Shown here: positions 1-64,000 of the stretch, piece after piece
Layout of the letters: each line of letters opens with the position of its first letter
How positions within the stretch are numbered: the first letter of the stretch is position 1
Source of the DNA: Haladaptatus cibarius D43
Lineage (GTDB): Archaea > Halobacteriota > Halobacteria > Halobacteriales > Haladaptataceae
Reading direction: 5' to 3'
DNA length: 64,000 nt
NCBI RefSeq assembly: GCF_000710615.1
Contig: NZ_JDTH01000002.1
Location: 1,418,082 to 1,482,081 of the forward strand
Position numbers and translations under genes: made by a program
The notes under the pieces: model-generated
What the model saw: the letters and a program-made list of their open reading frames with translations, nothing else
Told to the model about the DNA's origin: nothing
Database searches by the model: none

Positions 1-631
1 GTTCCCTGTCTGGGGGGACGACAAGTGAAACACCCGTATCGGGTCGAACCAGCCCATCCGGCGCGTCGAATTGTTCCGCGCGCTTGATAAGTGGCGGATG
101 TCCCCGCAGGGTCGGAAACGAGCGCTCCGGACTCGTCGTTTTCAGCGCCGACCCGGAGAGAGAAAGCGCGCGCATCACGTCCTCTACGTCGTCGGTAACG
201 GTTATCGTCCCCGCCGGTCGGTCGTGGTAGGAGCGTGCACCCACACGCACGGACGTTTCGGCTCCGAAGTCGAGGACGACCGCACCGTCGCGCTGTTTGA
301 GACGGAATCCGCTTTCGACGCCGAGGTACAGCTTCATCGGGGCCGTACTCAGTTCGATGAGATAGGTTCCGGGTTCGACGCTCCGGTTGTTGCCGTCGGA
401 GGTTTCGGCCACCATCTCCCCGTCCTGCGTTCGAATGGTGACGGGAAGCAGTTTCGGTACGCAGAGCGTCACGGTTTTGACGGCAACCGCGGCATCGACC
501 GGAAAGTAGAACCGTTTGGTCGAAACTGCCGTCGGCTGAACGGAACCGGAGGTGTAGAGTGCGAAGCGAACGTTCTCGATAGGGTCGTAAACGTCGAGTC
601 CGTCGCGCTCGGGATGCCGCCGAAACTCCAT
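1..631 (-). CDS. Conserved haloarchaeal protein, N-terminal part (cut by window edge)
   Basis: An open frame runs from an ATG at 631 to the left edge without a stop, about 210 codons. It begins MEFRRHPERDGLDVYDPIEN and looks soluble and beta-rich, with no signal peptide or membrane segment. I do not recognise an enzyme motif, and the function is unknown. The start lies 20 bases after the stop of the upstream same-strand gene, so the two probably form one transcript. The real coding strand is the minus strand: the overlapping plus-strand frame reads as a basic, low-complexity shadow. Confidence 0.6.
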   Translation of the reverse strand, partial: MEFRRHPERDGLDVYDPIENVRFALYTSGSVQPTAVSTKRFYFPVDAAVAVKTVTLCVPKLLPVTIRTQDGEMVAETSDGNNRSVEPGTYLIELSTAPMKLYLGVESGFRLKQRDGAVVLDFGAETSVRVGARSYHDRPAGTITVTDDVEDVMRALSLSGSALKTTSPERSFPTLRGHPPLIKRAEQFDAPDGLVRPDTGVSLVVPPDRE

Positions 632-651
632 AGCGAAGGTATGTGAGTCAG

Positions 652-1335
652 CTATGATAGTTCTACCCAGTGGGTCGTCTCACCGAGGTCGGGAACGTGC
701 CATCGCTGCTCTGCCAAACCGGGCCGCTTGCGCAGTTCGATACGCGCGTCGAACAGCGGAGACAGTTCTTCTACGAGCGGGTCGTCGTCTGCCACTCGAA
801 GATGATAGTGCGCCATGCCGTGGACACCGCGGACGATTGCGGTGAGTCCGCGAAGGAACTGGGAAAGGGAGACGATGTCGTCCCCACCGGACAGCACTTC
901 GACGGAATCGATTCCGAGGCGAAGTTCCGCGGGCGAAAAGCCATCGTTTTGGTCGTCGTACTGACTGATTACGGAAATTAGCTCGGAACGAAGCGTTTCC
1001 CGTGAAACGTTCTGTACGGAGTCGGTTTTTTCGTCGCTCTTCGTGGCGCGATATTCAGTTCGTCGGTCGATGACGCGGGTGTCCGGGGAGTTCGGTTCGA
1101 CCGGAAGGTGCGAGTCTGCACCGAGTGCGGTGGGGTTCGTAAGCGCGAGCACGCGCGTTCGTCGCCCCTGTCCGAAGAGCGTCCGACTGAATGCGGCGCT
1201 CGTCTCTTTCGGCACGTCGCCGGTAACGAGGAGATTGCTGCCACTCGTTTTCAGCCCCGCAAGCCACTCAGTGAACTGCACGTCCTGCGTCGAACCCTCG
1301 CCCGACCCGCTTCGAAATTCGAGACGAGAACTCAT
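652..1335 (-). CDS. Haloarchaeal RecA/KaiC-fold-like protein (DUF7504 type), no catalytic motif
   Basis: The product is about 227 residues, starting MSSRLEFRSGSGEG. The pattern of short beta strands (SNLLVTGDV, TRVLALTN, DTRVIDRR, LRLGIDSVEVL, HYHLRVADDD) resembles the haloarchaeal DUF7504 group, degenerate RecA/KaiC-like proteins often found beside taxis or signalling genes. No Walker A loop is visible, so ATPase activity is unlikely. I chose the ATG at 1335 over one eight codons upstream because an AT-rich box (1355-1366, reading CTTATTTTTGCG on the coding strand) is centred about 25 bases upstream, the usual spacing for a leaderless haloarchaeal mRNA. The family assignment is inference from pattern. 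Confidence 0.6.
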   Translation of the reverse strand: MSSRLEFRSGSGEGSTQDVQFTEWLAGLKTSGSNLLVTGDVPKETSAAFSRTLFGQGRRTRVLALTNPTALGADSHLPVEPNSPDTRVIDRRTEYRATKSDEKTDSVQNVSRETLRSELISVISQYDDQNDGFSPAELRLGIDSVEVLSGGDDIVSLSQFLRGLTAIVRGVHGMAHYHLRVADDDPLVEELSPLFDARIELRKRPGLAEQRWHVPDLGETTHWVELS

Positions 1336-1495
1336 TAGTGAGACGAATGTTCCACGCAAAAATAAGGGTTCGGGATAATGGCTGACGAACCGCGAATCGA
1401 TATCCGTCGAGCACCTGACCGACTGTTGTCGTGGGTAGCGTTGTGACGATAAATCGCGCGAAGAAGCGATGGCTTACCACAATACGATAGGTGGC

Positions 1496-2677
1496 TTACC
1501 ACGTGATGACGTTGCTCTCCAAATCGCGCGGGAAGTAGGTCAGCATTTCCGTGCCGTTCTCCGTGACCGCAACCGTGTCGGAGTGACGGTAGCCGTAGGT
1601 GTCGGTGTACAGTCCCGGTTCGATGGTGTAAACGTGGCCGGGTTCCATTTCGGCGTCATCCTCGTCTACGTGGTCATCCCATCCGCGGTCGATGTACGGC
1701 GGTTCGTGGCCGCCCATTCCGATGTTGTGGCCGACGTGATGCTGTGCAAGGTCGGTGACGCCCTGCTCCTCGAAGTAGTCCCACACCTGTTGGTCAACGT
1801 AAGACAAGGGAACACCCGGCCCAAGGGCGTCGATAGCGATGGTTTGAGATTCGAGCATCAACTCGAAGTAATGTTCCTGTTCGTCTGTCGGCGAACCGAC
1901 GAACATCGTTCGCTCCAGTTCGGAGTGATAGCCATCGACGTTCGCGGCGGCACCCGTGACCAGAACGTCTCCCTCCTCGATTCGGCGGTTCGCGGTGTGG
2001 CCGTGCGGAAGGGCTGTTTGTGGCCCGGTGATGTAGCCTGCAAATGCAGGCCCGTCTCCTCGCGTACGCGGAACATACTCGTTCCCGAGCGTATCGAGCA
2101 TCGCCCGGGAAGCGTCCATCGAGGCTCGCTGGCTGACGGTCGCCGGGTGCGCGCCGGGTTCCGTGTAATCCGCGAGATACTGGTGTGCGAGGTTCCCCCA
2201 TTTGGCCGATTCGCGGATGAGGTCGATTTCGGCGTCGGTTTTCGCCCAGCGCAGTCTGCTCACCCAGCCTTGCATTTCGACTTCGACGAACTCCGAGAGC
2301 GCCGGGCCGTCGTAGCCCATCACGCCGGGCGCGCCGTCGGCGTCCGTGGCGACTGTCTCCGCGCCGAGTCCCGAGAGCATTTCGACAGCAACCTGAATCG
2401 GTTTACCGCCGGGATAGTCGAAGTAGTGATGGACGGCGTCGATTCGCGGGTTCGGTTCGACGCGCTCGACTTCGAGTCGTGGCACCGTGATTTCGATTCG
2501 TTCGTCAGTGACGGCGAGTACGACCGGTCGTTCGGTCTGAATGTGGTCAAAGCCGGTGAGATACTCGATACTCGTCGCGCCGAACCAGACGCCTGCGTCG
2601 GCACCCTGTTCGCGTATCTTCTCGCGTACTGCTTCGAGACGATGGTCGAACTCCGAATCCGGAAGTCGTGTAGCCAT
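1496..2677 (-). CDS. M24 (creatinase/prolidase-fold) hydrolase with altered metal ligands
   Basis: The product is 393 residues, starting MATRLPDSEFD, with an N-terminal creatinase-like domain (about 1-150) and a pita-bread M24 domain (about 160-390). The conserved GHNIG...HE and TIEPGLY segments are present. The five classical metal ligands are not all kept: the first Asp is replaced in VLVTGAAANVDGY, the second Asp is Glu in SELERT, and the last Glu is Ser in RHSDTV. Creatinase and some other M24 members work without the dinuclear metal site, so this may be an amidinohydrolase-like or other hydrolase rather than an Xaa-Pro peptidase. A canonical M24 paralogue lies at 10048-11190. Longer starts upstream give arginine-rich, unrelated sequence. 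Confidence 0.85.
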   Translation of the reverse strand: MATRLPDSEFDHRLEAVREKIREQGADAGVWFGATSIEYLTGFDHIQTERPVVLAVTDERIEITVPRLEVERVEPNPRIDAVHHYFDYPGGKPIQVAVEMLSGLGAETVATDADGAPGVMGYDGPALSEFVEVEMQGWVSRLRWAKTDAEIDLIRESAKWGNLAHQYLADYTEPGAHPATVSQRASMDASRAMLDTLGNEYVPRTRGDGPAFAGYITGPQTALPHGHTANRRIEEGDVLVTGAAANVDGYHSELERTMFVGSPTDEQEHYFELMLESQTIAIDALGPGVPLSYVDQQVWDYFEEQGVTDLAQHHVGHNIGMGGHEPPYIDRGWDDHVDEDDAEMEPGHVYTIEPGLYTDTYGYRHSDTVAVTENGTEMLTYFPRDLESNVITW

Positions 2678-2772
2678 GCCATAGCGTTCACTGGTGCGAA
2701 CTAAAACCTTCACGTGGCGGAAAGCCGTTCCAAATCGCTGTTGCTGTCGAACGGCGTCGTTGCTCGTCCGAG

Positions 2773-3354
2773 ATGGCGAGGCTACTCTCGTTTGGGAGCG
2801 TACTCTTTGCTGTCCGGGTAGCGTTGTCCGTTCGAATGCTCGTTTCCGACCTCGTGATGCAAACCGGGTCGGCGATTCCGGAACTGACAGTGGAGATGGT
2901 CGTCGTGTTCGCCATCGCAACGGCGGCCTTCGTGCTGTTCGCCACGGAAGCCTTTCCGCCGGACATCACCGCTCTCATCGTCATGGTCGTGCTTATCGTC
3001 CTCGGCCCATGGACGGGAATATCGCCCGAAGAAGACATCTCGGGGTTTGTAAACGACGCGACGATTATCGTGCTGGCGATGCTCGTCTTGAGCGGGGGGG
3101 TCAGCCAAACCGGCGCGGTACAGCAACTCGGCGAACGGATGGCCTCGTTCGCAGGGACGGACGAGCGAAAGCAACTCGCGGCGACGTTGGCCTTCGCGGA
3201 GGACTTCATGACGCCGATTGGCTACCAGACGAAGCTTCTTGTGTACGGGCCAGGAGGCTACAAATTCACGGATTACTTTCGCGTCGGTGCGCCACTGCAG
3301 TTAGTGTTGTCAATAGCAACTGCTTTCGGAATTGCTGTCATTTGGGGCGTCTGA
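2773..3354 (+). pseudogene. SLC13/DASS-type transporter with internal in-frame deletion
   Basis: The N-terminal part (to about residue 138) matches the start of SLC13-type anion permeases: TEAFPPDITALIVMVVLIVL, then a GISPEEDISGF segment, then a AMLVLSGGVSQTGAVQQLG helix. The sequence then jumps, around AATLAFAEDFM (about 3180-3210), straight to the family's last 50 residues (MTPIGYQTKLLVYGPGGY...FRVGAPLQL). Full-length members are roughly 600 residues, while this frame has 193. The missing part contains the TrkA-C domains and most of the transport core, so it cannot work as a normal transporter. The junction keeps the frame. A start at 2836 is also possible. Confidence 0.75.
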
Positions 3355-3551
3355 AATCGTAATACAACCGGCGTCTGTGCAACTATTCGATTCCGCCGAA
3401 GCTTGGATCGGGAACTCAAATCGCCCAAAATTAGCGTTTGCAGTTTATTCTCCCTCGTTTTCGATTTGCTCGTTCGCTTCCTCGACATCGACTTTCGCCT
3501 GTTCCAAAACAACCCTTCTCGCTACACTGGTCAAAATGAGTTCGGAGAAAG

Positions 3552-3625
3552 TCCGCCCTCCCCGATTTGAACGGGGGACAAGTCGATCTACAGTCGACTG
3601 CTCTACCAGTCTGAGCTAAGGGCGG
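3552..3625 (-). tRNA. tRNA-Tyr (anticodon GUA)
   Basis: A full 74-base cloverleaf is visible: acceptor stem CCGCCCT/AGGGCGG, D-stem GCTC/GAGC, anticodon stem GTCGA/TCGAC with loop CTGTAGA, and T-stem CCCCG/CGGGG closing a TTCAAAT loop. The discriminator base is A. There is no intron and no encoded CCA. Its 3' end faces the deleted SLC13 gene, and about 190 bases between them hold no convincing gene. Confidence 0.96.
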
Positions 3626-3754
3626 GCACGCACTTTCACCTAATCCCGTCCCAGACTTAAGAATTATTATTCGAGACGGCGTGGTGGACACACGGAAAGC
3701 TTCAAGTATGATAGGTTGTGTGTATCGGAGTAGAGACAAGATTAGGTGGCCGAC

Positions 3755-4279
3755 ATGAGCAAAATCACGTTCCGCGCAGACGACGACCTCGTCAAGCAAC
3801 TCGAATCGCTCGACGCCTCGAAGAGCGAGGTCATGCGCGAGGCACTCCGCGACTATCTCGACGGCCAGGGAGAATCAGCGGAGCAAACCGACGGGAGCCT
3901 CGATGCAGTCGTCACAGAGCGCGTAGACGACCTCATCGACCAGCGACTCGAGCCTCGTGCGGGCGAGAGCGGGCGAGATATCAACGTAAACGTCACCGTC
4001 GAAGGTGCTGGCGAGATTCGGGCAACGGAACACACCCCGACATCGAGTGGAACGACGAATCGTGCGCGTCGGACAACCGACGACACAAGTCAGACCGAGA
4101 ACACCTGCGGCCAGTGCGGAGAGTCGCTCGATTCGGGCCACGTATACTGTCCGAACTGCGGTGAGAAGGCGACACACCGCGTGTTCTGTGACTGTGGCGA
4201 CGAGATTCGATCCGACTGGGCGTTTTGCCCCGGATGTGGCCGAAGAACGCCGTCAGCGGACGTTTTAGATTCGTCGTAA
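3755..4279 (+). CDS. cdrL: CdrL: RHH DNA-binding protein with C-terminal zinc ribbon
   Basis: The product is 174 residues from MSKITFRADDDLV (a start three codons earlier is possible). Residues 1-45 form a ribbon-helix-helix (CopG-type) domain. A charged linker follows, then two zinc-ribbon knuckle pairs in the last 65 residues (CGQC...CPNC and CDCG...CPGC). Placement immediately upstream of a short RHH gene and ftsZ2 matches the cdrL-cdrS-ftsZ2 arrangement known from Haloferax and Halobacterium, where these proteins control ftsZ2 and cell division. A perfect palindrome overlaps its stop codon and may be its own or its neighbour's operator. Confidence 0.88.
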   Translation: MSKITFRADDDLVKQLESLDASKSEVMREALRDYLDGQGESAEQTDGSLDAVVTERVDDLIDQRLEPRAGESGRDINVNVTVEGAGEIRATEHTPTSSGTTNRARRTTDDTSQTENTCGQCGESLDSGHVYCPNCGEKATHRVFCDCGDEIRSDWAFCPGCGRRTPSADVLDSS

Positions 4280-4293
4280 AACGATTGTTTTAC
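4276..4293. promoter_or_regulatory. Palindromic operator 1 upstream of cdrS
   Basis: The site is GTAAAAC-GATT-GTTTTAC, a perfect 7-bp inverted repeat. It overlaps the cdrL stop codon and lies just before the AT-rich box TTAATTATATATAC (4302-4315). It shares arm geometry and the GATT spacer with the site at 4338-4357. A role as an RHH (CdrL or CdrS) binding site is inferred from position and symmetry. Confidence 0.65.
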
Positions 4294-4337
4294 AACCGCC
4301 GTTAATTATATATACTGCGCCTTTGTGGATACTTCCA

Positions 4338-4357
4338 CGTAAGACGATTGTCTTACG
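4338..4357. promoter_or_regulatory. Palindromic operator 2 upstream of cdrS
   Basis: The site is CGTAAGAC-GATT-GTCTTACG, a perfect 8-bp inverted repeat. Its centre is 63 bases, about six helical turns, from operator 1. Two further half-sites follow: CGTAAGAC at 4404-4411 and GTCTTAC at 4437-4443, the latter 20 bases before the cdrS start. The repeated motif strongly suggests a multi-site operator for an RHH regulator. Confidence 0.7.
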
Positions 4358-4462
4358 CCAACGTTAAATCGGTCAAAATATCGCGTGTTGGCCGCTAATA
4401 CGGCGTAAGACGGAGATTGAAAGCATACCGCGTGTCGTCTTACCATACAAGGGGAATCCACT

Positions 4463-4642
4463 ATGGAGCGCGTGACACTACGAATACCAAAACAGCAAAT
4501 CGAAGAAGTCGAACAGATGGTCGAAACCGGCGAGTTCCCGAACCGAAGCGAAGCGATTCGGGCCGCAGTCCGCGACATGCTCAACGAGCACGACGGAAAC
4601 GGAACCGAGACCACGAACAAGCGCACTTGGGCGAAGGTGTGA
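4463..4642 (+). CDS. cdrS: CdrS: short ribbon-helix-helix cell-division regulator
   Basis: The product is 59 residues, [20 protein letters not shown]... ending TWAKV. It is almost only an RHH fold: the N-terminal strand VTLRIP gives the DNA-contacting ribbon, followed by two helices ([10 protein letters not shown] and [13 protein letters not shown]). The stop is three bases before the ftsZ2 start, so the two are co-transcribed. In Halobacterium, CdrS regulates the cdrS-ftsZ2 unit and division. Its upstream region carries repeated GTAAGAC-type operators. It is easily missed because it is shorter than 60 residues. Confidence 0.92.
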
Positions 4643-4645
4643 ACG

Positions 4646-5836
4646 ATGCAGGACATCGTTCAAGAAGCACTGGAAAACGCAGAAAGCGAACAGCGCGAGA
4701 TGGACGCCGTCACGACGGGCGACGAGTTCGGTGACCCGCGAATCGTCATCGTCGGCTGTGGTGGTGCCGGAAACAACACCATCAACCGCTTGTACAACAT
4801 CGGCGTCGATGGCGCGGATACCGTCGCCATCAACACCGACAAACAGCACCTGAAGATGATCGAAGCCGACACGAAAATCCTCGTCGGCAAATCCCTCACC
4901 TCCGGCCTCGGCGCTGGTGGCGACCCATCTATGGGCGAACGCGCCACCGAGATGGCACAGGGAACGGTCAAAGAGGTTCTCGGCGATGCCGACCTCGTCT
5001 TCGTGACCGCAGGTATGGGTGGCGGAACCGGAACCGGTGCCGCACCCGTCGTCTCGAAAATCGCCAAAGAGCAGGGCGCAATCGTCGTCGGCATGGTCTC
5101 GACACCGTTCAACGTCGAGCGTGCCCGCACGGTGAAAGCCGAGGAAGGACTGGAAAAGCTTCGCAACGAAGCGGACTCCATCATCGTCCTCGACAACAAC
5201 CGCCTGCTCGATTACGTCCCGAACCTCCCGATTGGCAAGGCGTTCTCGGTGATGGACCAAATCATCGCCGAAACGGTGAAAGGTATCTCGGAAACCATCA
5301 CTCAGCCGAGCCTCATCAACTTAGACTACGCCGACATGACCTCCATCATGAATCAGGGCGGCGTAGCCGTGATGCTCGTCGGGGAGACACAGGACAAGAA
5401 CAAAACCGAGGAAGTGGTGCGAGATGCGATGAACCACCCGCTGCTCGACGTGGACTACCGAGGTGCATCGGGCGGCCTCGTTCACATCACGGGTGGCCCA
5501 GACCTCACGCTCAAAGAGGCAGAAGGCATTGCGGCCAACATCACGGAACGCCTCGAAGCGAGCGCCAACGTCATCTGGGGCGCACGCATTCAGGAGAACT
5601 ACAAAAGCAAAGTCCGAGTCATGGCTATCATGACTGGCGTCAAAAGCGCACAAGTGCTCGGCCCATCGACGCAGAAACAGGCCGACCGCTCCCGGCAGAA
5701 GATGCGCGACGTGGATGCACAGTCCTACGACGCCAGCAACAACGTCGAAAAATCTAAAACTGGCACCTTCGGCACCCAGAGCGACGGTGGTCGGGACGAA
5801 GTCGAGAAAAACAACGGACTTGACGTTATCCGATAA
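4646..5836 (+). CDS. ftsZ2: Cell division tubulin-family GTPase FtsZ2
   Basis: The product is 396 residues. The tubulin signature GGGTGTG lies at about 125-131, the nucleotide-binding GCGGAGNN at about 38-45, and the T7-loop segment NLDYAD near 227, so it is a catalytically complete FtsZ. The short N-terminal extension ([16 protein letters not shown]) and variable C-tail fit haloarchaeal FtsZ2, the paralogue that drives constriction after FtsZ1 has set the ring. It follows cdrS by three bases, and regulation by CdrS/CdrL is expected. Confidence 0.95.
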
Positions 5837-5919
5837 TTCGCTTTCCTCTCTTCTCTCTTTTTCGCAAACAGCGAATTGCTATTTCCGCTATCTTAGAATA
5901 GAAATCAACAAGATTGCGA

Positions 5920-6957
5920 TTACACCGCGTGAATCGACTCCACCAACGCGCATTTCCGGCAGATGTCGCTCGTCGTGGACGCGCCGCATCGCTCACATTC
6001 GTTGATTTCGCGTTTGCCGTCGCCGATGCCGAACTCGTCCGCGGCGACCGCGGCGAGTTCCTCGTAGCCAGCCATAATCGAGTGACGTGTTCCGGGATGG
6101 TTCTCTTCGAGCGAGAGCATCAACTGCTGGATTTCGGCGCGGTACGCCTCGCTCGAGTGTGGACATTCGGTGATGTGCGCCGGGAGGTTTTCGAGGTGAG
6201 CGTACAGCGCAACCTCTTTTTCCGGAACGTCCCGAAGCGGTTTCGCACGCGGGACGAACGAATCTTGGTCGTTTCTGGTTTGCGGGTTGTGGTCGGTTTC
6301 GTCGTCTTCGCCGCTCTCTGCGGAAGAGACGCTTGAAGGCGTTTCTTCCGCGAATTTCCCGAGGCTGGCGTCGAAATGCTTGGCGATTTGAGCAACGTCG
6401 CCTTCGAGGAAGTTCATCAATGCGGTTTCTGCCTCGTCGTCCAGATTGTGTCCCGTGAGCAGTTTGTCGGCCCCGTACTCCTCGGCGTATTTCGAAAGCA
6501 AGTCCCTGCGGAACACGCCACAGTAGGCGCAGGCGGCCATACTTTCGGGGTCTTTTTCCACCACGTCGTCCATTTGCACGTCGAACTCATCCTCGTAGGT
6601 GACGACTTCGTGGCGAATGTCCAACTCATCGGTGAGTTCGAGACAGGCGTCCAAACTCTTGTCTCGGTAGCCCTCGATACCCTCGTGAATCGTCAGCGCG
6701 ACGAGTTCGACGCGCGGGTCGTTGGCAAACGTGTCGTGGAGAATCTGTGTGAGAACGACGCTGTCTTTCCCGCCGGAAAGACCGATGAGCCACGTTTGTG
6801 GCTCGTCGGGCGTAGCAGATGCGGGAAGGAGATTGTCGTCACGGATCCGCCGTCGAAGGCGCTTTTCGACCGACCGACAGAAATGGTCTTCACACATGTG
6901 AAGCCCCGAGTAAGCCGCGTGCATCACCGCCTCTCGGTCGCACTTATCGCAGTCCAT
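5920..6957 (-). CDS. ncsA: NcsA: tRNA U34 2-thiolation adenylase (TtuA/Ncs6 family)
   Basis: The product is 345 residues. An N-terminal zinc site (CDKC...C) is followed by the PP-loop SGGKDS at 61-66, the CAYC active-site cysteines at 143-146, C265, and a C-terminal zinc finger (CERC 321-324, CRKC 333-336). PP-loop ATPases of this family adenylate tRNA and insert sulfur at wobble uridine; haloarchaeal NcsA works with UbaA and the ubiquitin-like SAMP2. UbaA is encoded at 30038-30856. An acidic, disordered-looking insert spans about 205-232. Next to ftsZ2 as in Haloferax, but converging on it. Confidence 0.93.
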   Translation of the reverse strand: MDCDKCDREAVMHAAYSGLHMCEDHFCRSVEKRLRRRIRDDNLLPASATPDEPQTWLIGLSGGKDSVVLTQILHDTFANDPRVELVALTIHEGIEGYRDKSLDACLELTDELDIRHEVVTYEDEFDVQMDDVVEKDPESMAACAYCGVFRRDLLSKYAEEYGADKLLTGHNLDDEAETALMNFLEGDVAQIAKHFDASLGKFAEETPSSVSSAESGEDDETDHNPQTRNDQDSFVPRAKPLRDVPEKEVALYAHLENLPAHITECPHSSEAYRAEIQQLMLSLEENHPGTRHSIMAGYEELAAVAADEFGIGDGKREINECERCGASTTSDICRKCALVESIHAV

Positions 6958-7343
6958 TACCTGTGGCTTTCGTCGCGGGCCGTTTCACGGTTTCGCTCCG
7001 GAGTAAATCGAATATCGCTATACTAAATCCCGGAAAGGTAACTAAAGTGTCTATTCTGAGAAGCACAAGAACGACCGTATTTTGGGATTTTTTCGGTGAA
7101 TAACTGTTTCATGATAGTATTTTTGACAATTACTTTCGAATAGTGGCTCCGCCGACTCCGGTAGTTGAATTGACGATGCGCTGTCGATTGGAGTGGGCGA
7201 ATATGGGTTGTAACGGAGTTTTAACGCCGAAACAAGAATCCGTTACTGCTGCGTGGTAACTGCTACCGAACTGCCAGTAGACACCGATTGCGACCGGTTT
7301 AAGGGACGAATAATAAACCTTATACTTCCCGTTCGTTGAATTC
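6958..7343. other. Intergenic region holding divergent promoters
   Basis: This 386-base AT-leaning stretch separates ncsA (minus) from the beta-propeller gene (plus). I see no convincing reading frame. A TATA-like CTTATACT (7318-7325) sits about 24 bases before the ATG at 7344 and would give a leaderless transcript. The middle part carries several AT-rich boxes but no clear repeat. Confidence 0.5.
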
Positions 7344-9479
7344 ATGGTTCGACCCTCCGACGAAACACGGCGAACTTTTCTCAAACTGACCAGCGTCGCG
7401 CTCGGCACGGCGGGGCTTTCGGGGACAGTAATGTCCGACGCGCAGCGTTCGGCCGAACAGGACTGGCCGACGTTCCAGTACGACGCCGGAAACACGGGTT
7501 ACAACCCAGTCGGAGGTGACCCGGGTTCCGGGGCGTGGATAGCGTGGAGCGAACAGTTGTGCGACCGACGCCTATTCGCGCCAACCGTCGTCGATGGCAC
7601 GGCCTATGTCGTTGACACCTCGGGAGTGCTGAGGGCATTCGACACGGAAGCGCGAGAAACGCGCTGGACGGCGAACGTCCGCGGATTGGACTACGCGCCC
7701 ACTGTCGTCGGAGACACGGTCTACGTGGCAGGGACGGACGTACTCGCGCTCTCGACGAGCGACGGAAGCGAGCAGTGGCGGTTCGAAGTCGGCGTTACCG
7801 AAAGCTCTCCGATAACGACCACTGACGGGACGCTCTTTTTCAAAACCAGCGACGCAAACGGACAGGGAGTCTGCTGGGCAGTAGACGCAGCGACAGGAAC
7901 CGAACGCTGGCGAATCCGCATTCCGAGCGGCAAGGAGGGCGAAATCCCAAGCGCCGAAAACGTCCCGCCAGCAGTCGTCGACGGCGTCGCGTACTTTGTC
8001 GATAAATCCGACGTGTACGCCTTTGAGGCCGAAACCGGAACTCCTCAATGGCAGACCAGCGTCGATGGAACCATTAACCACGCGCCGACGGTTGCCGACG
8101 GAACTGTCTACGTCTGCGGGGAGCGCGTGTTCGCCCTTTCGACGGACGATGGAGGCACGGAATGGGAAACCAGCGTCGCTGACTCTGCACGACTCGCGCA
8201 GTCTCCTGCAATCATCGGCGATTCGGTCATTATCACGGATGGTCGGGAGGCACGTGCGTGGTCGCTTCACTGTGAAAACGGGGCGGAACAGTGGTCGTTT
8301 GAAGACGGAGGCGACTCCGCCGGAACGCCGGTAGTCGCCGATGGAACCGTTTACATCCCCATCTCCGGTGACGATGCACTGGTCGCGGTTGACGCCGCGA
8401 CCGGTGAACAACGCTGGCGTGTCCCGGTTCGAAACCTCGGCAATTCGTGGCTTCCCGCCGCAGTCGGCGACGACATCTACGTTACCGACCGTGAGGGTTT
8501 CCTGTACGTGATACGCGATTCGACGGAACTCGATTGGCGTGTAGATTCGACGGAACTCGATTGGCGTGTAGACCGAACCGGCACACTTGCAGTCGGCGAA
8601 AACGTCTACGTTTCGAACGACGAATTGGTCGCACTCAACGCCGAAACCGGCGAAAAGCAGTGGATGGCAGACGGTGGAAACGCACCGGCCACGGAGAACG
8701 AACTGCTGTACGTCGCGGACGGCGGGGACGTCGTCGCGTACACCGCAGGCGGAACCGAACAGTGGCGTGCCGGATGCAACGGCAACATCGCTACCAAGCC
8801 AGCAGTCACGGACGAAGCGGTGTTCGTTGGCGGCGACGGGTGGGTCAGTGCCTTCGACGCAGAAACTGGTGTACTGCAGTGGCGGTACGAGGGCGACTGC
8901 GGTGCCCTCGGCTCCGTTACACGCCTCACAGCGCGCGAAAACCGCGCTTTCGCTGTCATGGAGGGCCGGGTTCTCGCGCTCGAATCAGGTGGCGTGCGGT
9001 GGGTTGCCGGTGAGAACGTCTGTGCAATCACATCTGGTGACGCGGTGTACACCGGAACCGACGAAAACGAAGTCGTCGCATACGATTTCGACGGCAACGA
9101 ACTGTGGCGGACGACCCCGGAAAACGGCGATTCTATCAGTCATCTCGTTGCGGGCGAAACTCACGATAGCGTCTACGCGGTCACGACCAGCGTGACGAGC
9201 ATGGGAACCGACAGCAGAGAGTGGCTTACCGCGTTTTCGGCTGGTGAAGAACGATGGTCGTTCCACCCGAAATTCCTCCCGTTCGGGTCGCTCTGCGAAC
9301 CGGTCGTCGCGGACGACACCGTCTACGTCGGTGCCAGCGACCGACGAGTGTACGCGCTGTCAGGGGCGGACGGAAGTGAGATTCGCCGGTTCGAAACCGG
9401 CGGGGAAGTCGAGAGCGTTACAGTCGATTCGGACGACAGGGTGTACGCTGCCAGCGATGCAGTGTACGCGTTCAGATAG
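7344..9479 (+). CDS. Tat-exported PQQ-type beta-propeller protein
   Basis: The product is 711 residues. The N-terminus has a twin-arginine signal (TRRTFLKLTSVALGTAGL). The rest is a long series of WD/PQQ-like blades with recurring motifs such as GTVYV..., ALSTDDG and EQWR, enough for about two seven- or eight-blade propellers. Proteins of this kind act outside the cell as binding scaffolds or BamB-like proteins; no substrate can be named, and quinoprotein active-site residues are not evident. A 27-bp tandem duplication at 8517-8570 repeats DSTELDWRV inside one blade. A TATA-like box at 7318 supports the start. Confidence 0.85.
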   Translation: MVRPSDETRRTFLKLTSVALGTAGLSGTVMSDAQRSAEQDWPTFQYDAGNTGYNPVGGDPGSGAWIAWSEQLCDRRLFAPTVVDGTAYVVDTSGVLRAFDTEARETRWTANVRGLDYAPTVVGDTVYVAGTDVLALSTSDGSEQWRFEVGVTESSPITTTDGTLFFKTSDANGQGVCWAVDAATGTERWRIRIPSGKEGEIPSAENVPPAVVDGVAYFVDKSDVYAFEAETGTPQWQTSVDGTINHAPTVADGTVYVCGERVFALSTDDGGTEWETSVADSARLAQSPAIIGDSVIITDGREARAWSLHCENGAEQWSFEDGGDSAGTPVVADGTVYIPISGDDALVAVDAATGEQRWRVPVRNLGNSWLPAAVGDDIYVTDREGFLYVIRDSTELDWRVDSTELDWRVDRTGTLAVGENVYVSNDELVALNAETGEKQWMADGGNAPATENELLYVADGGDVVAYTAGGTEQWRAGCNGNIATKPAVTDEAVFVGGDGWVSAFDAETGVLQWRYEGDCGALGSVTRLTARENRAFAVMEGRVLALESGGVRWVAGENVCAITSGDAVYTGTDENEVVAYDFDGNELWRTTPENGDSISHLVAGETHDSVYAVTTSVTSMGTDSREWLTAFSAGEERWSFHPKFLPFGSLCEPVVADDTVYVGASDRRVYALSGADGSEIRRFETGGEVESVTVDSDDRVYAASDAVYAFR

Positions 9480-9616
9480 CACAATCGGGCGCTACCTTCG
9501 ACAGGCAACAGTACGTTGTCGTTGGTCAACCCGTATCGGAAACGTCCCCGTGAACGTCAGCGATTCTCGTACATGTGAGCGTATTAAAAATAGTTCGCCG
9601 GGTAAACGGGCCGTGA

Positions 9617-9883
9617 TTAGTTCCGTTGCTCCGCTTCCGCAACTGCGTCAGGTGCGTAGATGACTCCTGCCCCGATGTCGGCATCGCTCTTGCCGTTGCT
9701 GAATCGGGCGGTGTTCTCGATGATGTTCTGCACCTTCTTCGCGCTCAAGTCTGGATTGGCCTCGCGGATGAGAGCAACGAGTCCAGCAACTTGCGGGGCC
9801 GCCATCGAGGTACCTGCGTACCATGCGTAGGCGGTGCCGTCGTTCAAATCCGGCGGCACCACTTCGTTCGTCGTTCGGTAATA
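9617..9883 (-). pseudogene. Subtilisin-like (S8) protease, C-terminal remnant
   Basis: About 85 codons read like the end of a halolysin-type subtilase: GTAYAWYAGTSMAAPQVAGL carries the catalytic serine box (GTSMAAP, Ser codon near 9807), followed by the usual helix and GAGVIYAPDAVAEAE tail. The Asp and His parts of the triad are absent. Upstream of about 9883 the frame continues with Cys-rich, unrelated sequence and no signal peptide. This is therefore a truncated remnant, not a working protease. Confidence 0.75.
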
Positions 9884-10047
9884 CCTTCGCAGAACATCCA
9901 TTTTGAAACAATTTCGCGTTCGAAGACAGCACCGCCCTCCACCGGTTTGTCGGAGGTTCGACACAGGTGTTGCAGACAAGCGGCAATCAACAGGGGACAT
10001 GGAAGCGGCTATTGAGTGTGTGAAAGAATACCGGTAGCAAACAAACA

Positions 10048-11190
10048 ATGGTTCAGAAAGCGTTTGACGAAATCGTCCGCGAACTCGACAGAATTGACGC
10101 GGATGCGTTCGTTCACGTCGGCGACCGATTCGATGACCTGCTTCGATATTTCACCGATTTTTCCGGGCCGGACCGCGACTACGCGTTCGTCTTCGTCGCT
10201 GGACGGGCGATACTCTGTGCGCCACGATTGTTCGGTGAGCAAGCACGCCGCGAGTTCGGTGGCGACGATGTTCGGACGAGCGAACACCAAACAGGGGCGA
10301 CAGCACCGGCCCGCGCCATCGAAACGATTCGGGAGTTCGCCGATGCAGAGCGGATTCTGGTGCCCAGCCATATTTCTCATCGAACCGCGACCGCGCTCGA
10401 ACAGCACCTCGAACTCGTTACGACGGACGCCGATTTCGGTCGCTCGCGGAAGACGCCAGACGAACGTGCCGCGCTGGCCGAAGTTCAGGAGGTCGCACAG
10501 CGTGGAATGGCTCGTTCGGAATCCATTCTCGCGGAAACAACGATTCGGGACGAGTGTCTTCATTGGAAAGGAAAGCTGCTCACTACGGAACGCCTTCGGA
10601 GGGAGGTCAACGCCGTTCTCGCACGCCACGGCGTGCAGGACGCCAGAAACACCGTCATCGGTGCCGGGCCGAGTTGTGCCGACCTGCATTTCACCGGTGA
10701 GGACGAGATTCATTCCGGGGAGACGATTCTACTTGACATTTCCCCGCGCGGTTCACGTGGCTACTACGGTGACGTGACTCGAACCTTCGTCGTCGGCGAT
10801 ATTGGCGAGTGGGAACGCGCCACCTACGACGCCGTGCAGGATGCGCAGGACGCTGCCCTCGAAACGCTCGATTCGGGTGCGGGAATCCGTGCCGAGACGG
10901 TTCACCGAAGCGTTTCGGAAACGCTCCAAAATCATGGGTTCGAGGTGGGCGACGTTTCGGTCGGGATGTACCACGGAACCGGACACGGCGTCGGCCGCTC
11001 GCTGCACGAATCGCCATCCCTCTCAAGCGACGAGCGACTCGAAGTCGGGAACGTCGTCACGGTCGAACCCGGCGTCTACGACCCGGAACGTGGCGGGGTT
11101 CGCATCGAAGACCTCGTGGTCGTCACGGAATCGGGCTACGAAAATTTGACCGACTATCCGCGACGGATTCGGCCATCGCCAAGTCGGTAG
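10048..11190 (+). CDS. M24 metallopeptidase (Xaa-Pro peptidase type)
   Basis: The product is 380 residues with an N-terminal creatinase-like domain (1-165) and a C-terminal pita-bread domain. All five metal ligands are visible: both Asp in LLDISPRGSRGYYGDVTRT, His in GTGHGVG, Glu in TVEPGVY and Glu in RIEDLVVV. It should be an active dimetal aminopeptidase acting on X-Pro bonds or a related peptide. It sits alone between the subtilase remnant and the convergent mutS gene, with 29 bases between stops. It contrasts with the ligand-depleted paralogue at 1496-2677. Confidence 0.9.
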   Translation: MVQKAFDEIVRELDRIDADAFVHVGDRFDDLLRYFTDFSGPDRDYAFVFVAGRAILCAPRLFGEQARREFGGDDVRTSEHQTGATAPARAIETIREFADAERILVPSHISHRTATALEQHLELVTTDADFGRSRKTPDERAALAEVQEVAQRGMARSESILAETTIRDECLHWKGKLLTTERLRREVNAVLARHGVQDARNTVIGAGPSCADLHFTGEDEIHSGETILLDISPRGSRGYYGDVTRTFVVGDIGEWERATYDAVQDAQDAALETLDSGAGIRAETVHRSVSETLQNHGFEVGDVSVGMYHGTGHGVGRSLHESPSLSSDERLEVGNVVTVEPGVYDPERGGVRIEDLVVVTESGYENLTDYPRRIRPSPSR

Positions 11191-11219
11191 CTCAATCCGG
11201 ACACGGACGATGTAGTTCC

Positions 11220-13898
11220 TTATTCGCCGTCGAGTCGTTTTTGCCACTCCTGTACTTTCGACATTAACTCGATTGGCGATACGTCGGCGACTTCGACGCC
11301 CGAGAGTTCCGACAGCACGGCTTCAGTTTCGGGGTCGATTTCCGACGTGTCGCTCCCGGTTCCGCTCGATTCGTCCCTATTTTCGCCAGCACTCGAACCA
11401 ATCTCTCCCTGCTGGAACTCGCCGCTTCCGAGGTCGAACACGGCCTGTACCGGTTCGCTCGACGTGCCACCTTTCGCCTCGATTGCCTTCTCCTGTCGTA
11501 ACCTGTCGAGGACGTCACGGGAGCGTTCGACCACTGGAACCGGTACGCCAGCGAGGTCTGCGACGTGAATCCCGTAACTGCGGTTCGTCGGGCCGTCGCG
11601 GACGGTTCTGAGGAAGGTTACGTCGCCATCTCGCTCATCTGCCGCAACGTGGACGTTGGCAACTCTCGGCAGGTGGTCGGCCAGCGTCGTCAGTTCGTGG
11701 TAGTGAGTCGCAAAGAGCGTTTTCGCGCGAACCTCGTTGTGCAGATACTCCGTCGCGGCCCACGCAATCGAGATTCCGTCGTAGGTCGCGGTTCCGCGTC
11801 CCACCTCGTCCAGAATGACGAGGGAATCCTCGCTCGCGGAGTGGAGGATGTTCGATAGCTCCTGCATCTCCACCATGAACGTCGAACGCCCTTGGGCCAA
11901 CTCGTCCAGCGCGCCGACGCGGGTGAAGATGCCATCGACCAATCCGACTCGCGCCTCCCGCGCGGGGACGAAACTGCCGACTTGGGAGAGCAGGGTAATC
12001 AACGCGACTTGGCGCATGTACGTCGATTTGCCGGACATGTTCGGCCCGGTGACGATGAGGAACTCGCGCTCGTCGTCCATCCGCACGTCGTTGGGGACGA
12101 ACTCGGTCGTCTGTTCCACGACGGGGTGGCGACCCTGTTCGATGTCGAATCCCGACTCGGCGAGTTCCGGACGAACCCAGCCGTTTTCGACGGCGTGAAC
12201 CGCGAGGCTTGCGAGGGTGTCGAGTTCGGCCAGCGTGCGCCCCACGTCCTGCATGAGTTCCGCGTGGTTTGCGATTCGCACCCTGAGTTGCCCGAACAGT
12301 TCGTACTCCAACTCGCCGCGGCGTTCTTCGAGACGCAGTATTTCACGCTCTCGCTCGCGCAGTTCGTCCGTGACGTATCGTTCCGAGTTTTTTAGCGTCT
12401 TGACCGCCTCGTACTCCTCGGGAACCTTGTCCGTGTCCGACTTGCCGACTTGGAGGTAGTAACCATCTGTTTTGTTGCGGTCTACCTGCAAATGCGAGAT
12501 TCCAGTCCGCGATTTTTCGCGGCTTGCGAGGGTGTCGAACCATTCCAGATTCTCCTCGTGCTGGTCGATGATTTCGTCCAGTTCGTCGTCGTAGCCCCGG
12601 CGGAATAGTCCACCTTGCGTGACGGTTTTCGGCGGGTCGTCGGCCAGTGCTTCGGCCAACTCCTCGCGCAGGCGTTCTGCCTGCGCTCGGTCGGCACGAG
12701 CCACGAGTTCTGCGAGTGGCGAACTCGATAGGGACGGTGCGTTCGCAATCGAATCCGCGACGGCCGGGAGAACCGCGAGGCTGTCCCGAACCCGGAGCAA
12801 ATCGTTCGCGTCGGCACTCCCCGAGACGGCTTTGCTCGCCAGCCGTTCGAGATCGTACGTGTCCCCGAGCGTTTCCCGAATCTCTTCGCGGGCCAACGCG
12901 GATTCCGCGAAGGCCGACACGTTCGACTGGCGCTCGCGGAGCAAATCGAGCGACCGACGAGGGCGCTGAAGCCACTCCTTCAACAGGCGACGGCCCGCGC
13001 TGGTTTTCGTGTGGTCTACCGTGTCGAACAGCGACCCGTTTCGGTCGCCGTGCATGGTTTCCGTGAGTTCGAGGTTGCGCTGGGTCGTCGCGTCCAGTTC
13101 GACGTGGTCGTCTGCGTGATACGACTGGAGGCGCGTCATCGACCCGAGGACGCCCGCACCCGTCTCTTCGACGTAGGAGAGAACGGCCCCCGCCGCGCGA
13201 ACTTCCGCGTTCGGCGCGTTTCCGTCGGCGGAATCTAAGCCGATGCTGGAAAGCGCCTCAGTTCCGAACTGCTCGCGGGTGACGTGTTTCGCCTTTCCGG
13301 GCGCGAAGGCGTTCGCATCGTGAAGCGAGAGGGAGGCGTTTGTCCGTTCGCGCACCGCTTCGAGGAACGAATCGTCGTTGCGAATCTCGGGACCGGGAAG
13401 CACTTCGGCAGGGTCGAATCGATAGAGTTCCGTCAGCGCCTTCGAATCGGCGTCCGGGCCGGACACCGAACTGACCAGAAATCTCCCCGTCGTCACGTCC
13501 GCGAAGGCCAACCCGTAGCCGTCGTCCACGCGAACGATTCCGGCGAGATACTGGGCGTCGTCGTTCGTCGTTTCGAGCAGCGTCCCCGGCGTCACGACCC
13601 GCGAAATCTCGCGGGCGTGGCCGTTTTCCGTTTCGTACTGGTCGGCGATTGCCACTCGGTAACCGCGTTCGACCAGTTGTTTCATATACGGCGTGAGTTC
13701 CGAAAGCGGGACACCTGCCATCGGATAGCTGCTTCCGTGGCTCGACTTCTGGGAAACGTTTAAATCCAGCACGTCGCCGACCAGTTCCGCGTCGTCGGCG
13801 AAAAATTCGTAGAAGTCGCCGACCTGCATCGTCAGCACGTCCGCGTCTGCCTCCTCTTTCAGCGAGAAAAACTCCCCGACGATGCCGCCCTCGCTCAC
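11220..13898 (-). CDS. mutS: DNA mismatch repair protein MutS (MutS1 type, copy A)
   Basis: The product is about 892 residues. The mismatch-reading motif FYE is in QVGDFYEFFADDA near the N-terminus, followed by connector, lever/clamp and the ABC ATPase with Walker [14 protein letters not shown] and Walker [12 protein letters not shown]. This combination marks a MutS1 (mismatch-binding) rather than MutS5 protein. A frame-open TTG lies at 13928, but I prefer the GTG at 13898 because a strong Shine-Dalgarno GGAGGTG (13905-13911) lies six bases upstream, an unusual feature in a mostly leaderless genome. A second MutS is at 22390-25044 and MutL at 60608-62770. Confidence 0.94.
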   Translation of the reverse strand: MSEGGIVGEFFSLKEEADADVLTMQVGDFYEFFADDAELVGDVLDLNVSQKSSHGSSYPMAGVPLSELTPYMKQLVERGYRVAIADQYETENGHAREISRVVTPGTLLETTNDDAQYLAGIVRVDDGYGLAFADVTTGRFLVSSVSGPDADSKALTELYRFDPAEVLPGPEIRNDDSFLEAVRERTNASLSLHDANAFAPGKAKHVTREQFGTEALSSIGLDSADGNAPNAEVRAAGAVLSYVEETGAGVLGSMTRLQSYHADDHVELDATTQRNLELTETMHGDRNGSLFDTVDHTKTSAGRRLLKEWLQRPRRSLDLLRERQSNVSAFAESALAREEIRETLGDTYDLERLASKAVSGSADANDLLRVRDSLAVLPAVADSIANAPSLSSSPLAELVARADRAQAERLREELAEALADDPPKTVTQGGLFRRGYDDELDEIIDQHEENLEWFDTLASREKSRTGISHLQVDRNKTDGYYLQVGKSDTDKVPEEYEAVKTLKNSERYVTDELREREREILRLEERRGELEYELFGQLRVRIANHAELMQDVGRTLAELDTLASLAVHAVENGWVRPELAESGFDIEQGRHPVVEQTTEFVPNDVRMDDEREFLIVTGPNMSGKSTYMRQVALITLLSQVGSFVPAREARVGLVDGIFTRVGALDELAQGRSTFMVEMQELSNILHSASEDSLVILDEVGRGTATYDGISIAWAATEYLHNEVRAKTLFATHYHELTTLADHLPRVANVHVAADERDGDVTFLRTVRDGPTNRSYGIHVADLAGVPVPVVERSRDVLDRLRQEKAIEAKGGTSSEPVQAVFDLGSGEFQQGEIGSSAGENRDESSGTGSDTSEIDPETEAVLSELSGVEVADVSPIELMSKVQEWQKRLDGE

Positions 13899-14012
13899 GG
13901 CGGACACCTCCGGAAACGAGCAGTCCAAATCATGTCCGGAGTGAGTTGGGGCGCGAATAAAACGATGTGGTTTCTCCGCCGGAATCGAGTCCGCGGTGAT
14001 GATTGTGGCGGG

Positions 14013-14306
14013 TTACTCGGCCATCAGCGTGTCGAGTTCCTCGACGTTCGCCCGCACCGATTCGACTTCGGCGTCGAACTTATCGAGAAACGGTTCGGTC
14101 CGGTCGGTCGTCACCGCACCATCGCCGGTCGGCTGTATCAGTCCTTCGTTTTCGAGCATCTGAAACGACGTTCTGACCCGGTGCTCCGGAAGACCGGTAA
14201 CCGTAGACGCGTGCCGAAGGCCGACCGGTTCTTCCGCACGGATGCGCTGGAGGATTTCGACGGTTCGAGCGACGAGTTCGACTTCGTCTTGGAGGGATTC
14301 GAGCAC
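14013..14306 (-). CDS. Small winged-helix regulator, haloarchaeal
   Basis: The product is 97 residues. A winged-helix core (IRAEEPVGLRHASTVTGLPEHRVRTSFQMLENEGLIQPT) is followed by a C-terminal helix rich in Glu and Asp. It has no sensor domain. It lies upstream of mutS copy A on the same strand and divergent from the propeller gene at 14442, either of which it might control. The target is unknown. Confidence 0.7.
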   Translation of the reverse strand: MLESLQDEVELVARTVEILQRIRAEEPVGLRHASTVTGLPEHRVRTSFQMLENEGLIQPTGDGAVTTDRTEPFLDKFDAEVESVRANVEELDTLMAE

Positions 14307-14441
14307 TGTCGAAGAAGAGCGGTACGTCAGCTAAAGTGTTACCTCATTGCATCACTGTGAGATTGTGAGTCATATTGATTCTCGCCAGCTAGTCGAAGGC
14401 CAGCACGATTTTGATACTCCACCGCATCTAACAGTACTCGC

Positions 14442-15698
14442 GTGGTTTCCGTGATTCCTCGTTCGGGTCGCCGACTCGGTGCCGGACTGATGGTCGTTTC
14501 CATCGTCAGCTTCGCGCTCGTATTGGTTGTGAGCGCCGCCGTCGCGCCGCCGATTTCGAAGGCACCGACGACGAACAACGCCGAAAAAACCGTCATCGGC
14601 GTACAATCGACGACCACCGAAGGCCGGGTCGTTGTCCTCGACGCCGCGGGCGAACAGATTTGGGATTTCGGCCAAGCAGCTAGTTATCACGACGTGTCCC
14701 GTCTCCCGAACGGGTCGGTTCTCGCGTCGTTCATGGAGCGGGGCGACGACGACTGCGGTTTTTACGAATCCCCCTGCGCGCACACGGGCGTCAGAATCAT
14801 CAACCCCGAACCGAACGCCCGAATCGTCTACGAGTGGTCGTTTCCGGTTCGAACCAGCGGGAACAGCGAAGTCCACGATGCCGAACTGCTTCCGTCCGGC
14901 GAACTGCTAATCGCGGATATGGACAGAGAGCGCGTGTTCACGCTCGCGCCGAACGGGACGAAAACGTGGCAGTGGAACGCGAGCCAGTACTACGATTCGC
15001 CACCCGACCCGACCAGAACTGACTGGCTCCACATCAACGATGTTGACAGGATCGGTGAGGACAGATACCTCGTCTCGGTTCGCAACGCACATCAACTGCT
15101 CGTCGTAGAGCGCGGAGAGGGCGTCGTCGAAGTAGTGAACGAAGACCGCGACACGAGCGTGTTGAACTACCAGCACAATCCACAGTGGCTTTCCGAAGAT
15201 GCGGTTCTCGTCGCCGATTCGGAAAACGACCGCATCGTGGAACTCCACCGAAACGAAGCCACGGGGCAGTGGGAACCCGAATGGCAGGTACACGGCGCGG
15301 GGGGAATCAACTTCGACTGGCCCCGCGATGCTGACCGTCTGCCAAACGGCAATACGCTCGTCACCGACAGTCGGAACAACCGCGTCGTAGAACTGAACGA
15401 ATCGGGGAAAATGGTGTGGAGCGCACGGGTTCCAACGGTACCCTACGAAGCAGACCGCGACCCCGGCGAGTATCCAGCAGGAAATCCCGCCGATTCGGAC
15501 GGTGTCGTCGGAAGCGGAACGACGAAACTGCCCGTCTTCAGCTATCTGCTCGACAGCGCCCGACACGTCGTCGCCCTCCCGTACTGGCTGGCGGGATGGC
15601 ATCTCGCGGTCGGTTTCGTGGCACTTTTGACGTTTCTCGTCGGGTTCTGGCTGGTCGTTCGGAGTCGGAAAAGACGGTTGCATGAGCAACCACAGTAG
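14442..15698 (+). CDS. Arylsulfotransferase-like beta-propeller, membrane-anchored
   Basis: The product is 418 residues with one membrane segment at the N-terminus (about 15-37) and one near the C-terminus (about 385-408), ending in a basic tail. Between them are propeller repeats of the arylsulfotransferase (ASST) group: HDVSRLPNGSVLASF, HDAELLPSGELLIAD, HINDVDRIGEDRYLVSVRN, NPQWLSEDAVLVAD and RDADRLPNGNTLVTDSRN. Conserved His residues at blade starts (YHDV, VHDAE, LHIND) fit the family, but sulfotransfer activity is unproven in archaea. It likely faces outward, tethered at both ends. Confidence 0.75.
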   Translation: MVSVIPRSGRRLGAGLMVVSIVSFALVLVVSAAVAPPISKAPTTNNAEKTVIGVQSTTTEGRVVVLDAAGEQIWDFGQAASYHDVSRLPNGSVLASFMERGDDDCGFYESPCAHTGVRIINPEPNARIVYEWSFPVRTSGNSEVHDAELLPSGELLIADMDRERVFTLAPNGTKTWQWNASQYYDSPPDPTRTDWLHINDVDRIGEDRYLVSVRNAHQLLVVERGEGVVEVVNEDRDTSVLNYQHNPQWLSEDAVLVADSENDRIVELHRNEATGQWEPEWQVHGAGGINFDWPRDADRLPNGNTLVTDSRNNRVVELNESGKMVWSARVPTVPYEADRDPGEYPAGNPADSDGVVGSGTTKLPVFSYLLDSARHVVALPYWLAGWHLAVGFVALLTFLVGFWLVVRSRKRRLHEQPQ

Positions 15699-15727
15699 CC
15701 TCCTTAAACACTCCCGACCACTCTTCC

Positions 15728-16072
15728 ATGGCACTCGCACAAATCGAGCACCTGAGCGACGAACAGCAAAACTGCATCGACAACTGCTTCGAGGCCGCGC
15801 AAGCCAGCGAGTGGTGCGCGGACGAATGTGCAGGCGAAGGTGAAGAGATGGCACGGTGTCTGCGTCTCTGCCGAGACGTGGCCGACCTCACCACTCAGCA
15901 CGCGCGGTTCATGGCGCGAAATTCGAACTACAGCGAACAGCTTGCGGAAGCCTGCGCCGGTGCATGCGAAGAGTGCGCCGAGGAGTGTTCCCAGCACGAC
16001 CACGACCACTGTCAGGTCTGTGCCGACGTGTTAGAAGAGTGCGCCGAAAGCTGTCGTGCGATGATGGCATAA
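15728..16072 (+). CDS. Cys-rich four-helix-bundle copper-binding protein (DUF326/Csp type)
   Basis: The product is 114 residues with about 16 cysteines spaced along amphipathic helices (CIDNCFEAA, WCADECAG, CLRLCRDV, ACAGACEECAEECS, CQVCADVLEECAESC) plus His residues. Proteins of this family, like Csp3, are four-helix bundles that hold many Cu(I) ions in their core. There is no signal peptide, so it would act in the cytosol. It is probably unlinked to the upstream propeller gene, whose stop is 29 bases away. Copper storage is inference from the family. Confidence 0.85.
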   Translation: MALAQIEHLSDEQQNCIDNCFEAAQASEWCADECAGEGEEMARCLRLCRDVADLTTQHARFMARNSNYSEQLAEACAGACEECAEECSQHDHDHCQVCADVLEECAESCRAMMA

Positions 16073-16153
16073 AGCGGTCGAACCCGACTATTTTTCCGAA
16101 TCACGTCTCCGACTCCCGACAGCGTGATGTACCGCCGGAGTAGTGTCTGAATT

Positions 16154-16630
16154 ATGACCGACGAGTGCGAGGCGTGCGCTGACGATGTGGAAGAATCGAC
16201 AGATAGCCACGACCACCATGCGCTCTCGCCCGACGAACTCCGGTACCCGGAGTTCGTCTTCGAAAACGGAGAAATCGGAGACGACGGTTCGTTTGACCTC
16301 GAAACAGACCTCGACCGCGAGGGGATGGCTGACTGGCTATCCGACCTCGCTGGTGGACTGGCAAGCCACGACGTTGCAGTGGAATCCCCAGCGGGCTACG
16401 TCACGTTCGGCGTCGGGGCGTCCGGGGTCGAGATGTCGTTCGACCCCGAAAAAGGGGGCGTCGGCAACTTCGAAGTAACGTTCAAACTCCGAGCGAAACC
16501 GATGTTCGTCGCGGACGACCCCGACCGGCCGAAGGCCGGCGCGCGGGGTGGGAAGGGATTCATCCCCATCGAGATGCTGACGACCGACCGGGAGACGTTT
16601 CGGTGTTACAACTGGATGGGAGAAGAGTAA
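16154..16630 (+). CDS. Amphi-Trp-domain-like protein
   Basis: The product is 158 residues. After a Cys/His-rich N-terminus (MTDECEACADD...DHHAL), the central segment DLETDLDREGMADWLSDLAGGLASHDV resembles the short amphi-Trp domain found in haloarchaeal small proteins, followed by beta strands (AGYVTFGVG, GNFEVTFKLRAKP). Function is unknown. It converges on thiDN with only five bases between stops. Confidence 0.6.
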   Translation: MTDECEACADDVEESTDSHDHHALSPDELRYPEFVFENGEIGDDGSFDLETDLDREGMADWLSDLAGGLASHDVAVESPAGYVTFGVGASGVEMSFDPEKGGVGNFEVTFKLRAKPMFVADDPDRPKAGARGGKGFIPIEMLTTDRETFRCYNWMGEE

Positions 16631-16635
16631 GGAAC

Positions 16636-17994
16636 CTATAACGACGAAAGCACCGCGAACGTCCGGCGTTGCAGTTCTTCCGTGTCCTTCGCGAGAATCT
16701 TTACGATGGCCTCTTTCCCCACTTCGCCCCGGTCGATGATTGCGACGGGCGTCTCGTCTACCGACTCGAACGCCCGTCTCGCACCCCACTGCATCGTACT
16801 GCCTTCCTGTGCTTTCACGTCTTTCGGTTCAGCCGAGCGGTCGAACTCTGCGACCTCGCCGGTGAGCGTCGAGAGTGCGGCTTCTACGTCGGCATCGAAT
16901 CGGCAGTTGACGGCGAACCGCAGGTCGGGGTCGAACTCGCGCGCCGAAAGCAGGAATCTGGCGACGTGGCTGGACGCGCCGAATCGCACGCCGCGATTCG
17001 GCTTCACGCCCGACATGGTTCGGGTGATTCGGCCCTCGGCGGCGGCGGTTTCACCGACTTTCTCGGCGTAGGGGGTCGCCCCGACGACGTTCATCCCGAC
17101 TTCCGGCACGAGGTCGCTCACGTCCCGTTCGACGAACGACTGAACGACGCGCTCGACTGCTTCGGCGGTCGAATCGCGTTCCGCGTCGTTCCGCAGTTCA
17201 ACGAGGTGGTGAACCGACCCCGGCCCTTCGCCCACATCCAGATGGTAGCGCACAGCGCGTTCCATGAATTTCGTCACACCTGCAACCGACTCGCGCAGGG
17301 TGTTTCCCTGCGCGAGTCGGGCCGCGATGGCACTGGCAAGCGTGCAGCCGGAACCATGTGTTGCGTCCGTCTCGATTCGGTCGTGAGTAAAAATTTCGAC
17401 GCCGTCCTCGGCCACCAGCACGTCCCGAACCTGCTCGCCTGGAACGTGCCCGCCCTTGATGAGTGCGGCGTCGGCACCCATTTCGAGCAGTTCCTCGCCC
17501 GCCGATTGCGCGCTTTCGTCATCCTCGGGTTTCACGCCGGTCAGTACTTCCACCTCGTCCGCGTTCGGCGTCACGAGCGTCGCGTGCTGGATGAGTTCCT
17601 CGTAGGCCGATTCGCCATCCGAATCGAGCAGTCGGTCGCCGGAGGTGGCGACCATCACGGGGTCGATAACGACTGGAACGTCTATTTCCGCGACCCGTTC
17701 CGCAACGCTCCGCACGACTGGTGCTTCCGCGAGCATCCCGGTTTTGACCGCCCGAACGTCGAAATCCGAGAGGACGGCGGAACACTGCTCCTCGATTGCT
17801 CCGACGGGGAGCGTGAACGTTCCCTCGACGCCCTGCGTGTTCTGGGCCGTGACGCTCGTGATGACGCTGGTCCCGAACACGCCGTGGGCCTCCATCGTCT
17901 TCAAATCGGCCTGAATCCCCGCGCCGCCACCGGAGTCGCTTCCGGCGATTGTCAGCGCGACCGGCGGTTCGACGGGTGCCGGAATCCTGGTCAT
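16636..17994 (-). CDS. thiD: ThiDN: HMP/HMP-P kinase fused to ThiN thiamine-phosphate synthase
   Basis: The product is 452 residues. Residues 1-265 are a ribokinase-fold ThiD (AGSDSGGGAGIQADLKT substrate loop, DATHGSGCTLASAIA catalytic/anion-hole segment). Residues about 285-450 are a ThiN domain (GATPYAEKVGETAAAEGRITRT, RFGASSHVARFLLSA). The fusion phosphorylates hydroxymethylpyrimidine twice and joins the product to the thiazole phosphate, replacing ThiE as usual in archaea. Its start overlaps the stop of the upstream AIR-synthase-fold gene by four bases (ATGA), so the two are translationally coupled. Confidence 0.93.
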   Translation of the reverse strand: MTRIPAPVEPPVALTIAGSDSGGGAGIQADLKTMEAHGVFGTSVITSVTAQNTQGVEGTFTLPVGAIEEQCSAVLSDFDVRAVKTGMLAEAPVVRSVAERVAEIDVPVVIDPVMVATSGDRLLDSDGESAYEELIQHATLVTPNADEVEVLTGVKPEDDESAQSAGEELLEMGADAALIKGGHVPGEQVRDVLVAEDGVEIFTHDRIETDATHGSGCTLASAIAARLAQGNTLRESVAGVTKFMERAVRYHLDVGEGPGSVHHLVELRNDAERDSTAEAVERVVQSFVERDVSDLVPEVGMNVVGATPYAEKVGETAAAEGRITRTMSGVKPNRGVRFGASSHVARFLLSAREFDPDLRFAVNCRFDADVEAALSTLTGEVAEFDRSAEPKDVKAQEGSTMQWGARRAFESVDETPVAIIDRGEVGKEAIVKILAKDTEELQRRTFAVLSSL

Positions 17995-19010
17995 TGGGAA
18001 CGCTCCATGAACTCCTCGAAGGCACCCCAGAACGGGTCAACCTCGGGATGAGAAATTCGTTCGCCATCTATTTCGACACCGTCGCCTTCGCGGACTTGAC
18101 CGATTTCGGCGGCGAGAATGTCGGCCTCGTCCAGCGCGGCGAGGACGCCGTCTACGTCCTCGGGCGCGACCGAAAGGAGGAGCGTTCCTTCGCTAATCGA
18201 CTCCCACGGGTTGATGTCGAAGAATTTACACGCCTCCAACACGCCCGGCAGAATCGGAATCGACTCCCTGCTCACGTCGAAATGAACCCCGCTCGCGCGG
18301 GCCATCTCGACCAATGCGCCGTGAACGCCACCCTCGGTCGCGTCGTGCATCGCGGTGACGTTCCCTGCCGCCGCGGAAACCAGCGCATCTTCGACCGGAC
18401 TCATATCGTAAAATCGGTCTTTTGCATCTTCGACCGTTTCCTCCGGCAACTCTCCGTGCATCAACTCCTCGAATTGGATGGAAAGCAGACCTGTGGCTTC
18501 GACCGCTGGCCCTTTCGTGAGCAGGACGCGGTCGCCCGGATTCGCGCCGTTCGGGCGAACGATGTCGTCCGGGTCGCCGACGGCCATCGCGTTCGCGCCG
18601 CCGACCATCGGGTAGTTGCATCCTGTGTAGCGCGCTGTGTGGCCCGTGACGACGCTGACGCCTAACTCCTTGGCCTCTCGGTCGAAGGTCTTCCAAATCG
18701 TTTCGAACTCCTCGTCCGTGATTTCCGGCGGGAGATTGAAATCCACCGCGAGATGGGTCGGCGTGAGTCCGCTCACCGCCACGTCGCTCATGATGATGTG
18801 GAAGGCGAACCACGCTGCGCGCTCGAACCCGAGCGAGGGCATGATGAAAATCGGGTCTGTCGCGGTTGCGACCGCTTTTCCGCCGACCTCGAAGACGCCG
18901 AAATCGACGCCGTGCTGTGGCGACAGCGTCACGTCGTCGCGCTCCGCACCGAGATGCGGGTAAATGTACTCCTCGAAAAACTCCCTGTCTACTTTGCCGA
19001 GGTTGTCCAT
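17991..19010 (-). CDS. AIR synthase-fold (HypE/ThiL-like) protein, copy 1
   Basis: The product is 339 residues in the PurM/HypE/ThiL superfamily: an N-terminal ATP-binding domain with GVDFGVFEVGG...TDPIF and SDVAVSGLTPTHLAVD, and a C-terminal domain containing MHDATEGGVHGAL and SEGTLLLSV. Superfamily members phosphorylate or dehydrate substrates using ATP. The coupling to thiDN suggests a link with thiamine, but the sequence is closer to HypE-type archaeal proteins of unknown role than to ordinary ThiL. Copy 2, about two-thirds identical by eye, follows upstream on the same strand. Confidence 0.85.
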   Translation of the reverse strand: MDNLGKVDREFFEEYIYPHLGAERDDVTLSPQHGVDFGVFEVGGKAVATATDPIFIMPSLGFERAAWFAFHIIMSDVAVSGLTPTHLAVDFNLPPEITDEEFETIWKTFDREAKELGVSVVTGHTARYTGCNYPMVGGANAMAVGDPDDIVRPNGANPGDRVLLTKGPAVEATGLLSIQFEELMHGELPEETVEDAKDRFYDMSPVEDALVSAAAGNVTAMHDATEGGVHGALVEMARASGVHFDVSRESIPILPGVLEACKFFDINPWESISEGTLLLSVAPEDVDGVLAALDEADILAAEIGQVREGDGVEIDGERISHPEVDPFWGAFEEFMERSQ

Positions 19011-19073
19011 ATGCAGGTGTTATTACTAGGTGGTATTTACCAGTGATGCTTACTGGATTGTCCACGATTTCGT

Positions 19074-20129
19074 TTAGTCCCGGTCTGCGTACTCGGCGAA
19101 CACCTGCCACGAAGGGTCTACGTCGGGATGCTCGATTCGACTACCATCGACGTACACTCCATCACCCTCACGCACTGTACCCATTTCGGCCGCCGGAATC
19201 CCGGCGTCGGAGAGCGCAGAAAGCACCGCGTCGGTGCTTTCCGGCGCGACGGTGAGGACGAGCGTTCCCTCGGTCGTGGACTCCCACGGATTGATGTCGA
19301 AAAACTCGCACGCCTCCAGCACGCCCGGCAGAATCGGCACGTCGTCGTGACTCACGTCGAATTTGACATCCGCCGCCCGGGCCATCTCGACTAGCGCGCC
19401 GTGAATCCCACATTCCGTGGCGTCGTGCATTGCGGTAACGTTTCCTGCATCTGCCGCAACTAAGGCGTCCTCCACGGGACTCATGTCGTAGAACCGCTCT
19501 TTCGCATCCTCGATGGTTTCCTCCGGCAGGTCGATGTGGTCTTCGAACAGCGTGACCAGAAACCCGGCCGTCTCGACGCCCGGGCCTTTCGTGACGAGGA
19601 CGCTGTCCCCCGGTTTTGCCCCATCTGGTCGAACAAGGTTTTCCTTCTTGCCGACCGCCAACGTCGTCGCTCCGCCAACCCATGGATATTGACAACCGGA
19701 ATATCGCGCTGTGTGGCCCGTAACGACGCTGACGCCCAATTCTGAAGCTTCGCGGTCAAATGTTTTCCAGACGGTTGCGAACTCCTCGTCGGTGATTTCC
19801 GGCGGCAGGTTGAAGTCCACCGCGAGATGGGTCGGTTGCAGGCCACTGACCGCCACGTCGCTCATCACGACGTGGAAGGCGAACCACCCGGCGCGTTCGA
19901 ATCCGAGTTCTGGCAAAATCGAAATCGGATCGGTGGCGAGGGCGACGACTTGCTCCCCCATGTCAATCACATCATCAGACGCAGTCTGATTAGCCATCGA
20001 GCCAAGCTCGATAACCCCGAAATCGACGCCATGCTTGGGCCCGAGCAGTTCGTCGTCGCGTTCCGCGCCAAGATACGGATAGACGTGTTCGTCGAAGAAA
20101 TCGCGGTCTATCTTCCCGAGGTCGGTCAT
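19074..20129 (-). CDS. AIR synthase-fold (HypE/ThiL-like) protein, copy 2
   Basis: The product is 351 residues starting MTDLGKIDRDFFDEHVYPYL, parallel to copy 1 over its whole length (FNLPPEITDEEF, VSVVTGHTARYSGC, MHDATECGIHGAL). Differences are an insertion of about 16 residues after GVIELGSM (containing NQTASDDVIDMGEQ) and TEGG changed to TECG. The gap to copy 1 is 63 bases. A tandem duplication with divergence suggests subunits of a hetero-oligomer or two related substrates. The long upstream open frame is not coding; the ATG at 20129 gives the family start. Confidence 0.83.
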   Translation of the reverse strand: MTDLGKIDRDFFDEHVYPYLGAERDDELLGPKHGVDFGVIELGSMANQTASDDVIDMGEQVVALATDPISILPELGFERAGWFAFHVVMSDVAVSGLQPTHLAVDFNLPPEITDEEFATVWKTFDREASELGVSVVTGHTARYSGCQYPWVGGATTLAVGKKENLVRPDGAKPGDSVLVTKGPGVETAGFLVTLFEDHIDLPEETIEDAKERFYDMSPVEDALVAADAGNVTAMHDATECGIHGALVEMARAADVKFDVSHDDVPILPGVLEACEFFDINPWESTTEGTLVLTVAPESTDAVLSALSDAGIPAAEMGTVREGDGVYVDGSRIEHPDVDPSWQVFAEYADRD

Positions 20130-20243
20130 ACCGGGAATATCCTCCAGTGGCACAAATCGGTAGTGATTCGACGGAGTAGTACTCTGTATCCCGGTATTCC
20201 ACTGGCCGGGAGTTATACGTCCCATCGCGCCCATCTCGCCCAC

Positions 20244-21008
20244 ATGACACGAATCGCAGTGACGGGCGCGGCGGGGAACGTCGGACGCGAAACGCTCGCC
20301 GCCCTCGAAGAGTACGACGTAACCCCCATCACGCACAGCGAGCATGACGACATCGACGGCGAGGTATGCGACGTGACCAACGCCCAGCGGGTTTCGGAAG
20401 TCCTTGCTGGCCACGACGTGGTCGTTCACCTCGCCGCGAATCCCTCGCCGGAGGCCGATTGGCGAAGCACCGTGGACGTGAACATCGAAGGGACGCGCAA
20501 CGTCTTCGAGGCCGCCCGCGAACACGACATCGACCGCGTCGTCTTCGCCTCCTCCAACCACGCCGTCGGGATGTACAACGCGAACGACCCGGCAGAAACG
20601 GAAACGATGGTTACCGGTCACGCCCATCCGGTCTACCCCGACGATCCGCCGCGTCCGGACTCCTACTACGGCGTGAGCAAAGTCACCGGAGAAGCCCTCG
20701 GAACGTACTTCGCAAACCGCCACGGTATCGAGGTGGTCAACCTCAGAATCGGCTGGCTTCTCTCGGAAGACGAACTGAGAGAGACGCAGACTGAATCGGA
20801 CGAACACGCCCGATTCTCTCGCGCGATGTGGCTGAGTCCCCAAGATTGTCGGAACGTAATACACGCCTCGGTCACCGCAGACCTGCCCGAACCGACGGTT
20901 ACTGCCCACGCCACCTCGCGTAACGACGACCGATTCCTCTCGCTTCTTGCAACCGAACGAGCGTTGGGCTATCGTCCGCGTAACAACGCCTCCGAAGTAC
21001 TCGACTGA
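20244..21008 (+). CDS. NAD-dependent epimerase/dehydratase family (uronate dehydrogenase-like)
   Basis: The product is 254 residues, an extended short-chain dehydrogenase: Rossmann motif TGAAGNVG at 8-15, Asp-rich cofactor loop, conserved ASSNHAVGMY, and the catalytic YYGVSK (Tyr and Lys). The pattern HAVGMY with PDSYYGVSK resembles uronate dehydrogenases that oxidise hexuronates to lactones, though the substrate here is not proven. It is divergent from the AIR-synthase pair, with a 114-base shared promoter region. Confidence 0.85.
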   Translation: MTRIAVTGAAGNVGRETLAALEEYDVTPITHSEHDDIDGEVCDVTNAQRVSEVLAGHDVVVHLAANPSPEADWRSTVDVNIEGTRNVFEAAREHDIDRVVFASSNHAVGMYNANDPAETETMVTGHAHPVYPDDPPRPDSYYGVSKVTGEALGTYFANRHGIEVVNLRIGWLLSEDELRETQTESDEHARFSRAMWLSPQDCRNVIHASVTADLPEPTVTAHATSRNDDRFLSLLATERALGYRPRNNASEVLD

Positions 21009-21071
21009 TGTACAACGGCCCCATCCCTCGCGTATCTTTTTATTCGATGACGCGACCACTGCGGGCTACCC

Positions 21072-21578
21072 GTGGGACACAGAGCACTCGTCGCCTACGA
21101 GCGACCGGACGGCCGTTACGACCGCCACTATGCACACTGGGGCGCGACTTCCCTCGCGCTTCGACACAAAATCACGGCGGAGACGCCGTTCGCGGAGGAA
21201 AGTAAATCCGAAACCCAGTGGAAACCCGCTATCGAACCGACTCCCCAAGCCACTGTACTCTCCTGCAAGGAGACGGCAAACTTCGACTATCAGCAGATAG
21301 AGGCGTTGTACGTCGTCTCACTCGCGTGGGTCGTCACGACGTACATCCCGCTCTGGTTCGGCCCCACGGAGCGCACTGACCCGACCGTCGGCGCGCTCGT
21401 CGCGGTTCGTGACGACCACGACGCAGTCCACGTCCGAGAGTGGTTTCGGGCCACACGGGCGGTCGTCCGGGATATGGTTCGTCGCGGAGTGCTCGGAGAG
21501 CACGAAGCGACGAACTACCTCGCCAGACGAACGACCGAGTGGGCGGGCGACCGTCGAGAGGTGATCTCGATGGTCTGA
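21072..21578 (+). CDS. Haloarchaeal conserved protein (DUF6735 type)
   Basis: The product is 168 residues from a GTG start (MGHRALVAYERPDGRYDRHYAHWGA...). The N-terminal segment is typical of a haloarchaeal family of unknown function. A mid-protein segment (IEALYVVSLAWVVTTYIPLWF) is hydrophobic but probably a buried helix. No motif gives an activity. The gene ends about 35 bases before the inverted repeat that precedes nucS. Confidence 0.7.
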   Translation: MGHRALVAYERPDGRYDRHYAHWGATSLALRHKITAETPFAEESKSETQWKPAIEPTPQATVLSCKETANFDYQQIEALYVVSLAWVVTTYIPLWFGPTERTDPTVGALVAVRDDHDAVHVREWFRATRAVVRDMVRRGVLGEHEATNYLARRTTEWAGDRREVISMV

Positions 21579-21613
21579 TCGACTTTCCGACCGACCTCCT
21601 ACGACGATGGCGG

Positions 21614-21644
21614 GATGGCGGTCGGTTTTTATCCGACCGCCATC
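21614..21644. promoter_or_regulatory. 12-bp inverted repeat enclosing a TATA-like loop before nucS
   Basis: Arms GATGGCGGTCGG (21614-21625) and CCGACCGCCATC (21633-21644) are perfectly complementary and enclose TTTTTAT. The loop is centred 27 bases upstream of the nucS GTG, so it fits a TATA box for a leaderless transcript. The hairpin could also end the upstream transcript. Confidence 0.55.
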
Positions 21645-21655
21645 TACAACAGGCA

Positions 21656-22393
21656 GTGACAACCGAGGGCGAGCGGCGAGGTGAACCCACGACGATACAA
21701 GCACCGACACACCGAGAAGCACAGCGACAGGTCGAATCGGCAATCGAGCGAGGCGACCTCCTCACCCTGTTCGGGCGCTGTACCGTCGAGTACGACGGCC
21801 GCGCGGAGAGCTATCTCGGTCCCGGCGACCGACTCGTCGTCCTCAAACCCGACGGCACCGCGCTCGTTCACACCGAGGAAGGACAAAAGCCGGTCAACTG
21901 GCAACCGCCGGGCGGGACGTTCGAGTCCGAACTGACCGACGAGCAACTGCTGGTGAGAAGCAGACGACCGAATCCGGACGAATCGCTCGAAGTACACTTC
22001 GAATCCGTCACCCAACTCTCGGCGTTCGACGTGACCGACGCGAAAGAAATTTCGCTCGCCGGGAGCGAAGAAGACCTCAGACAGCGTATCTTGACCGACC
22101 CCGACCTCGTGGAAGCGGGTTTCACGCCGCTGGCAACCGAGCGCCAAACCGCCGCCGGAGCCATCGACATCTACGGCAAAGACGCGAACGGAACGACGTT
22201 AGTTGTCGAACTCAAGCGGCGGCGCGTCGGCCCGGACGCGGTCGGGCAGCTTCGCAGATACATCGACGCGCTCCGGCGTGACCTCCACGCCGGAGCAGAA
22301 GTTAGAGGAGTACTGATTGCCCCCTCGGTCACGGAGCGCGCTCGAAATATGCTGGCAGAAAGCGGATTGGAGTTCGTTTCGCTGGAACCCTAA
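21656..22393 (+). CDS. nucS: NucS/EndoMS mismatch-type endonuclease
   Basis: The product is 245 residues from a GTG start ([13 protein letters not shown]). The N-terminal beta domain ([34 protein letters not shown]...) and C-terminal RecB-like nuclease with [10 protein letters not shown]...LVVELKRRR (Asp and Glu-x-Lys) and VGQLRRYI match NucS. In archaea and actinobacteria this enzyme cuts both strands at mismatches, a MutS-independent repair route. Its stop overlaps that of the convergent mutS copy B by four bases (22390-22393). The last residues (EFVSLEP) do not show a clear PCNA-binding box. Confidence 0.93.
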
Positions 22394-25044
22394 TCCAACT
22401 GCCCTTTCAGCCTGTCCAGCAATTGCAGTGCTTCCAGTGGCGTTGTATCCGCAACGTTCGTTCGCTTGAGTTCCGAGAGAACGTCTTCCGAAACGGTATC
22501 GACTGGGGAGGGATTTTCGTTCGTCTCCTTTCCGTCCACTTTCTCCGCCCCGTTTTCTCCACAATCTTGGTCGTTCTCAAGCAGTTCCTTCGACCGGCCG
22601 ATAACTGAATCCGGCACGCCCGCGACCTGTGCGACTTCGATTCCGTAGGACGCCATTGTGGCACCCGGAGAGATGTTATGCTCGAACACGACTTCGCCGT
22701 CGTGTTCGGTCGCGCCGAAATGGAGGTTGACGGCGTTCGGCAGTTCGTCGGCAACGGCTGTGAGGTCGTGGTGGTGGGTCGCAAACAGCGTTTTCGCGCC
22801 GATTTCGTCGTGGATGTGTTCGGTCACCGACCGCGCGATGGCGAACCCGTCGGTCGTGCTGGTTCCGCGACCAACTTCATCCAACAGGATGAGCGATTTC
22901 GAGGTCGCATTTTGGAGGATGTCGGCGACTTCGGTCATCTCGACCATGAACGTCGAGCGTCCGCCCGCGATGTCGTCGCTTGCCCCCACGCGGGTGAAGA
23001 TTCGGTCTATCAGTTCGAGGCGCGCTTCGTCCGCCGGAACGAAACTGCCGACCTGCGCGAGGAGGGAAATTAGGGCGACTTGGCGCATGTACGTGGATTT
23101 GCCGGACATGTTCGGCCCGGTGATGATGGCCGTGGTATCGCTGTCGAGGTTCGTATCGTTCGGGATGAACGAGGTTTCGGTTCGCTCGACGACCGGGTGA
23201 CGACCGTTTCGAATCTCGATTCCCTCGCCGCCGATTTCGGGGCGGGAGTAGCCGTGTTTCGCGGCGACTTCCGCCAGCGAAACGAGAACGTCCAGTTCAG
23301 CCAACGTGTCGGCGAGCGCCTGTACCCGTTCGGATTCCTCGGCAATCGTACTGCGAACCTCGCGGAATAAGTCATACTCCAAGTCGTCGGCTCTGCCTTC
23401 CGCCCGGATGATTTCGTCCTCGCGCTGTTTGAGTTCGGGCGTGTAAAATCGCTCCGAATTTTTCAGCGTCTGTCGGCGGTTGTAATCGTCTGGCACCTTG
23501 TCGAGGTTGGGGTTCGTCACCTCGATGTAGTAGCCGTGAACTTGATTGAAGCCGACTTTGAGCGACCCGATGCCGGTTCGTTTTCGTTCGGTTTCTTCGA
23601 GGTCGTCTATCCACGCTTTGCCCGACCGCTCGGTTTCGCGCAGTTCATCGAGTTCGTCGTCGTAGCCGGATTTGATGACGCCACCCTCCGTGATTTCGAT
23701 TGGCGGTTCTTCGGTGATTGCGCGACCGATTCGGTCGCGCACGTCGGCCATCTCGTCCAGATTTCCGTGGAGAGTGCGCAGTGTTTCCGATTCGACACCC
23801 TCCATTGCGTCTGCTACCTTTGGAACTACATCCAGCGTGGATTTCAGCGAGCGCAGGTCGCGGGCGTTGGCACGCCCGCGAGCGACCCGCGAGATGAGGC
23901 GTTCGATGTCGTACACGTCCCGCAGAAGGTCGTGAACTTTCTCGCGCTGTTGGACACGGGTCGTCAACTCCTCGACTGCGTCGAGTCGTTTCTCGATTCG
24001 TCCTTGGTCGAGGAGCGGCCGACGAAGCCAATCTTTCAATCGTCTGCTCCCGAGCGCACAGGCAGTTTCGTCTAGAATGCCGACGAGCGTGGCATCGCGC
24101 TGACCGTGGACGGCCCGCGACTCGAACAGTTCGAGACTCGAAAGTGCGACTGTATCCACGAGCATGTACGACCGCGGGTCGTACCGGGTGAGGTGGTTCA
24201 AATAGTCGAGATGAACATTTTCGGCGTCGTCCTCGCCTTCGGTTTCATCGGTTTTCGCATCCGAATCTGCACTCTCACCTCCGCGGACGTATTCTGCGTA
24301 GGCGAGAAGTGCGCCGCAGGCACGGATTTCGGCGTCGGTCGCAAGCAGTCGTTCCGGCGGGCCGAAGTACTCCGTGACGAGTTCGTTCGCCGAATCGATG
24401 TCGAAAGCAGATTCCTCGTAGCCAGTAACCATGCAGTCGGCGTCAAACGGCGTTTCTGGTGCCTCAGGGGCGACGATTGCCTCCGCGGGAGAGAATCGAC
24501 TGATTTCGTCCGTCGCCGCCGATTCGGTTTCGACCGTCGTGGCGTAGAAGTCGCCCGTCGAAACGTCGAGGACGGCCAATCCGTAGTCGCTGTTTCCGGG
24601 GTCGCTGTCGCGGGTGAGACACGCGACGAAATTGTTGTCGTCGGTGTGGAGCAGTTCGTCTTCGGTGAGCGTTCCGGGTGTAACGACTCTCGTAACCGCT
24701 CGTTCGACCACGCCGGAGGCGTCTGCGGGATCTTGTACTTGGTCGGCAACGGCGACGCGATAGCCCGCGTCGAGAAGCGTCTCGATGTACGACTCGGCGT
24801 TGTCGATGGGAATGCCCGCCATCGGGTACGTTCCCGTGTTATCTTCCCGTTGCGTGAGCGTGATTTCGAGTATCCGGGCACTTCGTTCCGCGGCCTCGCA
24901 GAACGTCTCGTAGAAATCACCCACCTGAAACAACACCAGCGAGTCCTCGTACTGCCCACACAGGTCGAAATACTGGCGCATCATCGGCGTCAGTTCCTCG
25001 CTGTGTTCGGCCATCTGTTCCGGTGGTCCCAGCGCCGCGTCCAT
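22390..25044 (-). CDS. mutS: DNA mismatch repair protein MutS (MutS1 type, copy B)
   Basis: The product is 884 residues starting [20 protein letters not shown]. It has the N-terminal [26 protein letters not shown]-type mismatch domain with FYE, Walker [14 protein letters not shown], Walker [12 protein letters not shown] and an FATHHHDLT switch segment, so both mismatch binding and ATPase should be intact. A Glu/Asp-rich linker lies near 265-290. A C-terminal Ser/Glu/Asn-rich stretch (about 815-855) precedes the last helix. Unlike copy A it keeps the full N-terminal MMRQY helix of bacterial MutS. Confidence 0.95.
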
Positions 25045-25159
25045 GCGAGAAACCCAGTGCCTGCATGCAGATAAGCGTCCGGAATCGAGTGGAATATTGG
25101 GTGGAAAAAGGTTTCAGTAGAATTAAGTGGCGTCGGAAACTTGACAGTGAAGGTTACCG

Positions 25160-26230
25160 ATGGACATCAGGACTGGACTCTCGTATGGTGATGTGCTACT
25201 GCTCCCGCAACGCTCACCGGTCGATAGTCGAAGCGACGTTTCCCTTTCTACGAATCTCACGCGAAACCTCGAACTCGACATGCCGCTCGTCAGCGCGGCC
25301 ATGGACACCGTCACCGAGGCAGAGGCCGCAATCGCGCTCTCCGAGATGGGCGGAATCGGCACGCTCCACCGATTCATGAGCATCGAAGAACAGGCAGAAC
25401 AAGTTCGTTCGGTCAAGGACGCTGGTGAACTCGTCGCTGCCGCGGTCGGCATCAACGAAGCGTTCGAAGAACGCGTCGAGGCCACCCTCGACGCGGGCGT
25501 GGACTGCATCATGTTCGACGTCGCCCACGGTCACATGGAACGCTGTTTGGACGCCGTTTCGCGCATCGACGGCGAGTTCCCCGACGCGGAACTCGTTGCG
25601 GGCAACGTCGTCACACCCGAGGCAGTCTCCGACCTCTATTCCGCGGGCGCGGACGCCGTGAAAGTCGGTGTCGGCCCGGGTTCGCACTGCACGACCCGAG
25701 AGGTCACTGGCGCAGGTTCCCCGCAGTTGACCGCAGTGGACGACTGTGCAGACGAGGCCCACGACCTCGGTATCACCATCATCGCGGACGGCGGCATCCG
25801 CACCTCCGGCGACGCGGTCAAGGCGTTGATGGCCGGTGCCGACACCGTGATGATGGGCAGTTTCTTCGCCGGAACCGACGAAGCGCCCGGCGAGACGGTC
25901 ACCATCGATGGGCAGAAATTCAAACGCTCCCGCGGAATGGCGTCCACCGCGGCGAACGAAAACCGCACCGACAAGGAACTCACGCCCGACGCGGACGAAG
26001 GGATTGCAGGTCTGACCGAGTACAAAGGTTCGCTCGCGGACGAAGTCCAACCGTTCCTCGCCGGAATCCGCTCCGGGCTGAGTTACTGCGGGGGTCACGA
26101 CATTGCCGCGGCCCGCGAGAACGCCGAGTTCATTCAGGTCGCCCCGAGCGCTCGTGAGCGCGAGGGCGCTCACTCGGTGTTCGCGGGCGTGGAACCGGAA
26201 GTCGAAGAGGAACTGGCTCCGTTGCAGTAG
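25160..26230 (+). CDS. guaB: IMP dehydrogenase/GMP reductase family enzyme without CBS domains
   Basis: The product is 356 residues, a single TIM barrel. The catalytic cysteine is in [15 protein letters not shown] (Cys near 176), the phosphate loop in [17 protein letters not shown], and the flap region in [17 protein letters not shown]. IMPDHs are usually about 490 residues because a CBS pair is inserted after the first 100; here the barrel continues directly. [11 protein letters not shown] and [26 protein letters not shown] look IMPDH-like, yet length and lack of CBS fit GMP reductase. The direction of the reaction cannot be settled by eye. Confidence 0.85.
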
Positions 26231-26261
26231 TGTCCGAATCAGACCTCGTTTTCGATACGAA

Positions 26262-26894
26262 CTACACTCCCTCAACCAATCGCTCCAACTGCTCCGGCGG
26301 AACCGCACCGCGCGCGGCGTATCCCTCGTAGGTGAACGTCGGGACGCCCGTGACTCCTTGCTGTTGTGCCTCCGCGAATTTCGCGTGAACTCGCTCTCGC
26401 AGTTCGTCGTCCTCGATTGCCGCTCGAATTTCGTCGCTGTCGAGTCCCTCCTCTTCCGCGATTTTCGCCAGCACGTCAGGGTCGCCGATGTCGTCTCCTT
26501 CTTGCCAGAGTGCGTCCAAAATAGCCTCGTCGAAGGCCCGCCACTGTTCGGGATACTCCTCTTTGACGGAGAACGAAGCGACCTGTGCGTTCAACGAGTC
26601 GATGTCGGTGGCGATTTCCTGTTCCATCTCCACGCCGTACTTTTCCTGCAAGCGCCGGACGTTCTCCCTCGCTTGTTCGTAGTAAGCGTCGTCTTTTCCG
26701 TCGTCCGCACCATGGTCGATACTGCCGTCGGGATTTCGCTTCCCGCTTCTGAGGTCGAACGGATGCCAATCGAGGGCGACCTCGTCGCCTCTATTTTCCT
26801 CGTAGCGTTCGAGCGATTTGCGCCCGAGGTAACAGAACGGACAGACGTAGTCGGAGTACACTGTGAGTTGGTCGTCGGTTTGCGATTCGGTCAT
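26262..26894 (-). CDS. DsbA-family oxidoreductase (FrnE-like)
   Basis: The product is 210 residues with a thioredoxin-fold start containing the active-site CPFC in VYSDYVCPFCYLGRKSLERYE and the cis-proline segment GVTGVPTFTYEG. A helical insertion lies between them, as in FrnE/2-hydroxychromene-2-carboxylate isomerase relatives. No signal peptide is present, so it acts in the cytosol as a thiol oxidoreductase or isomerase. It stands alone and converges on guaB. Confidence 0.88.
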   Translation of the reverse strand: MTESQTDDQLTVYSDYVCPFCYLGRKSLERYEENRGDEVALDWHPFDLRSGKRNPDGSIDHGADDGKDDAYYEQARENVRRLQEKYGVEMEQEIATDIDSLNAQVASFSVKEEYPEQWRAFDEAILDALWQEGDDIGDPDVLAKIAEEEGLDSDEIRAAIEDDELRERVHAKFAEAQQQGVTGVPTFTYEGYAARGAVPPEQLERLVEGV

Positions 26895-27027
26895 GCCGAA
26901 CCGTTGTGGAGTCTGCGTGTAAAGAGGGAGGAATCGGGAGGGAATTGCCGCATGTGTGGCGAGGCCGTGGAAGAGGAACCGTCCAAAACCGAACGCCTGA
27001 CGTAGCTCCGCTCCTAAATAGAGCCGA

Positions 27028-27366
27028 ATGGTTTCCGCGTTCCACCCGCTTCACTCGCTCGCCGGAAGCAGCGAGCTGATGCTTCCGACCGTTCTCGCGC
27101 TCTCGGCGGTGGGTTCGGTGTTCGTTCTCGCGCTGGCGCTGGTCGCGTTTCGCCAGCGACGGACGCTCCCCTATCTGCTGGTGACGCTGGCGTTCGGCGC
27201 GCTCGCGGGACAGACGCTTATGGGTGGCCTCACGACCGTCAACTTCGTGGCGGACAACACGCATCACCTCGTGGAACACATCCTCGACGTGGTGATTATT
27301 GCCCTGCTCGTCGGTGCGGTGTACTACGCGCGGTCGGTGGAAACGAAACAATCGAACCAACGGTGA
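27028..27366 (+). CDS. Small haloarchaeal membrane protein (three helices)
   Basis: The product is 112 residues with hydrophobic segments at about 18-42, 48-65 and 80-100, and His residues (NTHHLVEH) between helices two and three. It lacks recognised motifs. It is followed 12 bases later by a winged-helix regulator, a pairing frequent in haloarchaea that suggests a sensor/regulator unit, though that is inference. Confidence 0.75.
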   Translation: MVSAFHPLHSLAGSSELMLPTVLALSAVGSVFVLALALVAFRQRRTLPYLLVTLAFGALAGQTLMGGLTTVNFVADNTHHLVEHILDVVIIALLVGAVYYARSVETKQSNQR

Positions 27367-27378
27367 CAGAAATACGCA

Positions 27379-27891
27379 ATGACTGAAACACGAACACAGA
27401 TAGCGCGATACGTCGAATCACGTCCCGGCGTCCACTTCAACGGCCTCGTCCGGGGGTCGGGACTCGCACCCGGACAGGTGCAGTACCATCTCCGTGAGTT
27501 GCTCGGCAAAGAGCAACTCACCAGCGAGCAGTTGTACGGCAAGACGCACTACTATCCGCCGGAGTACGACGAGTGGGAGCGCTCCGCGCTCGCCTTGCTC
27601 CGCCGGGAGACGGCCCGTGACGTGCTCGTGAGTCTGCTCGAACAGGAAACGGCCCAACCCGCAAGCCTTGCGGACGACCTCGGCATCGCCCGGAGCACCC
27701 TCGAATGGCACGTCAACCATCTCGTCGAACAAAATTTGGTCGAAAAGCAGCGTGACGCGAGAAATCGGGTAACGCTCGTTCCGGCGCGACCGGAGGAAAC
27801 TGGAAAACTGCTTGCGACAGTCACGCCCTCGTTCCCGGAGCGAATGGTGGATAGATTTACGCGGCTTGTAGATGATTTATTGCCTGAATAA
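27379..27891 (+). CDS. Winged-helix transcription regulator with two HTH modules
   Basis: The product is 170 residues. The first wHTH (1-55: ARYVESRPGVHFNGLVRGSGLAPGQVQYHLREL) and second (about 70-130: ETARDVLVSLLEQETAQPASLADDLGIARSTLEWHVNHLVEQNLVEKQ) each have recognisable recognition helices. The C-terminal tail is amphipathic. It probably regulates its own operon with the membrane protein upstream. Related haloarchaeal proteins are common, and targets are unknown. Confidence 0.85.
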   Translation: MTETRTQIARYVESRPGVHFNGLVRGSGLAPGQVQYHLRELLGKEQLTSEQLYGKTHYYPPEYDEWERSALALLRRETARDVLVSLLEQETAQPASLADDLGIARSTLEWHVNHLVEQNLVEKQRDARNRVTLVPARPEETGKLLATVTPSFPERMVDRFTRLVDDLLPE

Positions 27892-27981
27892 TCAATCGCG
27901 TAAAGATGGACATTTAAGAATGCGTTAACCAGTACGAATAGAACTCCAGAACAGTGTTTGGGCGCATATTTGATTGAGATA

Positions 27982-28143
27982 TCATATCGCGTTCATGAAA
28001 AACAGAATCCCAAGTACGAACCATATCGCACCTAATATCCTATTTGTTCTTGAACTATAGATGAACTCATATGCAGTGACGCACTGCATCGCACCTCCTA
28101 TCACGAGAATAAGTGCAAGAATAACCAACCCTACGTCTGCCAT
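27982..28143 (-). CDS. Micro-membrane protein, 53 residues
   Basis: This short frame (MADVGLVILALILVIGGAMQ...) has two hydrophobic segments, residues 3-22 and 36-52, separated by a short polar loop (YEFIYSSRTNR). It lies 24 bases after the 30-residue frame at 28168-28260 and in the same direction as the large membrane gene before it. Codon positions look protein-like, but the AT-rich surroundings reduce certainty. Function is unknown. Confidence 0.55.
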   Translation of the reverse strand: MADVGLVILALILVIGGAMQCVTAYEFIYSSRTNRILGAIWFVLGILFFMNAI

Positions 28144-28167
28144 GATATCTGAAAGGATGTCATATTT

Positions 28168-28260
28168 TCACAAAAGAATTAGGGCCGCAATCACCGTAAC
28201 CAAGCCCGTAACACTCGAACTGTAACTGAACGGTTGCTTTACTTTCATAAAATCCGTCAT
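28168..28260 (-). CDS. Micro-membrane protein, 30 residues
   Basis: The frame encodes MTDFMKVKQPFSYSSSVTGL followed by VTVIAALILL, a polar, lysine-containing head and one C-terminal membrane segment. The ATG is six bases after the stop of the upstream membrane gene, which favours a real coupled gene. Its length makes the call tentative. Confidence 0.45.
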   Translation of the reverse strand: MTDFMKVKQPFSYSSSVTGLVTVIAALILL

Positions 28261-28266
28261 TTCTGA

Positions 28267-29412
28267 TTACTCGTTCAGCATCCCGAAATACGCCAGATTC
28301 CCGGTCAACAGTGCGACACTGAAGACGAAAAACAGCGCGCCGATTGGCGAGGCGAGGTCAACGAACAGCCAGTAGAGGGGTGCGGCCGCAGACGGGCCGA
28401 CTGAAACCACGGCGAGTTCCGAGATGAGTGGCCCACAGCAACAGCAGGCAGCGGGGGCCGCGATTGCCGCCGTATCGGAGGAGATTTCGTGTGAACCCGT
28501 TTTCGTCGCGCCTTGCCACTGGAACGCGATGACCGCGGCGTTCAGGCCGACGAGGACGGCGACCGTCCCGATTTGAATCAGCATTCCGAGCGAGAGCACG
28601 CCGGAGAGCGGCACTGATGGGAAGTTGAACTCCACGGCCGTCCAGTACACCAGCGGGTTTGCGACCGGAACCGTCGTGACGAACGCCCCATCAGGAATCC
28701 CGATTCCGTGCTCCGGAATGAACGAGAGCATTCCCATCGAGAAGGCAAAGAAGAGTCCTGCGAGGACGCCACTGCCGACGCCGAACCAGCGAGCAGGTCG
28801 GTTGCGGAGTGCCCACGAGAGGGACTCACGCGCGTCGCGCCAGAGAATGTAGCCGAGAGGGACCGGAAGTGCGACGACGAGGACGTAGCCGAGCGGGTGC
28901 GTTCGCGTGCCGAACGCACTCATCACGGCAGGGTAGGCAACCCACGCGCCGAGCAGGAGTCCGAGTCCGGCATATCTCGGTCGGTCGGGCAATTTGATTC
29001 GTCCGGCGAGAACGCTTCCGACCGCGATAATTGTCCCGGCGGCGAGCGTCAGCGGATGATACCATTCCTGCGCGAGCGGGGCTTGCGCTGCACGAACTGT
29101 TTCGATGACTGAGAACTGTACCAGTCCGACCGCACCGACGACGGTGACGAACAGTCCGGCGAAAACGCCCCAGAGCGCGAGCGTTCGCCGGTGGCTCCAC
29201 GCAGTGCGTCCGAAAAAAACGCTCGTGGCGACGATGCCGACGCCCGCTAACAGGACGACCAGCGCGAGCCACTGCGGATACGCTGGTGTGTGGTCGCTTC
29301 CGTGAGCGGAAACGACTGGAAGCGTCCCGATGGTTGCCAACGCAACGAGTGCTCGAACGCCCCACGCCTCCACCTTCGAGTCCATACACAAAGCCAACGG
29401 TTGCGTCGTCAT
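28267..29412 (-). CDS. Polytopic haloarchaeal membrane protein with Cys cluster
   Basis: The product is 381 residues with about nine or ten hydrophobic segments. A start at 29385 (MDSKVEAWG) would give a neater N-terminal signal-like segment ending ALATIGTLPVVSAHGSDH. A run of four Cys followed by Gly-Pro (AACCCCGPLI) near residue 314 and scattered His suggest metal or thiol chemistry in the membrane, but no family with known function is recognised. The next gene upstream ends 44 bases before it, and two micro-proteins follow closely, so a four-gene operon is likely. Confidence 0.75.
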   Translation of the reverse strand: MTTQPLALCMDSKVEAWGVRALVALATIGTLPVVSAHGSDHTPAYPQWLALVVLLAGVGIVATSVFFGRTAWSHRRTLALWGVFAGLFVTVVGAVGLVQFSVIETVRAAQAPLAQEWYHPLTLAAGTIIAVGSVLAGRIKLPDRPRYAGLGLLLGAWVAYPAVMSAFGTRTHPLGYVLVVALPVPLGYILWRDARESLSWALRNRPARWFGVGSGVLAGLFFAFSMGMLSFIPEHGIGIPDGAFVTTVPVANPLVYWTAVEFNFPSVPLSGVLSLGMLIQIGTVAVLVGLNAAVIAFQWQGATKTGSHEISSDTAAIAAPAACCCCGPLISELAVVSVGPSAAAPLYWLFVDLASPIGALFFVFSVALLTGNLAYFGMLNE

Positions 29413-29456
29413 GTATTCACTGGATTCGTCTTCGAAGAAATCGACAGGCGACTATG

Positions 29457-29975
29457 TCAATCGGCGTTGGACACGTACTCGTAGAACTCGTCGGCGATTC
29501 GCGGGAACACGCCGATGGCAATCGCGGCGAACAGGAACGTGAACAACACGGAGACGACCGGAAGCGAGAGCGTCACGGCTATCCCCCCGCCGCCGTATGC
29601 GGCGACCGCCAGTACGAGGTTGTAGTAACCGAGACGCAACAGTATCAGCGACGGCGAGAGCGACACCCAGCCCGGAACGTCCGTTCCGAGTGGCGTCACC
29701 CAACCGCCGCGAATCGCTGCGGCACCGACGACCATCGTTACCCACGCTATCATCGCGGAGTTTTTCACGCCGAAGTGGGTGACGTTCGCGGTTATCGCCA
29801 CGAAGGCGAGAAGCGGCATGGTGACGAGGGAGACGTCCGCGAAGGTGTAGACGGCGTCGTCGATGAATCGACCGACGCCGTCCTTCTCGACAGTCGTCGT
29901 CTGGCCGTGTCCGTACCACGTGCCGCGCCGACTGCTCCGGGCCTTCTTCGTGTCCCTCGCGGGGTGTCGGGACAT
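29457..29975 (-). CDS. Haloarchaeal membrane protein, four helices
   Basis: The product is 172 residues. A basic, disordered N-terminus (SRHPARDTKKARSSRRG) is followed by hydrophobic segments near 48-66, 74-90, 103-127 and 137-160. There is no enzyme motif. It leads the minus-strand operon that includes the polytopic protein and micro-proteins downstream. Unknown function. Confidence 0.7.
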   Translation of the reverse strand: MSRHPARDTKKARSSRRGTWYGHGQTTTVEKDGVGRFIDDAVYTFADVSLVTMPLLAFVAITANVTHFGVKNSAMIAWVTMVVGAAAIRGGWVTPLGTDVPGWVSLSPSLILLRLGYYNLVLAVAAYGGGGIAVTLSLPVVSVLFTFLFAAIAIGVFPRIADEFYEYVSNAD

Positions 29976-30037
29976 TGCGAGAAGCTACTGGCCACAGCCA
30001 AATAGTCATTTTGGACGGAGATCGGCCGAAAAGTGGC

Positions 30038-30856
30038 TCAGTCGGCCTGCACCGCACAGGATTCGTCGGTGTACTCCACCTCTCCAATCGACTCGATACC
30101 TTCCTCTCCGCACACTGGGCAGTCGGGATTTTTGCGGTATTCGACCTCCTCGAAGGACATGTCCATGGCGTCGTAAAATACCATTCGACCCTCCAGCAGT
30201 TCGCCGACGCCGATGAGTTGTTTCACCGTTTCGGTGCCCTGAATACAGCCGACGGTGCCGGGGAGCACGCCGAGGACGCCCGTCGTGGCACAGTCCGCGA
30301 CCATCCCGTCCGGCGGCGCTTCGGGGAACAGACAGCGATAGCAGGGGCCATCGTTTGTGAACGTCGTCACCTGACCTTCGAATTTGTAAATCGCGCCGTG
30401 GGAGAACGGAATTTCCGCGAGCGTACACACGTCGTTGACGAGGTAGCGCGTCCGGAAGTTGTCGGTCGCGTCCACGACGAAATCGTAGCCAGCGACGAGT
30501 TCTTCCGCGTTGTCGGGTTCGACGCGAACCTCGTGCGTTTCGACGCTTACGTCGGGATTCAGATTCGTCACGAAATCCGTCGCGCTCTCGGCTTTCGGGC
30601 GTCCCACGTCGTCGTCGCCGTGGACGACCTGTCGCTGGAGGTTACTTCGCTCCACCACATCGTCGTCCGCGATGCCGAGCGTTCCGACGCCCGCGGCGGC
30701 GAGATATTCGATGACGGGCGCACCGAGGCCGCCTGCACCGATGACGAGAACTGCGGCGTCGAGGAGGGCCTGCTGGCCCTCCGGCCCCACTTCGTCCATG
30801 ATGATGTGCCGGGAGTAGCGGTCGAGTTGTGTCGCATCGAGCGAAAGGCCGCTCAT
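30038..30856 (-). CDS. ubaA: UbaA: E1-like activating enzyme for SAMP ubiquitin-like proteins
   Basis: The product is 272 residues of the ThiF/MoeB/Uba4 family. The ATP-binding GAGGLG is at 40-45, and the zinc cysteines are CYRC 172-175 and CPVC 246-249. Cys189 in ADCATTGVLG corresponds to the catalytic cysteine known as Cys188 in Haloferax UbaA. UbaA adenylates SAMP proteins for protein conjugation and for sulfur transfer to molybdopterin and tRNA; the last route uses NcsA, present at 5920-6957. I start at 30856 because upstream residues are arginine-rich and not family-like. Confidence 0.93.
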   Translation of the reverse strand: MSGLSLDATQLDRYSRHIIMDEVGPEGQQALLDAAVLVIGAGGLGAPVIEYLAAAGVGTLGIADDDVVERSNLQRQVVHGDDDVGRPKAESATDFVTNLNPDVSVETHEVRVEPDNAEELVAGYDFVVDATDNFRTRYLVNDVCTLAEIPFSHGAIYKFEGQVTTFTNDGPCYRCLFPEAPPDGMVADCATTGVLGVLPGTVGCIQGTETVKQLIGVGELLEGRMVFYDAMDMSFEEVEYRKNPDCPVCGEEGIESIGEVEYTDESCAVQAD

Positions 30857-30911
30857 GCTTCCGGATTGGTCGTATCGGCGTATAAACCCGTGGTTCGGCG
30901 ACATTCGAACC

Positions 30912-30967
30912 GACCTGCGTCGGCCGGCGCAGGTCAATGTCGGTCAACGCAGGTCGGCGTCGGTCGG
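30912..30967. repeat. Inverted plus 20-bp direct repeats between ubaA and CPBP gene
   Basis: GACCTGCG (30912-30919) and CGCAGGTC (30928-30935) form an inverted repeat. CGCAGGTC recurs exactly 20 bases later (30948-30955) as part of an imperfect direct repeat of about 20 bases. The cluster lies between divergent genes, so it may bind a regulator. This is inferred from position only. Confidence 0.5.
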
Positions 30968-31039
30968 TTTCACGTGTGGTTCTGGCACCGCAAAATCCAA
31001 TGGGAATAGTTTTTCGCCCTCCACTGCGCGCACTGCGAT

Positions 31040-31858
31040 ATGCAAACCACCGTCTCCGGAGAGAAACGGACGAAACGCCGTTCGTTTTTAAAAGGGGTGG
31101 TCGCAACGTTCCTGCTCGGCGTTCCGGGAATTGCAGCGGTCGGACTCTCCTCGATAGAAACGCTTCGACAGCTTCCGGAACTCGCTGACCTCCCGGCAGT
31201 GACGCTGTTTTTCGTGGCAATCAGTCAACCGCTCGTGCTACTCGCGGTCGCCTGTCTCGTCGGAACGACCCTTGCCCCGCGTGTCGGTTTACAATCACGG
31301 CTGTTGGCCCGACTCACCGGTCGGATTCAACCGCCGAGTTTGTTCGCCGAAGAGGCACCAATCGGAATCGGCGTCGGCGTTGCGGCGTCGTTTCTCGTCC
31401 TCGCGCTCGATTTCGCGTTCGCACCGTTTCTCCCTGCGGAACTCTCGGCGTACACCGTACTGAATACGAACAGTGGCTCTATCTTCGGCGTTCTCGCAAG
31501 CATCCCCGTGCGATTTCTATACGGTGGAATCACCGAGGAGCTACTGCTTCGATACGGATTCATGACATTCGTCGTGTGGGGACTCTGGACGGTTTCCGGG
31601 GGCGAGCGCCCGACCGACCGACTGATGTGGTCTGCAATCCTCGCCTCCGCACTCGTTTTTGGTCTGGGCCACCTTCCCGCGATGTCGATAGACGTTCCGT
31701 TAACGCCAATCGTGGTCGTTCGAACGGTTCTTCTCAACGGAATTGCCGGGGTCGGTTTCGGCTGGCTCTACTGGCGACAGAGCCTCGAAACCGCGATGGT
31801 CGGCCATGCCTCGTTCCACGTGGTTCTCGTTATCGTCTCGCTACTCTTCGTCCTATAA
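31040..31858 (+). CDS. CPBP-family intramembrane glutamic endopeptidase
   Basis: The product is 272 residues with about seven or eight membrane helices. The signature is intact: EELLLR at 166-171, His211 in FGLGHLPA, and a third motif with His256 and His260 in VGHASFH. Family members (Rce1/CAAX protease type) cleave membrane substrates; haloarchaeal homologues may process signal or bacteriocin-like peptides, but no substrate gene is adjacent. It is divergent from ubaA. Confidence 0.88.
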   Translation: MQTTVSGEKRTKRRSFLKGVVATFLLGVPGIAAVGLSSIETLRQLPELADLPAVTLFFVAISQPLVLLAVACLVGTTLAPRVGLQSRLLARLTGRIQPPSLFAEEAPIGIGVGVAASFLVLALDFAFAPFLPAELSAYTVLNTNSGSIFGVLASIPVRFLYGGITEELLLRYGFMTFVVWGLWTVSGGERPTDRLMWSAILASALVFGLGHLPAMSIDVPLTPIVVVRTVLLNGIAGVGFGWLYWRQSLETAMVGHASFHVVLVIVSLLFVL

Positions 31859-31915
31859 GCGGCAAAGGCGGCTTCTGCCGAAGTGTTGTTTTGTCTTCCC
31901 GTCGTTCGTTCTATC

Positions 31916-32932
31916 ATGGCAACCAACCGGAAGTACCTCCTGTCACAGCGGCCAGACGGCACGCCAGACCGCGAAACGTTCGAACTGGTCGAAGAAGACG
32001 TTCCGGAACCGAGGCCGGGCGAAGCACTCGTCAGAACCCTCTACCTCTCGGTTGACCCGTACATGCGCGGTCGGATGCGCGACGCGGAATCCTACGCCGA
32101 ACCGTGGGACGTCGGCGACCCGCTTCAAGCCGCCGTGGTCGGCGAAGTCGTGGAATCCAACGGCGCGGGATTCGAAGCGGGCCAACTCGTCGCCGGAAAC
32201 TTGGAGTGGGCGGATTACGCGACTGCCTCCGGCAGTTCGCTCCAACCTGTCAACCCCGACCACGCCCCGATTTCGACGGCCCTTGGCGTCCTCGGAATGC
32301 CCGGACGAACCGCCTACTTCGGCACCCGTGAAGTAGCCGAACCCAAGGCTGGCGACACCTTCGTCGTCTCCGGGGCGGCGGGCGCGGTCGGTTCCGTCGC
32401 GGGTCAGATTGCGAAACAATCCGGCGCTCGCGTCGTCGGTTTCGCTGGCTCCGACGAGAAAGTCGAATTTCTCGAAGACGAGTGTGGCTTCGACGTTGGC
32501 ATCAACTACAAAGCCACGGACGACTACGGTGCGGCGCTCGACAGCGCCGCGCCCGACGGGGTAGACGCCTACTTCGACAACGTCGGCGGCGAGATTACCG
32601 ACGCCGTCTTCTCGAAACTGAACGTGGACGCGCGAGTCGCCGTGTGCGGCCAAATCGCGCTCTACAACGACGAATCGGTGCCGATGGGGCCGCGAAAACT
32701 CGGCAAACTCATCCAGAGTCGTGCGCAAGTAGAAGGCTTCCTCGTCAGCGACTTCTCCCCGAGATTCGAACAGGCAACCCGGCAGTTGGCGAAGTGGGTT
32801 TCGACGGGCGAACTCGCGTATCGAGAGACGGTAACCGAGGGCTTGGAAAACGCTCCCGACGCCTTCTTGGGACTGTTCGAGGGTGAGAACATCGGCAAGC
32901 AGTTGGTGAAAGTGGGCGAACCAAGCGAGTAA
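31916..32932 (+). CDS. Zinc-independent MDR NADP-dependent oxidoreductase
   Basis: The product is 338 residues starting MATNRKYLLSQRPDG. It has an N-terminal GroES-like fold with the family mark SVDPYMRGRM, and a Rossmann domain with VVSGAAGAVGSVAGQIAK. The Cys/His zinc ligands of alcohol dehydrogenases are missing, as expected for prostaglandin reductase/curcumin reductase-type medium-chain enzymes that reduce activated double bonds with NADPH. I chose the ATG at 31916 because it begins the family-like sequence. Confidence 0.92.
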   Translation: MATNRKYLLSQRPDGTPDRETFELVEEDVPEPRPGEALVRTLYLSVDPYMRGRMRDAESYAEPWDVGDPLQAAVVGEVVESNGAGFEAGQLVAGNLEWADYATASGSSLQPVNPDHAPISTALGVLGMPGRTAYFGTREVAEPKAGDTFVVSGAAGAVGSVAGQIAKQSGARVVGFAGSDEKVEFLEDECGFDVGINYKATDDYGAALDSAAPDGVDAYFDNVGGEITDAVFSKLNVDARVAVCGQIALYNDESVPMGPRKLGKLIQSRAQVEGFLVSDFSPRFEQATRQLAKWVSTGELAYRETVTEGLENAPDAFLGLFEGENIGKQLVKVGEPSE

Positions 32933-32991
32933 TCGAGCGTGGTAGCGGCACGAAGAAATTTCTGCGTGGCGAGCGTACCTCCGTCGTCTTT

Positions 32992-33150
32992 ATGAAAGTA
33001 CAGGTGGGGGAAGAAACGGTAAACGAAATGCTGTGGCGAATCGATGCGAAACTGGCCGAGTTCGAACTGGAATGGGGCCTATTCGAGGCAGAAGTCAAAC
33101 TGGGTGGTGACGTAGAAGTTGAACTGGAATTGAAATCGGAAGACGAGTAA
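32992..33150 (+). CDS. Small acidic protein, 52 residues
   Basis: The frame MKVQVGEETVNEMLWRIDAK... ends EVELELKSEDE and is strongly acidic with alternating hydrophobics, suggesting strand-helix-strand. It sits 59 bases after the MDR gene on the same strand. It has no recognised family by eye, but its composition is typical of real haloarchaeal proteins. Confidence 0.7.
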   Translation: MKVQVGEETVNEMLWRIDAKLAEFELEWGLFEAEVKLGGDVEVELELKSEDE

Positions 33151-33203
33151 CATCGACCGCCGACAAGAGACGCATATTCCTCGAAACCATTCCCGAAATC
33201 GGT

Positions 33204-34157
33204 TTACGAGTTTTCTTCGTCCGACATCTCGTCTACCACGTACTCTCGGATTTCTCCGTCGTCGAGCGCGTCGAGAACTTGCTTAGTTCCAATCGTTTCA
33301 ACGAGATGGCGGACGCCACGCTGGGATCTGTTCTCGACCTCCGCGTCGGAGACGCGCGTTTCGAACGCTCGGTCGATGTACCGTTCGCGTAGTTCGACGA
33401 ATCGCTCGTCGTCGATGTCGTGGTCGTCCTCGACCTCATTTTCGAACCATTCGCGCCACCGGTCGCGTTCAGCCCACTCGCCGGAGAACTCGGACTCGCG
33501 CCGAAGCCAATCGTAGTGTGGCGCGACGCCATCGGGAAAACCAATTTCGCGTCGATAGTCTTCGAGAAGACACCGCGCAACGTGTGCGCCGTGACCGGCG
33601 GCGACGATGGCCTGCACGCTTCGCTGGCCAGCGGGTGCGGCGACGTACAGACCCTCAATTGGTGTTCGACCGTCACCATCCGCGTACTCCGGGTCGAAGT
33701 GGTCGTGTTTCTCGCCGTCGTGTTCATGTTGCTCGAACATCTCGTCACCACCGAGCGGACGGAGATATTCGCCGTCGTACCACGCGGCCGCGAGGACGTT
33801 CTTCGCGGTGACGCTTCGGCCATCCTGCGTCTCAACGACGAACACCGACTCGTCGTTCGCGGACTCATCAGCAATCGAATCGGTTTCGGCTCTGGTGACG
33901 GACTCGACCATATCCGGAATACGCTCACAGCCCAACTCTTCGACGTGGGCGTGCATCAGTGCGTAGAACGTGTCTATATTGATACCGGCGGGAAACCCGA
34001 GGTAATTTTCCAAATATGCGCATCGACGGAGCGCCGCATTTCCACGGTCGAAGATGACGGTGTCGAGGCCGTACCGGGCGGTGAACACGCCAGCTGAACA
34101 ACCGCCGGGGCCACCGCCAACGATGACGACATCGTAGTCGGGCGTGTCATCCGTCAT
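33204..34157 (-). CDS. FAD/NAD(P)-binding oxidoreductase, thioredoxin reductase-like
   Basis: The product is 317 residues. An N-terminal dinucleotide-binding motif VVIVGGGPGGCSAGVFTARYG and a later EGLYVAAPAGQRSVQAIVAAGHGAHVAR FAD motif are clear. The thioredoxin-reductase CxxC is absent, and the last 110 residues form an unusual acidic helical extension. It starts two bases after the stop of an iron-type binding lipoprotein, so it may reduce imported ferric chelates; this is context-based inference. Confidence 0.85.
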   Translation of the reverse strand: MTDDTPDYDVVIVGGGPGGCSAGVFTARYGLDTVIFDRGNAALRRCAYLENYLGFPAGINIDTFYALMHAHVEELGCERIPDMVESVTRAETDSIADESANDESVFVVETQDGRSVTAKNVLAAAWYDGEYLRPLGGDEMFEQHEHDGEKHDHFDPEYADGDGRTPIEGLYVAAPAGQRSVQAIVAAGHGAHVARCLLEDYRREIGFPDGVAPHYDWLRRESEFSGEWAERDRWREWFENEVEDDHDIDDERFVELRERYIDRAFETRVSDAEVENRSQRGVRHLVETIGTKQVLDALDDGEIREYVVDEMSDEENS

Positions 34158-34159
34158 GG

Positions 34160-35329
34160 TCAGAAATTCCCGTTGACGATGTCGCTCACTTTCTGCCTGT
34201 CGAACAACTGTTCGTCGCCGAACTCGTCGGGATACAGTCCTCGCGCGGTTCGTTCGAGCTGGAACAGATGAATAATCGGGCCTTGATACGTCAATCCACC
34301 GTAGATGACGCGGTCGTTCTGCACCGCCTGAAGATTGCCTGCAACGTTGTGGCTCTTTAGATACGACGTGATTTCTCGGTCGATGTACTCCTGTGTAATC
34401 TCGCCCTGCAACCGAATTGCGATGACTTCCGGGTCGATTTCCAACAGTGCTTCGTAGTCGATGGTTCCACCGCCCGCTTGCGCATCTGAAATACCGTGTT
34501 GGGCAAGTGCATCCTCCACGTTCAAATCCGACCAGTGTTTAGACTGAGTTCCGGAACCGATGAGGTACGGATAGAACGATTCCGGTGGAATGTCGGCAGG
34601 ATACAACACCGCAACGGTTGGCGTTTCGTCGGGGAGGCGGGATTGAACGTCCGACAGAATCTCGTCGTGATACCCTTTGAACGCCTCGTATCGCGGACGT
34701 TCCTGAAACATCTCGGCGATTTTCTCGAACGCTTCGTACATCGAATAGTCGGCGTACTCGTGCCAGTCGTACACTCTCGTGAAAATCGTGTTGCCGAAAA
34801 ACGGGCCGACGTTGTTTCCAATTTCATCGACGTCGCTCTGGCTCCACTGGAGGCGGTTTATCATGAAGTTGGGGTCGATGACGTGAACGTCCGCGTCGAG
34901 TTCGTAGAACAGTTCCTTACCAGTGCCGTCCTGCCACAGTTCCGTGAGGTCGTCTTTGTTGACGGCAACATCCGGCAGTTCCTCGTACAGATGCGAGCCG
35001 AAACGGGCGCGAACGCCGATAGCCGAAAGTCCGTCGCTTTGGCCGAGGGCAACACCCATATCGGCGTAGTCGCCCGTGTACGGAACCCACGTTTTCGGAA
35101 CCCCCCCGAACTCGACGGTTCCCACCGGTTCCATCGTCACCGAATACGAGTCATCGTCGCTCGTGCCGGAATCAGTGTCTGCACTCGCGGATTGTTCCCC
35201 TGTCGTCCCTTCGGACGATGAGCTATCGTCGGTACAACCCGCGAGCAATCCACCACCGATGACCGCACCGCCGTACTTCACGTAATCGCGTCGAGTCGGT
35301 GCCCGCAGACCGTCTGTGTCTCCTGCCAT
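34160..35329 (-). CDS. Iron/siderophore-type ABC transporter binding lipoprotein
   Basis: The product is 389 residues. A twin-arginine signal (TRRDYVKYGGAVIGGGLLAGC) ends in a lipobox cysteine, followed by a Ser/Thr/Asp-rich linker and a periplasmic-binding fold of the helical-backbone (FepB/FhuD) class (NVEDALAQHGISDAQ, YEALLEIDPEVIAIRL, VYGGLTYQGP-like end). No permease or ATPase gene is adjacent. Two DtxR/IdeR-like operators in the promoter strongly suggest metal, probably iron, regulation. Confidence 0.87.
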   Translation of the reverse strand: MAGDTDGLRAPTRRDYVKYGGAVIGGGLLAGCTDDSSSSEGTTGEQSASADTDSGTSDDDSYSVTMEPVGTVEFGGVPKTWVPYTGDYADMGVALGQSDGLSAIGVRARFGSHLYEELPDVAVNKDDLTELWQDGTGKELFYELDADVHVIDPNFMINRLQWSQSDVDEIGNNVGPFFGNTIFTRVYDWHEYADYSMYEAFEKIAEMFQERPRYEAFKGYHDEILSDVQSRLPDETPTVAVLYPADIPPESFYPYLIGSGTQSKHWSDLNVEDALAQHGISDAQAGGGTIDYEALLEIDPEVIAIRLQGEITQEYIDREITSYLKSHNVAGNLQAVQNDRVIYGGLTYQGPIIHLFQLERTARGLYPDEFGDEQLFDRQKVSDIVNGNF

Positions 35330-35332
35330 GTT

Positions 35333-35384
35333 TTTAGGCTCGCCTAAAGCGCTAAAATCGTTTCGATTTTTTGGCCAACCTAAA
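35333..35384 (-). promoter_or_regulatory. Two DtxR/IdeR-like operators flanking the TATA box
   Basis: Site 1, TTTAGG-CTCG-CCTAAA (35333-35348), is a perfect palindrome abutting the start codon. Site 2, TTTTGG-CCAA-CCTAAA (35369-35384), has the same 6-4-6 geometry with one arm mismatch. Between them the coding strand shows ATTTTAGC (35350-35357), about 25 bases before the ATG. The TTAGG/CCTAA core resembles DtxR-family operators, so repression when iron or manganese is plentiful is predicted. Confidence 0.72.
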
Positions 35385-35455
35385 TATCGACAGTAGTCGA
35401 TTTTCGGCGGGAATCGGGATGACCTGCGTCGGGAAGTCAGAGAAATCGGTCGGAG

Positions 35456-35956
35456 CTATTCGGACTCACCAACCGCGATAGCGCCCTTCATGCCCGACGA
35501 TTCGTGAGGTTCACAGACGTATTTGAAGACGCCGCTGTTCTCAACCCTGTACTCGAACGTATGCCCCTTGGAACCGGTGAACTCGGATTTGAATGTCCCA
35601 ACTTGTGCGACAACGTTGTGCAAGCTTCCTCTGCCTGTCCATTCCCAAACCACTGTCGTCTGTGGGGACACCATCACGCTCGCGGGGTCGAACGCCATTC
35701 CGCGACTCCCTGCACCGACGCGCACAGTTACCTCATCCTGCCCTCGCCTATCGACGGTGCTGTTGTAGTTGTTGGCCCCTTCGAACCACCCGCCGTAGTC
35801 CGGTTCGTCTTCCACGTAGGACTCGTCCGGGTCTTTCCCGCCACCATCGTTCGTACCAGTTCCACCGATACAACCCGCTAAACCGACAGTTGTGACTGTT
35901 GCTCCAACCGTTTGAACGACGGTGCGCCGGGAGTGTTTTGTTGAGTTATCGGCCAT
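35456..35956 (-). CDS. Halocyanin (type 1 blue copper lipoprotein)
   Basis: The product is 166 residues. A Tat signal with lipobox (SRRTVVQTVGATVTTVGLAGC) is followed by a disordered acidic linker and a plastocyanin fold. Copper ligands are visible as His in GSLHNVV and Cys/His/Met in YVCEPHESSGMKG. Halocyanins carry electrons at the outer face of the haloarchaeal membrane. It stands just upstream of the iron-uptake operon on the same strand, but a 126-base gap with its own operators separates them. Confidence 0.93.
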   Translation of the reverse strand: MADNSTKHSRRTVVQTVGATVTTVGLAGCIGGTGTNDGGGKDPDESYVEDEPDYGGWFEGANNYNSTVDRRGQDEVTVRVGAGSRGMAFDPASVMVSPQTTVVWEWTGRGSLHNVVAQVGTFKSEFTGSKGHTFEYRVENSGVFKYVCEPHESSGMKGAIAVGESE

Positions 35957-36300
35957 TGTTCGATTACCGACTGCGATTTTTCATAGCCGTTTCGAGTTGC
36001 CACCGAACTGTACCGAAGAATCCAGTGCATGTTTGCTGAAAGCAACCCGCCCCAGAACGACGGTGTGGCGTAGTAATCGGTGTGGGTGTGTCCATCCCTC
36101 ACCGAAGATGTTGCTAGTGACAGGTCATTTCATATCGCGTGATACAGTTTACAGAGTAGAAAACTCCAACAACAACACACGCGAGGAAACGCACAACACG
36201 CTTTCCAAAGGCGCTAAACAGTCGTATTCCGCATTGTCACTGGAAACCAGCCGCTGTCGAGTCGGCTCAAATAGAAATGGATTGAGAAGTACGACCGGCG
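35957..36300. other. AT-leaning intergenic region without a gene
   Basis: This stretch of 344 bases lies between the halocyanin start and the rpl15e stop. I find only frames shorter than 20 codons with reasonable composition. It should hold the halocyanin promoter and the end of the rpl15e transcript. No repeat or RNA gene is visible. Confidence 0.5.
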
Positions 36301-36891
36301 TTACTTACCGCGGCCTTTGCCTTTCGAGTTGCTCGGACGGGTGTGTTCGGTACCCTTTCCGCGCTGTTGCAGGCCACGGTTGCTCTGGCCTGCGCTCGTG
36401 AGTCCACGCTGTGCGCGGCCACGGTGCGAGTCGTCGCAAATCCAGTTCAGGTCGTCGTCGTTCTGGATGGCGGGATGTTCGGGGTCAACGAGAATCACTT
36501 CGTGCCATTTCTGGCTTCCGTCTTCACCGACCCAGTAGGAGTTGAGCACACGAAGGTTCGGGTGCTTCTTGCTCACGCGCTCTTCCGCGATGCGCTGGAT
36601 GTTCTTGCGCCGACCGAGGCGGTTGACACCCTGTCGTTTGGAACGGCGGCCAGCCTTGTGGCGCTGTTTGCGCGCGCCACCTTTGCGGACGCTTGCGCGC
36701 ACGACGACGATGCCCTGCTTGGCTTTGTAGCCGAGCGAGCGGGCACGGTCGAGTCGGGTCGGGCGCTCGATGCGCTCGATTGCGCCCTGCTTGCGCCAGT
36801 CCTGTTTTCGCTGCCACTGGAGTTCGGCGAGTTTGCCGTCGTCCGGGTCTTTCCATGCGTCTCGGATGTGGGAATAGAAACTTTTTGCCAT
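36301..36891 (-). CDS. rpl15e: Ribosomal protein eL15 (L15e)
   Basis: The product is 196 residues, matching archaeal eL15 over its length: [16 protein letters not shown] at the start, [27 protein letters not shown] and the basic [29 protein letters not shown] core, then the conserved [27 protein letters not shown]. It is a structural protein of the large subunit. The 5' leader is unusually rich in nested inverted repeats, described separately. Confidence 0.97.
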
Positions 36892-36998
36892 GGTCTATCA
36901 CCACGGGCGTTGAGTGGTTCAGCGGGCAGGATTCTACGAATCCCGCCTGCCACATTCCGTCCTGCGATTGCAGGTGCCCACTGGTGCCCGTTGACCAG
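36892..36998 (-). promoter_or_regulatory. Structured 5' leader of rpl15e (candidate cis-regulatory RNA)
   Basis: On the coding strand this segment can fold into stacked hairpins: CTGGT/ACCAG, CCTGC-AATC-GCAGG, and a 10-bp GGCGGGATTC-GTA-GAATCCTGCC. Outer pairings ACGGGC/GCCCGT and GGTC/GACC close the domain right before the ATG. Some pairings exclude each other (for example GGCAGG/CCTGCC against the 10-bp stem). One pair in the long stem is G-U only in the mRNA sense. This suggests an autoregulatory leader, but it is unproven. Confidence 0.45.
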
Positions 36999-37147
36999 CG
37001 AGTTACCCAAGATATCCCGTTCGGGGGTTTAAGGCCTTCGTCTTTCGCACGGTCGTACATCCTGAGACAGCAAATGGCCGCAAACCGTATCCGTACCTTG
37101 CTAGTTCAGCCCACACCGGAAAGCCACTGGGAGGCCTTACTTCACCC

Positions 37148-37192
37148 ATGAGCTACGTGCTCCGATACGAATCCAGCGAGGTGGTGCACTGA
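37148..37192 (+). other. Possible 14-codon upstream frame coupled to the DUF1328 gene
   Basis: ATG at 37148 opens a frame [14 protein letters not shown] whose TGA shares its last base with the ATG of the next gene (TGATG). Such overlaps can couple translation. It may equally be leader sequence without meaning. Confidence 0.3.
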
Positions 37193-37344
37193 TGGCAATC
37201 CTCGAACTCGCAATCGCCTTTTTCGTCCTCGCAATCGTCGCGGGAGTAATGGGCGCGGGCGGAATCGCCGGACTGTCGATGGACATTGCAAAATGGCTGG
37301 TTATCGCCTTCCTCGTGCTGGCGATAATCTCGTTCGTTCTCTGA
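37192..37344 (+). CDS. DUF1328-type small membrane protein
   Basis: The product is 50 residues: [20 protein letters not shown], a Gly-rich turn (GAGGIAGLS), then [21 protein letters not shown]. The two helices with the central glycine-rich loop are the hallmark of the DUF1328/YtjA family, small membrane proteins of unknown function found in bacteria and haloarchaea. It is converging with rio2 downstream. Confidence 0.88.
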
Positions 37345-37390
37345 CCGCCACTCCGTTTTTTGGAATACAGAACACCGAACAGTTGCGACG

Positions 37391-38308
37391 CTACCGATCG
37401 TCGTCCGAATGGTCGCGCACCGATTCGAACTCACCATCGATAATCGCTTCAGCAACGCCCGAAACGTCCACATCGCCGACGAGTTGGGGGTATTTGCGCT
37501 TGAAATATCCAGCCACGTTTCGCACGTCACGTTCCAAAAATTCTTCTGCGTTTTGGTGGTCGGTCGGCACCGCCTGCGGCCAGTCGAACACCGTGACGCC
37601 CTCGCTGTTGACGAACACGTTGTACTCGCTCATGTCCGCGTGGACGTACCCGCAGTCGTAGGCCTCGGCCATCTCTCCCAGTACGAGGTCTAACACGGGC
37701 ACGACCTGCGGGTCTTCGAATTTCGCGCGCGCGAGTTCGACGCCATCGACTTTCTCCATCACGATTGCGTGGCGGTTGTGGTCGATTGGTCGAGGGACGC
37801 TCACGTCCGGGTAGAGCGCTTCGAGAATGTCGTGTTCCCGTTCGGCCGCTTTCCGTGCCGTATAGAGCCACGAAACGTGTTCGCGGTCGGACGTGTAATC
37901 GCGCTCTTTCATCACCTCGCGGAAGTTCGTGTACCCTTCGCGGTGGTATTTCAGCGCGAGCGGGCGGAACGACTGGACTTCGTACACGTCGCTTTCCTTG
38001 CCGACACCGAGTGGCGAACCGACACCCTGAATCGTATCGCGTTGCGAAAACGTTCGGAGCGCCAGCGCGTCGTATCCCTCGAAGGTGAGGGTGTAGCCTT
38101 CGTACTGAATCGTTTTGCGCTGAAGCAGCTCGCGGTCGAGGCAGCGGTCGATTCGGTAGTCCACTTCCTCGGCGGTCAACCGCGAGAAGTTCGGGATTTT
38201 CTCCTTTTGAACCCACTCGCTAAAGCGCATCCCCTGCTCGACGCCGGAGAGCAAGTAGAAGTCCGCTTGCTCTAACTCGACCATCTCTGGCGCGACGTTC
38301 CGAACCAT
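37391..38308 (-). CDS. rio2: RIO2-type atypical serine/threonine kinase
   Basis: The product is about 305 residues starting MVRNVAPEMVELEQADFYLL (a start at 38350 adds 14 residues). An N-terminal winged helix (about 1-85) precedes the kinase: G-loop LGVGKESDVYEV, catalytic YVHADMSEYNVFV, and metal-binding VFDWPQAV. RIO2 acts as an ATPase/kinase in late maturation of the small ribosomal subunit. It is a single gene with its own promoter. Confidence 0.92.
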   Translation of the reverse strand: MVRNVAPEMVELEQADFYLLSGVEQGMRFSEWVQKEKIPNFSRLTAEEVDYRIDRCLDRELLQRKTIQYEGYTLTFEGYDALALRTFSQRDTIQGVGSPLGVGKESDVYEVQSFRPLALKYHREGYTNFREVMKERDYTSDREHVSWLYTARKAAEREHDILEALYPDVSVPRPIDHNRHAIVMEKVDGVELARAKFEDPQVVPVLDLVLGEMAEAYDCGYVHADMSEYNVFVNSEGVTVFDWPQAVPTDHQNAEEFLERDVRNVAGYFKRKYPQLVGDVDVSGVAEAIIDGEFESVRDHSDDDR

Positions 38309-38350
38309 CGACTTCGTGTACTCGGCGGGAGCGTAAGGGGCTTGCGCCAT

Positions 38351-38697
38351 GGAGTACGCTCTTCCGGAACGATTGAAAATCCCGGTGAGGACGGTTCGGC
38401 AACCCAGAAGGCCGCTTCGTAGCTTGAGAACGGTATTTTCCGACGGTGGTCAGTATTCACGTGCGGTGTGACTGCTGAGTAATACACTCCATGTTGCAAT
38501 ATGAAATTGGAGGACCTGAAGATGAGACTTTGGATAAGACGAACCGGCATTTCGAGGCTTCTGGCGGTTGATATCGCGGGGTGAACATTGAAATAGGAGT
38601 GGGAGCGGTCAGAGAAAGACGGGGAGAACAGCGGAACTACGGGGGTTGACGAGTGCTTTGGCTACCGAACAGAGAACTCGGTCGGCACTGAACGGCC
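38351..38697. other. Intergenic sequence at the left side of the IS element
   Basis: These 347 bases carry no convincing gene. The left end of the insertion sequence must lie here, since the transposase stop is at 38698. I could not identify matching terminal inverted repeats or a target duplication by eye when comparing with the sequence right of 40518. Confidence 0.4.
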
Positions 38698-40518
38698 CTA
38701 TCCAACCCCGGTAGCGCGTTGTACGCTGGCGAGAACTTGCGCCGCACTCAGAACGGGCCGCCCGTCCTCGATGCCGAACAACTGTCGGAGAAGTAGGTCT
38801 ACGAGTTTCCAGACATTGTAGAGCAGAACAGCGAAAATGAAGTTGAAGAAGCGTAGCTCGTGGGATTTACTCGTCGTCGGGACGATGAAGCTCTTCAGGC
38901 TCTTGTAGCCGTTCTCGATAATCCACCGCTTCCGATACCGACGAGTGACTCGTTCCACGGCGTTCTGTAGGTCATCGCGGCCAGCATCGACGGGTAGCTC
39001 GCAGTTCGTCTCAAACACGATGTAGCGGTCGTGGTCGTCGTTTTCATCGGTACTGTCGTCATCGAGGATTTCTGTGCCGAGGAAATGGAGTGCCGCGTCT
39101 TCGCGTTCGTCGGTTCCTACGTCGATGCCGACAGTTTCTCCAAGTTCATCCCAGAGCGTCTGGCGGTACTCCCGTTCATACGACGACGTTTCGATACCGA
39201 CGTTACCTTCGTCACGTCCGTTTCGTCGGAGGTAGAGCTTCTTCCGGTCTGACCCCTGCACCGTCTTCTGGACTTCAACCTTCGTCTCACGGCCCGCACG
39301 CGATAGACGTTTCTCGGTTGCTTTCTCCGACGTGTGCTTGCGCTTCGGAATGAGATACCGGAGGTTTCGCGCCTCACACGCACTCTTCACGTCGTCACTG
39401 TCGAACTCTCTGTCCGCAAGAACGAGGTCAACCGCGACGTGCTGGAGTGCTGAATCAAGGAGGTCAGCGACGACTTCAGCCCGGCTTTCTCCACGTCGAA
39501 CTGGACGTGCATCGAGGACGACCGGGCACTCCGGATCGGTGATCTGGACGGTCGCCCAGTGGTAGGCGTACTTATCGTTCGGCTCTTTCGTCCCCATGAT
39601 GATTCCTTCGTGACCGTCACGGTCGCCGTAGAACCGCGTGCTGGTCGTGATGTCGATGGCGAGAGTGACCTTTCTATCGAGGACAGCGTCCCGCTTTGCC
39701 GTCGTGACGATGTTCCCGACCGCCGACCGAAGCATCTCGCGGTAATCTTCGACGGACTGCCCGCGTAGCTGGTCACGATGGTTGTGACCGAGTGGCGTTA
39801 CGTCCCGCGATTCGTGTGTAAATAGTTCTGCTCCCGCGTTCGCGTGTAGGTTCTCGCGTAGCCCGCAGAACGTTTGAAGCGACCAGAACGCACTCTCTGG
39901 TATCGTCGCGTTCGAGGCTCTATCGAGTTCCAGCGCCGGGAAGACCTCGTTTCGCGTGGCCTCAGCTACCCGGTCGGCCTCTCCGACTACTGGTGACGGC
40001 TGGCCGAGTCGTCCATCGCGGCGACTCTCGTTTCCGTCGGACTCGTCCCGTGCTGGCCCCGGTGCGTCGATATCGTGTTCCCGCGCAACTTCGGCGACCG
40101 CGTCGGCGGCGTCGAGGACGCTTTCGCGGAGGTCGCTGGAGAATCGTCGATGCCACGTCCTCCAGAACGTCGATTGGTTCGGCACGGAATCGAAGCCCAA
40201 CCGACCGAGTAGGAACGGGTCAGTTCGTAGTCGTCGGTGGAGAGAAGCGTCCGAATCCATCCCAAGCGTGTGTTTGAGAACGAATGCACGGAGAATCGCA
40301 TCGAATGGATACGACGAGTGCCATGTCGGATAGCGGTCACCGAGGTCGTTCGGGATGGGAAGCGCCGCGATGACAGCGCCGATATCGGCATCCGGGTCTG
40401 AATCGAACGTGGCTTGAGCTGACGCGCGGACGATATCGGGAAGAAGTGAAATCGGGTCAGTGCCGTCGCTCGCTACCGATGCAAGCGACTCCGAGTGCGG
40501 ATGGTTTTCGGGTGGCAC
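38698..40518 (-). mobile_element. IS4-type DDE transposase gene, apparently intact
   Basis: The product is 606 residues. A Cys-poor N-terminal DNA-binding half is followed by a DDE nuclease core: Asp289 in LAIDITTSTRFYG, Asp369 in VLADREFDS and Glu535 in RWIIENGYKSLKSF (IS4-like Y-x-S context). The core contains the usual beta-strand insertion. The frame is uninterrupted, so transposition may be possible. Coordinates give the coding region; the full element is somewhat longer on both sides. It flanks the halocin-like genes, marking an accessory islet. Confidence 0.88.
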
Positions 40519-40785
40519 TGAGCGTCTTCATATTTAATTATTGCCGCTTCAGTATATGAAACTCCGGGAGTAGGAGTTAAATACGAACGAGAATAGACGT
40601 GCGCGAGAATGTTGTCGATTGACAGTACACAGATTATCCGAAATTGGGCTTCGGCAACGAAAGGACACATAAAAGCAGCGGAGACGAGATGTCCAAACGG
40701 AGCTTCGACTACTTATTTCGCTAACCTACTCTGAAGAACAAAAAGAGCTATCCAACTCGGACTGCATGAGACCGAAGAGCCGCGT

Positions 40786-41193
40786 TTACTCGGGCGAGTG
40801 AGTCGGTTCGACCGTGACGATGCGTTGTCGGTCAGTAGCGATGTCGAAGCCAATCCGGACGAGCATCAGGCCACCAATCAACAGCATAGCGATCAGGGCC
40901 AGTTTTGGGTAGATATTTGTCGGTGAGTTCCACACTTCGCCTAGTATTGTCAAGCCGACGAACGAGACTGCGGTTGCAAAATAGCCAAACGCGGCGAACT
41001 GCCGGAAGTTCAGCCCAGCGAATTCAAGTCCAAGACCGGCGAGAACGAATGTGATGCCACCGAGGGTGAAGAGTCCGATAAGAATGGCGGCGAGAGGGTT
41101 GGAAAGTAAAGCACCCACTCCGAAGATGACGATGAGTAATTGTGAGAGGATGATGTTTGCGATGCCGAAGTAGCTGAATGAACCTTGTTTCAT
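40786..41193 (-). CDS. Four-helix membrane protein, candidate halocin partner
   Basis: The product is 135 residues starting MKQGSFSYFGIANII. Hydrophobic segments lie at about 10-30, 34-55, 66-88 and 98-118, with a charged C-tail (FDIATDRQRIVTVEPTHSPE). No known family is recognised. It begins 47 bases after the stop of the halocin C8-like precursor on the same strand. This order is common for bacteriocin immunity or export proteins, so that role is proposed from context alone. Confidence 0.7.
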   Translation of the reverse strand: MKQGSFSYFGIANIILSQLLIVIFGVGALLSNPLAAILIGLFTLGGITFVLAGLGLEFAGLNFRQFAAFGYFATAVSFVGLTILGEVWNSPTNIYPKLALIAMLLIGGLMLVRIGFDIATDRQRIVTVEPTHSPE

Positions 41194-41240
41194 AATGAAA
41201 AAGTACGCGATGGATATTTGTATGTCTTTCTTCAGGTTTA

Positions 41241-42119
41241 TTATACGTACTGGCCAACGCAGTGAGCACACCCGCCACACGCAGCAATGAGGGCACCGTG
41301 GCAAATCAAGTACAGGCAGACAGCACAATCAACTGCTCCGATTCCAGTTGGTGCATCGATACACGCGGGCGAACATTGCCAACATCCGCCGACACTTCCG
41401 ACACACCCACCACACGGTAGCACGCACGAATTATGCCATTGCGCTCCAATTTGATCCTGTACCGACAGCCGCTCGGCTGAGAGTTGGTCGGCCATCGACT
41501 TCATCGGGGTGAACGAGATCCCTTCGTCAACCACGACTGTTTGGAGGGTTTCGCTGTCCGTATCTTTGCTGTGTAGTACTTTGTAGCCAGAAATGTCGGT
41601 TCCTGTAACGACAGCGGCGTCATCCGCCACGACACCATCGACCTTCTCGACGACTGCTTGCTCACCATCAGTTGCATTGCGACGGAAAACGACATCAGAA
41701 GTGCGGCCAAGAAGTACAGCGTTCGTCCCACTCGGGAGAGATTGGTAACGCTCAGGGAGCTGAGAACGATCAATACTGCTAAGTTTCTCATCTGAAAACC
41801 GGAAGATGGCACCTGTATCGGTGTTTTCTGACTCAACATAGTACAGCATGCCGTAGAGTGTTGAAAATTCTGCGACTTGCAGTGTCTTTCCATCGCTTCC
41901 TTCGATTTCGTACTCCTGAGAGCCTTCTAATTTTAGTTTCGGGTAATTTAGTTCGGTAAGTATAGAGCGAACGTATTCGGAGCCTCGGGCCCTGTTAAGA
42001 CGATTGTAGTTTGTTGCTCCTTTAGCGACTACTGGGACACTAGTGAAGCTAGCTGCACTCGCAGTTGCACCGATTCCTTTCAGTATATCTCGCCGGTTCA
42101 GTCGGCTCTTTTCTACCAT
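41241..42119 (-). CDS. Halocin C8-like precursor with Cys-rich C-terminal peptide
   Basis: The product is 292 residues. Residues 1-33 are a Tat-type signal (NRRDILKGIGATASAASF). Residues 34-225 form a polar middle domain. The last 65 residues contain 12 cysteines (232, 236, 239, 246, 249, 253, 265, 268, 273, 281, 284, 287) in hydrophobic, glycine-rich sequence. The known halocin C8 precursor has the same plan: Tat signal, an immunity part (HalI) and a Cys-rich peptide antibiotic cut from the C-terminus. The Cys spacing here differs, so it is a relative, not C8 itself. I chose the start at 42119 because MVEKSRLNRRD gives a normal Tat leader. Confidence 0.75.
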   Translation of the reverse strand: MVEKSRLNRRDILKGIGATASAASFTSVPVVAKGATNYNRLNRARGSEYVRSILTELNYPKLKLEGSQEYEIEGSDGKTLQVAEFSTLYGMLYYVESENTDTGAIFRFSDEKLSSIDRSQLPERYQSLPSGTNAVLLGRTSDVVFRRNATDGEQAVVEKVDGVVADDAAVVTGTDISGYKVLHSKDTDSETLQTVVVDEGISFTPMKSMADQLSAERLSVQDQIGAQWHNSCVLPCGGCVGSVGGCWQCSPACIDAPTGIGAVDCAVCLYLICHGALIAACGGCAHCVGQYV

Positions 42120-42548
42120 ATACAATACAATATGAAATTCATTATTACTTAAATACATTCTAGTTTAAAGTACATAAATTATTATTAACAGACATTTCAC
42201 GAGTGAACTTCCCCGGAAAGGCGTTCATCACGCTTTCTTTCACCTACGCGGTGCTGACTACATTTTTCGAATAAGCCCAGACTACAGCACTTCTCCGACC
42301 GTTATTGAACAAGAACACTCTCCCCGAATCATCACCTATCATCGTTCCTGTGATTCAAACAAATAGACTTTCCCAATTGTTCAAATGAACTTGCGGCTCG
42401 TGCATAACTCGTGGATAGCCTCATCTTCTAGGAGGACTCGTTTTGCTCATCGCTCGGAGGATGTTTCTGTAAATGGTCGTCTCCGACGGTGTCCGAACAG
42501 TATCTTCCTCTTCGGTCTTCGAAAACAGTTTCAACGGGTGGTTTGGTA
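42120..42548. other. AT-rich intergenic region upstream of the halocin-like gene
   Basis: The first 75 bases are extremely AT-rich and should hold the promoter of the halocin-like gene. A short plus-strand frame to a stop at 42272-42274 reads SRVNFPGKAFITLSFTYAVL and may be the tail of a lost gene, perhaps a transposase; this is a guess. A 79-codon frame at 42385 looks non-coding. Base composition differs sharply from the core genes. Confidence 0.45.
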
Positions 42549-43472
42549 TCAGTTGAAGGCGTCTTCCAGCGGTGGGACGACTTGCTTTTTCCGAGACATT
42601 ACACCGGGCAAGAACGCTTCTTGATTTGAGAACGAGGTATCCAGGCCAGTTTCAACTGTTGCCGTTTCGGTGCCTGCAACGAGCGCTGTCGAATCCTCTT
42701 CGAGCAGGTCAGTAACAAGCAACAAAAACACCGCGTAATCGCGTTCTGTTGCAACGTCGTCCATCGCCGCAAGAACCGCGTCTTGCTGATCCAATACGAC
42801 ATCGGGTTCGACGGTTTCGATTTGGCCGATACCGACCTCAGCGGGGCCAAACTCGAACTCTTTGAAGTCGCTGAGTATCATCTCCCGCGGGGTTTTTTCA
42901 CCGATTTTGCTCTTGTGTCGAAGCAGTTCCTTCCCGTACTTCTCATAGTCAACACCAGCAGTGTCGGCCAATTGCTTAGCAACTACCCTGTCTCGTTCGG
43001 TAGTCGTTGGAGAGCGAAGCACGACCGTGTCGCTAAGCAGTCCGCTAAGCAAGAGTCCGGCAGTCTGAGCGGAAATCGTCTCATCTGCATCGGCAAACAG
43101 TTGAGTGAGTATGGTCGCAGTTGACCCGACAGGTTCGTTTCGGAACAGAATCGGATTGCTGGTTTCGACGTCGCCGATACGGTGGTGGTCTACAATTTCG
43201 ACGATATTCGCGTTTCGTGCTCCAGCGACGGTTTGACTGTACTCGTTGTGATCGACGAGTATCAACTGTTCGTCTGTTGCATCGTTGAGAAGCGGCGGCG
43301 ACTCGGCATTCCATCGCTCCAATACGAACTGCGTTTCCGGGTTCAGTTCGCCCGCTCGTGCAGGGACGGCATCGATTTCTTGTTTCTGTTTCAATCGCGC
43401 ATACGCTAACGCAGAGCAAACTGTATCTGTATCTGGCTGCTGATGACCGATTACGTAACGTGACTGTGACAC
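42549..43472 (-). CDS. ppaC: Manganese-dependent inorganic pyrophosphatase (DHH family)
   Basis: The product is 307 residues from a GTG start (MSQSRYVIGHQQPDTDTVCS). Metal ligands are in GHQQPDTD, LVDHNE and VEIVDHHRIGD, and the C-terminal SRKKQVVPPL is the substrate-binding loop of family II pyrophosphatases. It hydrolyses pyrophosphate in the cytosol with Mn2+ preferred. Length is standard for the family, while the longer frame upstream is not family-like. GGAGCG lies a few bases before the GTG. Confidence 0.93.
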   Translation of the reverse strand: MSQSRYVIGHQQPDTDTVCSALAYARLKQKQEIDAVPARAGELNPETQFVLERWNAESPPLLNDATDEQLILVDHNEYSQTVAGARNANIVEIVDHHRIGDVETSNPILFRNEPVGSTATILTQLFADADETISAQTAGLLLSGLLSDTVVLRSPTTTERDRVVAKQLADTAGVDYEKYGKELLRHKSKIGEKTPREMILSDFKEFEFGPAEVGIGQIETVEPDVVLDQQDAVLAAMDDVATERDYAVFLLLVTDLLEEDSTALVAGTETATVETGLDTSFSNQEAFLPGVMSRKKQVVPPLEDAFN

Positions 43473-43602
43473 GGTCGCTCCAATGCGGTCTTGATTCAAG
43501 AACACTTCCCTTCTCGAAATCTTCGTTTCGATAGACAGTTCGGATAGACAGCCAACTGTCAGGTGCGGCCAGATTCTTGTATCTCCCACTCACAGAACGT
43601 TC

Positions 43603-44091
43603 ATGGACGCGAAACGGGAACTACTGTCGCTCCTGCTGTCGAACGCCCGCGAGGACACCGCTGACCTCGCGCGTCAAACCGGACTATCCGAATCGGAAAT
43701 CGAATCGCAGATTGTAGCCCTCGAATCCGAGGGCGTCGTTCGGGGCTATCAGGCGGTCGTGGACTGGAACAACGCGGCTGACGAGCACGTCGAGGCGAAA
43801 GTCGAGTTGAACGTCGAACTCGACCGCGAAACCGGCTACGAGCAAATCGCCCGTCGAATTGCGAAGTTTCCAGAAGTCGCATCGCTCCGGTTGGTCAGCG
43901 GCAACTACGATTTCGCCCTCGACGTGGAGGGCGAGTCCATGCACGACGTGTCGAACTTCGTCGCGGAGCAAATCGCGCCGATTCCGGAAGTGACACAGAC
44001 CGTCACTCATTTCGTGATGGAGACGTACAAAAAACGCGGCATCGAGTTCGACGACCGCGACGAAGACGACCGCCTCTCCGTCTCGCCATGA
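43603..44091 (+). CDS. Lrp/AsnC-family transcription regulator
   Basis: The product is 162 residues. The N-terminal HTH (ELLSLLLSNAREDTADLARQTGLSESEIESQIVALE) is followed by a RAM ligand-binding domain (EAKVELNVELDRETGYEQIARRIAKFPEVASLRLVSGNYDFALDVEG). Its stop overlaps the aminotransferase start by four bases (ATGA), so it probably senses an amino acid handled by that enzyme and regulates the pair. Confidence 0.92.
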   Translation: MDAKRELLSLLLSNAREDTADLARQTGLSESEIESQIVALESEGVVRGYQAVVDWNNAADEHVEAKVELNVELDRETGYEQIARRIAKFPEVASLRLVSGNYDFALDVEGESMHDVSNFVAEQIAPIPEVTQTVTHFVMETYKKRGIEFDDRDEDDRLSVSP

Positions 44092-45227
44092 AACCGGCAG
44101 ACCGCGTCGAACGGGTTCCGCCGTCGGGGATTCGTCGCTTCTTCGAACTCGCGGAGGAGCGCGACGACATCATCTCGCTGGGCGTCGGCGAACCGGACTT
44201 TTCGGCACCGTGGTCGGCGCGCACCGCGGCAATCGACGCGCTGGAACGCGGAAAAACGTCCTACACGGCCAACCGCGGGCGAAAGGATTTGCGGGAAGCA
44301 ATTGCGAGTCACGTCCAGCGATACGATTTGGAATACGACCCAGATGGCGAGATTCTGGTGACTGCGGGGGCCAGCGAAGCAATCGACCTTGCCATGCGGG
44401 CACTGGTGAATCCGGGCGATGGGGTTGCGGTTCCGCAACCGTCGTACATCTCCTACGTCCCCGGCGTTACCTTCGCGGGCGGCGAACCGATTCCGGTTCC
44501 GACCACCGCGGCCGACGAGTTCGTGCTGACCCGAGAAGCGCTCGAAAAGTCGGGTGCGGCGGATGCTGAGGCACTCGTCCTGTGCTATCCCAACAACCCC
44601 ACGGGCGCGACGATGAGCCGGGACGAACTCGCGGAAGTAGCCGAATTCGTACAGGAAAACGACTTGTTCGTCCTCTCCGACGAGATTTACGCCGCGCTGA
44701 CTTACGACAGCGAACATACGTCAATCGCTACGCTTCCGGGGATGCGTGAGCGAACAATCGTGTTCAACGGCTTTTCGAAGGCCTATGCGATGACTGGGTT
44801 GCGATTAGGCTACGCCCTCGGCCCGGAGGTAGCTATCAACGCGATGAACCGCATCCACCAGTATTCGATGCTTTCGGCACCCGTAACCGCCCAGTACGGG
44901 GCGTTGGAAGCACTTCGGAGTTGTGAGGACGAAGTCATCGAAATGCGAGAGGAGTACAATCGCCGCAGGAGATTCGTCCTCTCGCGGTTCGACGAAATGG
45001 GACTGGACTGCTTCGACGCGAATGGCGCGTTTTACGCCTTTCCCGCCTGTGATAGCGACGACGAAGCGTTTGCCGAGAGTCTACTTCGAGAGCAAGGGGT
45101 CGCCGTCGTCCCGGGAAGCGCCTTCGGAGAGGGTGGCGAGGGTCACCTCCGCGTCTCCTACGCGACCGGAATGGCCGACCTGCGGGAGGCCATGAACAGA
45201 ATCGAGACGTTCGTTCGGAAGCGATAG
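44088..45227 (+). CDS. PLP-dependent aminotransferase, class I/II
   Basis: The product is 379 residues, fold type I. It has LGVGEPDF near the start, the cofactor-stacking YPNNPTGA, the Schiff-base lysine in FNGFSKAYAMTGLRLGY, and the C-terminal carboxylate-binding Arg in HLRVSYAT. It is similar to aspartate/aromatic aminotransferases of archaea, but specificity cannot be read from the sequence. It is coupled to the Lrp regulator upstream. Confidence 0.92.
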   Translation: MKPADRVERVPPSGIRRFFELAEERDDIISLGVGEPDFSAPWSARTAAIDALERGKTSYTANRGRKDLREAIASHVQRYDLEYDPDGEILVTAGASEAIDLAMRALVNPGDGVAVPQPSYISYVPGVTFAGGEPIPVPTTAADEFVLTREALEKSGAADAEALVLCYPNNPTGATMSRDELAEVAEFVQENDLFVLSDEIYAALTYDSEHTSIATLPGMRERTIVFNGFSKAYAMTGLRLGYALGPEVAINAMNRIHQYSMLSAPVTAQYGALEALRSCEDEVIEMREEYNRRRRFVLSRFDEMGLDCFDANGAFYAFPACDSDDEAFAESLLREQGVAVVPGSAFGEGGEGHLRVSYATGMADLREAMNRIETFVRKR

Positions 45228-45238
45228 CCCACTCGGAG

Positions 45239-45568
45239 TTACTGCTCTCCGGGTTTACTTTCCGGTTCCGGGGGTGCAGTAACACAGACGACTTGGGACG
45301 GCGCATCTCCGAGTACTTTCCACCCGTGCGGAACGTCCGCCTAACGATAGTGTCTCCCGGGCCGGTTCCTCGTGAATCGCCATCGACGCTCCATTCCATT
45401 CTCCCCGCGCGGATGAAGATGATGTGTGTTTCTTCGTGCGTGTGTTTCCCGCTCAGTTCCGGATTCGGGGTGAACGACGTGAATGTCACATCCCACGAAC
45501 TGCATTCGTTCGCCCGAACTTTCCGGCGTGACGAATGGACTGTACTCCGGTGTCGATAAATCGCTCAT
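45239..45568 (-). pseudogene. Small cupin protein, broken by two frameshifts
   Basis: The pieces of one cupin lie in two frames. MSDLSTPEYSPFVTPESS...FVGCD is in frame 1. Then VTFTSFTPNPELSGKHTHEE and the strand IIFIRAGRMEWSVDG...GPGDTIV are in frame 2. ADVPHGWKVLGDAPSQVVCVTAPPEPE to the stop is again in frame 1. The first break (near 45485) can be explained by loss of one unit of a GTGAC tandem repeat, the second (near 45343) by loss of one base. The conserved metal-site pattern HTHEE is in frame 2. A single uninterrupted product cannot be made. Confidence 0.65.
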
Positions 45569-45690
45569 ATGGTTCCCACCCATCGGCTCATCACGTCTGT
45601 ATCCACGTTAACAGTTGCCAACATTCTGGTTCGAAAACGTCTGATAAATCCGTTCTCTGGTTATGGATTCTCGAAGCATCCCGTTTCGGT

Positions 45691-46041
45691 ATGAAAACCG
45701 TGATTCACGTCTCCAGTCCCGACCCGAACGACCAGCGAGAAGCCATCGCCAACACGCTGAATCTCGTCGGCGACGAGAGCGTTTTCACGCCCGGGGACGA
45801 TGTCGTCGGTCTCGCCAACGGTGCAGGCATTCGAATGTTCGTGGAGGCAACCACGGCACAGCGGGAACTGGTGTCCGAACTCAGAAATCGGGAGGTTGAC
45901 CTCCGTGCCTGTCGGAACGCTCTTCGAGGAATGGGTGTGACGGATGCGGACTTGCTTCCGGGCGTTGATGGCGTTCCGTCCGGTTCTGGCGAACTCGCCC
46001 GCCTGCAAGACGAAGGATACGGATACATCAAAGCCCCGTGA
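45691..46041 (+). CDS. DsrE-like small protein
   Basis: The product is 116 residues starting MKTVIHVSSPDPNDQREAIA. The alternating strand/helix order (VIHVSS, DDVVGLANGAGI, LRACRNALRGMGV) resembles DsrE/DsrF-like proteins involved in sulfur relay or thiol chemistry. The conserved Cys of active DsrE members may correspond to Cys in DLRACRNAL. A role is not assignable from context. Confidence 0.75.
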   Translation: MKTVIHVSSPDPNDQREAIANTLNLVGDESVFTPGDDVVGLANGAGIRMFVEATTAQRELVSELRNREVDLRACRNALRGMGVTDADLLPGVDGVPSGSGELARLQDEGYGYIKAP

Positions 46042-46068
46042 ATCTCGTGACGTAATCAAAGAGTGTGA

Positions 46069-46475
46069 TTATTCCGGCGCGACGAGTTCCACTGTCATCC
46101 GCTCGGGGTCTTCGAAGTAGACCGCGTAGTGGTCGTCACCGCCCGCAAATGGATGTTCGTCTTCGTACAGAATCGGCACGTCTCGCGCCCGAAGTTTCGC
46201 GGTCAGTTCGTCCACCTGCTCGCGGGACTCGGCGTGAAACGCGAGATGGTTCAGTCCCGGACGGCAACGATGGTACGGTTCGTCCAGATACTTCTCGTCA
46301 GCCTGTACGAGGACGATGTAGGTCGGACCGCGTTTCCACGACCGGCCGCGGTCCCAGTCCTGATAGACGCAATAACCGAGTTCGCCGAGTAGCCAACCCA
46401 AAACGTAGCCGAGGGTTCGAAATCGGAGGCGTACAGTTCGACATGATGGAGGAGTCCTGTCTGGGGGTCGTTCAT
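46069..46475 (-). pseudogene. VOC (glyoxalase-fold) protein with one frameshift
   Basis: The N-terminus MNDPQTGLLHHVELYASDFE and SATFW is in one frame. The remainder, WLLGELGYCVYQDWDRGRSW... to FEDPERMTVELVAPE, is in another. The break lies in a G-run read on the coding strand (46397-46399), where three G are present and four would restore a single family-like protein of about 135 residues. All VOC metal-ligand regions are present otherwise. It may be a true mutation or an error in a homopolymer. Confidence 0.7.
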
Positions 46476-46656
46476 ACCGAAGCACTCTCACGACGCCAAG
46501 ATACCCCTATCGAATTGTCGGGGGCGTGACGCCTTCCGAGAAATCCATCTTGCGTTGCCGAAGTCAACCGTCGTGTTCGACCGTAATTTCAAAATAAAAA
46601 CTATATGTTAATTATAATTTCAGATATGTTATATCCTCTGAGAGCATATCGGGGGT

Positions 46657-47970
46657 ATGCGTCTCGTTCAGGTGCTCATTCCGGAAGGACGCCGGTCGGA
46701 CGTGCTCTCGGTACTCGACGACGAAGGAATAGATTACGCAGTCTGGGAAGAGACGGGTCGAGGCGACTTCGAGGCACTGGTTTCGTTCCCGGTACCCGAA
46801 ACCGGCGTCGAACCCGTACTCGACCAGTTGTACATGGCTGGCATCAAAGAAGACTCCTACACCATCGTTATGTCGACGGAGACTGTCGTCTCCGAGAAAC
46901 TCGGGAGTTTGAAAGAACGATACAGCGGCTATCGTATTTCGCGCGACGAACTCATCGCCCGATCCGAAGACCTCGCGCCCGCCGCCTCGACGTTCTTCAT
47001 CTTCCTCATCGTGAGTACGCTCATTGCGACGACCGGCCTGTTGCTCGATTCGGCGGCGACCATCATCGGCGCGATGGTCATCGCGCCTTTGATGGGGCCC
47101 GCCATCTCGGCCAGCGTCGGGGCGGTTCTCGCCGACCGCGAGATGACTTCTCGCGGTGTGACATTACAGGTGACCGGTCTCCTCGCGGCAATCGCTACCG
47201 CCGCCGTATTCGGACTGTTCTTGAATGAGACCGTCTTTTTACCCCCGGTCGATATTCGAACGATTCCACAGGTTTTAGAGCGAACTTCACCGAATTTTCT
47301 TTCGCTCTTTTTAGCATTGGGCTCAGGTATCGCCGGTGCCGTGAGCATCATCCGCGGAAGCGGGTCGGCACTCGTCGGTGTCGCCATCGCGGTTGCGCTC
47401 ATTCCCCCTGCCGCTACCGCAGGACTCGGCCTCGCGTGGGGTCACTCCGGCGTCGTCGTCACCGCTGGCGTCCTCGTTCTGGTGAACTTGCTCGCTATCA
47501 ACCTCTCGGCGCTCATCTTGCTGTGGATTGCTGGCTACCGGCCCGAAGAAAGCGAGCAGGAAACACAGGCTCGCAGGGCAGTCCGCATTCGCATTGGGAC
47601 AATCGTCCTTAGTCTCGTGTTTCTCTCACTCGTTCTCGGTACCATCACGGCGGCGTCCTTCGCAGTCGGAAGCGTCGAAACCGATGCGAACAGGGAAATC
47701 AAAGCGATGTTCGACAGCGGTCAATTCAGCGATATGGAGGTCGAATCGGTCAGCGTTGACTACGACATCGACGACGTTCTGCTCAACGACCCGGCACAGG
47801 TGACGGTCATCGTGGCACATGGCCCGAACGAGCAACTGCCACCGGACATGGCACAGCGTATCGACGACCGCCTAACACAATCGACGGGGCAGGTCAGCGC
47901 CGGCCCCTTCCACATTGACCAAGACATCGTCGTTGACGTGGTCTTCGTTCGGGGACAGACGACGCGGTAA
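46657..47970 (+). CDS. DUF389/TIGR00341 membrane protein
   Basis: The product is 437 residues. A soluble N-terminal domain (1-105, with ferredoxin-like strands) precedes the DUF389 membrane core with about six helices (FFIFLIVSTLIATTGLLLDSAATIIGAMVIAPLMGP, GSALVGVAIAVALIPPAATAG). A final soluble domain follows (about 345-437). The family is widespread and of unknown function, and regulation of transport is often supposed. An AT-rich box before the start (AAAACTATATG, about 46596) fits a promoter. Confidence 0.9.
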   Translation: MRLVQVLIPEGRRSDVLSVLDDEGIDYAVWEETGRGDFEALVSFPVPETGVEPVLDQLYMAGIKEDSYTIVMSTETVVSEKLGSLKERYSGYRISRDELIARSEDLAPAASTFFIFLIVSTLIATTGLLLDSAATIIGAMVIAPLMGPAISASVGAVLADREMTSRGVTLQVTGLLAAIATAAVFGLFLNETVFLPPVDIRTIPQVLERTSPNFLSLFLALGSGIAGAVSIIRGSGSALVGVAIAVALIPPAATAGLGLAWGHSGVVVTAGVLVLVNLLAINLSALILLWIAGYRPEESEQETQARRAVRIRIGTIVLSLVFLSLVLGTITAASFAVGSVETDANREIKAMFDSGQFSDMEVESVSVDYDIDDVLLNDPAQVTVIVAHGPNEQLPPDMAQRIDDRLTQSTGQVSAGPFHIDQDIVVDVVFVRGQTTR

Positions 47971-48016
47971 TCGCTCGTCCGCAATCGCTTTGCCCGACCC
48001 CTGCCAATGACGAGCC

Positions 48017-48826
48017 ATGACGCTGGCGGAGAGGGACTGGCGGCTGATTCGAGAAGAGTCGTGGGACGGCCCACTGAACATGGCGCTGGACGAAATCGCG
48101 GCCGAAACCGCGGCGAACGGCGGCCCGCGAACCCTGCGCGTATATCGCTGGAAGCCGAGTACGCTGTCGTTGGGCTACCGACAAGACCCGGAAACGGTCG
48201 ATTGGGAATTCTGCGAGAACGAGAACATCACCGTCACCCGGCGACCGACCGGCGGTGGCGGCATCTATCACGACAACTACGGCGATATTTCGTACTCCAT
48301 CATCGCGCCCGCCGAGGAACTCCCGGGGAACCTGATGGAAACCTACGAACTGCTCTGTGAACCCATCTTCGACGCCTTCGAGCGCATGGGCGTGGACGCG
48401 ACATTCACCGAGGAGAAACTGCCGGTCATCCACCAACCGGCGTGCTACTTGCGCGAACTCCATCCCGCACACGACGTGGTTGCAGGGGGGCGAAAAATCA
48501 GCGGCAACGCCCAGTACCGGCGAAAAGACGCCGTCATCCAGCACGGGTCGCTGAAGTTCGCCATCGACGCAGAGCGCCATCTTTCGACGTTTTCGAACCC
48601 CGAGACGACGCCCGAAACGTTCCACGAACGCGTGACGACGATAAACGAACAGGTCAGCCTCGACCGCGAGGATGCTGTCAGCGCGGTCGAATCCGCGCTT
48701 CGGGATTGGGGAGCGACAGAAGAAGGGGAATGGTCGGACGAGGAGTTGGTTCGGGCGCGCGAGCACGCCCGAACCAAATTCGAGAGCGAATTGTGGACGA
48801 AAAACCGTGACGACCCGACTGCGTGA
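48017..48826 (+). CDS. lplA: Lipoate-protein ligase A family protein
   Basis: The product is 269 residues: BPL/LPL catalytic fold with MALDEIAAE, LRVYRWKPSTLSLGYRQ, the RRPTGGGGIYHD substrate loop and the lysine of AGGRKISGNAQYRR. It attaches lipoate (or octanoate) to 2-oxoacid dehydrogenase or glycine-cleavage carriers. The archaeal type normally needs a separate C-terminal partner (LplB); a partner is not adjacent here, although the 70 residues after the core may partly replace it. Confidence 0.87.
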   Translation: MTLAERDWRLIREESWDGPLNMALDEIAAETAANGGPRTLRVYRWKPSTLSLGYRQDPETVDWEFCENENITVTRRPTGGGGIYHDNYGDISYSIIAPAEELPGNLMETYELLCEPIFDAFERMGVDATFTEEKLPVIHQPACYLRELHPAHDVVAGGRKISGNAQYRRKDAVIQHGSLKFAIDAERHLSTFSNPETTPETFHERVTTINEQVSLDREDAVSAVESALRDWGATEEGEWSDEELVRAREHARTKFESELWTKNRDDPTA

Positions 48827-48879
48827 ATCGTCCACCGACAGCGTGAACTGACTGCCTATCGTGTGGTTACTCGCACTGG

Positions 48880-49410
48880 TCAAAACCCGAAGGTCTCGGG
48901 TTCCGAACCGAACGTGTCCACGATTGCTTCGTGAATCTCCGACAGCGGCGGTGTATCTATCGTCGGGTCGATGGGATGGTTGCCGACCCAGACGTACCGA
49001 ATCGTGCGGTCTTGGTCGATGAGGAAGCAGGAGCGTTTCGCTCGGTTGACGACCTTGAACGTGCGATATTTTACGCCGAACGAGTCGGCGACTTCGAGGT
49101 TTTCGTCGGTGTAAAGCGGAAACTGAAGGCCGAGATGGTCGATGAATCGGCGGTGGGTTTTCGGGCGCGATTTGCTGATACCGACGACCTGCACGTGGTC
49201 GCCGCTGGCGAACCAGTCGTAATCGCGGAACGAACACCACTCTTCGATACAGTCGGGGGTGAAATCGTTCATGTAAAACGACAACAATACCGGCCCGTCT
49301 GCAAGGAGCGAAGAGAGCGACGTGTCTGTTACTTCCCCGTTGCTGGTGACGAGTGGCGCGCTAAATTCGGGAGCCACATATCCGACCGACAAGTCACCGG
49401 AATCAGACAT
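48880..49410 (-). CDS. Peroxiredoxin-like thiol protein (AhpC/TSA fold)
   Basis: The product is 176 residues with a thioredoxin fold of the AhpC/TSA type (VGYVAPEFSAPLVTSNGEV, LLSFYMNDFTPDCIEEWCSFRDYDWF). The usual PxxxT/SxxC peroxidatic box is changed to NDFTPDCIEEWC, leaving two cysteines four residues apart, so it may work as a bacterioferritin comigratory-type peroxiredoxin or only as a thiol oxidoreductase. Strand FLIDQDRTIRYVWVG is typical. It is divergent from the endonuclease IV gene. Confidence 0.85.
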   Translation of the reverse strand: MSDSGDLSVGYVAPEFSAPLVTSNGEVTDTSLSSLLADGPVLLSFYMNDFTPDCIEEWCSFRDYDWFASGDHVQVVGISKSRPKTHRRFIDHLGLQFPLYTDENLEVADSFGVKYRTFKVVNRAKRSCFLIDQDRTIRYVWVGNHPIDPTIDTPPLSEIHEAIVDTFGSEPETFGF

Positions 49411-49492
49411 ACACGACCATCTCGTGCAGTCGATTTAAGCATTCGGAGACGGTTCGAAGTGCATTTGACCCCCGGATTACTAGTCGGAGAAT

Positions 49493-50362
49493 ATGCGAGT
49501 CGGAGCACACGTTTCCATTTCGAGTTCGAAGGTTTCGAGCGACGAGTCGAAACCCCCACACGACAACATCGCCAACGCGGTTTGCCGACAGGAGACATTC
49601 GGCGGCAACTGCGGGCAGATATTCACGACATCCCCGCAAGTGTGGAAAGACCCGGATATCAGCGAGGAAGAAGCAGAACTGTTCAAGCGAGAAACCGAGG
49701 AGAAACTCGACGGCCCGTGGGTCATCCATTCTTCGTATCTCGTCAACCTCTGCACGCCGAAAGACGACCTCCGCGAGAAGGCAATCGACAGCATGCAGAA
49801 AGAAGTCGATGCGGCGGACAAACTCGGCGTCGAGTACGTAAATGTCCACCTCGGGGCGCACACAGGGGCAGGTGTCGAAGGTGGCCTCGAAAACGCCGCC
49901 AGCGCGCTCGACGAGTTGGACATTCCGGACGGCGTCACGGTTCTCATCGAAAGCGACGCGGGAAGCGGGACGAAACTCGGCGGCGATTTCGAACATCTCG
50001 CGGAGGTACTTTCCGCTTCAGAACAAGACCTCGACGTGTGTATCGACACGGCCCACGCCTTCGCCGCGGGCTACGACCTCTCCACCCGCGACGGTGTCGA
50101 GGAAACCATCGAGGAGTTCGACGACGTCGTCGGATTGGAACACCTGCAGTGTATCCACCTGAACGACTCGAAACACGAGTGCGGCACGAACAAGGACGAA
50201 CACGCCCACATCGGCAAAGGCCTTATCGGCGACGAAGGGATGAAGACGCTCATCAACCATCCAGAACTCGAAGACGTGCCGCTCGTCCTCGAAACGCCGA
50301 CGGAAAACGGCAAAGGCTTCGCGTGGAACATAGAGCGCGTCAAAGAACTGCGCGAGGAGTAG
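49493..50362 (+). CDS. nfo: Endonuclease IV (deoxyribonuclease IV)
   Basis: The product is 289 residues, a TIM barrel of the Nfo family: RVGAHVSIS at the start, [69 protein letters not shown] and [10 protein letters not shown]. These carry the zinc ligands. It cuts DNA at abasic sites in base excision repair. The alternative frame on the opposite strand is a shadow. Confidence 0.95.
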
Positions 50363-50444
50363 AGTAGGCAGCCCCGACAGTCGCAGGCACGGAGCATCCT
50401 GACCAATATTTTTGTAGCCAGACGAACAATTATCGACCACGACC

Positions 50445-50630
50445 ATGCGTTCCCAGTCCAAAGCCCTCCAACTCGTCGGTTTGCTGGTGTTCGTCGTCGG
50501 TTTCGTCGGCTACACCGTCTTCGACTGGCGATTCGACACGACGGGAAATCCCATCATCACGGTAGTCGCTGTCGTCTGTGTCGTCGTCGCAATCGTCGTG
50601 ACGATTCGACGGTCGCTGCAAAGCCAGTGA
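50445..50630 (+). CDS. Small membrane protein, two helices
   Basis: The product is 61 residues: MRSQSKALQLVGLLVFVVGFVGYTVF, a short polar turn (DWRFDTTGNP), and IITVVAVVCVVVAIVVTIRR, a second helix with a basic tail. Topology is typical for haloarchaeal small membrane proteins of unknown function. It converges with azlD. Confidence 0.8.
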   Translation: MRSQSKALQLVGLLVFVVGFVGYTVFDWRFDTTGNPIITVVAVVCVVVAIVVTIRRSLQSQ

Positions 50631-50645
50631 AAATCAACCCGTTTT

Positions 50646-50990
50646 TCAGGCGAACAGGAAGCTCAACAGCCACAGCGCGCCCATTCCAGCGACCAGCGTC
50701 GCCAGAATGTCCTCGGTTTTCCACGCGACGAGAACCGTCAATCCGCCCGCGAACAGTCGCAGGTTGTCCGGCGAGAGCGCGATTGACCCGTCAGCGTAGA
50801 CGAACTGCGGAACGACCAGTGCGGAGAGCACCGCCGCGGGAACGAACCGGAGCGCCCGTTCGACGCGCTCCGGAATGTCGTCCAGTCGCCCGAAGAAGGC
50901 GATGAACGACAGTCGAATGAGGTACGTTCCGAGCCCCGCCACGATGATGATGAGCCACAGCATCTCAGACCCGAAGTTCGTCTGTGGCAT
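50646..50990 (-). CDS. azlD: AzlD: small subunit of branched-chain amino acid exporter
   Basis: The product is 114 residues with about four helices and the AzlD marks GLGTYLIRLSFIAFFGR and VERALRFVPAAVLSALVVPQF. With AzlC it forms a two-component exporter for branched-chain amino acids and analogues. Its ATG directly follows the azlC stop (TGAATG), showing tight coupling. Confidence 0.9.
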   Translation of the reverse strand: MPQTNFGSEMLWLIIIVAGLGTYLIRLSFIAFFGRLDDIPERVERALRFVPAAVLSALVVPQFVYADGSIALSPDNLRLFAGGLTVLVAWKTEDILATLVAGMGALWLLSFLFA

Positions 50991-51671
50991 TCAGGCCACC
51001 TCCTCGACCAGCAGGCCTGCCACGATGCCAACGACTGCGGCGGTCACGAGGCCGAGATTAAACGGCAGTCCGTTTGCAGCGACGGCAGTCGCTCCGCCGA
51101 CGACCGCCGCGACCACGGTCGCGCGGTCGGTGACGCTCGGCACGAGCACCGCGAGGAAGACGAGCGGCACCGCGAAATCGAGGTGCCACCCCGAGGGAAC
51201 GCTCGCACCGAGCAGAATTCCGGCGACGGTGGCGAGTTGCCACGTCACCCAGAGCGAGACACCGACGCCGAGGTAGTACCAGCGCCGATTCGTCTCCTCG
51301 TCCTGTTCGAACTTCATCAGCGAAACCGCGTAGGCTTGGTCGGTCAGGAAGTACGACAACCCTGCCTTCCAGCGCGCCGATTGACGTTTGAAATACGGCG
51401 CGATTGACGCGCTGTACATCATCATTCGAAGATTAATGATGATGACGGTCAGCACGACGACGACTGCGGGTGCACTCCGTCCGATGAGGTCTGCCGCGGC
51501 GAGTTGTGACGCTCCGGCGAAGACGAAGACGGACATGGCGAGCGCCAGCGGAGCGGACAGACCAGCGTTCACCGCGGCGACACCGGCGACCATCCCGAAC
51601 GGCAGGACGCCTAGCACGATTGGAAGAGAGACTCGGACTCCGGAGAGGAAATCAGCACGTGATGACGACAC
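50991..51671 (-). CDS. azlC: AzlC: large subunit of branched-chain amino acid exporter
   Basis: The product is about 226 residues from a GTG start (MSSSRADFLSGVRVSLPIV). Family marks include PFGMVAGVAAVNAGLS, VFVFAGASQLAAADLIG, INLRMMMYSASIAPYF and SYFLTDQAYAVSL. The longer upstream frame (to 51806) is polar and unrelated, so I reject it. It is the first gene of an azlCD operon. Confidence 0.9.
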   Translation of the reverse strand: MSSSRADFLSGVRVSLPIVLGVLPFGMVAGVAAVNAGLSAPLALAMSVFVFAGASQLAAADLIGRSAPAVVVVLTVIIINLRMMMYSASIAPYFKRQSARWKAGLSYFLTDQAYAVSLMKFEQDEETNRRWYYLGVGVSLWVTWQLATVAGILLGASVPSGWHLDFAVPLVFLAVLVPSVTDRATVVAAVVGGATAVAANGLPFNLGLVTAAVVGIVAGLLVEEVA

Positions 51672-51804
51672 TACTTCACCGTAGGCTAGTGAGGAGGTAT
51701 CAACCTTGGTATGGCGGTAAGCACGAGGACTGTCTTTCGAATGACTGCACCGCAAACCGTCCCGTTTTTCCGGCGTCCATGCAAAACCCGAGTAAGAATC
51801 CGCC

Positions 51805-52596
51805 ATGCGAGAGTTCTCCGCCGACTATCTGGAACGAACGCGAGAGGGGATGTGGGAGTCCCGCGAGGCGCTTTCCGACCTCGAACTCGACACCCGAAAA
51901 CGCGTGCTCGATGTCGGCTGCGGAACGGGCGAACTCTCCCGCGTTCTGGCCGAAGAAACGGCAGGCGAAGTTGTCGGGACGGACGCAGACCCGCGGTTGC
52001 TGGCGGTCGCAGGGGAACACGTTCCGGTCGTTGCGGGCGATGCCCACCGACTGCCGTTTCCGGACGACAGTTTCGACCTCGTGGTCTGTCAAGCGTTACT
52101 CATCAATCTCCCCGACCCGGAACGTGCAGTTCGGGAGTTTGCCCGCATTTCGTCCGACCTCGTGGCCGCAATCGAACCGGACAATTCGGCCGTCTCGGTC
52201 GAATCGACCGTTTCCGTGGAGGGAAACCTGTCCCGCCGCGCCCGCGAAGCATACGTAGACGGCGTCGATACGAACGTCGCACTCGGCGGAGACGGAACGC
52301 GAAACGCGTTTTCGAACGTCGGTGTTTCCGACGTTTCGACCCTGAAACATCACCACTCGAAGACGGTCGCGCCGCCCTACTCGGCGCGCGACCTCGAAGC
52401 CGCGAAAAAGAAAGCGACCGCGAACGCGCTGGATGAGCGACGGGAAACCCTGACTAGTTCGCTCACGGCAGACGAGTACGAACGACTACGCGTCGAGTGG
52501 CGGGAAATGGGTCGGTCGGCCATCGAGCAGATGCAAGCAGACGAATATCGGCGGGCAGAGGTCGTTCCGTTTTACGTCACGACCGGGCGAGTGTAA
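51805..52596 (+). CDS. Class I SAM-dependent methyltransferase
   Basis: The product is 263 residues. The SAM-binding motif VLDVGCGTGELSRVLAEE, the acidic loop VVGTDADPRLL and the DSFDLVVCQALLINLPDPERAV motif are canonical. The C-terminal third is helical and charged (KKKATANALDERRETLTSSL) and may set substrate choice, which is unknown. It is divergent from azlC with a shared promoter region. Confidence 0.9.
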   Translation: MREFSADYLERTREGMWESREALSDLELDTRKRVLDVGCGTGELSRVLAEETAGEVVGTDADPRLLAVAGEHVPVVAGDAHRLPFPDDSFDLVVCQALLINLPDPERAVREFARISSDLVAAIEPDNSAVSVESTVSVEGNLSRRAREAYVDGVDTNVALGGDGTRNAFSNVGVSDVSTLKHHHSKTVAPPYSARDLEAAKKKATANALDERRETLTSSLTADEYERLRVEWREMGRSAIEQMQADEYRRAEVVPFYVTTGRV

Positions 52597-52656
52597 GCGA
52601 AGACGACCCAAATGTAATCCGAAAATTGTTATCATCACGATGGTTCGTATTACACT

Positions 52657-53748
52657 ATGGACCCACGAATCCGTGAACATGCAGAGGTAATCGTTGACCA
52701 CTCGGTGAAAATCAAAAAGGAAGATTCCGTCCGAGTCGCCGCCCCACCCGTGGCTGAAGACCTCGCCGTCGCTATCTATGAAAAACTCGGGGAGTGCGGT
52801 GCAAAACCCTCCCTTGCGATGCGGAGTTCACGGGCCAATCGGGCATATGACTTGGCGTGCGACACGGACGATTTCGAACTGCCCGAACATTCGCTCGCGG
52901 AGATGCAAGAAACGGATGCCGTCATTATCGTTAAGGGGTCGAAAAACACGGCAGAGATGAGCGACGTTCCGGGAGAAAAGGCCACGGCCTACACGACCGC
53001 AATGGCACCGATTCAAAAAGAACGGTTAGGCAAGCGATGGGTCGGGACGCAGTTCCCCGCGCCCGGCGAAGCACAACTGGCCGAAATGAGCACCGAAGAG
53101 TACGAGAAATTCGTTTACGGTGCGGTAAACAAAGATTGGGACGAACAGCGCGAGTTCCAACACAATATGGTCGAAATACTCGACCCTGCGGACGAGGTTC
53201 GTATCGTCTCCGGAGGCACCACCGACATCCGAATGAGCGTCGAAGGGATGAAGACGGTCAACGACTACGGTGAGAAAAACCTCCCGGGCGGAGAGGTGTT
53301 CACCGCACCAGTACCGGATTCCGTAGACGGCGAAGTACTGTTCGACAAACCGCTCATTCGTCAGGGGCGAGAAATCGAAGGCGCATGGCTGAAATTCGAA
53401 GACGGCGAAGTAGTCGAACACAGCGCCGAGAAGAACGAAGAAGTGCTCACGGGCGTTCTCGACACGGACGAGGGTGCGCGCCGACTCGGCGAACTGGGCA
53501 TCGGAATGAACCGCGATATTGACCGATTTACGTACAATATGCTGTTCGACGAAAAGATGGGCGACACCATCCACCTTGCAATCGGAAAGGCCATCGGACA
53601 GACTGTTCCAGAGGGGCAACCGTACAACGAGAGTGCAACGCACCTCGACATGATTGTCGATATGAGTGAGGATTCGTTCATCGAAGTTGACGGCGAAATC
53701 GTCCAACGAAACGGGACGTTTCGCTTCGAAGATAAATTCGAGGGATGA
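52657..53748 (+). CDS. M29-family (thermophilic) aminopeptidase
   Basis: The product is 363 residues with the M29 pattern: NLPGGEVFTAPV (Glu ligand), IGMNRDIDRFTYNMLFDEKMGDTIHLAIG, and THLDMIVDM (His/Asp ligands). Family members bind two divalent ions and remove N-terminal residues in the cytosol. An AT-rich box (ATTGTTATCATCACG at about 52625) precedes the start. Length is about 45 residues below bacterial members, mostly at surface loops. Confidence 0.9.
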   Translation: MDPRIREHAEVIVDHSVKIKKEDSVRVAAPPVAEDLAVAIYEKLGECGAKPSLAMRSSRANRAYDLACDTDDFELPEHSLAEMQETDAVIIVKGSKNTAEMSDVPGEKATAYTTAMAPIQKERLGKRWVGTQFPAPGEAQLAEMSTEEYEKFVYGAVNKDWDEQREFQHNMVEILDPADEVRIVSGGTTDIRMSVEGMKTVNDYGEKNLPGGEVFTAPVPDSVDGEVLFDKPLIRQGREIEGAWLKFEDGEVVEHSAEKNEEVLTGVLDTDEGARRLGELGIGMNRDIDRFTYNMLFDEKMGDTIHLAIGKAIGQTVPEGQPYNESATHLDMIVDMSEDSFIEVDGEIVQRNGTFRFEDKFEG

Positions 53749-53822
53749 GCTAGTGGATAAGGTCGCAAAAATTCAAATACCAAACCGAAGCCAACCCCGA
53801 CGTGACCTGAAACCGGTCGCGT

Positions 53823-53886
53823 GAGTGGCCGAGGACGTTGTGTGGCACACCCTCGCGCGAACGAAGCGTGCCGCCTGTTTGCCACT
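53823..53886. terminator. Stem-loops between convergent genes
   Basis: GAGTGGC (53823-53829) pairs with GCCACTC (53880-53886), and inside it GGCAC pairs with GTGCC. The segment lies between the stop of the M29 gene and that of the gene on the other strand, so it may end both transcripts. No T-run follows, so intrinsic termination is uncertain. Confidence 0.35.
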
Positions 53887-53906
53887 CGCTTGAGTTCTAG
53901 TGACGA

Positions 53907-54554
53907 TTACACCACGTCGCCGCGAACCGTCGTACCATCCTGTCGCCGTCGATAGGATTCGACTGCGTCCGCGGCCGAGTCCGTCTTCTCTTCGTCCATT
54001 CCGAGCATCTCCAACGCGGCCGGGAGCGTCGGAAACGCGAACTCGCTTTCGCGCAGTTTTCGGAACGCTTCCGTGCTTCGCTGGCCATCAACCCACAGAC
54101 AGACGCCTCTGGGGTCGAGAATCTGTTCGTAGGCATCGCGGGCCATCGCACCTCGCAAACGTTGGGTGACATTATCCTCGAAACTCGAATTGCAGACTTC
54201 GAGGTGAACCGGTTCGTTTTCTGGCAAGAGGTGCACCGCCAGACATTTTTCGGGTGCCGCATAGCCGTTGTCGTTCGCCCGAATCAGGTCGGGATGGTCG
54301 TCTGCCCACTCCGCGCGAACTGTCTTCCCGATACCCTTCACGCTGTGGGTGTCCACAAAGTCGCCTTCGCGGTCGGCGTCGTCACCTCGGAGCAGGATGT
54401 CCTTCGTTACGTACACGTCGAGTCGGTCGATAGGGTCAAGACCGAGTGCCACGTCGCCGTACACCCAAATTTCGCGGACGGGGACTGGCATGGTGTCGTT
54501 CTCGACCGTCTCGACGAGTTCCTCGACGCGCTGGATTGCCGCGCTTCGCTCCAT
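53907..54554 (-). CDS. Haloarchaeal conserved protein, nucleotidyltransferase-like pattern
   Basis: The product is 215 residues starting MERSAAIQRVEELVETVEND. The segment VREIWVYGDVALGLDPIDRLDVYVTKDILL recalls the G-[S/D]-x8-D-x-D arrangement of small nucleotidyltransferases (GDVALG...DRLDVYV), yet the rest is not familiar. It is conserved in haloarchaea (DUF7095-like), and the function is unproven. It is divergent from the large PAS sensor gene; the upstream extension to 54680 is not coding. Confidence 0.65.
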   Translation of the reverse strand: MERSAAIQRVEELVETVENDTMPVPVREIWVYGDVALGLDPIDRLDVYVTKDILLRGDDADREGDFVDTHSVKGIGKTVRAEWADDHPDLIRANDNGYAAPEKCLAVHLLPENEPVHLEVCNSSFEDNVTQRLRGAMARDAYEQILDPRGVCLWVDGQRSTEAFRKLRESEFAFPTLPAALEMLGMDEEKTDSAADAVESYRRRQDGTTVRGDVV

Positions 54555-54686
54555 CGGGTTCGAATTCGGGTTTGGCGTGGATAAGTCCGCTGGAACGACG
54601 ACCAGCGCGGAATCGGCAACGGATTCATGACTGTGCCGACCCTCTCTGCGCGTAGTTGCTGCTAATAACGAGGAGCACAAATCGAC

Positions 54687-57600
54687 ATGATTTCGTTTCC
54701 CGATAAACAGACATCGCTCGATGGCGGCGGATTCGGTGCTGTCGCGTCGTGGTTGTGCGACGAAGAGAGTTCGTCTTCCCCCCTGTTTTCAGCGGTAGAC
54801 GAAGCACTGTGTGCGTTTGCGTTTAGACCCGACGAACCGCTCACGTGGTGGTCGAATCGCCTGACCGACCTGACCGGGCGTCCCGACTCCGATCTCGTCG
54901 AACTACGTGCGAGCGACCTCGTCGTTGCGTCAGATAGAGAACGGTTCGAAACCGGTGTTCAGACCGCCCTCGACGAAGGAGAAGCATCTTTCGTTGTGGC
55001 GTTCGATACGACGAAACGACACGTTCGATTCGGCGATTGTCGAATCGTTCGGCTTCGGGAGAACGACCTCTGTTTCGCCGTCGTCACCGAAACGAGCGAG
55101 TTGACAGATCATCGGAAAACGCTGAATCGCGTCGATACGATAATTTACGCGCTCGACACCGAACTGCGGTTCGTATACGCAAACGACCCGTGGTACGAAT
55201 CGGCGGCCGAGTGGGGCCATGACGGACATTCGGTACTCGGAGAGCACATTTGGACGCTGTTTCCGACCGCCATCGGAACGCGATTGCACGACGAAATCGA
55301 CGCCGCACTGGAGACACAGCAACCGAACAGGTTCGAAGAGTATCTGCCAGAGGCGGAGATGTGGATGGAGACGCAACTCTATTCATCCGCGGATGGCGTG
55401 ACGGTGTTTACAAGAGATATTACCGACGAAAAGAATCGGCAACGGGAACTCGAACGCTACGAAACCATCGTGGAAACGGTCGGTGACGGAATCTACGCCT
55501 CGGACGATTCGGTCAGATTTAGTTCGGTCAACGAGGCGATGGAGGAGTTGACGAGATACTGTCGGGACGAACTCGTCGGCGCACACGTATCACTCATCGC
55601 GGACGACGAAACGGTTGCAGAAGCGATTCGCCAACGAGAACGGCTTCTCGCCGGTGAAATCGACGTTGGAAAGTACGAAATACCGATCAGAACTGCTGAC
55701 GGCGAAGAAATTCCAGTCGAAGTCAGATTTACCGCATTACCAGTCAAGGACGGGGACTTCGAAGGGACTGTCGGCGTCATGCGCGACATTTCGGAACGAG
55801 TGGAACGCGACCGACGACTTCAAATCGAACGTGACCGAGTGACGGCGATGTTCGAAAATTCGGGGGATGCCATGGCATACTGCGAGTACGACGGTGAGAC
55901 GCCGATGATTCGGGCAGCGAACGACGCGTTCGAGGAGAGTTTCGGGGTCTCCCAGGAGGTGGTCGGCATGCCGATCGACGAGGTGGTCGTCCCATCCGAG
56001 TTCCAAGCAGAAGCAACCGACATCAACCATCGGACGAAGAAAGGGGAGTATATCGAACGGGAGGTCAGGCGCGAAACGACCGATGGCGTTCGTGATTTCT
56101 TCCTGCGGTCGATTCCGATACGCCCGGGTGAGTCGGGCGAACGGTCGTACGGCGTCTATACAGATATTACCGAGCAAAAAGAGCGCGAGCGGGAACTCGA
56201 ACGCTACGAAACCATCGTGGAGACGGTCAGCGACGGCATCTACACGACCGACGAGCAGTTTCGGTTTACGTCCGCCAACGATGCATTCGTTTCGATGACC
56301 GGGTACAGTCGTGACGAACTGCTAGGAAGCACCCCGGAACTGATAACGAGCGAAGAGACGCTCGCGGAAACGACGCGGTTGCGCGAGCGAATACTGTCCG
56401 GGGAAACCGAGACGGAGACGACGACGATAGACCTGCGTTCTGCAGAGGGGGAGGAGATTCCGGTAGAACTTCGTTTCAGGCCGCTTCCGAGCGACGATAC
56501 GTCGGAGGGGCAGGGAACCGTCGGTGTCGTCCGCGACATCACGGAACGAGTCGAGCGCGAGCGCGCGCTCCGCGAGAACGAAGAACGACTTCGAACCGTG
56601 GTCGAGAACATTCCGGTTATTCTGTTCGCCGTCGATGTCGATGGGACGTTTACACTCTCCGAGGGACGCGGACTGTCGACGTTCGATGCGGATGTGGAGG
56701 ATGCTGTGGGCAACTCCGTTTTCGACTGGTTGGCTGATTATCCTGCCATCACTGACGACATCGAACGGGCGCTGTCGGGCGAACCGGTCGATACGATTCA
56801 CGAGATATGCGACGGATATTTCGAAACGTGGTATCAACCGATTCGGGAGGATAACGAGGTGACCGGCGTCATCGGCGTCTCGATGGACGTTACAGAGCGC
56901 ATACGTCACGAACAGGCGCTTACGGCGCTCCACACGGCGACACAGGAGATGCTCGAAGCCGATTCGACGGAGGCGGTCGCCCAAATCGCCGCGGAGGTCG
57001 GGGCGTCGGTTCTCGACCTCCCCGGCGTAGCCGTCTTCCTGTTCGACGAGGAGACGAACGTGCTGCGGCCGGTGGCACATTCCGACGACGTGCCGGAACT
57101 CGTGGGCGAACCCACGTCGTTCGAAGCGGGTGAAAGCATTGCGTGGCAGGTGTTCGTTGCGGGAGAGACACGGGTGTTCGACGACGTGCGCGAATCGGAA
57201 CACGTCTACAACCCGGACACTCGTCTCAGGAGTGGCTTGTACGTCCCGCTTGGCAATCACGGCGTGTTCGTTTCCTTGGATGACCAGACGGCAACCTTCG
57301 AAGCGGACGCTATCGAACTGGCGAGGATTTTTGCCGCAACGACGCAGGCCGCACTCGACCGCGTGAGTCGGGAGTCCGCCCTTCGAGAGCGCGAACGAGA
57401 ACTCGAACAACAGACGGAGCGGCTCGAACGACTGCACGAAACGACGGAGTTGCTTCGTGACATCGAGCATCTGCTCGTCCTCGCGGACTCGCGTTCCAAC
57501 ATGGTCAACGAGGTGTGTGAACGCCTCGCGGGAACCGACCGATTTGCGATGTCGTGGGTCGGACGCCCCGACGAAACCGCATCGCAGGTGATTCCGGAGG

Positions 57601-58655
57601 CATGGGCCGGAACCGAGCGTGGGTATCTGGATAGCGTCTCACTCGCGCTGAATGACGACTCGGAGACAGAGGGTGAAGGCGAACCTGCCCTGACGGCAGT
57701 CCAAAGTGGCGACTTGACTGCCATCGGAAACGTGGCGGAGGTTGCCGGTGTCACGGCAGGACTCCAAAGCGATGACTGGCGACCCGAGGCGCTCATGCGT
57801 GGCTATCAGTCGGTCGTCGCCATTCCGCTCGTCTATCGAGACTATTCGTATGGCGTGTTGGCCGTGTACGCAAATCGCCCCGATGCCTTCGATGCACTAT
57901 CTCGGGAGGTGTTTGCCGAACTCGGCGAAACCATCGCCTACGCCATCAATGCTATCGAAACGAAGCGCGGATTACTGACTGACCAAACTGTCGAACTCGA
58001 CTTGCGCGTCGACGACTCCGACGATTTACTCCAACGACTTGCGGGCAGTCTCGACTGTCAGGTCGCGTATGAAGGCGTCGTGGCAGGTAACGAGGATGAA
58101 GACCATCTGTTCATCACGACCTCGGTAACGGACGTCGAAGCAGTGCAGTCGTATCTCGACGGCGTCGTCGGGGTCGCGGACAGTCGGCTCGTCAGCGAAC
58201 GCGACGAGAACGCGCTGTTCGAGGTGACCGTCACCGAGCCGCTGTTTGCCTCGGCGCTGGTCGAACGGGGAGCCGTCCCGGAGTCGATTACGGCGAGCGA
58301 ACAGTCGATTCGAGCGGTCGTCAACGTCCCGCACACGACGGAAGTGAGGGAGTTCGTAGAGACACTGCGAGTGCGCTATCCAAGACTTGAACTCGCCGCG
58401 CGGCGGAATAGAGAACGGCCGGTGCAGACAGTGCAGACGTGCCGTGCCGCGTTCGAGGAGCGATTGACCGACCGTCAGCAACAGGTGTTAGAAACCGCGT
58501 ATCTAAGCGGCTTTTTCGACTCGCCACGGAGTACGACCGGGCAGGAGGTTGCCGCCTCACTCGGCATCACGCAACCGACGTTCATCAACCACCTCAGGTC
58601 GGCACAGCGGAAACTGTTCGACCAACTGTACGAAGCGGATATGCTAGATAGCTAG
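54687..58655 (+). CDS. Multi-PAS/GAF sensor with bacterio-opsin-activator HTH output
   Basis: The product is 1,322 residues and soluble. An N-terminal PAS-like region (about 30-140) is followed by PAS domains near 145-245, 255-375, 380-495, 500-620 and 625-745. GAF domains lie near 755-890 and 925-1085. A BAT-type domain follows (about 1090-1245) and then the C-terminal HTH_10 (LTDRQQQVLETAYLSGFFDSPRSTTGQEVAASLGITQPTFINHL). No kinase domain exists, so signals must act directly on DNA binding. Two PAS domains begin with an almost identical RELERYETIVETV segment, pointing to internal duplication. Ligands (flavin, haem or others) cannot be stated. Confidence 0.9.
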   Translation: MISFPDKQTSLDGGGFGAVASWLCDEESSSSPLFSAVDEALCAFAFRPDEPLTWWSNRLTDLTGRPDSDLVELRASDLVVASDRERFETGVQTALDEGEASFVVAFDTTKRHVRFGDCRIVRLRENDLCFAVVTETSELTDHRKTLNRVDTIIYALDTELRFVYANDPWYESAAEWGHDGHSVLGEHIWTLFPTAIGTRLHDEIDAALETQQPNRFEEYLPEAEMWMETQLYSSADGVTVFTRDITDEKNRQRELERYETIVETVGDGIYASDDSVRFSSVNEAMEELTRYCRDELVGAHVSLIADDETVAEAIRQRERLLAGEIDVGKYEIPIRTADGEEIPVEVRFTALPVKDGDFEGTVGVMRDISERVERDRRLQIERDRVTAMFENSGDAMAYCEYDGETPMIRAANDAFEESFGVSQEVVGMPIDEVVVPSEFQAEATDINHRTKKGEYIEREVRRETTDGVRDFFLRSIPIRPGESGERSYGVYTDITEQKERERELERYETIVETVSDGIYTTDEQFRFTSANDAFVSMTGYSRDELLGSTPELITSEETLAETTRLRERILSGETETETTTIDLRSAEGEEIPVELRFRPLPSDDTSEGQGTVGVVRDITERVERERALRENEERLRTVVENIPVILFAVDVDGTFTLSEGRGLSTFDADVEDAVGNSVFDWLADYPAITDDIERALSGEPVDTIHEICDGYFETWYQPIREDNEVTGVIGVSMDVTERIRHEQALTALHTATQEMLEADSTEAVAQIAAEVGASVLDLPGVAVFLFDEETNVLRPVAHSDDVPELVGEPTSFEAGESIAWQVFVAGETRVFDDVRESEHVYNPDTRLRSGLYVPLGNHGVFVSLDDQTATFEADAIELARIFAATTQAALDRVSRESALRERERELEQQTERLERLHETTELLRDIEHLLVLADSRSNMVNEVCERLAGTDRFAMSWVGRPDETASQVIPEAWAGTERGYLDSVSLALNDDSETEGEGEPALTAVQSGDLTAIGNVAEVAGVTAGLQSDDWRPEALMRGYQSVVAIPLVYRDYSYGVLAVYANRPDAFDALSREVFAELGETIAYAINAIETKRGLLTDQTVELDLRVDDSDDLLQRLAGSLDCQVAYEGVVAGNEDEDHLFITTSVTDVEAVQSYLDGVVGVADSRLVSERDENALFEVTVTEPLFASALVERGAVPESITASEQSIRAVVNVPHTTEVREFVETLRVRYPRLELAARRNRERPVQTVQTCRAAFEERLTDRQQQVLETAYLSGFFDSPRSTTGQEVAASLGITQPTFINHLRSAQRKLFDQLYEADMLDS

Positions 58656-58733
58656 CCGTGGGTATTCCATGCTACTGCATAGCTAGCTGGAACCGCTTTG
58701 TCGATACTGCACGTGAACTGTGTCGTAGAACGC

Positions 58734-59018
58734 ATGAACGAACGAGCAAACACCGTCACAACGCCGATTACGAATGGCCACGTCAGCGAAGCTGTCGTAC
58801 AGGCCATCTCGCAGGTGAACGGCGTTGACCCACTCGAACTCGATTCTCCGCTGTACGATACCATCGACCCGGATGCACTCGACCGACTATTTCAACCGAC
58901 GCCGACGACCAAGCGAGACATCGAATCGAAGATTAGTTTCACCGTTGCGGGCTGTGAGGTGACGATCACTGATAATCGAGTCGTAGCCGCAAAGCGTTTG
59001 TCGCCAGTCGATACATGA
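58734..59018 (+). CDS. HalOD1 output-domain protein
   Basis: The product is 94 residues. The stretch VSEAVVQAISQVNGVDPLELDSPLYDTIDPDALDRLF is the HalOD1 pattern, and the following VAGCEVTITDNRVVAA finishes the fold. HalOD1 proteins are haloarchaeal stand-alone or fused output modules, probably in signalling. It follows the sensor gene by 78 bases, and its stop overlaps the next gene (ATGA). Confidence 0.88.
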   Translation: MNERANTVTTPITNGHVSEAVVQAISQVNGVDPLELDSPLYDTIDPDALDRLFQPTPTTKRDIESKISFTVAGCEVTITDNRVVAAKRLSPVDT

Positions 59019-59269
59019 ACGAGGATACGGACGACAGAGAACCAGAAGACCGCACCACTGCCGCGTCCCCGATGGGAACGCCGGTCTGTTCTCACTGTGG
59101 GTCGCCCATCGAGACAACCGACTGGTTTCCCATCGTCACGGAAACCACTGGAAGCGAATCGGTCGTCCTCCACTCGTTCTGCAACGAAGCGTGTCAAGAC
59201 GCGTGGAACCGACAGCAGTCGGACGAACGACAGCAATCCGAAAGCCGACGAGAGACGAATATCGAGTAA
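59015..59269 (+). CDS. Small zinc-site protein (DUF7576-like)
   Basis: The product is 84 residues. CSHCGSPIETTDWFPIV and FCNEACQDAWNRQ supply four Cys in a zinc-ribbon/treble-clef arrangement. The C-terminus is Gln/Glu/Arg-rich and disordered. Four-base overlap with the HalOD1 gene indicates one operon and perhaps a shared signalling task. Confidence 0.8.
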   Translation: MNEDTDDREPEDRTTAASPMGTPVCSHCGSPIETTDWFPIVTETTGSESVVLHSFCNEACQDAWNRQQSDERQQSESRRETNIE

Positions 59270-59313
59270 CCGCCGCAGTTCCACCACAGAACCCCCACGA
59301 GCATTCGACCTAG

Positions 59314-59457
59314 ATGTCAAATAAAAAAGAAACCCGAACAGCAGACGTACAACAGACCGAATACACCGACGGCGCAGGCCGCGTCATCATGCTATACGAC
59401 CCCGACGACGCGGATGCATGGATTCGCTCCTGCGTGACCTATCCGGTCGAGCCGTAA
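59314..59457 (+). CDS. Small haloarchaeal protein (DUF7331 type), 47 residues
   Basis: The frame gives MSNKKETRTADVQQTEYTDG followed by AGRVIMLYDPDDADAWIRSC. The core TEYTDGAGRVxxLYDPDxxDAW is a pattern I associate with a widespread small haloarchaeal family of unknown function. It follows the zinc-site gene by 44 bases on the same strand. Confidence 0.78.
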   Translation: MSNKKETRTADVQQTEYTDGAGRVIMLYDPDDADAWIRSCVTYPVEP

Positions 59458-59500
59458 CCGAATCGGATTTTGCGGACGGTGCCAGCCGTGGCGACGAGAG

Positions 59501-59788
59501 CTACCGCGTAATTTCGATACCGTCGGCTTCCCCCGCGACCACCCAGTCGTCGTCGCCGAGGCTATAGTGGCGAACCTCCGGCGTCTCCCACTCCCCATCG
59601 ACGCATTCCGAGCTGACCTCGCACCGTCGGATGCCTTCGTGTCGCGGTTCGATTTCGAGTCGGAAGCGGTCGTCGGGCATGTAATCGATTGGACTCGCAG
59701 GTCCCTCGTAGGCGGTTCCGTCCGCGAGTTCGATGCGAACGTGGTTCCCTAATGTAACGATTTCTAGCGTTTCGGTGAACGTTTGCAT
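59501..59788 (-). CDS. Small haloarchaeal beta-rich protein, unknown function
   Basis: The product is 95 residues starting MQTFTETLEIVTLGNHVRIELADG. Alternating strands (HVRIELADGTAYEG, DRFRLEIEPRH, HYSLGDDDWVVAGEADGIEI) suggest a small barrel, loosely SH3- or Sm-like. It converges with the DUF7331-type gene and has no close partner. Confidence 0.65.
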   Translation of the reverse strand: MQTFTETLEIVTLGNHVRIELADGTAYEGPASPIDYMPDDRFRLEIEPRHEGIRRCEVSSECVDGEWETPEVRHYSLGDDDWVVAGEADGIEITR

Positions 59789-60059
59789 GTCGGTCAGTAA
59801 CACGCGGCGAACCTGAGTAAGCGTTACGGCTTTTCAGCGGAATGTGTGAAAAATATTGCCCTGAGTCGTGTTTCAGAGTGGATTTGTTCGTAATTGTGGA
59901 ATTATTTGTTACTTTATCGCAGTGGTGTCTGGCATTGTACTTTTGTTTGTACTTCGGGCAATTCACGACACCAATCAGACCACCACTGCGACGAAATCAT
60001 GTGTGGGTTATCTTCAAGCGTAGGTTATCTCATTCGATGATAGATGTTCGATAGTGGCC
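59789..60059. other. AT-rich spacer before the inverted-repeat element
   Basis: About 270 bases with low GC and no good frame. A plus-strand 70-codon frame at 59842 is hydrophobic by chance (TTT/TGT-rich) and has no start context, so I do not call it. The promoter of the minus-strand gene at 59788 lies at its left side. Confidence 0.4.
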
Positions 60060-60440
60060 GCGAATCACGACTTCAATCAGACCGCCTCCGCACCGTATCC
60101 GGCCACACACCTCCCCAACCGATTCTCTCCGCTGCTCCCGGTGGTCGCGTCGTCGTTCATCCCTCGCGTGATAGTTGGCAAGCCCGAGGACTTGTCGTCT
60201 GAGGGCTTGCGCAGTATCCGCGCGAGGTCTTCGTGAGCGACGGAGGAGTTCTCGTGAGTGACAGCGGAGCGAACGAGAGCACGGAAGTGCTGTACTCTTC
60301 CGGAGCGAGCGAACGGTTCGTCGGAGACGAACTCCGACGGTGGATGACCGAAATGAGCGTCAGCGAATGGAAGGAGTCGGTTGGGGAGGTCTGTGGGAGG
60401 GGTGCGGTGGCGGTGCGGTTTGAGTAGAGTCGTGATTCGC
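60060..60440. repeat. 381-bp non-coding element with inverted-repeat ends
   Basis: The outer 13 bases are perfect inverted repeats: GCGAATCACGACT at 60060-60072 and its complement at 60428-60440. About 40 bases further in, ACCTCCCCAACCGA (60109-60122) and its complement (60377-60390) pair again, with partial pairing between. The centre is rich in GAGCGA-type motifs. Frames inside have poor composition. No transposase or target duplication is seen. It resembles a MITE or another dispersed haloarchaeal repeat, but no second copy occurs in this window. Confidence 0.65.
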
Positions 60441-60607
60441 TTACAACACGTATCCAAGAGTTGTAGGTGTACGATTTTAAGAGATTCTGACAGTCATGAA
60501 CCGATGTCTCCTCACACAAGTATTAAAAACGAGTCGTCGCGCGACAGGAGCAGAATCCCACATGAACATCTCAAGCTTGAAGACGCCTGAACGAAACGGT
60601 ATCACAA

Positions 60608-62770
60608 ATGAGCGACGGGGAGCGAACGATTCGGGCGCTGGACGAGAAAACGGTTCAGCGAATCGCGGCGGGAGAGGTCGTCGAACGACCCGCCTCCGTG
60701 GTGAAGGAACTGGTCGAAAACAGCCTCGACGCGGACGCCGGACGGATTTCGGTGCGAATCGACGGCGGCGGAACCGAGAAAATTATCATTGAGGACGACG
60801 GCATCGGCATGAGCGAAGACGACGTGCAACTCGCCGTCGAGGAACACACGACGAGCAAGATTCGGGATATAGACGATTTGGAATCCGGGGTTGCCACCCT
60901 CGGCTTCCGTGGGGAAGCCCTCTACACCATCGGCGCGGTGGCCCGGCTCACAATCAGAACGAAAGCGAGGGGCGGCGAGGCTGGAACGGAACTCCGACTC
61001 GTGGGAGGCGACGTGGACGAAGTCAAGCCCGCCGGACGACCGGCAGGGACGACGGTGGAGGTCACCGACCTGTTTTTCAACACCCCGGCGCGGGAGAAGT
61101 ACCTGAAAACGGATTCGACCGAGTTCTCGCACGTCAATCGAGTCGTCACGCAGTACGCGCTGGCAAATCCGGACGTGGCGTTCTCGCTGGAACACGACGG
61201 ACGCGAGGTGTTTTCGACCACCGGACAGGGCGACCTTCAGTCCGCGATTTTGTCCGTCTACGGCCGCGAAGTCGCCACCGCGATGATTGCCGTTGGGGAC
61301 GAGCGTGACACAGATGACGAACGAGACGAGGAAGACGGCGAAAATGACGGCCTCACCGTTTCGGGCTACGTCAGCCATCCCGAAACCACCCGGAGCACGC
61401 GGGAGTACGTCGCAACCTACGTCAACGGGCGCTACGTTCGCTCGTCCGTCGTTCGGGAGGCCGTTCTCGACGCCTACGGAAACCAACTCGCCCCCGACCG
61501 CTATCCCTTTGCCGTCCTCTTCCTCTCCGTGCCGGGCGATTCCGTGGACGTGAACGTCCACCCACGAAAGATGGAAGTTCGGTTCGGCGACGAGGGGATG
61601 GTTCGGAACGCCGTCCGCGATTCGATAGAAAACGCGCTTCTCGACAACGGACTAATTCGGTCGGGCGCACCCCGGGGGCGTTCCGCACCCGACGAAACCG
61701 ACGTAACGCCCGAGGTGCAGTCGGAATTGGGGACGACAACGGACGAAAGCGATTTCGCGGAGGCCGTAAGCAAATCGGCTGACGAATCGAAATCCGTGAA
61801 CGCGGAGTCATCAGCAACCAGCAGAGCGGTTACAGAATCGCACGAACACGATTCTGCAACTGCAAATGGTCGGAAGACGACTACGGAGAGCGAAACCACG
61901 GACGCGAACGCACCCAGCACGGGCACAGATGTGCCCGACACGGATACCAACGCACCAGCCACGAACACCAACGCATCCGCCACGGATGCGAAACCGGCAA
62001 CGACTGACCAGCCATCGTGGAGCAAGTCGAATCAAAATACCGCGGAGAAAACGAATCGAAAACCGGAACGAAAGTTCCGCGCGGCGACAGAAGCAGAGAC
62101 GCTAACCGATGCGCCCGACACATCCGAGTCGGTGGAACGGGAGTTCGACCGACTGCCCCGGATGCGCGTCCTCGGGCAACTGCACGACACCTACGTCGTC
62201 GCCGAAACGTCGGACGGACTGGTGCTCGTAGACCAGCACGCCGCCGACGAGCGCGTGAACTACGAACGACTGAGTGAGAAATTTGCGGGCGACACGACGA
62301 CGCAGGTGCTCGCTTCGCCGGTCGAACTCGAACTGACGGCGGCGGAGGCCGCACTGTTTGAGGAGTACGACGAGGCGCTGGCACGGTTGGGGTTCCACGC
62401 GGCACTCACGGGGGAGCGAACGGTCGAAGTGACGACGGTTCCCGCAGTTCTCAGCGAGACGTTGTCTCCGGAACTCCTCCGGGACGTGTTGGGCGAGTTC
62501 GTCTCGGCCGACTCGGACGAACGCGACCGAAATTCCGCGGCGGCGGTCGCCGACGCGCTTATCTCCGATTTGGCGTGCTATCCCTCGATTACCGGCAATA
62601 CGTCGCTTCACGAAGGTGACGTGGTGGGTTTGCTGTCCGCGCTGGACGACTGTGACAATCCATACGCGTGTCCGCACGGGCGGCCGGTCGTCATCGAATT
62701 TGGCGAGGAGGAAATCGAAAATCGGTTCGAGCGCGACTATCCGGGCCACGCGGGACGGCGCGCGGAGTAG
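60608..62770 (+). CDS. mutL: DNA mismatch repair protein MutL
   Basis: The product is 720 residues. The GHKL ATPase is complete (VKELVENSLDADAG, DDGIGMSEDD, HTTSKIRDIDDL, LGFRGEALYTIG). A long acidic, Thr/Asp-rich linker with short repeats (about 360-505) joins the C-terminal domain, which carries the endonuclease motif DQHAADERVNYE near residue 542 and CPHGRPVVIEF. It should thus nick DNA itself, as in organisms without MutH. It is unlinked to either mutS here. Confidence 0.96.
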   Translation: MSDGERTIRALDEKTVQRIAAGEVVERPASVVKELVENSLDADAGRISVRIDGGGTEKIIIEDDGIGMSEDDVQLAVEEHTTSKIRDIDDLESGVATLGFRGEALYTIGAVARLTIRTKARGGEAGTELRLVGGDVDEVKPAGRPAGTTVEVTDLFFNTPAREKYLKTDSTEFSHVNRVVTQYALANPDVAFSLEHDGREVFSTTGQGDLQSAILSVYGREVATAMIAVGDERDTDDERDEEDGENDGLTVSGYVSHPETTRSTREYVATYVNGRYVRSSVVREAVLDAYGNQLAPDRYPFAVLFLSVPGDSVDVNVHPRKMEVRFGDEGMVRNAVRDSIENALLDNGLIRSGAPRGRSAPDETDVTPEVQSELGTTTDESDFAEAVSKSADESKSVNAESSATSRAVTESHEHDSATANGRKTTTESETTDANAPSTGTDVPDTDTNAPATNTNASATDAKPATTDQPSWSKSNQNTAEKTNRKPERKFRAATEAETLTDAPDTSESVEREFDRLPRMRVLGQLHDTYVVAETSDGLVLVDQHAADERVNYERLSEKFAGDTTTQVLASPVELELTAAEAALFEEYDEALARLGFHAALTGERTVEVTTVPAVLSETLSPELLRDVLGEFVSADSDERDRNSAAAVADALISDLACYPSITGNTSLHEGDVVGLLSALDDCDNPYACPHGRPVVIEFGEEEIENRFERDYPGHAGRRAE

Positions 62771-62845
62771 TCGAGTCCGATTTCCGACCGTTTTCCCGAC
62801 TGGTAAGGAGAACCTTCATATCGGCTGGCCGAATCAAATTTCAGT

Positions 62846-63589
62846 ATGTCACGCGGGACGAGTCAGGGAGGACTTCTCGATGCGATACGGTACGACTTAC
62901 AGCAGTTACACACCGGATGGATGTCACTGTTCTTTCCACGACAGCGACAGCAGTCCCATTCGGTGCTCGGGCAGTGGACGCCACAGAGTACGGCGGGGAA
63001 AGTAGCCTATAGAATATGGGGCGTGGTCGGCACGCTCGTCGTCGCCCTCCTGTACCCGTTCGTCCTGTTCGGCTTTGCGACGCGCTATTACACGAGTCGC
63101 ATCGACCGAACCGCTGCGAGTCTCGGCGTGCTGGGCGTTATCCTGCTCTCGGTGCTCATCTGGGGTGGACTGGCGGCGCTGGCCAGAGTGCGCTTTTCCA
63201 CCGAAGGGTTCTACGCCGTCACTGCGGCGGGAGGTGTCGCCACCGTCGCCGCAGTGCTTGCGTACCTCACCAGTCGGTACGGTGGCCGAATTACAACCAT
63301 CCTGTTTGCCTACCCGTTCGGCATGACGGCGTTGTTCCTACCCCCGGTGGTCGCCGCGCTGTACTCGCCGACGCTTTCGGAGGTCATCTTCCCGAACAGC
63401 GAAACGCTGGCGGTGTGGTTGCTGGACAACGTCCTCGACTACCGCGGAATCAACGAAATCCTCCGCGCGCGCTTCGATCTCGAAGGGTTCGCCTACGTCG
63501 GCATGTGGTTCGGCATCGCGGTGCCGTTGGGTTGGAGTATGGGATTCTTGGTTACGCTGGCGAATCTCATGCGGCCGAAATCGGAGTAA
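62846..63589 (+). CDS. Yip1-like multi-pass membrane protein
   Basis: The product is 247 residues with five hydrophobic segments (about 60-80, 92-112, 124-143, 150-172 and 215-240). The N-terminal LLDAIRYDLQQLHTGWMSLFFPRQRQ resembles the start of haloarchaeal Yip1-domain proteins. Function is unknown. It is 75 bases after mutL and has its own AT-rich upstream box. Confidence 0.75.
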   Translation: MSRGTSQGGLLDAIRYDLQQLHTGWMSLFFPRQRQQSHSVLGQWTPQSTAGKVAYRIWGVVGTLVVALLYPFVLFGFATRYYTSRIDRTAASLGVLGVILLSVLIWGGLAALARVRFSTEGFYAVTAAGGVATVAAVLAYLTSRYGGRITTILFAYPFGMTALFLPPVVAALYSPTLSEVIFPNSETLAVWLLDNVLDYRGINEILRARFDLEGFAYVGMWFGIAVPLGWSMGFLVTLANLMRPKSE

Positions 63590-63620
63590 CGCTTTTCCTT
63601 CGTTCGGCTAACTGTCCGAT

Positions 63621-63812
63621 ATGGAGTTCAATTTACCCGTGACCGCCGGAGCACTGCTAGCAATCGTCGCTGTCGGTACGGCGGGCCTCATCGGGATGGA
63701 TGTCATGGCGATGGGTACAGTATTGATGATGGTGGCCCCCTCGATGCTGGTGTTCGGCCTGATAGCGCTCTTCCTCGGCATCAAACACGGCGAGTATCGC
63801 GCGACGAGATAG
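63621..63812 (+). CDS. Small membrane protein, two helices
   Basis: The product is 63 residues: MEFNLPVTAGALLAIVAVGTAGLIG, then MDVMAMGTVLMMVAPSMLVFGLIALFLGI and a basic tail. It matches the two-helix pattern of a haloarchaeal family (DUF7333-like) without known function. It lies 31 bases after the Yip1-like gene. Confidence 0.78.
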   Translation: MEFNLPVTAGALLAIVAVGTAGLIGMDVMAMGTVLMMVAPSMLVFGLIALFLGIKHGEYRATR

Positions 63813-63829
63813 AACAAAACGGCTCGGCT

Positions 63830-64000
63830 TTACTCGACTCGCCCGACAGCGAGAATGTGGTTCGACAAATCCGCAATTGTCGGGTCTTCGCGTAGTTTTC
63901 GAACGATTTCGGCGACGTTTTCCTGTGCATCTGCATCGATTTCTTCCAGCGCGGTTCCGAAGTTCGAGGCTGGGCCTTCGAGTCCGGCGACGATTTCGAC
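63830..64000 (-). CDS. C-terminal part of a protein cut by the window edge
   Basis: From the right edge the minus strand encodes about 56 residues, VEIVAGLEGPASNFGTALEE and on to LSNHILAVGRVE before a TAA. It is helical and acidic with typical haloarchaeal composition. There is too little to name a family. It converges on the small membrane gene, leaving 17 bases between stops. Confidence 0.65.
   Translation of the reverse strand, partial: VEIVAGLEGPASNFGTALEEIDADAQENVAEIVRKLREDPTIADLSNHILAVGRVE

Follow-up and report, generated by a model that had tools for sequence, protein, structure and literature searches.

A Tat-exported haloarchaeal precursor with a twelve-cysteine tail and a predicted nested disulfide ladder: a candidate microhalocin-like gene in Haladaptatus cibarius

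Results

Locus and precursor gene

We analysed a stretch of 64,000 nt from Haladaptatus cibarius D43 (contig NZ_JDTH01000002.1), referred to below as the window. The gene under study, the parts of its product and the adjoining genes are listed with their coordinates in Table 1. A further in-frame ATG is present upstream of the precursor start, at 42158; the start given in the table was favoured because a start shortly ahead of the RR pair is found in most relatives. The Tat motif of the precursor is NRRDILKG, and its match to the Pfam model TAT_signal was weak (E 0.0053, short of Pfam's cut-off). The middle of the protein is polar: residues 35-224 include 31 D/E and 19 K/R. Among the 65 tail residues are 2 D/E, 12 G, 3 His and no K/R, and the mean hydropathy of the tail is +0.90 compared to -0.45 for the middle. 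The cysteines of the precursor are confined to its last 61 residues (positions 232, 236, 239, 246, 249, 253, 265, 268, 273, 281, 284 and 287), and the probability of at least 12 Cys in a 56-residue stretch by chance was between 4e-13 and 6e-15 at Cys frequencies of 0.7-1%. For the oxidised peptide W228-V292 a monoisotopic mass of 6398.69 Da was computed. The sequence-only reading of this DNA had described a Tat leader, a polar middle of about 190 residues and a 65-residue hydrophobic tail with 12 Cys; the ORF, the composition and the recurrence of this layout in relatives confirm the description. A Pfam and NCBIfam scan of the precursor matched no family except Tat-signal models.

Table 1 Features of the locus and of related precursors. 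Positions refer to the window, except in the last row, where they refer to the loci named.
Feature	Position	Strand	Remarks
Precursor gene, 292 aa	41241..42119	minus	Stop codon 41241-41243; ATG at 42119; ORF calling
Tat signal peptide NRRDILKGIGATASAASFTSVPVVAKG, about residues 1-32	42023..42119	minus	RR nearly invariant in the A1 profile; weak PF10518 match
Middle domain, about residues 36-225, candidate immunity/chaperone part	41445..42015	minus	AF2 model: helix-loop-helix, then beta-rich domain
12-Cys C-terminal tail W228-V292, the peptide predicted for a cut after GAQ	41244..41438	minus	Putative cut site, from linker motif
135-aa four-TM membrane protein, candidate for immunity or an accessory role (uncertain link)	40786..41193	minus	48 nt downstream of precursor
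DDE transposase gene (DUF772/DDE_Tnp_1)	38698-40518	minus	Next to four-TM gene
GGC..TW-like N-terminal extensions	L010 about 1350-1480; L019 about 2430-2529; L049 about 2260-2385

An AF2 model of the full protein, for which only 4 sequences were used, had pLDDT values mostly of 70-87 over about residues 41-150, with one block at 54. Helices were predicted at residues 38-45 and 48-56, ahead of a beta-rich domain, and the blocks covering residues 41-60 had pLDDT 84-87. A PDB fold search with the whole model gave a best Z of 5.5 (fetuin-B, cystatin-like), which is below significance, and with the tail model it gave one chain at an uninformative Z of 3.2. Nothing significant was obtained from a PDB sequence search, whose matches were mostly to signal peptides.

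Relatives in haloarchaea

Of 391 haloarchaeal genomes searched at the protein level, 39 gave matches. A profile was then available from 33 family members, the window protein and 32 relatives (A1 in Table 1); searching with it brought more full-length members, most of its 215 genome hits being Tat-signal matches only. Family-level searches supplied more members, some of them in the window's own genus (Haladaptatus), and the final phylum-wide sample, which mostly repeated genomes searched before, contained no new ones. In total, about 60 relatives across haloarchaea share the precursor layout, and for this reason we dismissed a chance origin. The precursor gene is real and conserved, with the same layout seen in tens of further haloarchaeal genomes.

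A scan of genome contigs with the window protein as single query returned no match. The 33-row alignment was too diverse to serve as a pattern-search query, and a subset of 6 rows was used instead. With it two named hosts came up, Natronolimnohabitans sp. A-GB9, which has two back-to-back members, and Halocatena pleomorpha. No member was found in the viral contigs searched, and the plasmid records searched gave two distant matches. Some genomes hold several copies (six matches in genome G113), and broken copies, either frameshifted, stop-interrupted or IS-cut, are present as well. A Pro-rich extension follows the last Cys in some relatives, where the tail is not the extreme C-terminus.

Gene neighbourhood

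Small ORFs with 2-4 TM segments lie directly downstream of 11 of 47 family genes and of 7 of 21 halocin C8-like genes, compared to 15 of 305 control ORFs. Fisher's test gave 1.3e-4 for the family and 1.5e-4 for the halocin C8-like genes, with other long ORFs of the same loci as controls, some dependence among the members and mechanical ORF calling. We considered the four-TM protein of the window as the cognate immunity protein and set this assignment aside, since the protein belongs to a broad four-TM family found elsewhere mostly beside other genes. Proteins weakly similar to it adjoin members in loci L099 and L155.

Five loci have the gene of a QPEYTG protein of about 280 aa near family members, and two have it near halocin C8-like genes, in one case as a fragment. 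The protein has an N-terminal membrane stretch and the motif QPEYTGENRC..CT, and was seen in loci L097, L098, L099, L106, L109 and L140. One 16-kb stretch, in L099, holds a member of each family, the present one and the halocin C8-like one. The QPEYTG gene is absent from the 64-kb window and from the surroundings of the verified halocin C8 genes (L131-L133); copies lie elsewhere in the genome of the window, at G000:C5:48763-49551 and G000:C2:82021-82743 (L151 and L152), one of which has an internal TAA. The remaining neighbours in the window are ordinary and include genes for a DHH/DHHA2 phosphoesterase, an Lrp/AsnC regulator, a RIO kinase and ribosomal protein L15e.

Comparison with halocin C8

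The sequence-only reading had called the precursor halocin C8-like and named a search with the halocin C8-like model as a check. As a positive control, the model TIGR04449 (cut-off 24 bits) was run against the mature halocin C8 sequence and gave 61.5 bits (1e-16). The control is valid because this sequence occurs letter for letter in L034, a genome fetched with TIGR04449. With the same model no match was listed for the window protein or its tail at E up to 10, and none of the 33 family members gave a match at E<1. A Pfam scan of these 33 members returned no credible domain beyond the Tat signal. The resemblance thus holds for the architecture and not for the family: there is no TIGR04449 match, and the profile similarity of the tails does not rise above a column-permutation control. 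The sequence-only reading had listed a lack of tail similarity to halocin C8-like domains as refuting its view; this result counts against family membership, though not against a similar function.

The permutation control was applied to an hhalign comparison of the two families. With the Tat signal and tail included, the profiles aligned at 97% probability; with the tail columns shuffled, scores reached up to 80.3 (median 65.9) compared to 80.1 observed. Without the Tat signal the probability was 27%, and one of 60 shuffles scored higher, while the tail alone gave 0.4% and the middle alone 0.6%. We attribute the figure of 97% to the Tat signal plus the Cys/Gly-rich tails, and homology to halocin C8 on this basis was dropped because column-permuted tails score equally.

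Halocin C8 is matured out of a Tat-exported precursor (PMC11509114), as its C-terminal fragment. The immunity part of that precursor is HalI, whose N-terminal helix-loop-helix is essential for immunity by the title of a 2008 paper of Mei et al. (cited in PMC11509114). The precursor ProC8 (HalI + HalC8; TIGR04449) likewise has a Tat signal, a polar middle of about 190 aa and a C-terminal hydrophobic, Cys-rich tail, and small membrane ORFs lie downstream of halocin C8-like genes as they do in the present family. The cysteine map differs, as the sequence-only reading had proposed: ProC8 has 10 Cys spaced 2,7,3,7 / 13 / 7,8,8,5 or similar, whereas the window protein has 12 Cys with the near-palindromic spacing 3,2,6,2,3 / 11 / 2,4,7,2,2. 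By sequence, then, the precursor family is separate from halocin C8 and alike in layout, and the two may have a distant common descent.

The window protein could be a true member of the halocin C8 family, derived from the same ancestral precursor and diverged past profile recognition. We consider this possible but rather doubtful; it is compatible with the function proposed below. The two families have the same architecture and shared neighbours, a helix-loop-helix is predicted where that of HalI is reported (a match in position that is suggestive only), and the paired cysteine losses of halocin C8-like tails (C4-C7, C1-C10) are compatible with the same nested map as that described in the next section. 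Furthermore, two family members and one halocin C8-like precursor carry an N-terminal extension with a GGC..TW-like motif ahead of the Tat RR, possibly an add-on segment common to both families. However, none of the 33 members matches TIGR04449, the middle domains without Tat signal are not significantly alignable, and the similarity of the tails equals that of shuffled controls.

A second model, NCBIfam NF040679 'halocin C8 precursor-like protein', scored halocin C8 at just 7.6 bits. The short name of this model, halocin_of_epi, hints at an epimerase-linked variant.

Cysteine losses and predicted disulfide pairing

The tails were aligned and reduced to 48 at less than 70% identity; ten others, broken or strongly divergent, were excluded before counting. 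The number of Cys is even in all 48. With the 12 Cys of the window protein as reference, C2 and C11 are jointly missing in 15 rows (16 absences of each), C4 and C9 are missing together in 5 of 5 cases and C6 and C7 in 6 of 6, and C1 and C12 are jointly missing in 3 rows (3 and 4 absences, respectively). C3, C5, C8 and C10 are invariant. Only two rows are discordant, namely L018, the end of which looks frameshifted, and L183, which aligned poorly. When columns were permuted independently, the paired-loss pattern was never reached in 20000 tries (P<1/20000). Among the 10395 possible pairings of 12 Cys none beats the nested one; two tie with it, and these depart from it in invariant Cys only.

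We also placed the losses on a tree built from only the middle domain, with the tail omitted and the two discordant rows excluded. On this poorly resolved tree there were about 13 separate changes, at least 7+2+3+1 (C2-C11, C4-C9, C6-C7 and C1-C12, respectively), and partners always changed together. Restricting the count to well supported branches gave 7 independent comparisons, all concordant; the single pairs were too few for a significant sign test.

The even Cys counts and the paired losses across the arms point to a fully nested disulfide ladder in which cysteine i pairs with 13-i. We infer six nested disulfides, C1-C12, C2-C11, C3-C10, C4-C9, C5-C8 and C6-C7, which would staple a helical hairpin. 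The invariant pairs C3-C10 and C5-C8 are assigned by nesting alone, because no other uncrossed choice keeps the arms paired. Structure prediction had been suggested as a check on the pairs. For the isolated tail, AF2 gave a four-helix model of low confidence (pLDDT 59) that turns at PTGIGAV and is compatible with the nested map, in which helix A would go with D and B with C.

Alpha-hairpinins and CHCH twin CxnC proteins consist of two antiparallel helical arms joined by nested disulfides. The present tails would resemble them in fold; those proteins have two rungs, whereas the present tails would have up to six and are archaeal and Tat-exported.

Halocin C8-like tails share the even number of Cys (all 26 tails). 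C4 and C7 are lost in one clade of these, and C1 and C10 are also lost in one row. The nested map is compatible with these losses, yet 15 of 945 pairings fit equally. The disulfides of halocin C8 may be C1-C10, C2-C9, C3-C8, C4-C7 and C5-C6, as a prediction and not as evidence; no disulfide map of halocin C8 was found in the open literature.

Discussion

Proposed function

On balance, with modest confidence, we favour the reading that the gene encodes a secreted precursor that releases a cystine-ladder, microhalocin-like antimicrobial peptide. The gene, its layout, its family and the paired losses are observed, and the disulfide pairing is read from those losses. The precursor would be exported via the Tat pathway. 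Outside the cell, the 12 Cys of the tail would form six nested disulfides, from C1-C12 to C6-C7, so that its short helices are stapled together about the APTGIGAV turn, giving a hydrophobic hairpin that is uncharged and withstands proteases. The linker would be cut, probably near IGAQ/WHNSC, by an extracellular protease such as a halolysin, and the freed ~65 residues would attack competing haloarchaea, with the membrane as the probable site of action. The middle domain would hold the tail inactive and/or confer self-immunity, as HalI does, and the downstream four-TM protein may add immunity. A motif [VILFA]x[ATSVPI]Q precedes the first Cys in 13 of 32 cases compared to about 3% in the background; it was noticed before it was counted, and we take it as a hint only of a cleavage linker.

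Cleavage, killing and immunity are proposed by analogy, the models being halocin C8 and two protease-activated precursors, HalH4 and HapP. HalH4 is a halocin precursor activated by the serine protease HlyR4, and the N-terminal helices of HapP (HFX_0892) are active after protease cleavage (PMC12893001). Both are secreted precursors that need an extracellular protease, which for the present protein is only supposed. The active part of HapP is N-terminal, unlike the C-terminal peptide proposed here. By sequence, the present family has no significant relation to any proven halocin.

The protein might instead stay whole, with the stapled hairpin acting as a surface anchor or as an adhesion or signalling module, and no killing. 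The secreted protein is conserved and in every case carries the tail at its C-terminus or close to it, which would suit such a role. However, the tails are very variable on a recognisable, related precursor, tandem and decaying copies are common, and small membrane genes lie downstream; these traits are usual for antagonism genes, none of them being proof, and we regard a whole-protein role as unlikely.

The sequence-only reading had mentioned that the CxxC and CGGC pairs could mean metal binding. Copper storage proteins (Csp) are exported by Tat and carry stripes of Cys on their helices. The tail would then be a Tat-exported helical module that binds copper or zinc through CxxC/CxxxC thiolate ligands, and the Cys at i, i+3/4 and i+7 on its predicted helices, plus the Tat signal, do recall Csp. 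Metal sites would be expected to lose whole sites or to tolerate single losses; the losses observed here, which remove one Cys per hairpin arm and not both of a CxxC motif, and the even counts in 48 of 48 tails favour disulfides over ligand clusters. The tail has few His, and a Pfam scan of the 33 members for a metal-binding family of the copper storage type gave none at E<0.1. Unlike Csp, the present family is without such a Pfam match and loses its Cys in cross-arm pairs. Altogether, metal binding seems quite improbable. We give hardly any credence to a last alternative, in which halolysin frees an active N-terminal helical region and the Cys tail just stabilises the protein: HapP works through its N-terminal helices and the present middle also starts with two, but here these helices are within a folded domain, and the diversification sits in the tail.

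Returning to the cystine-ladder peptide, we consider it an evenly balanced question whether the relatives form a large haloarchaeal microhalocin family, unmatched in the searched Pfam/NCBIfam copies, with a nested ladder of five to six rungs, each coming and going as a unit in evolution. Sequences are available for few archaeal antimicrobial peptides, and we found no disulfide map for any Cys-rich one. The analysis yields a whole family rather than one lead, together with candidate immunity genes and a predicted mass to look for, and its prediction of disulfide connectivity comes from evolution, not from modelling. Helical hairpins that are uncharged and stapled by Cys could be highly stable as peptides and offer a new scaffold.

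Copies and possible mobility

The GC content of the precursor gene is 51.4% compared to 58.8% in the window, and only 2.8% of equal-sized windows are so low. This AT-richness and the IS transposase past the next downstream gene make a recent arrival of the precursor gene possible. The back-to-back pair of Natronolimnohabitans sp. A-GB9 (L155:2443-4385) consists of two distinct precursors, with 12 and 14 Cys, that are divergently transcribed on either side of a 74-nt gap, with a four-TM gene adjoining. Decayed copies were seen in L120, L177, L018 and L125, with a frameshift, an internal TGA, an apparently frameshifted tail end and an unrecognisable N-terminal part, respectively, the last of these sitting beside a transposase-like ORF. 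In L130 an 89-aa ORF (5284-5553, plus strand) encodes a 12-Cys tail alone, without a precursor, and a transposase-like ORF lies about 2 kb off.
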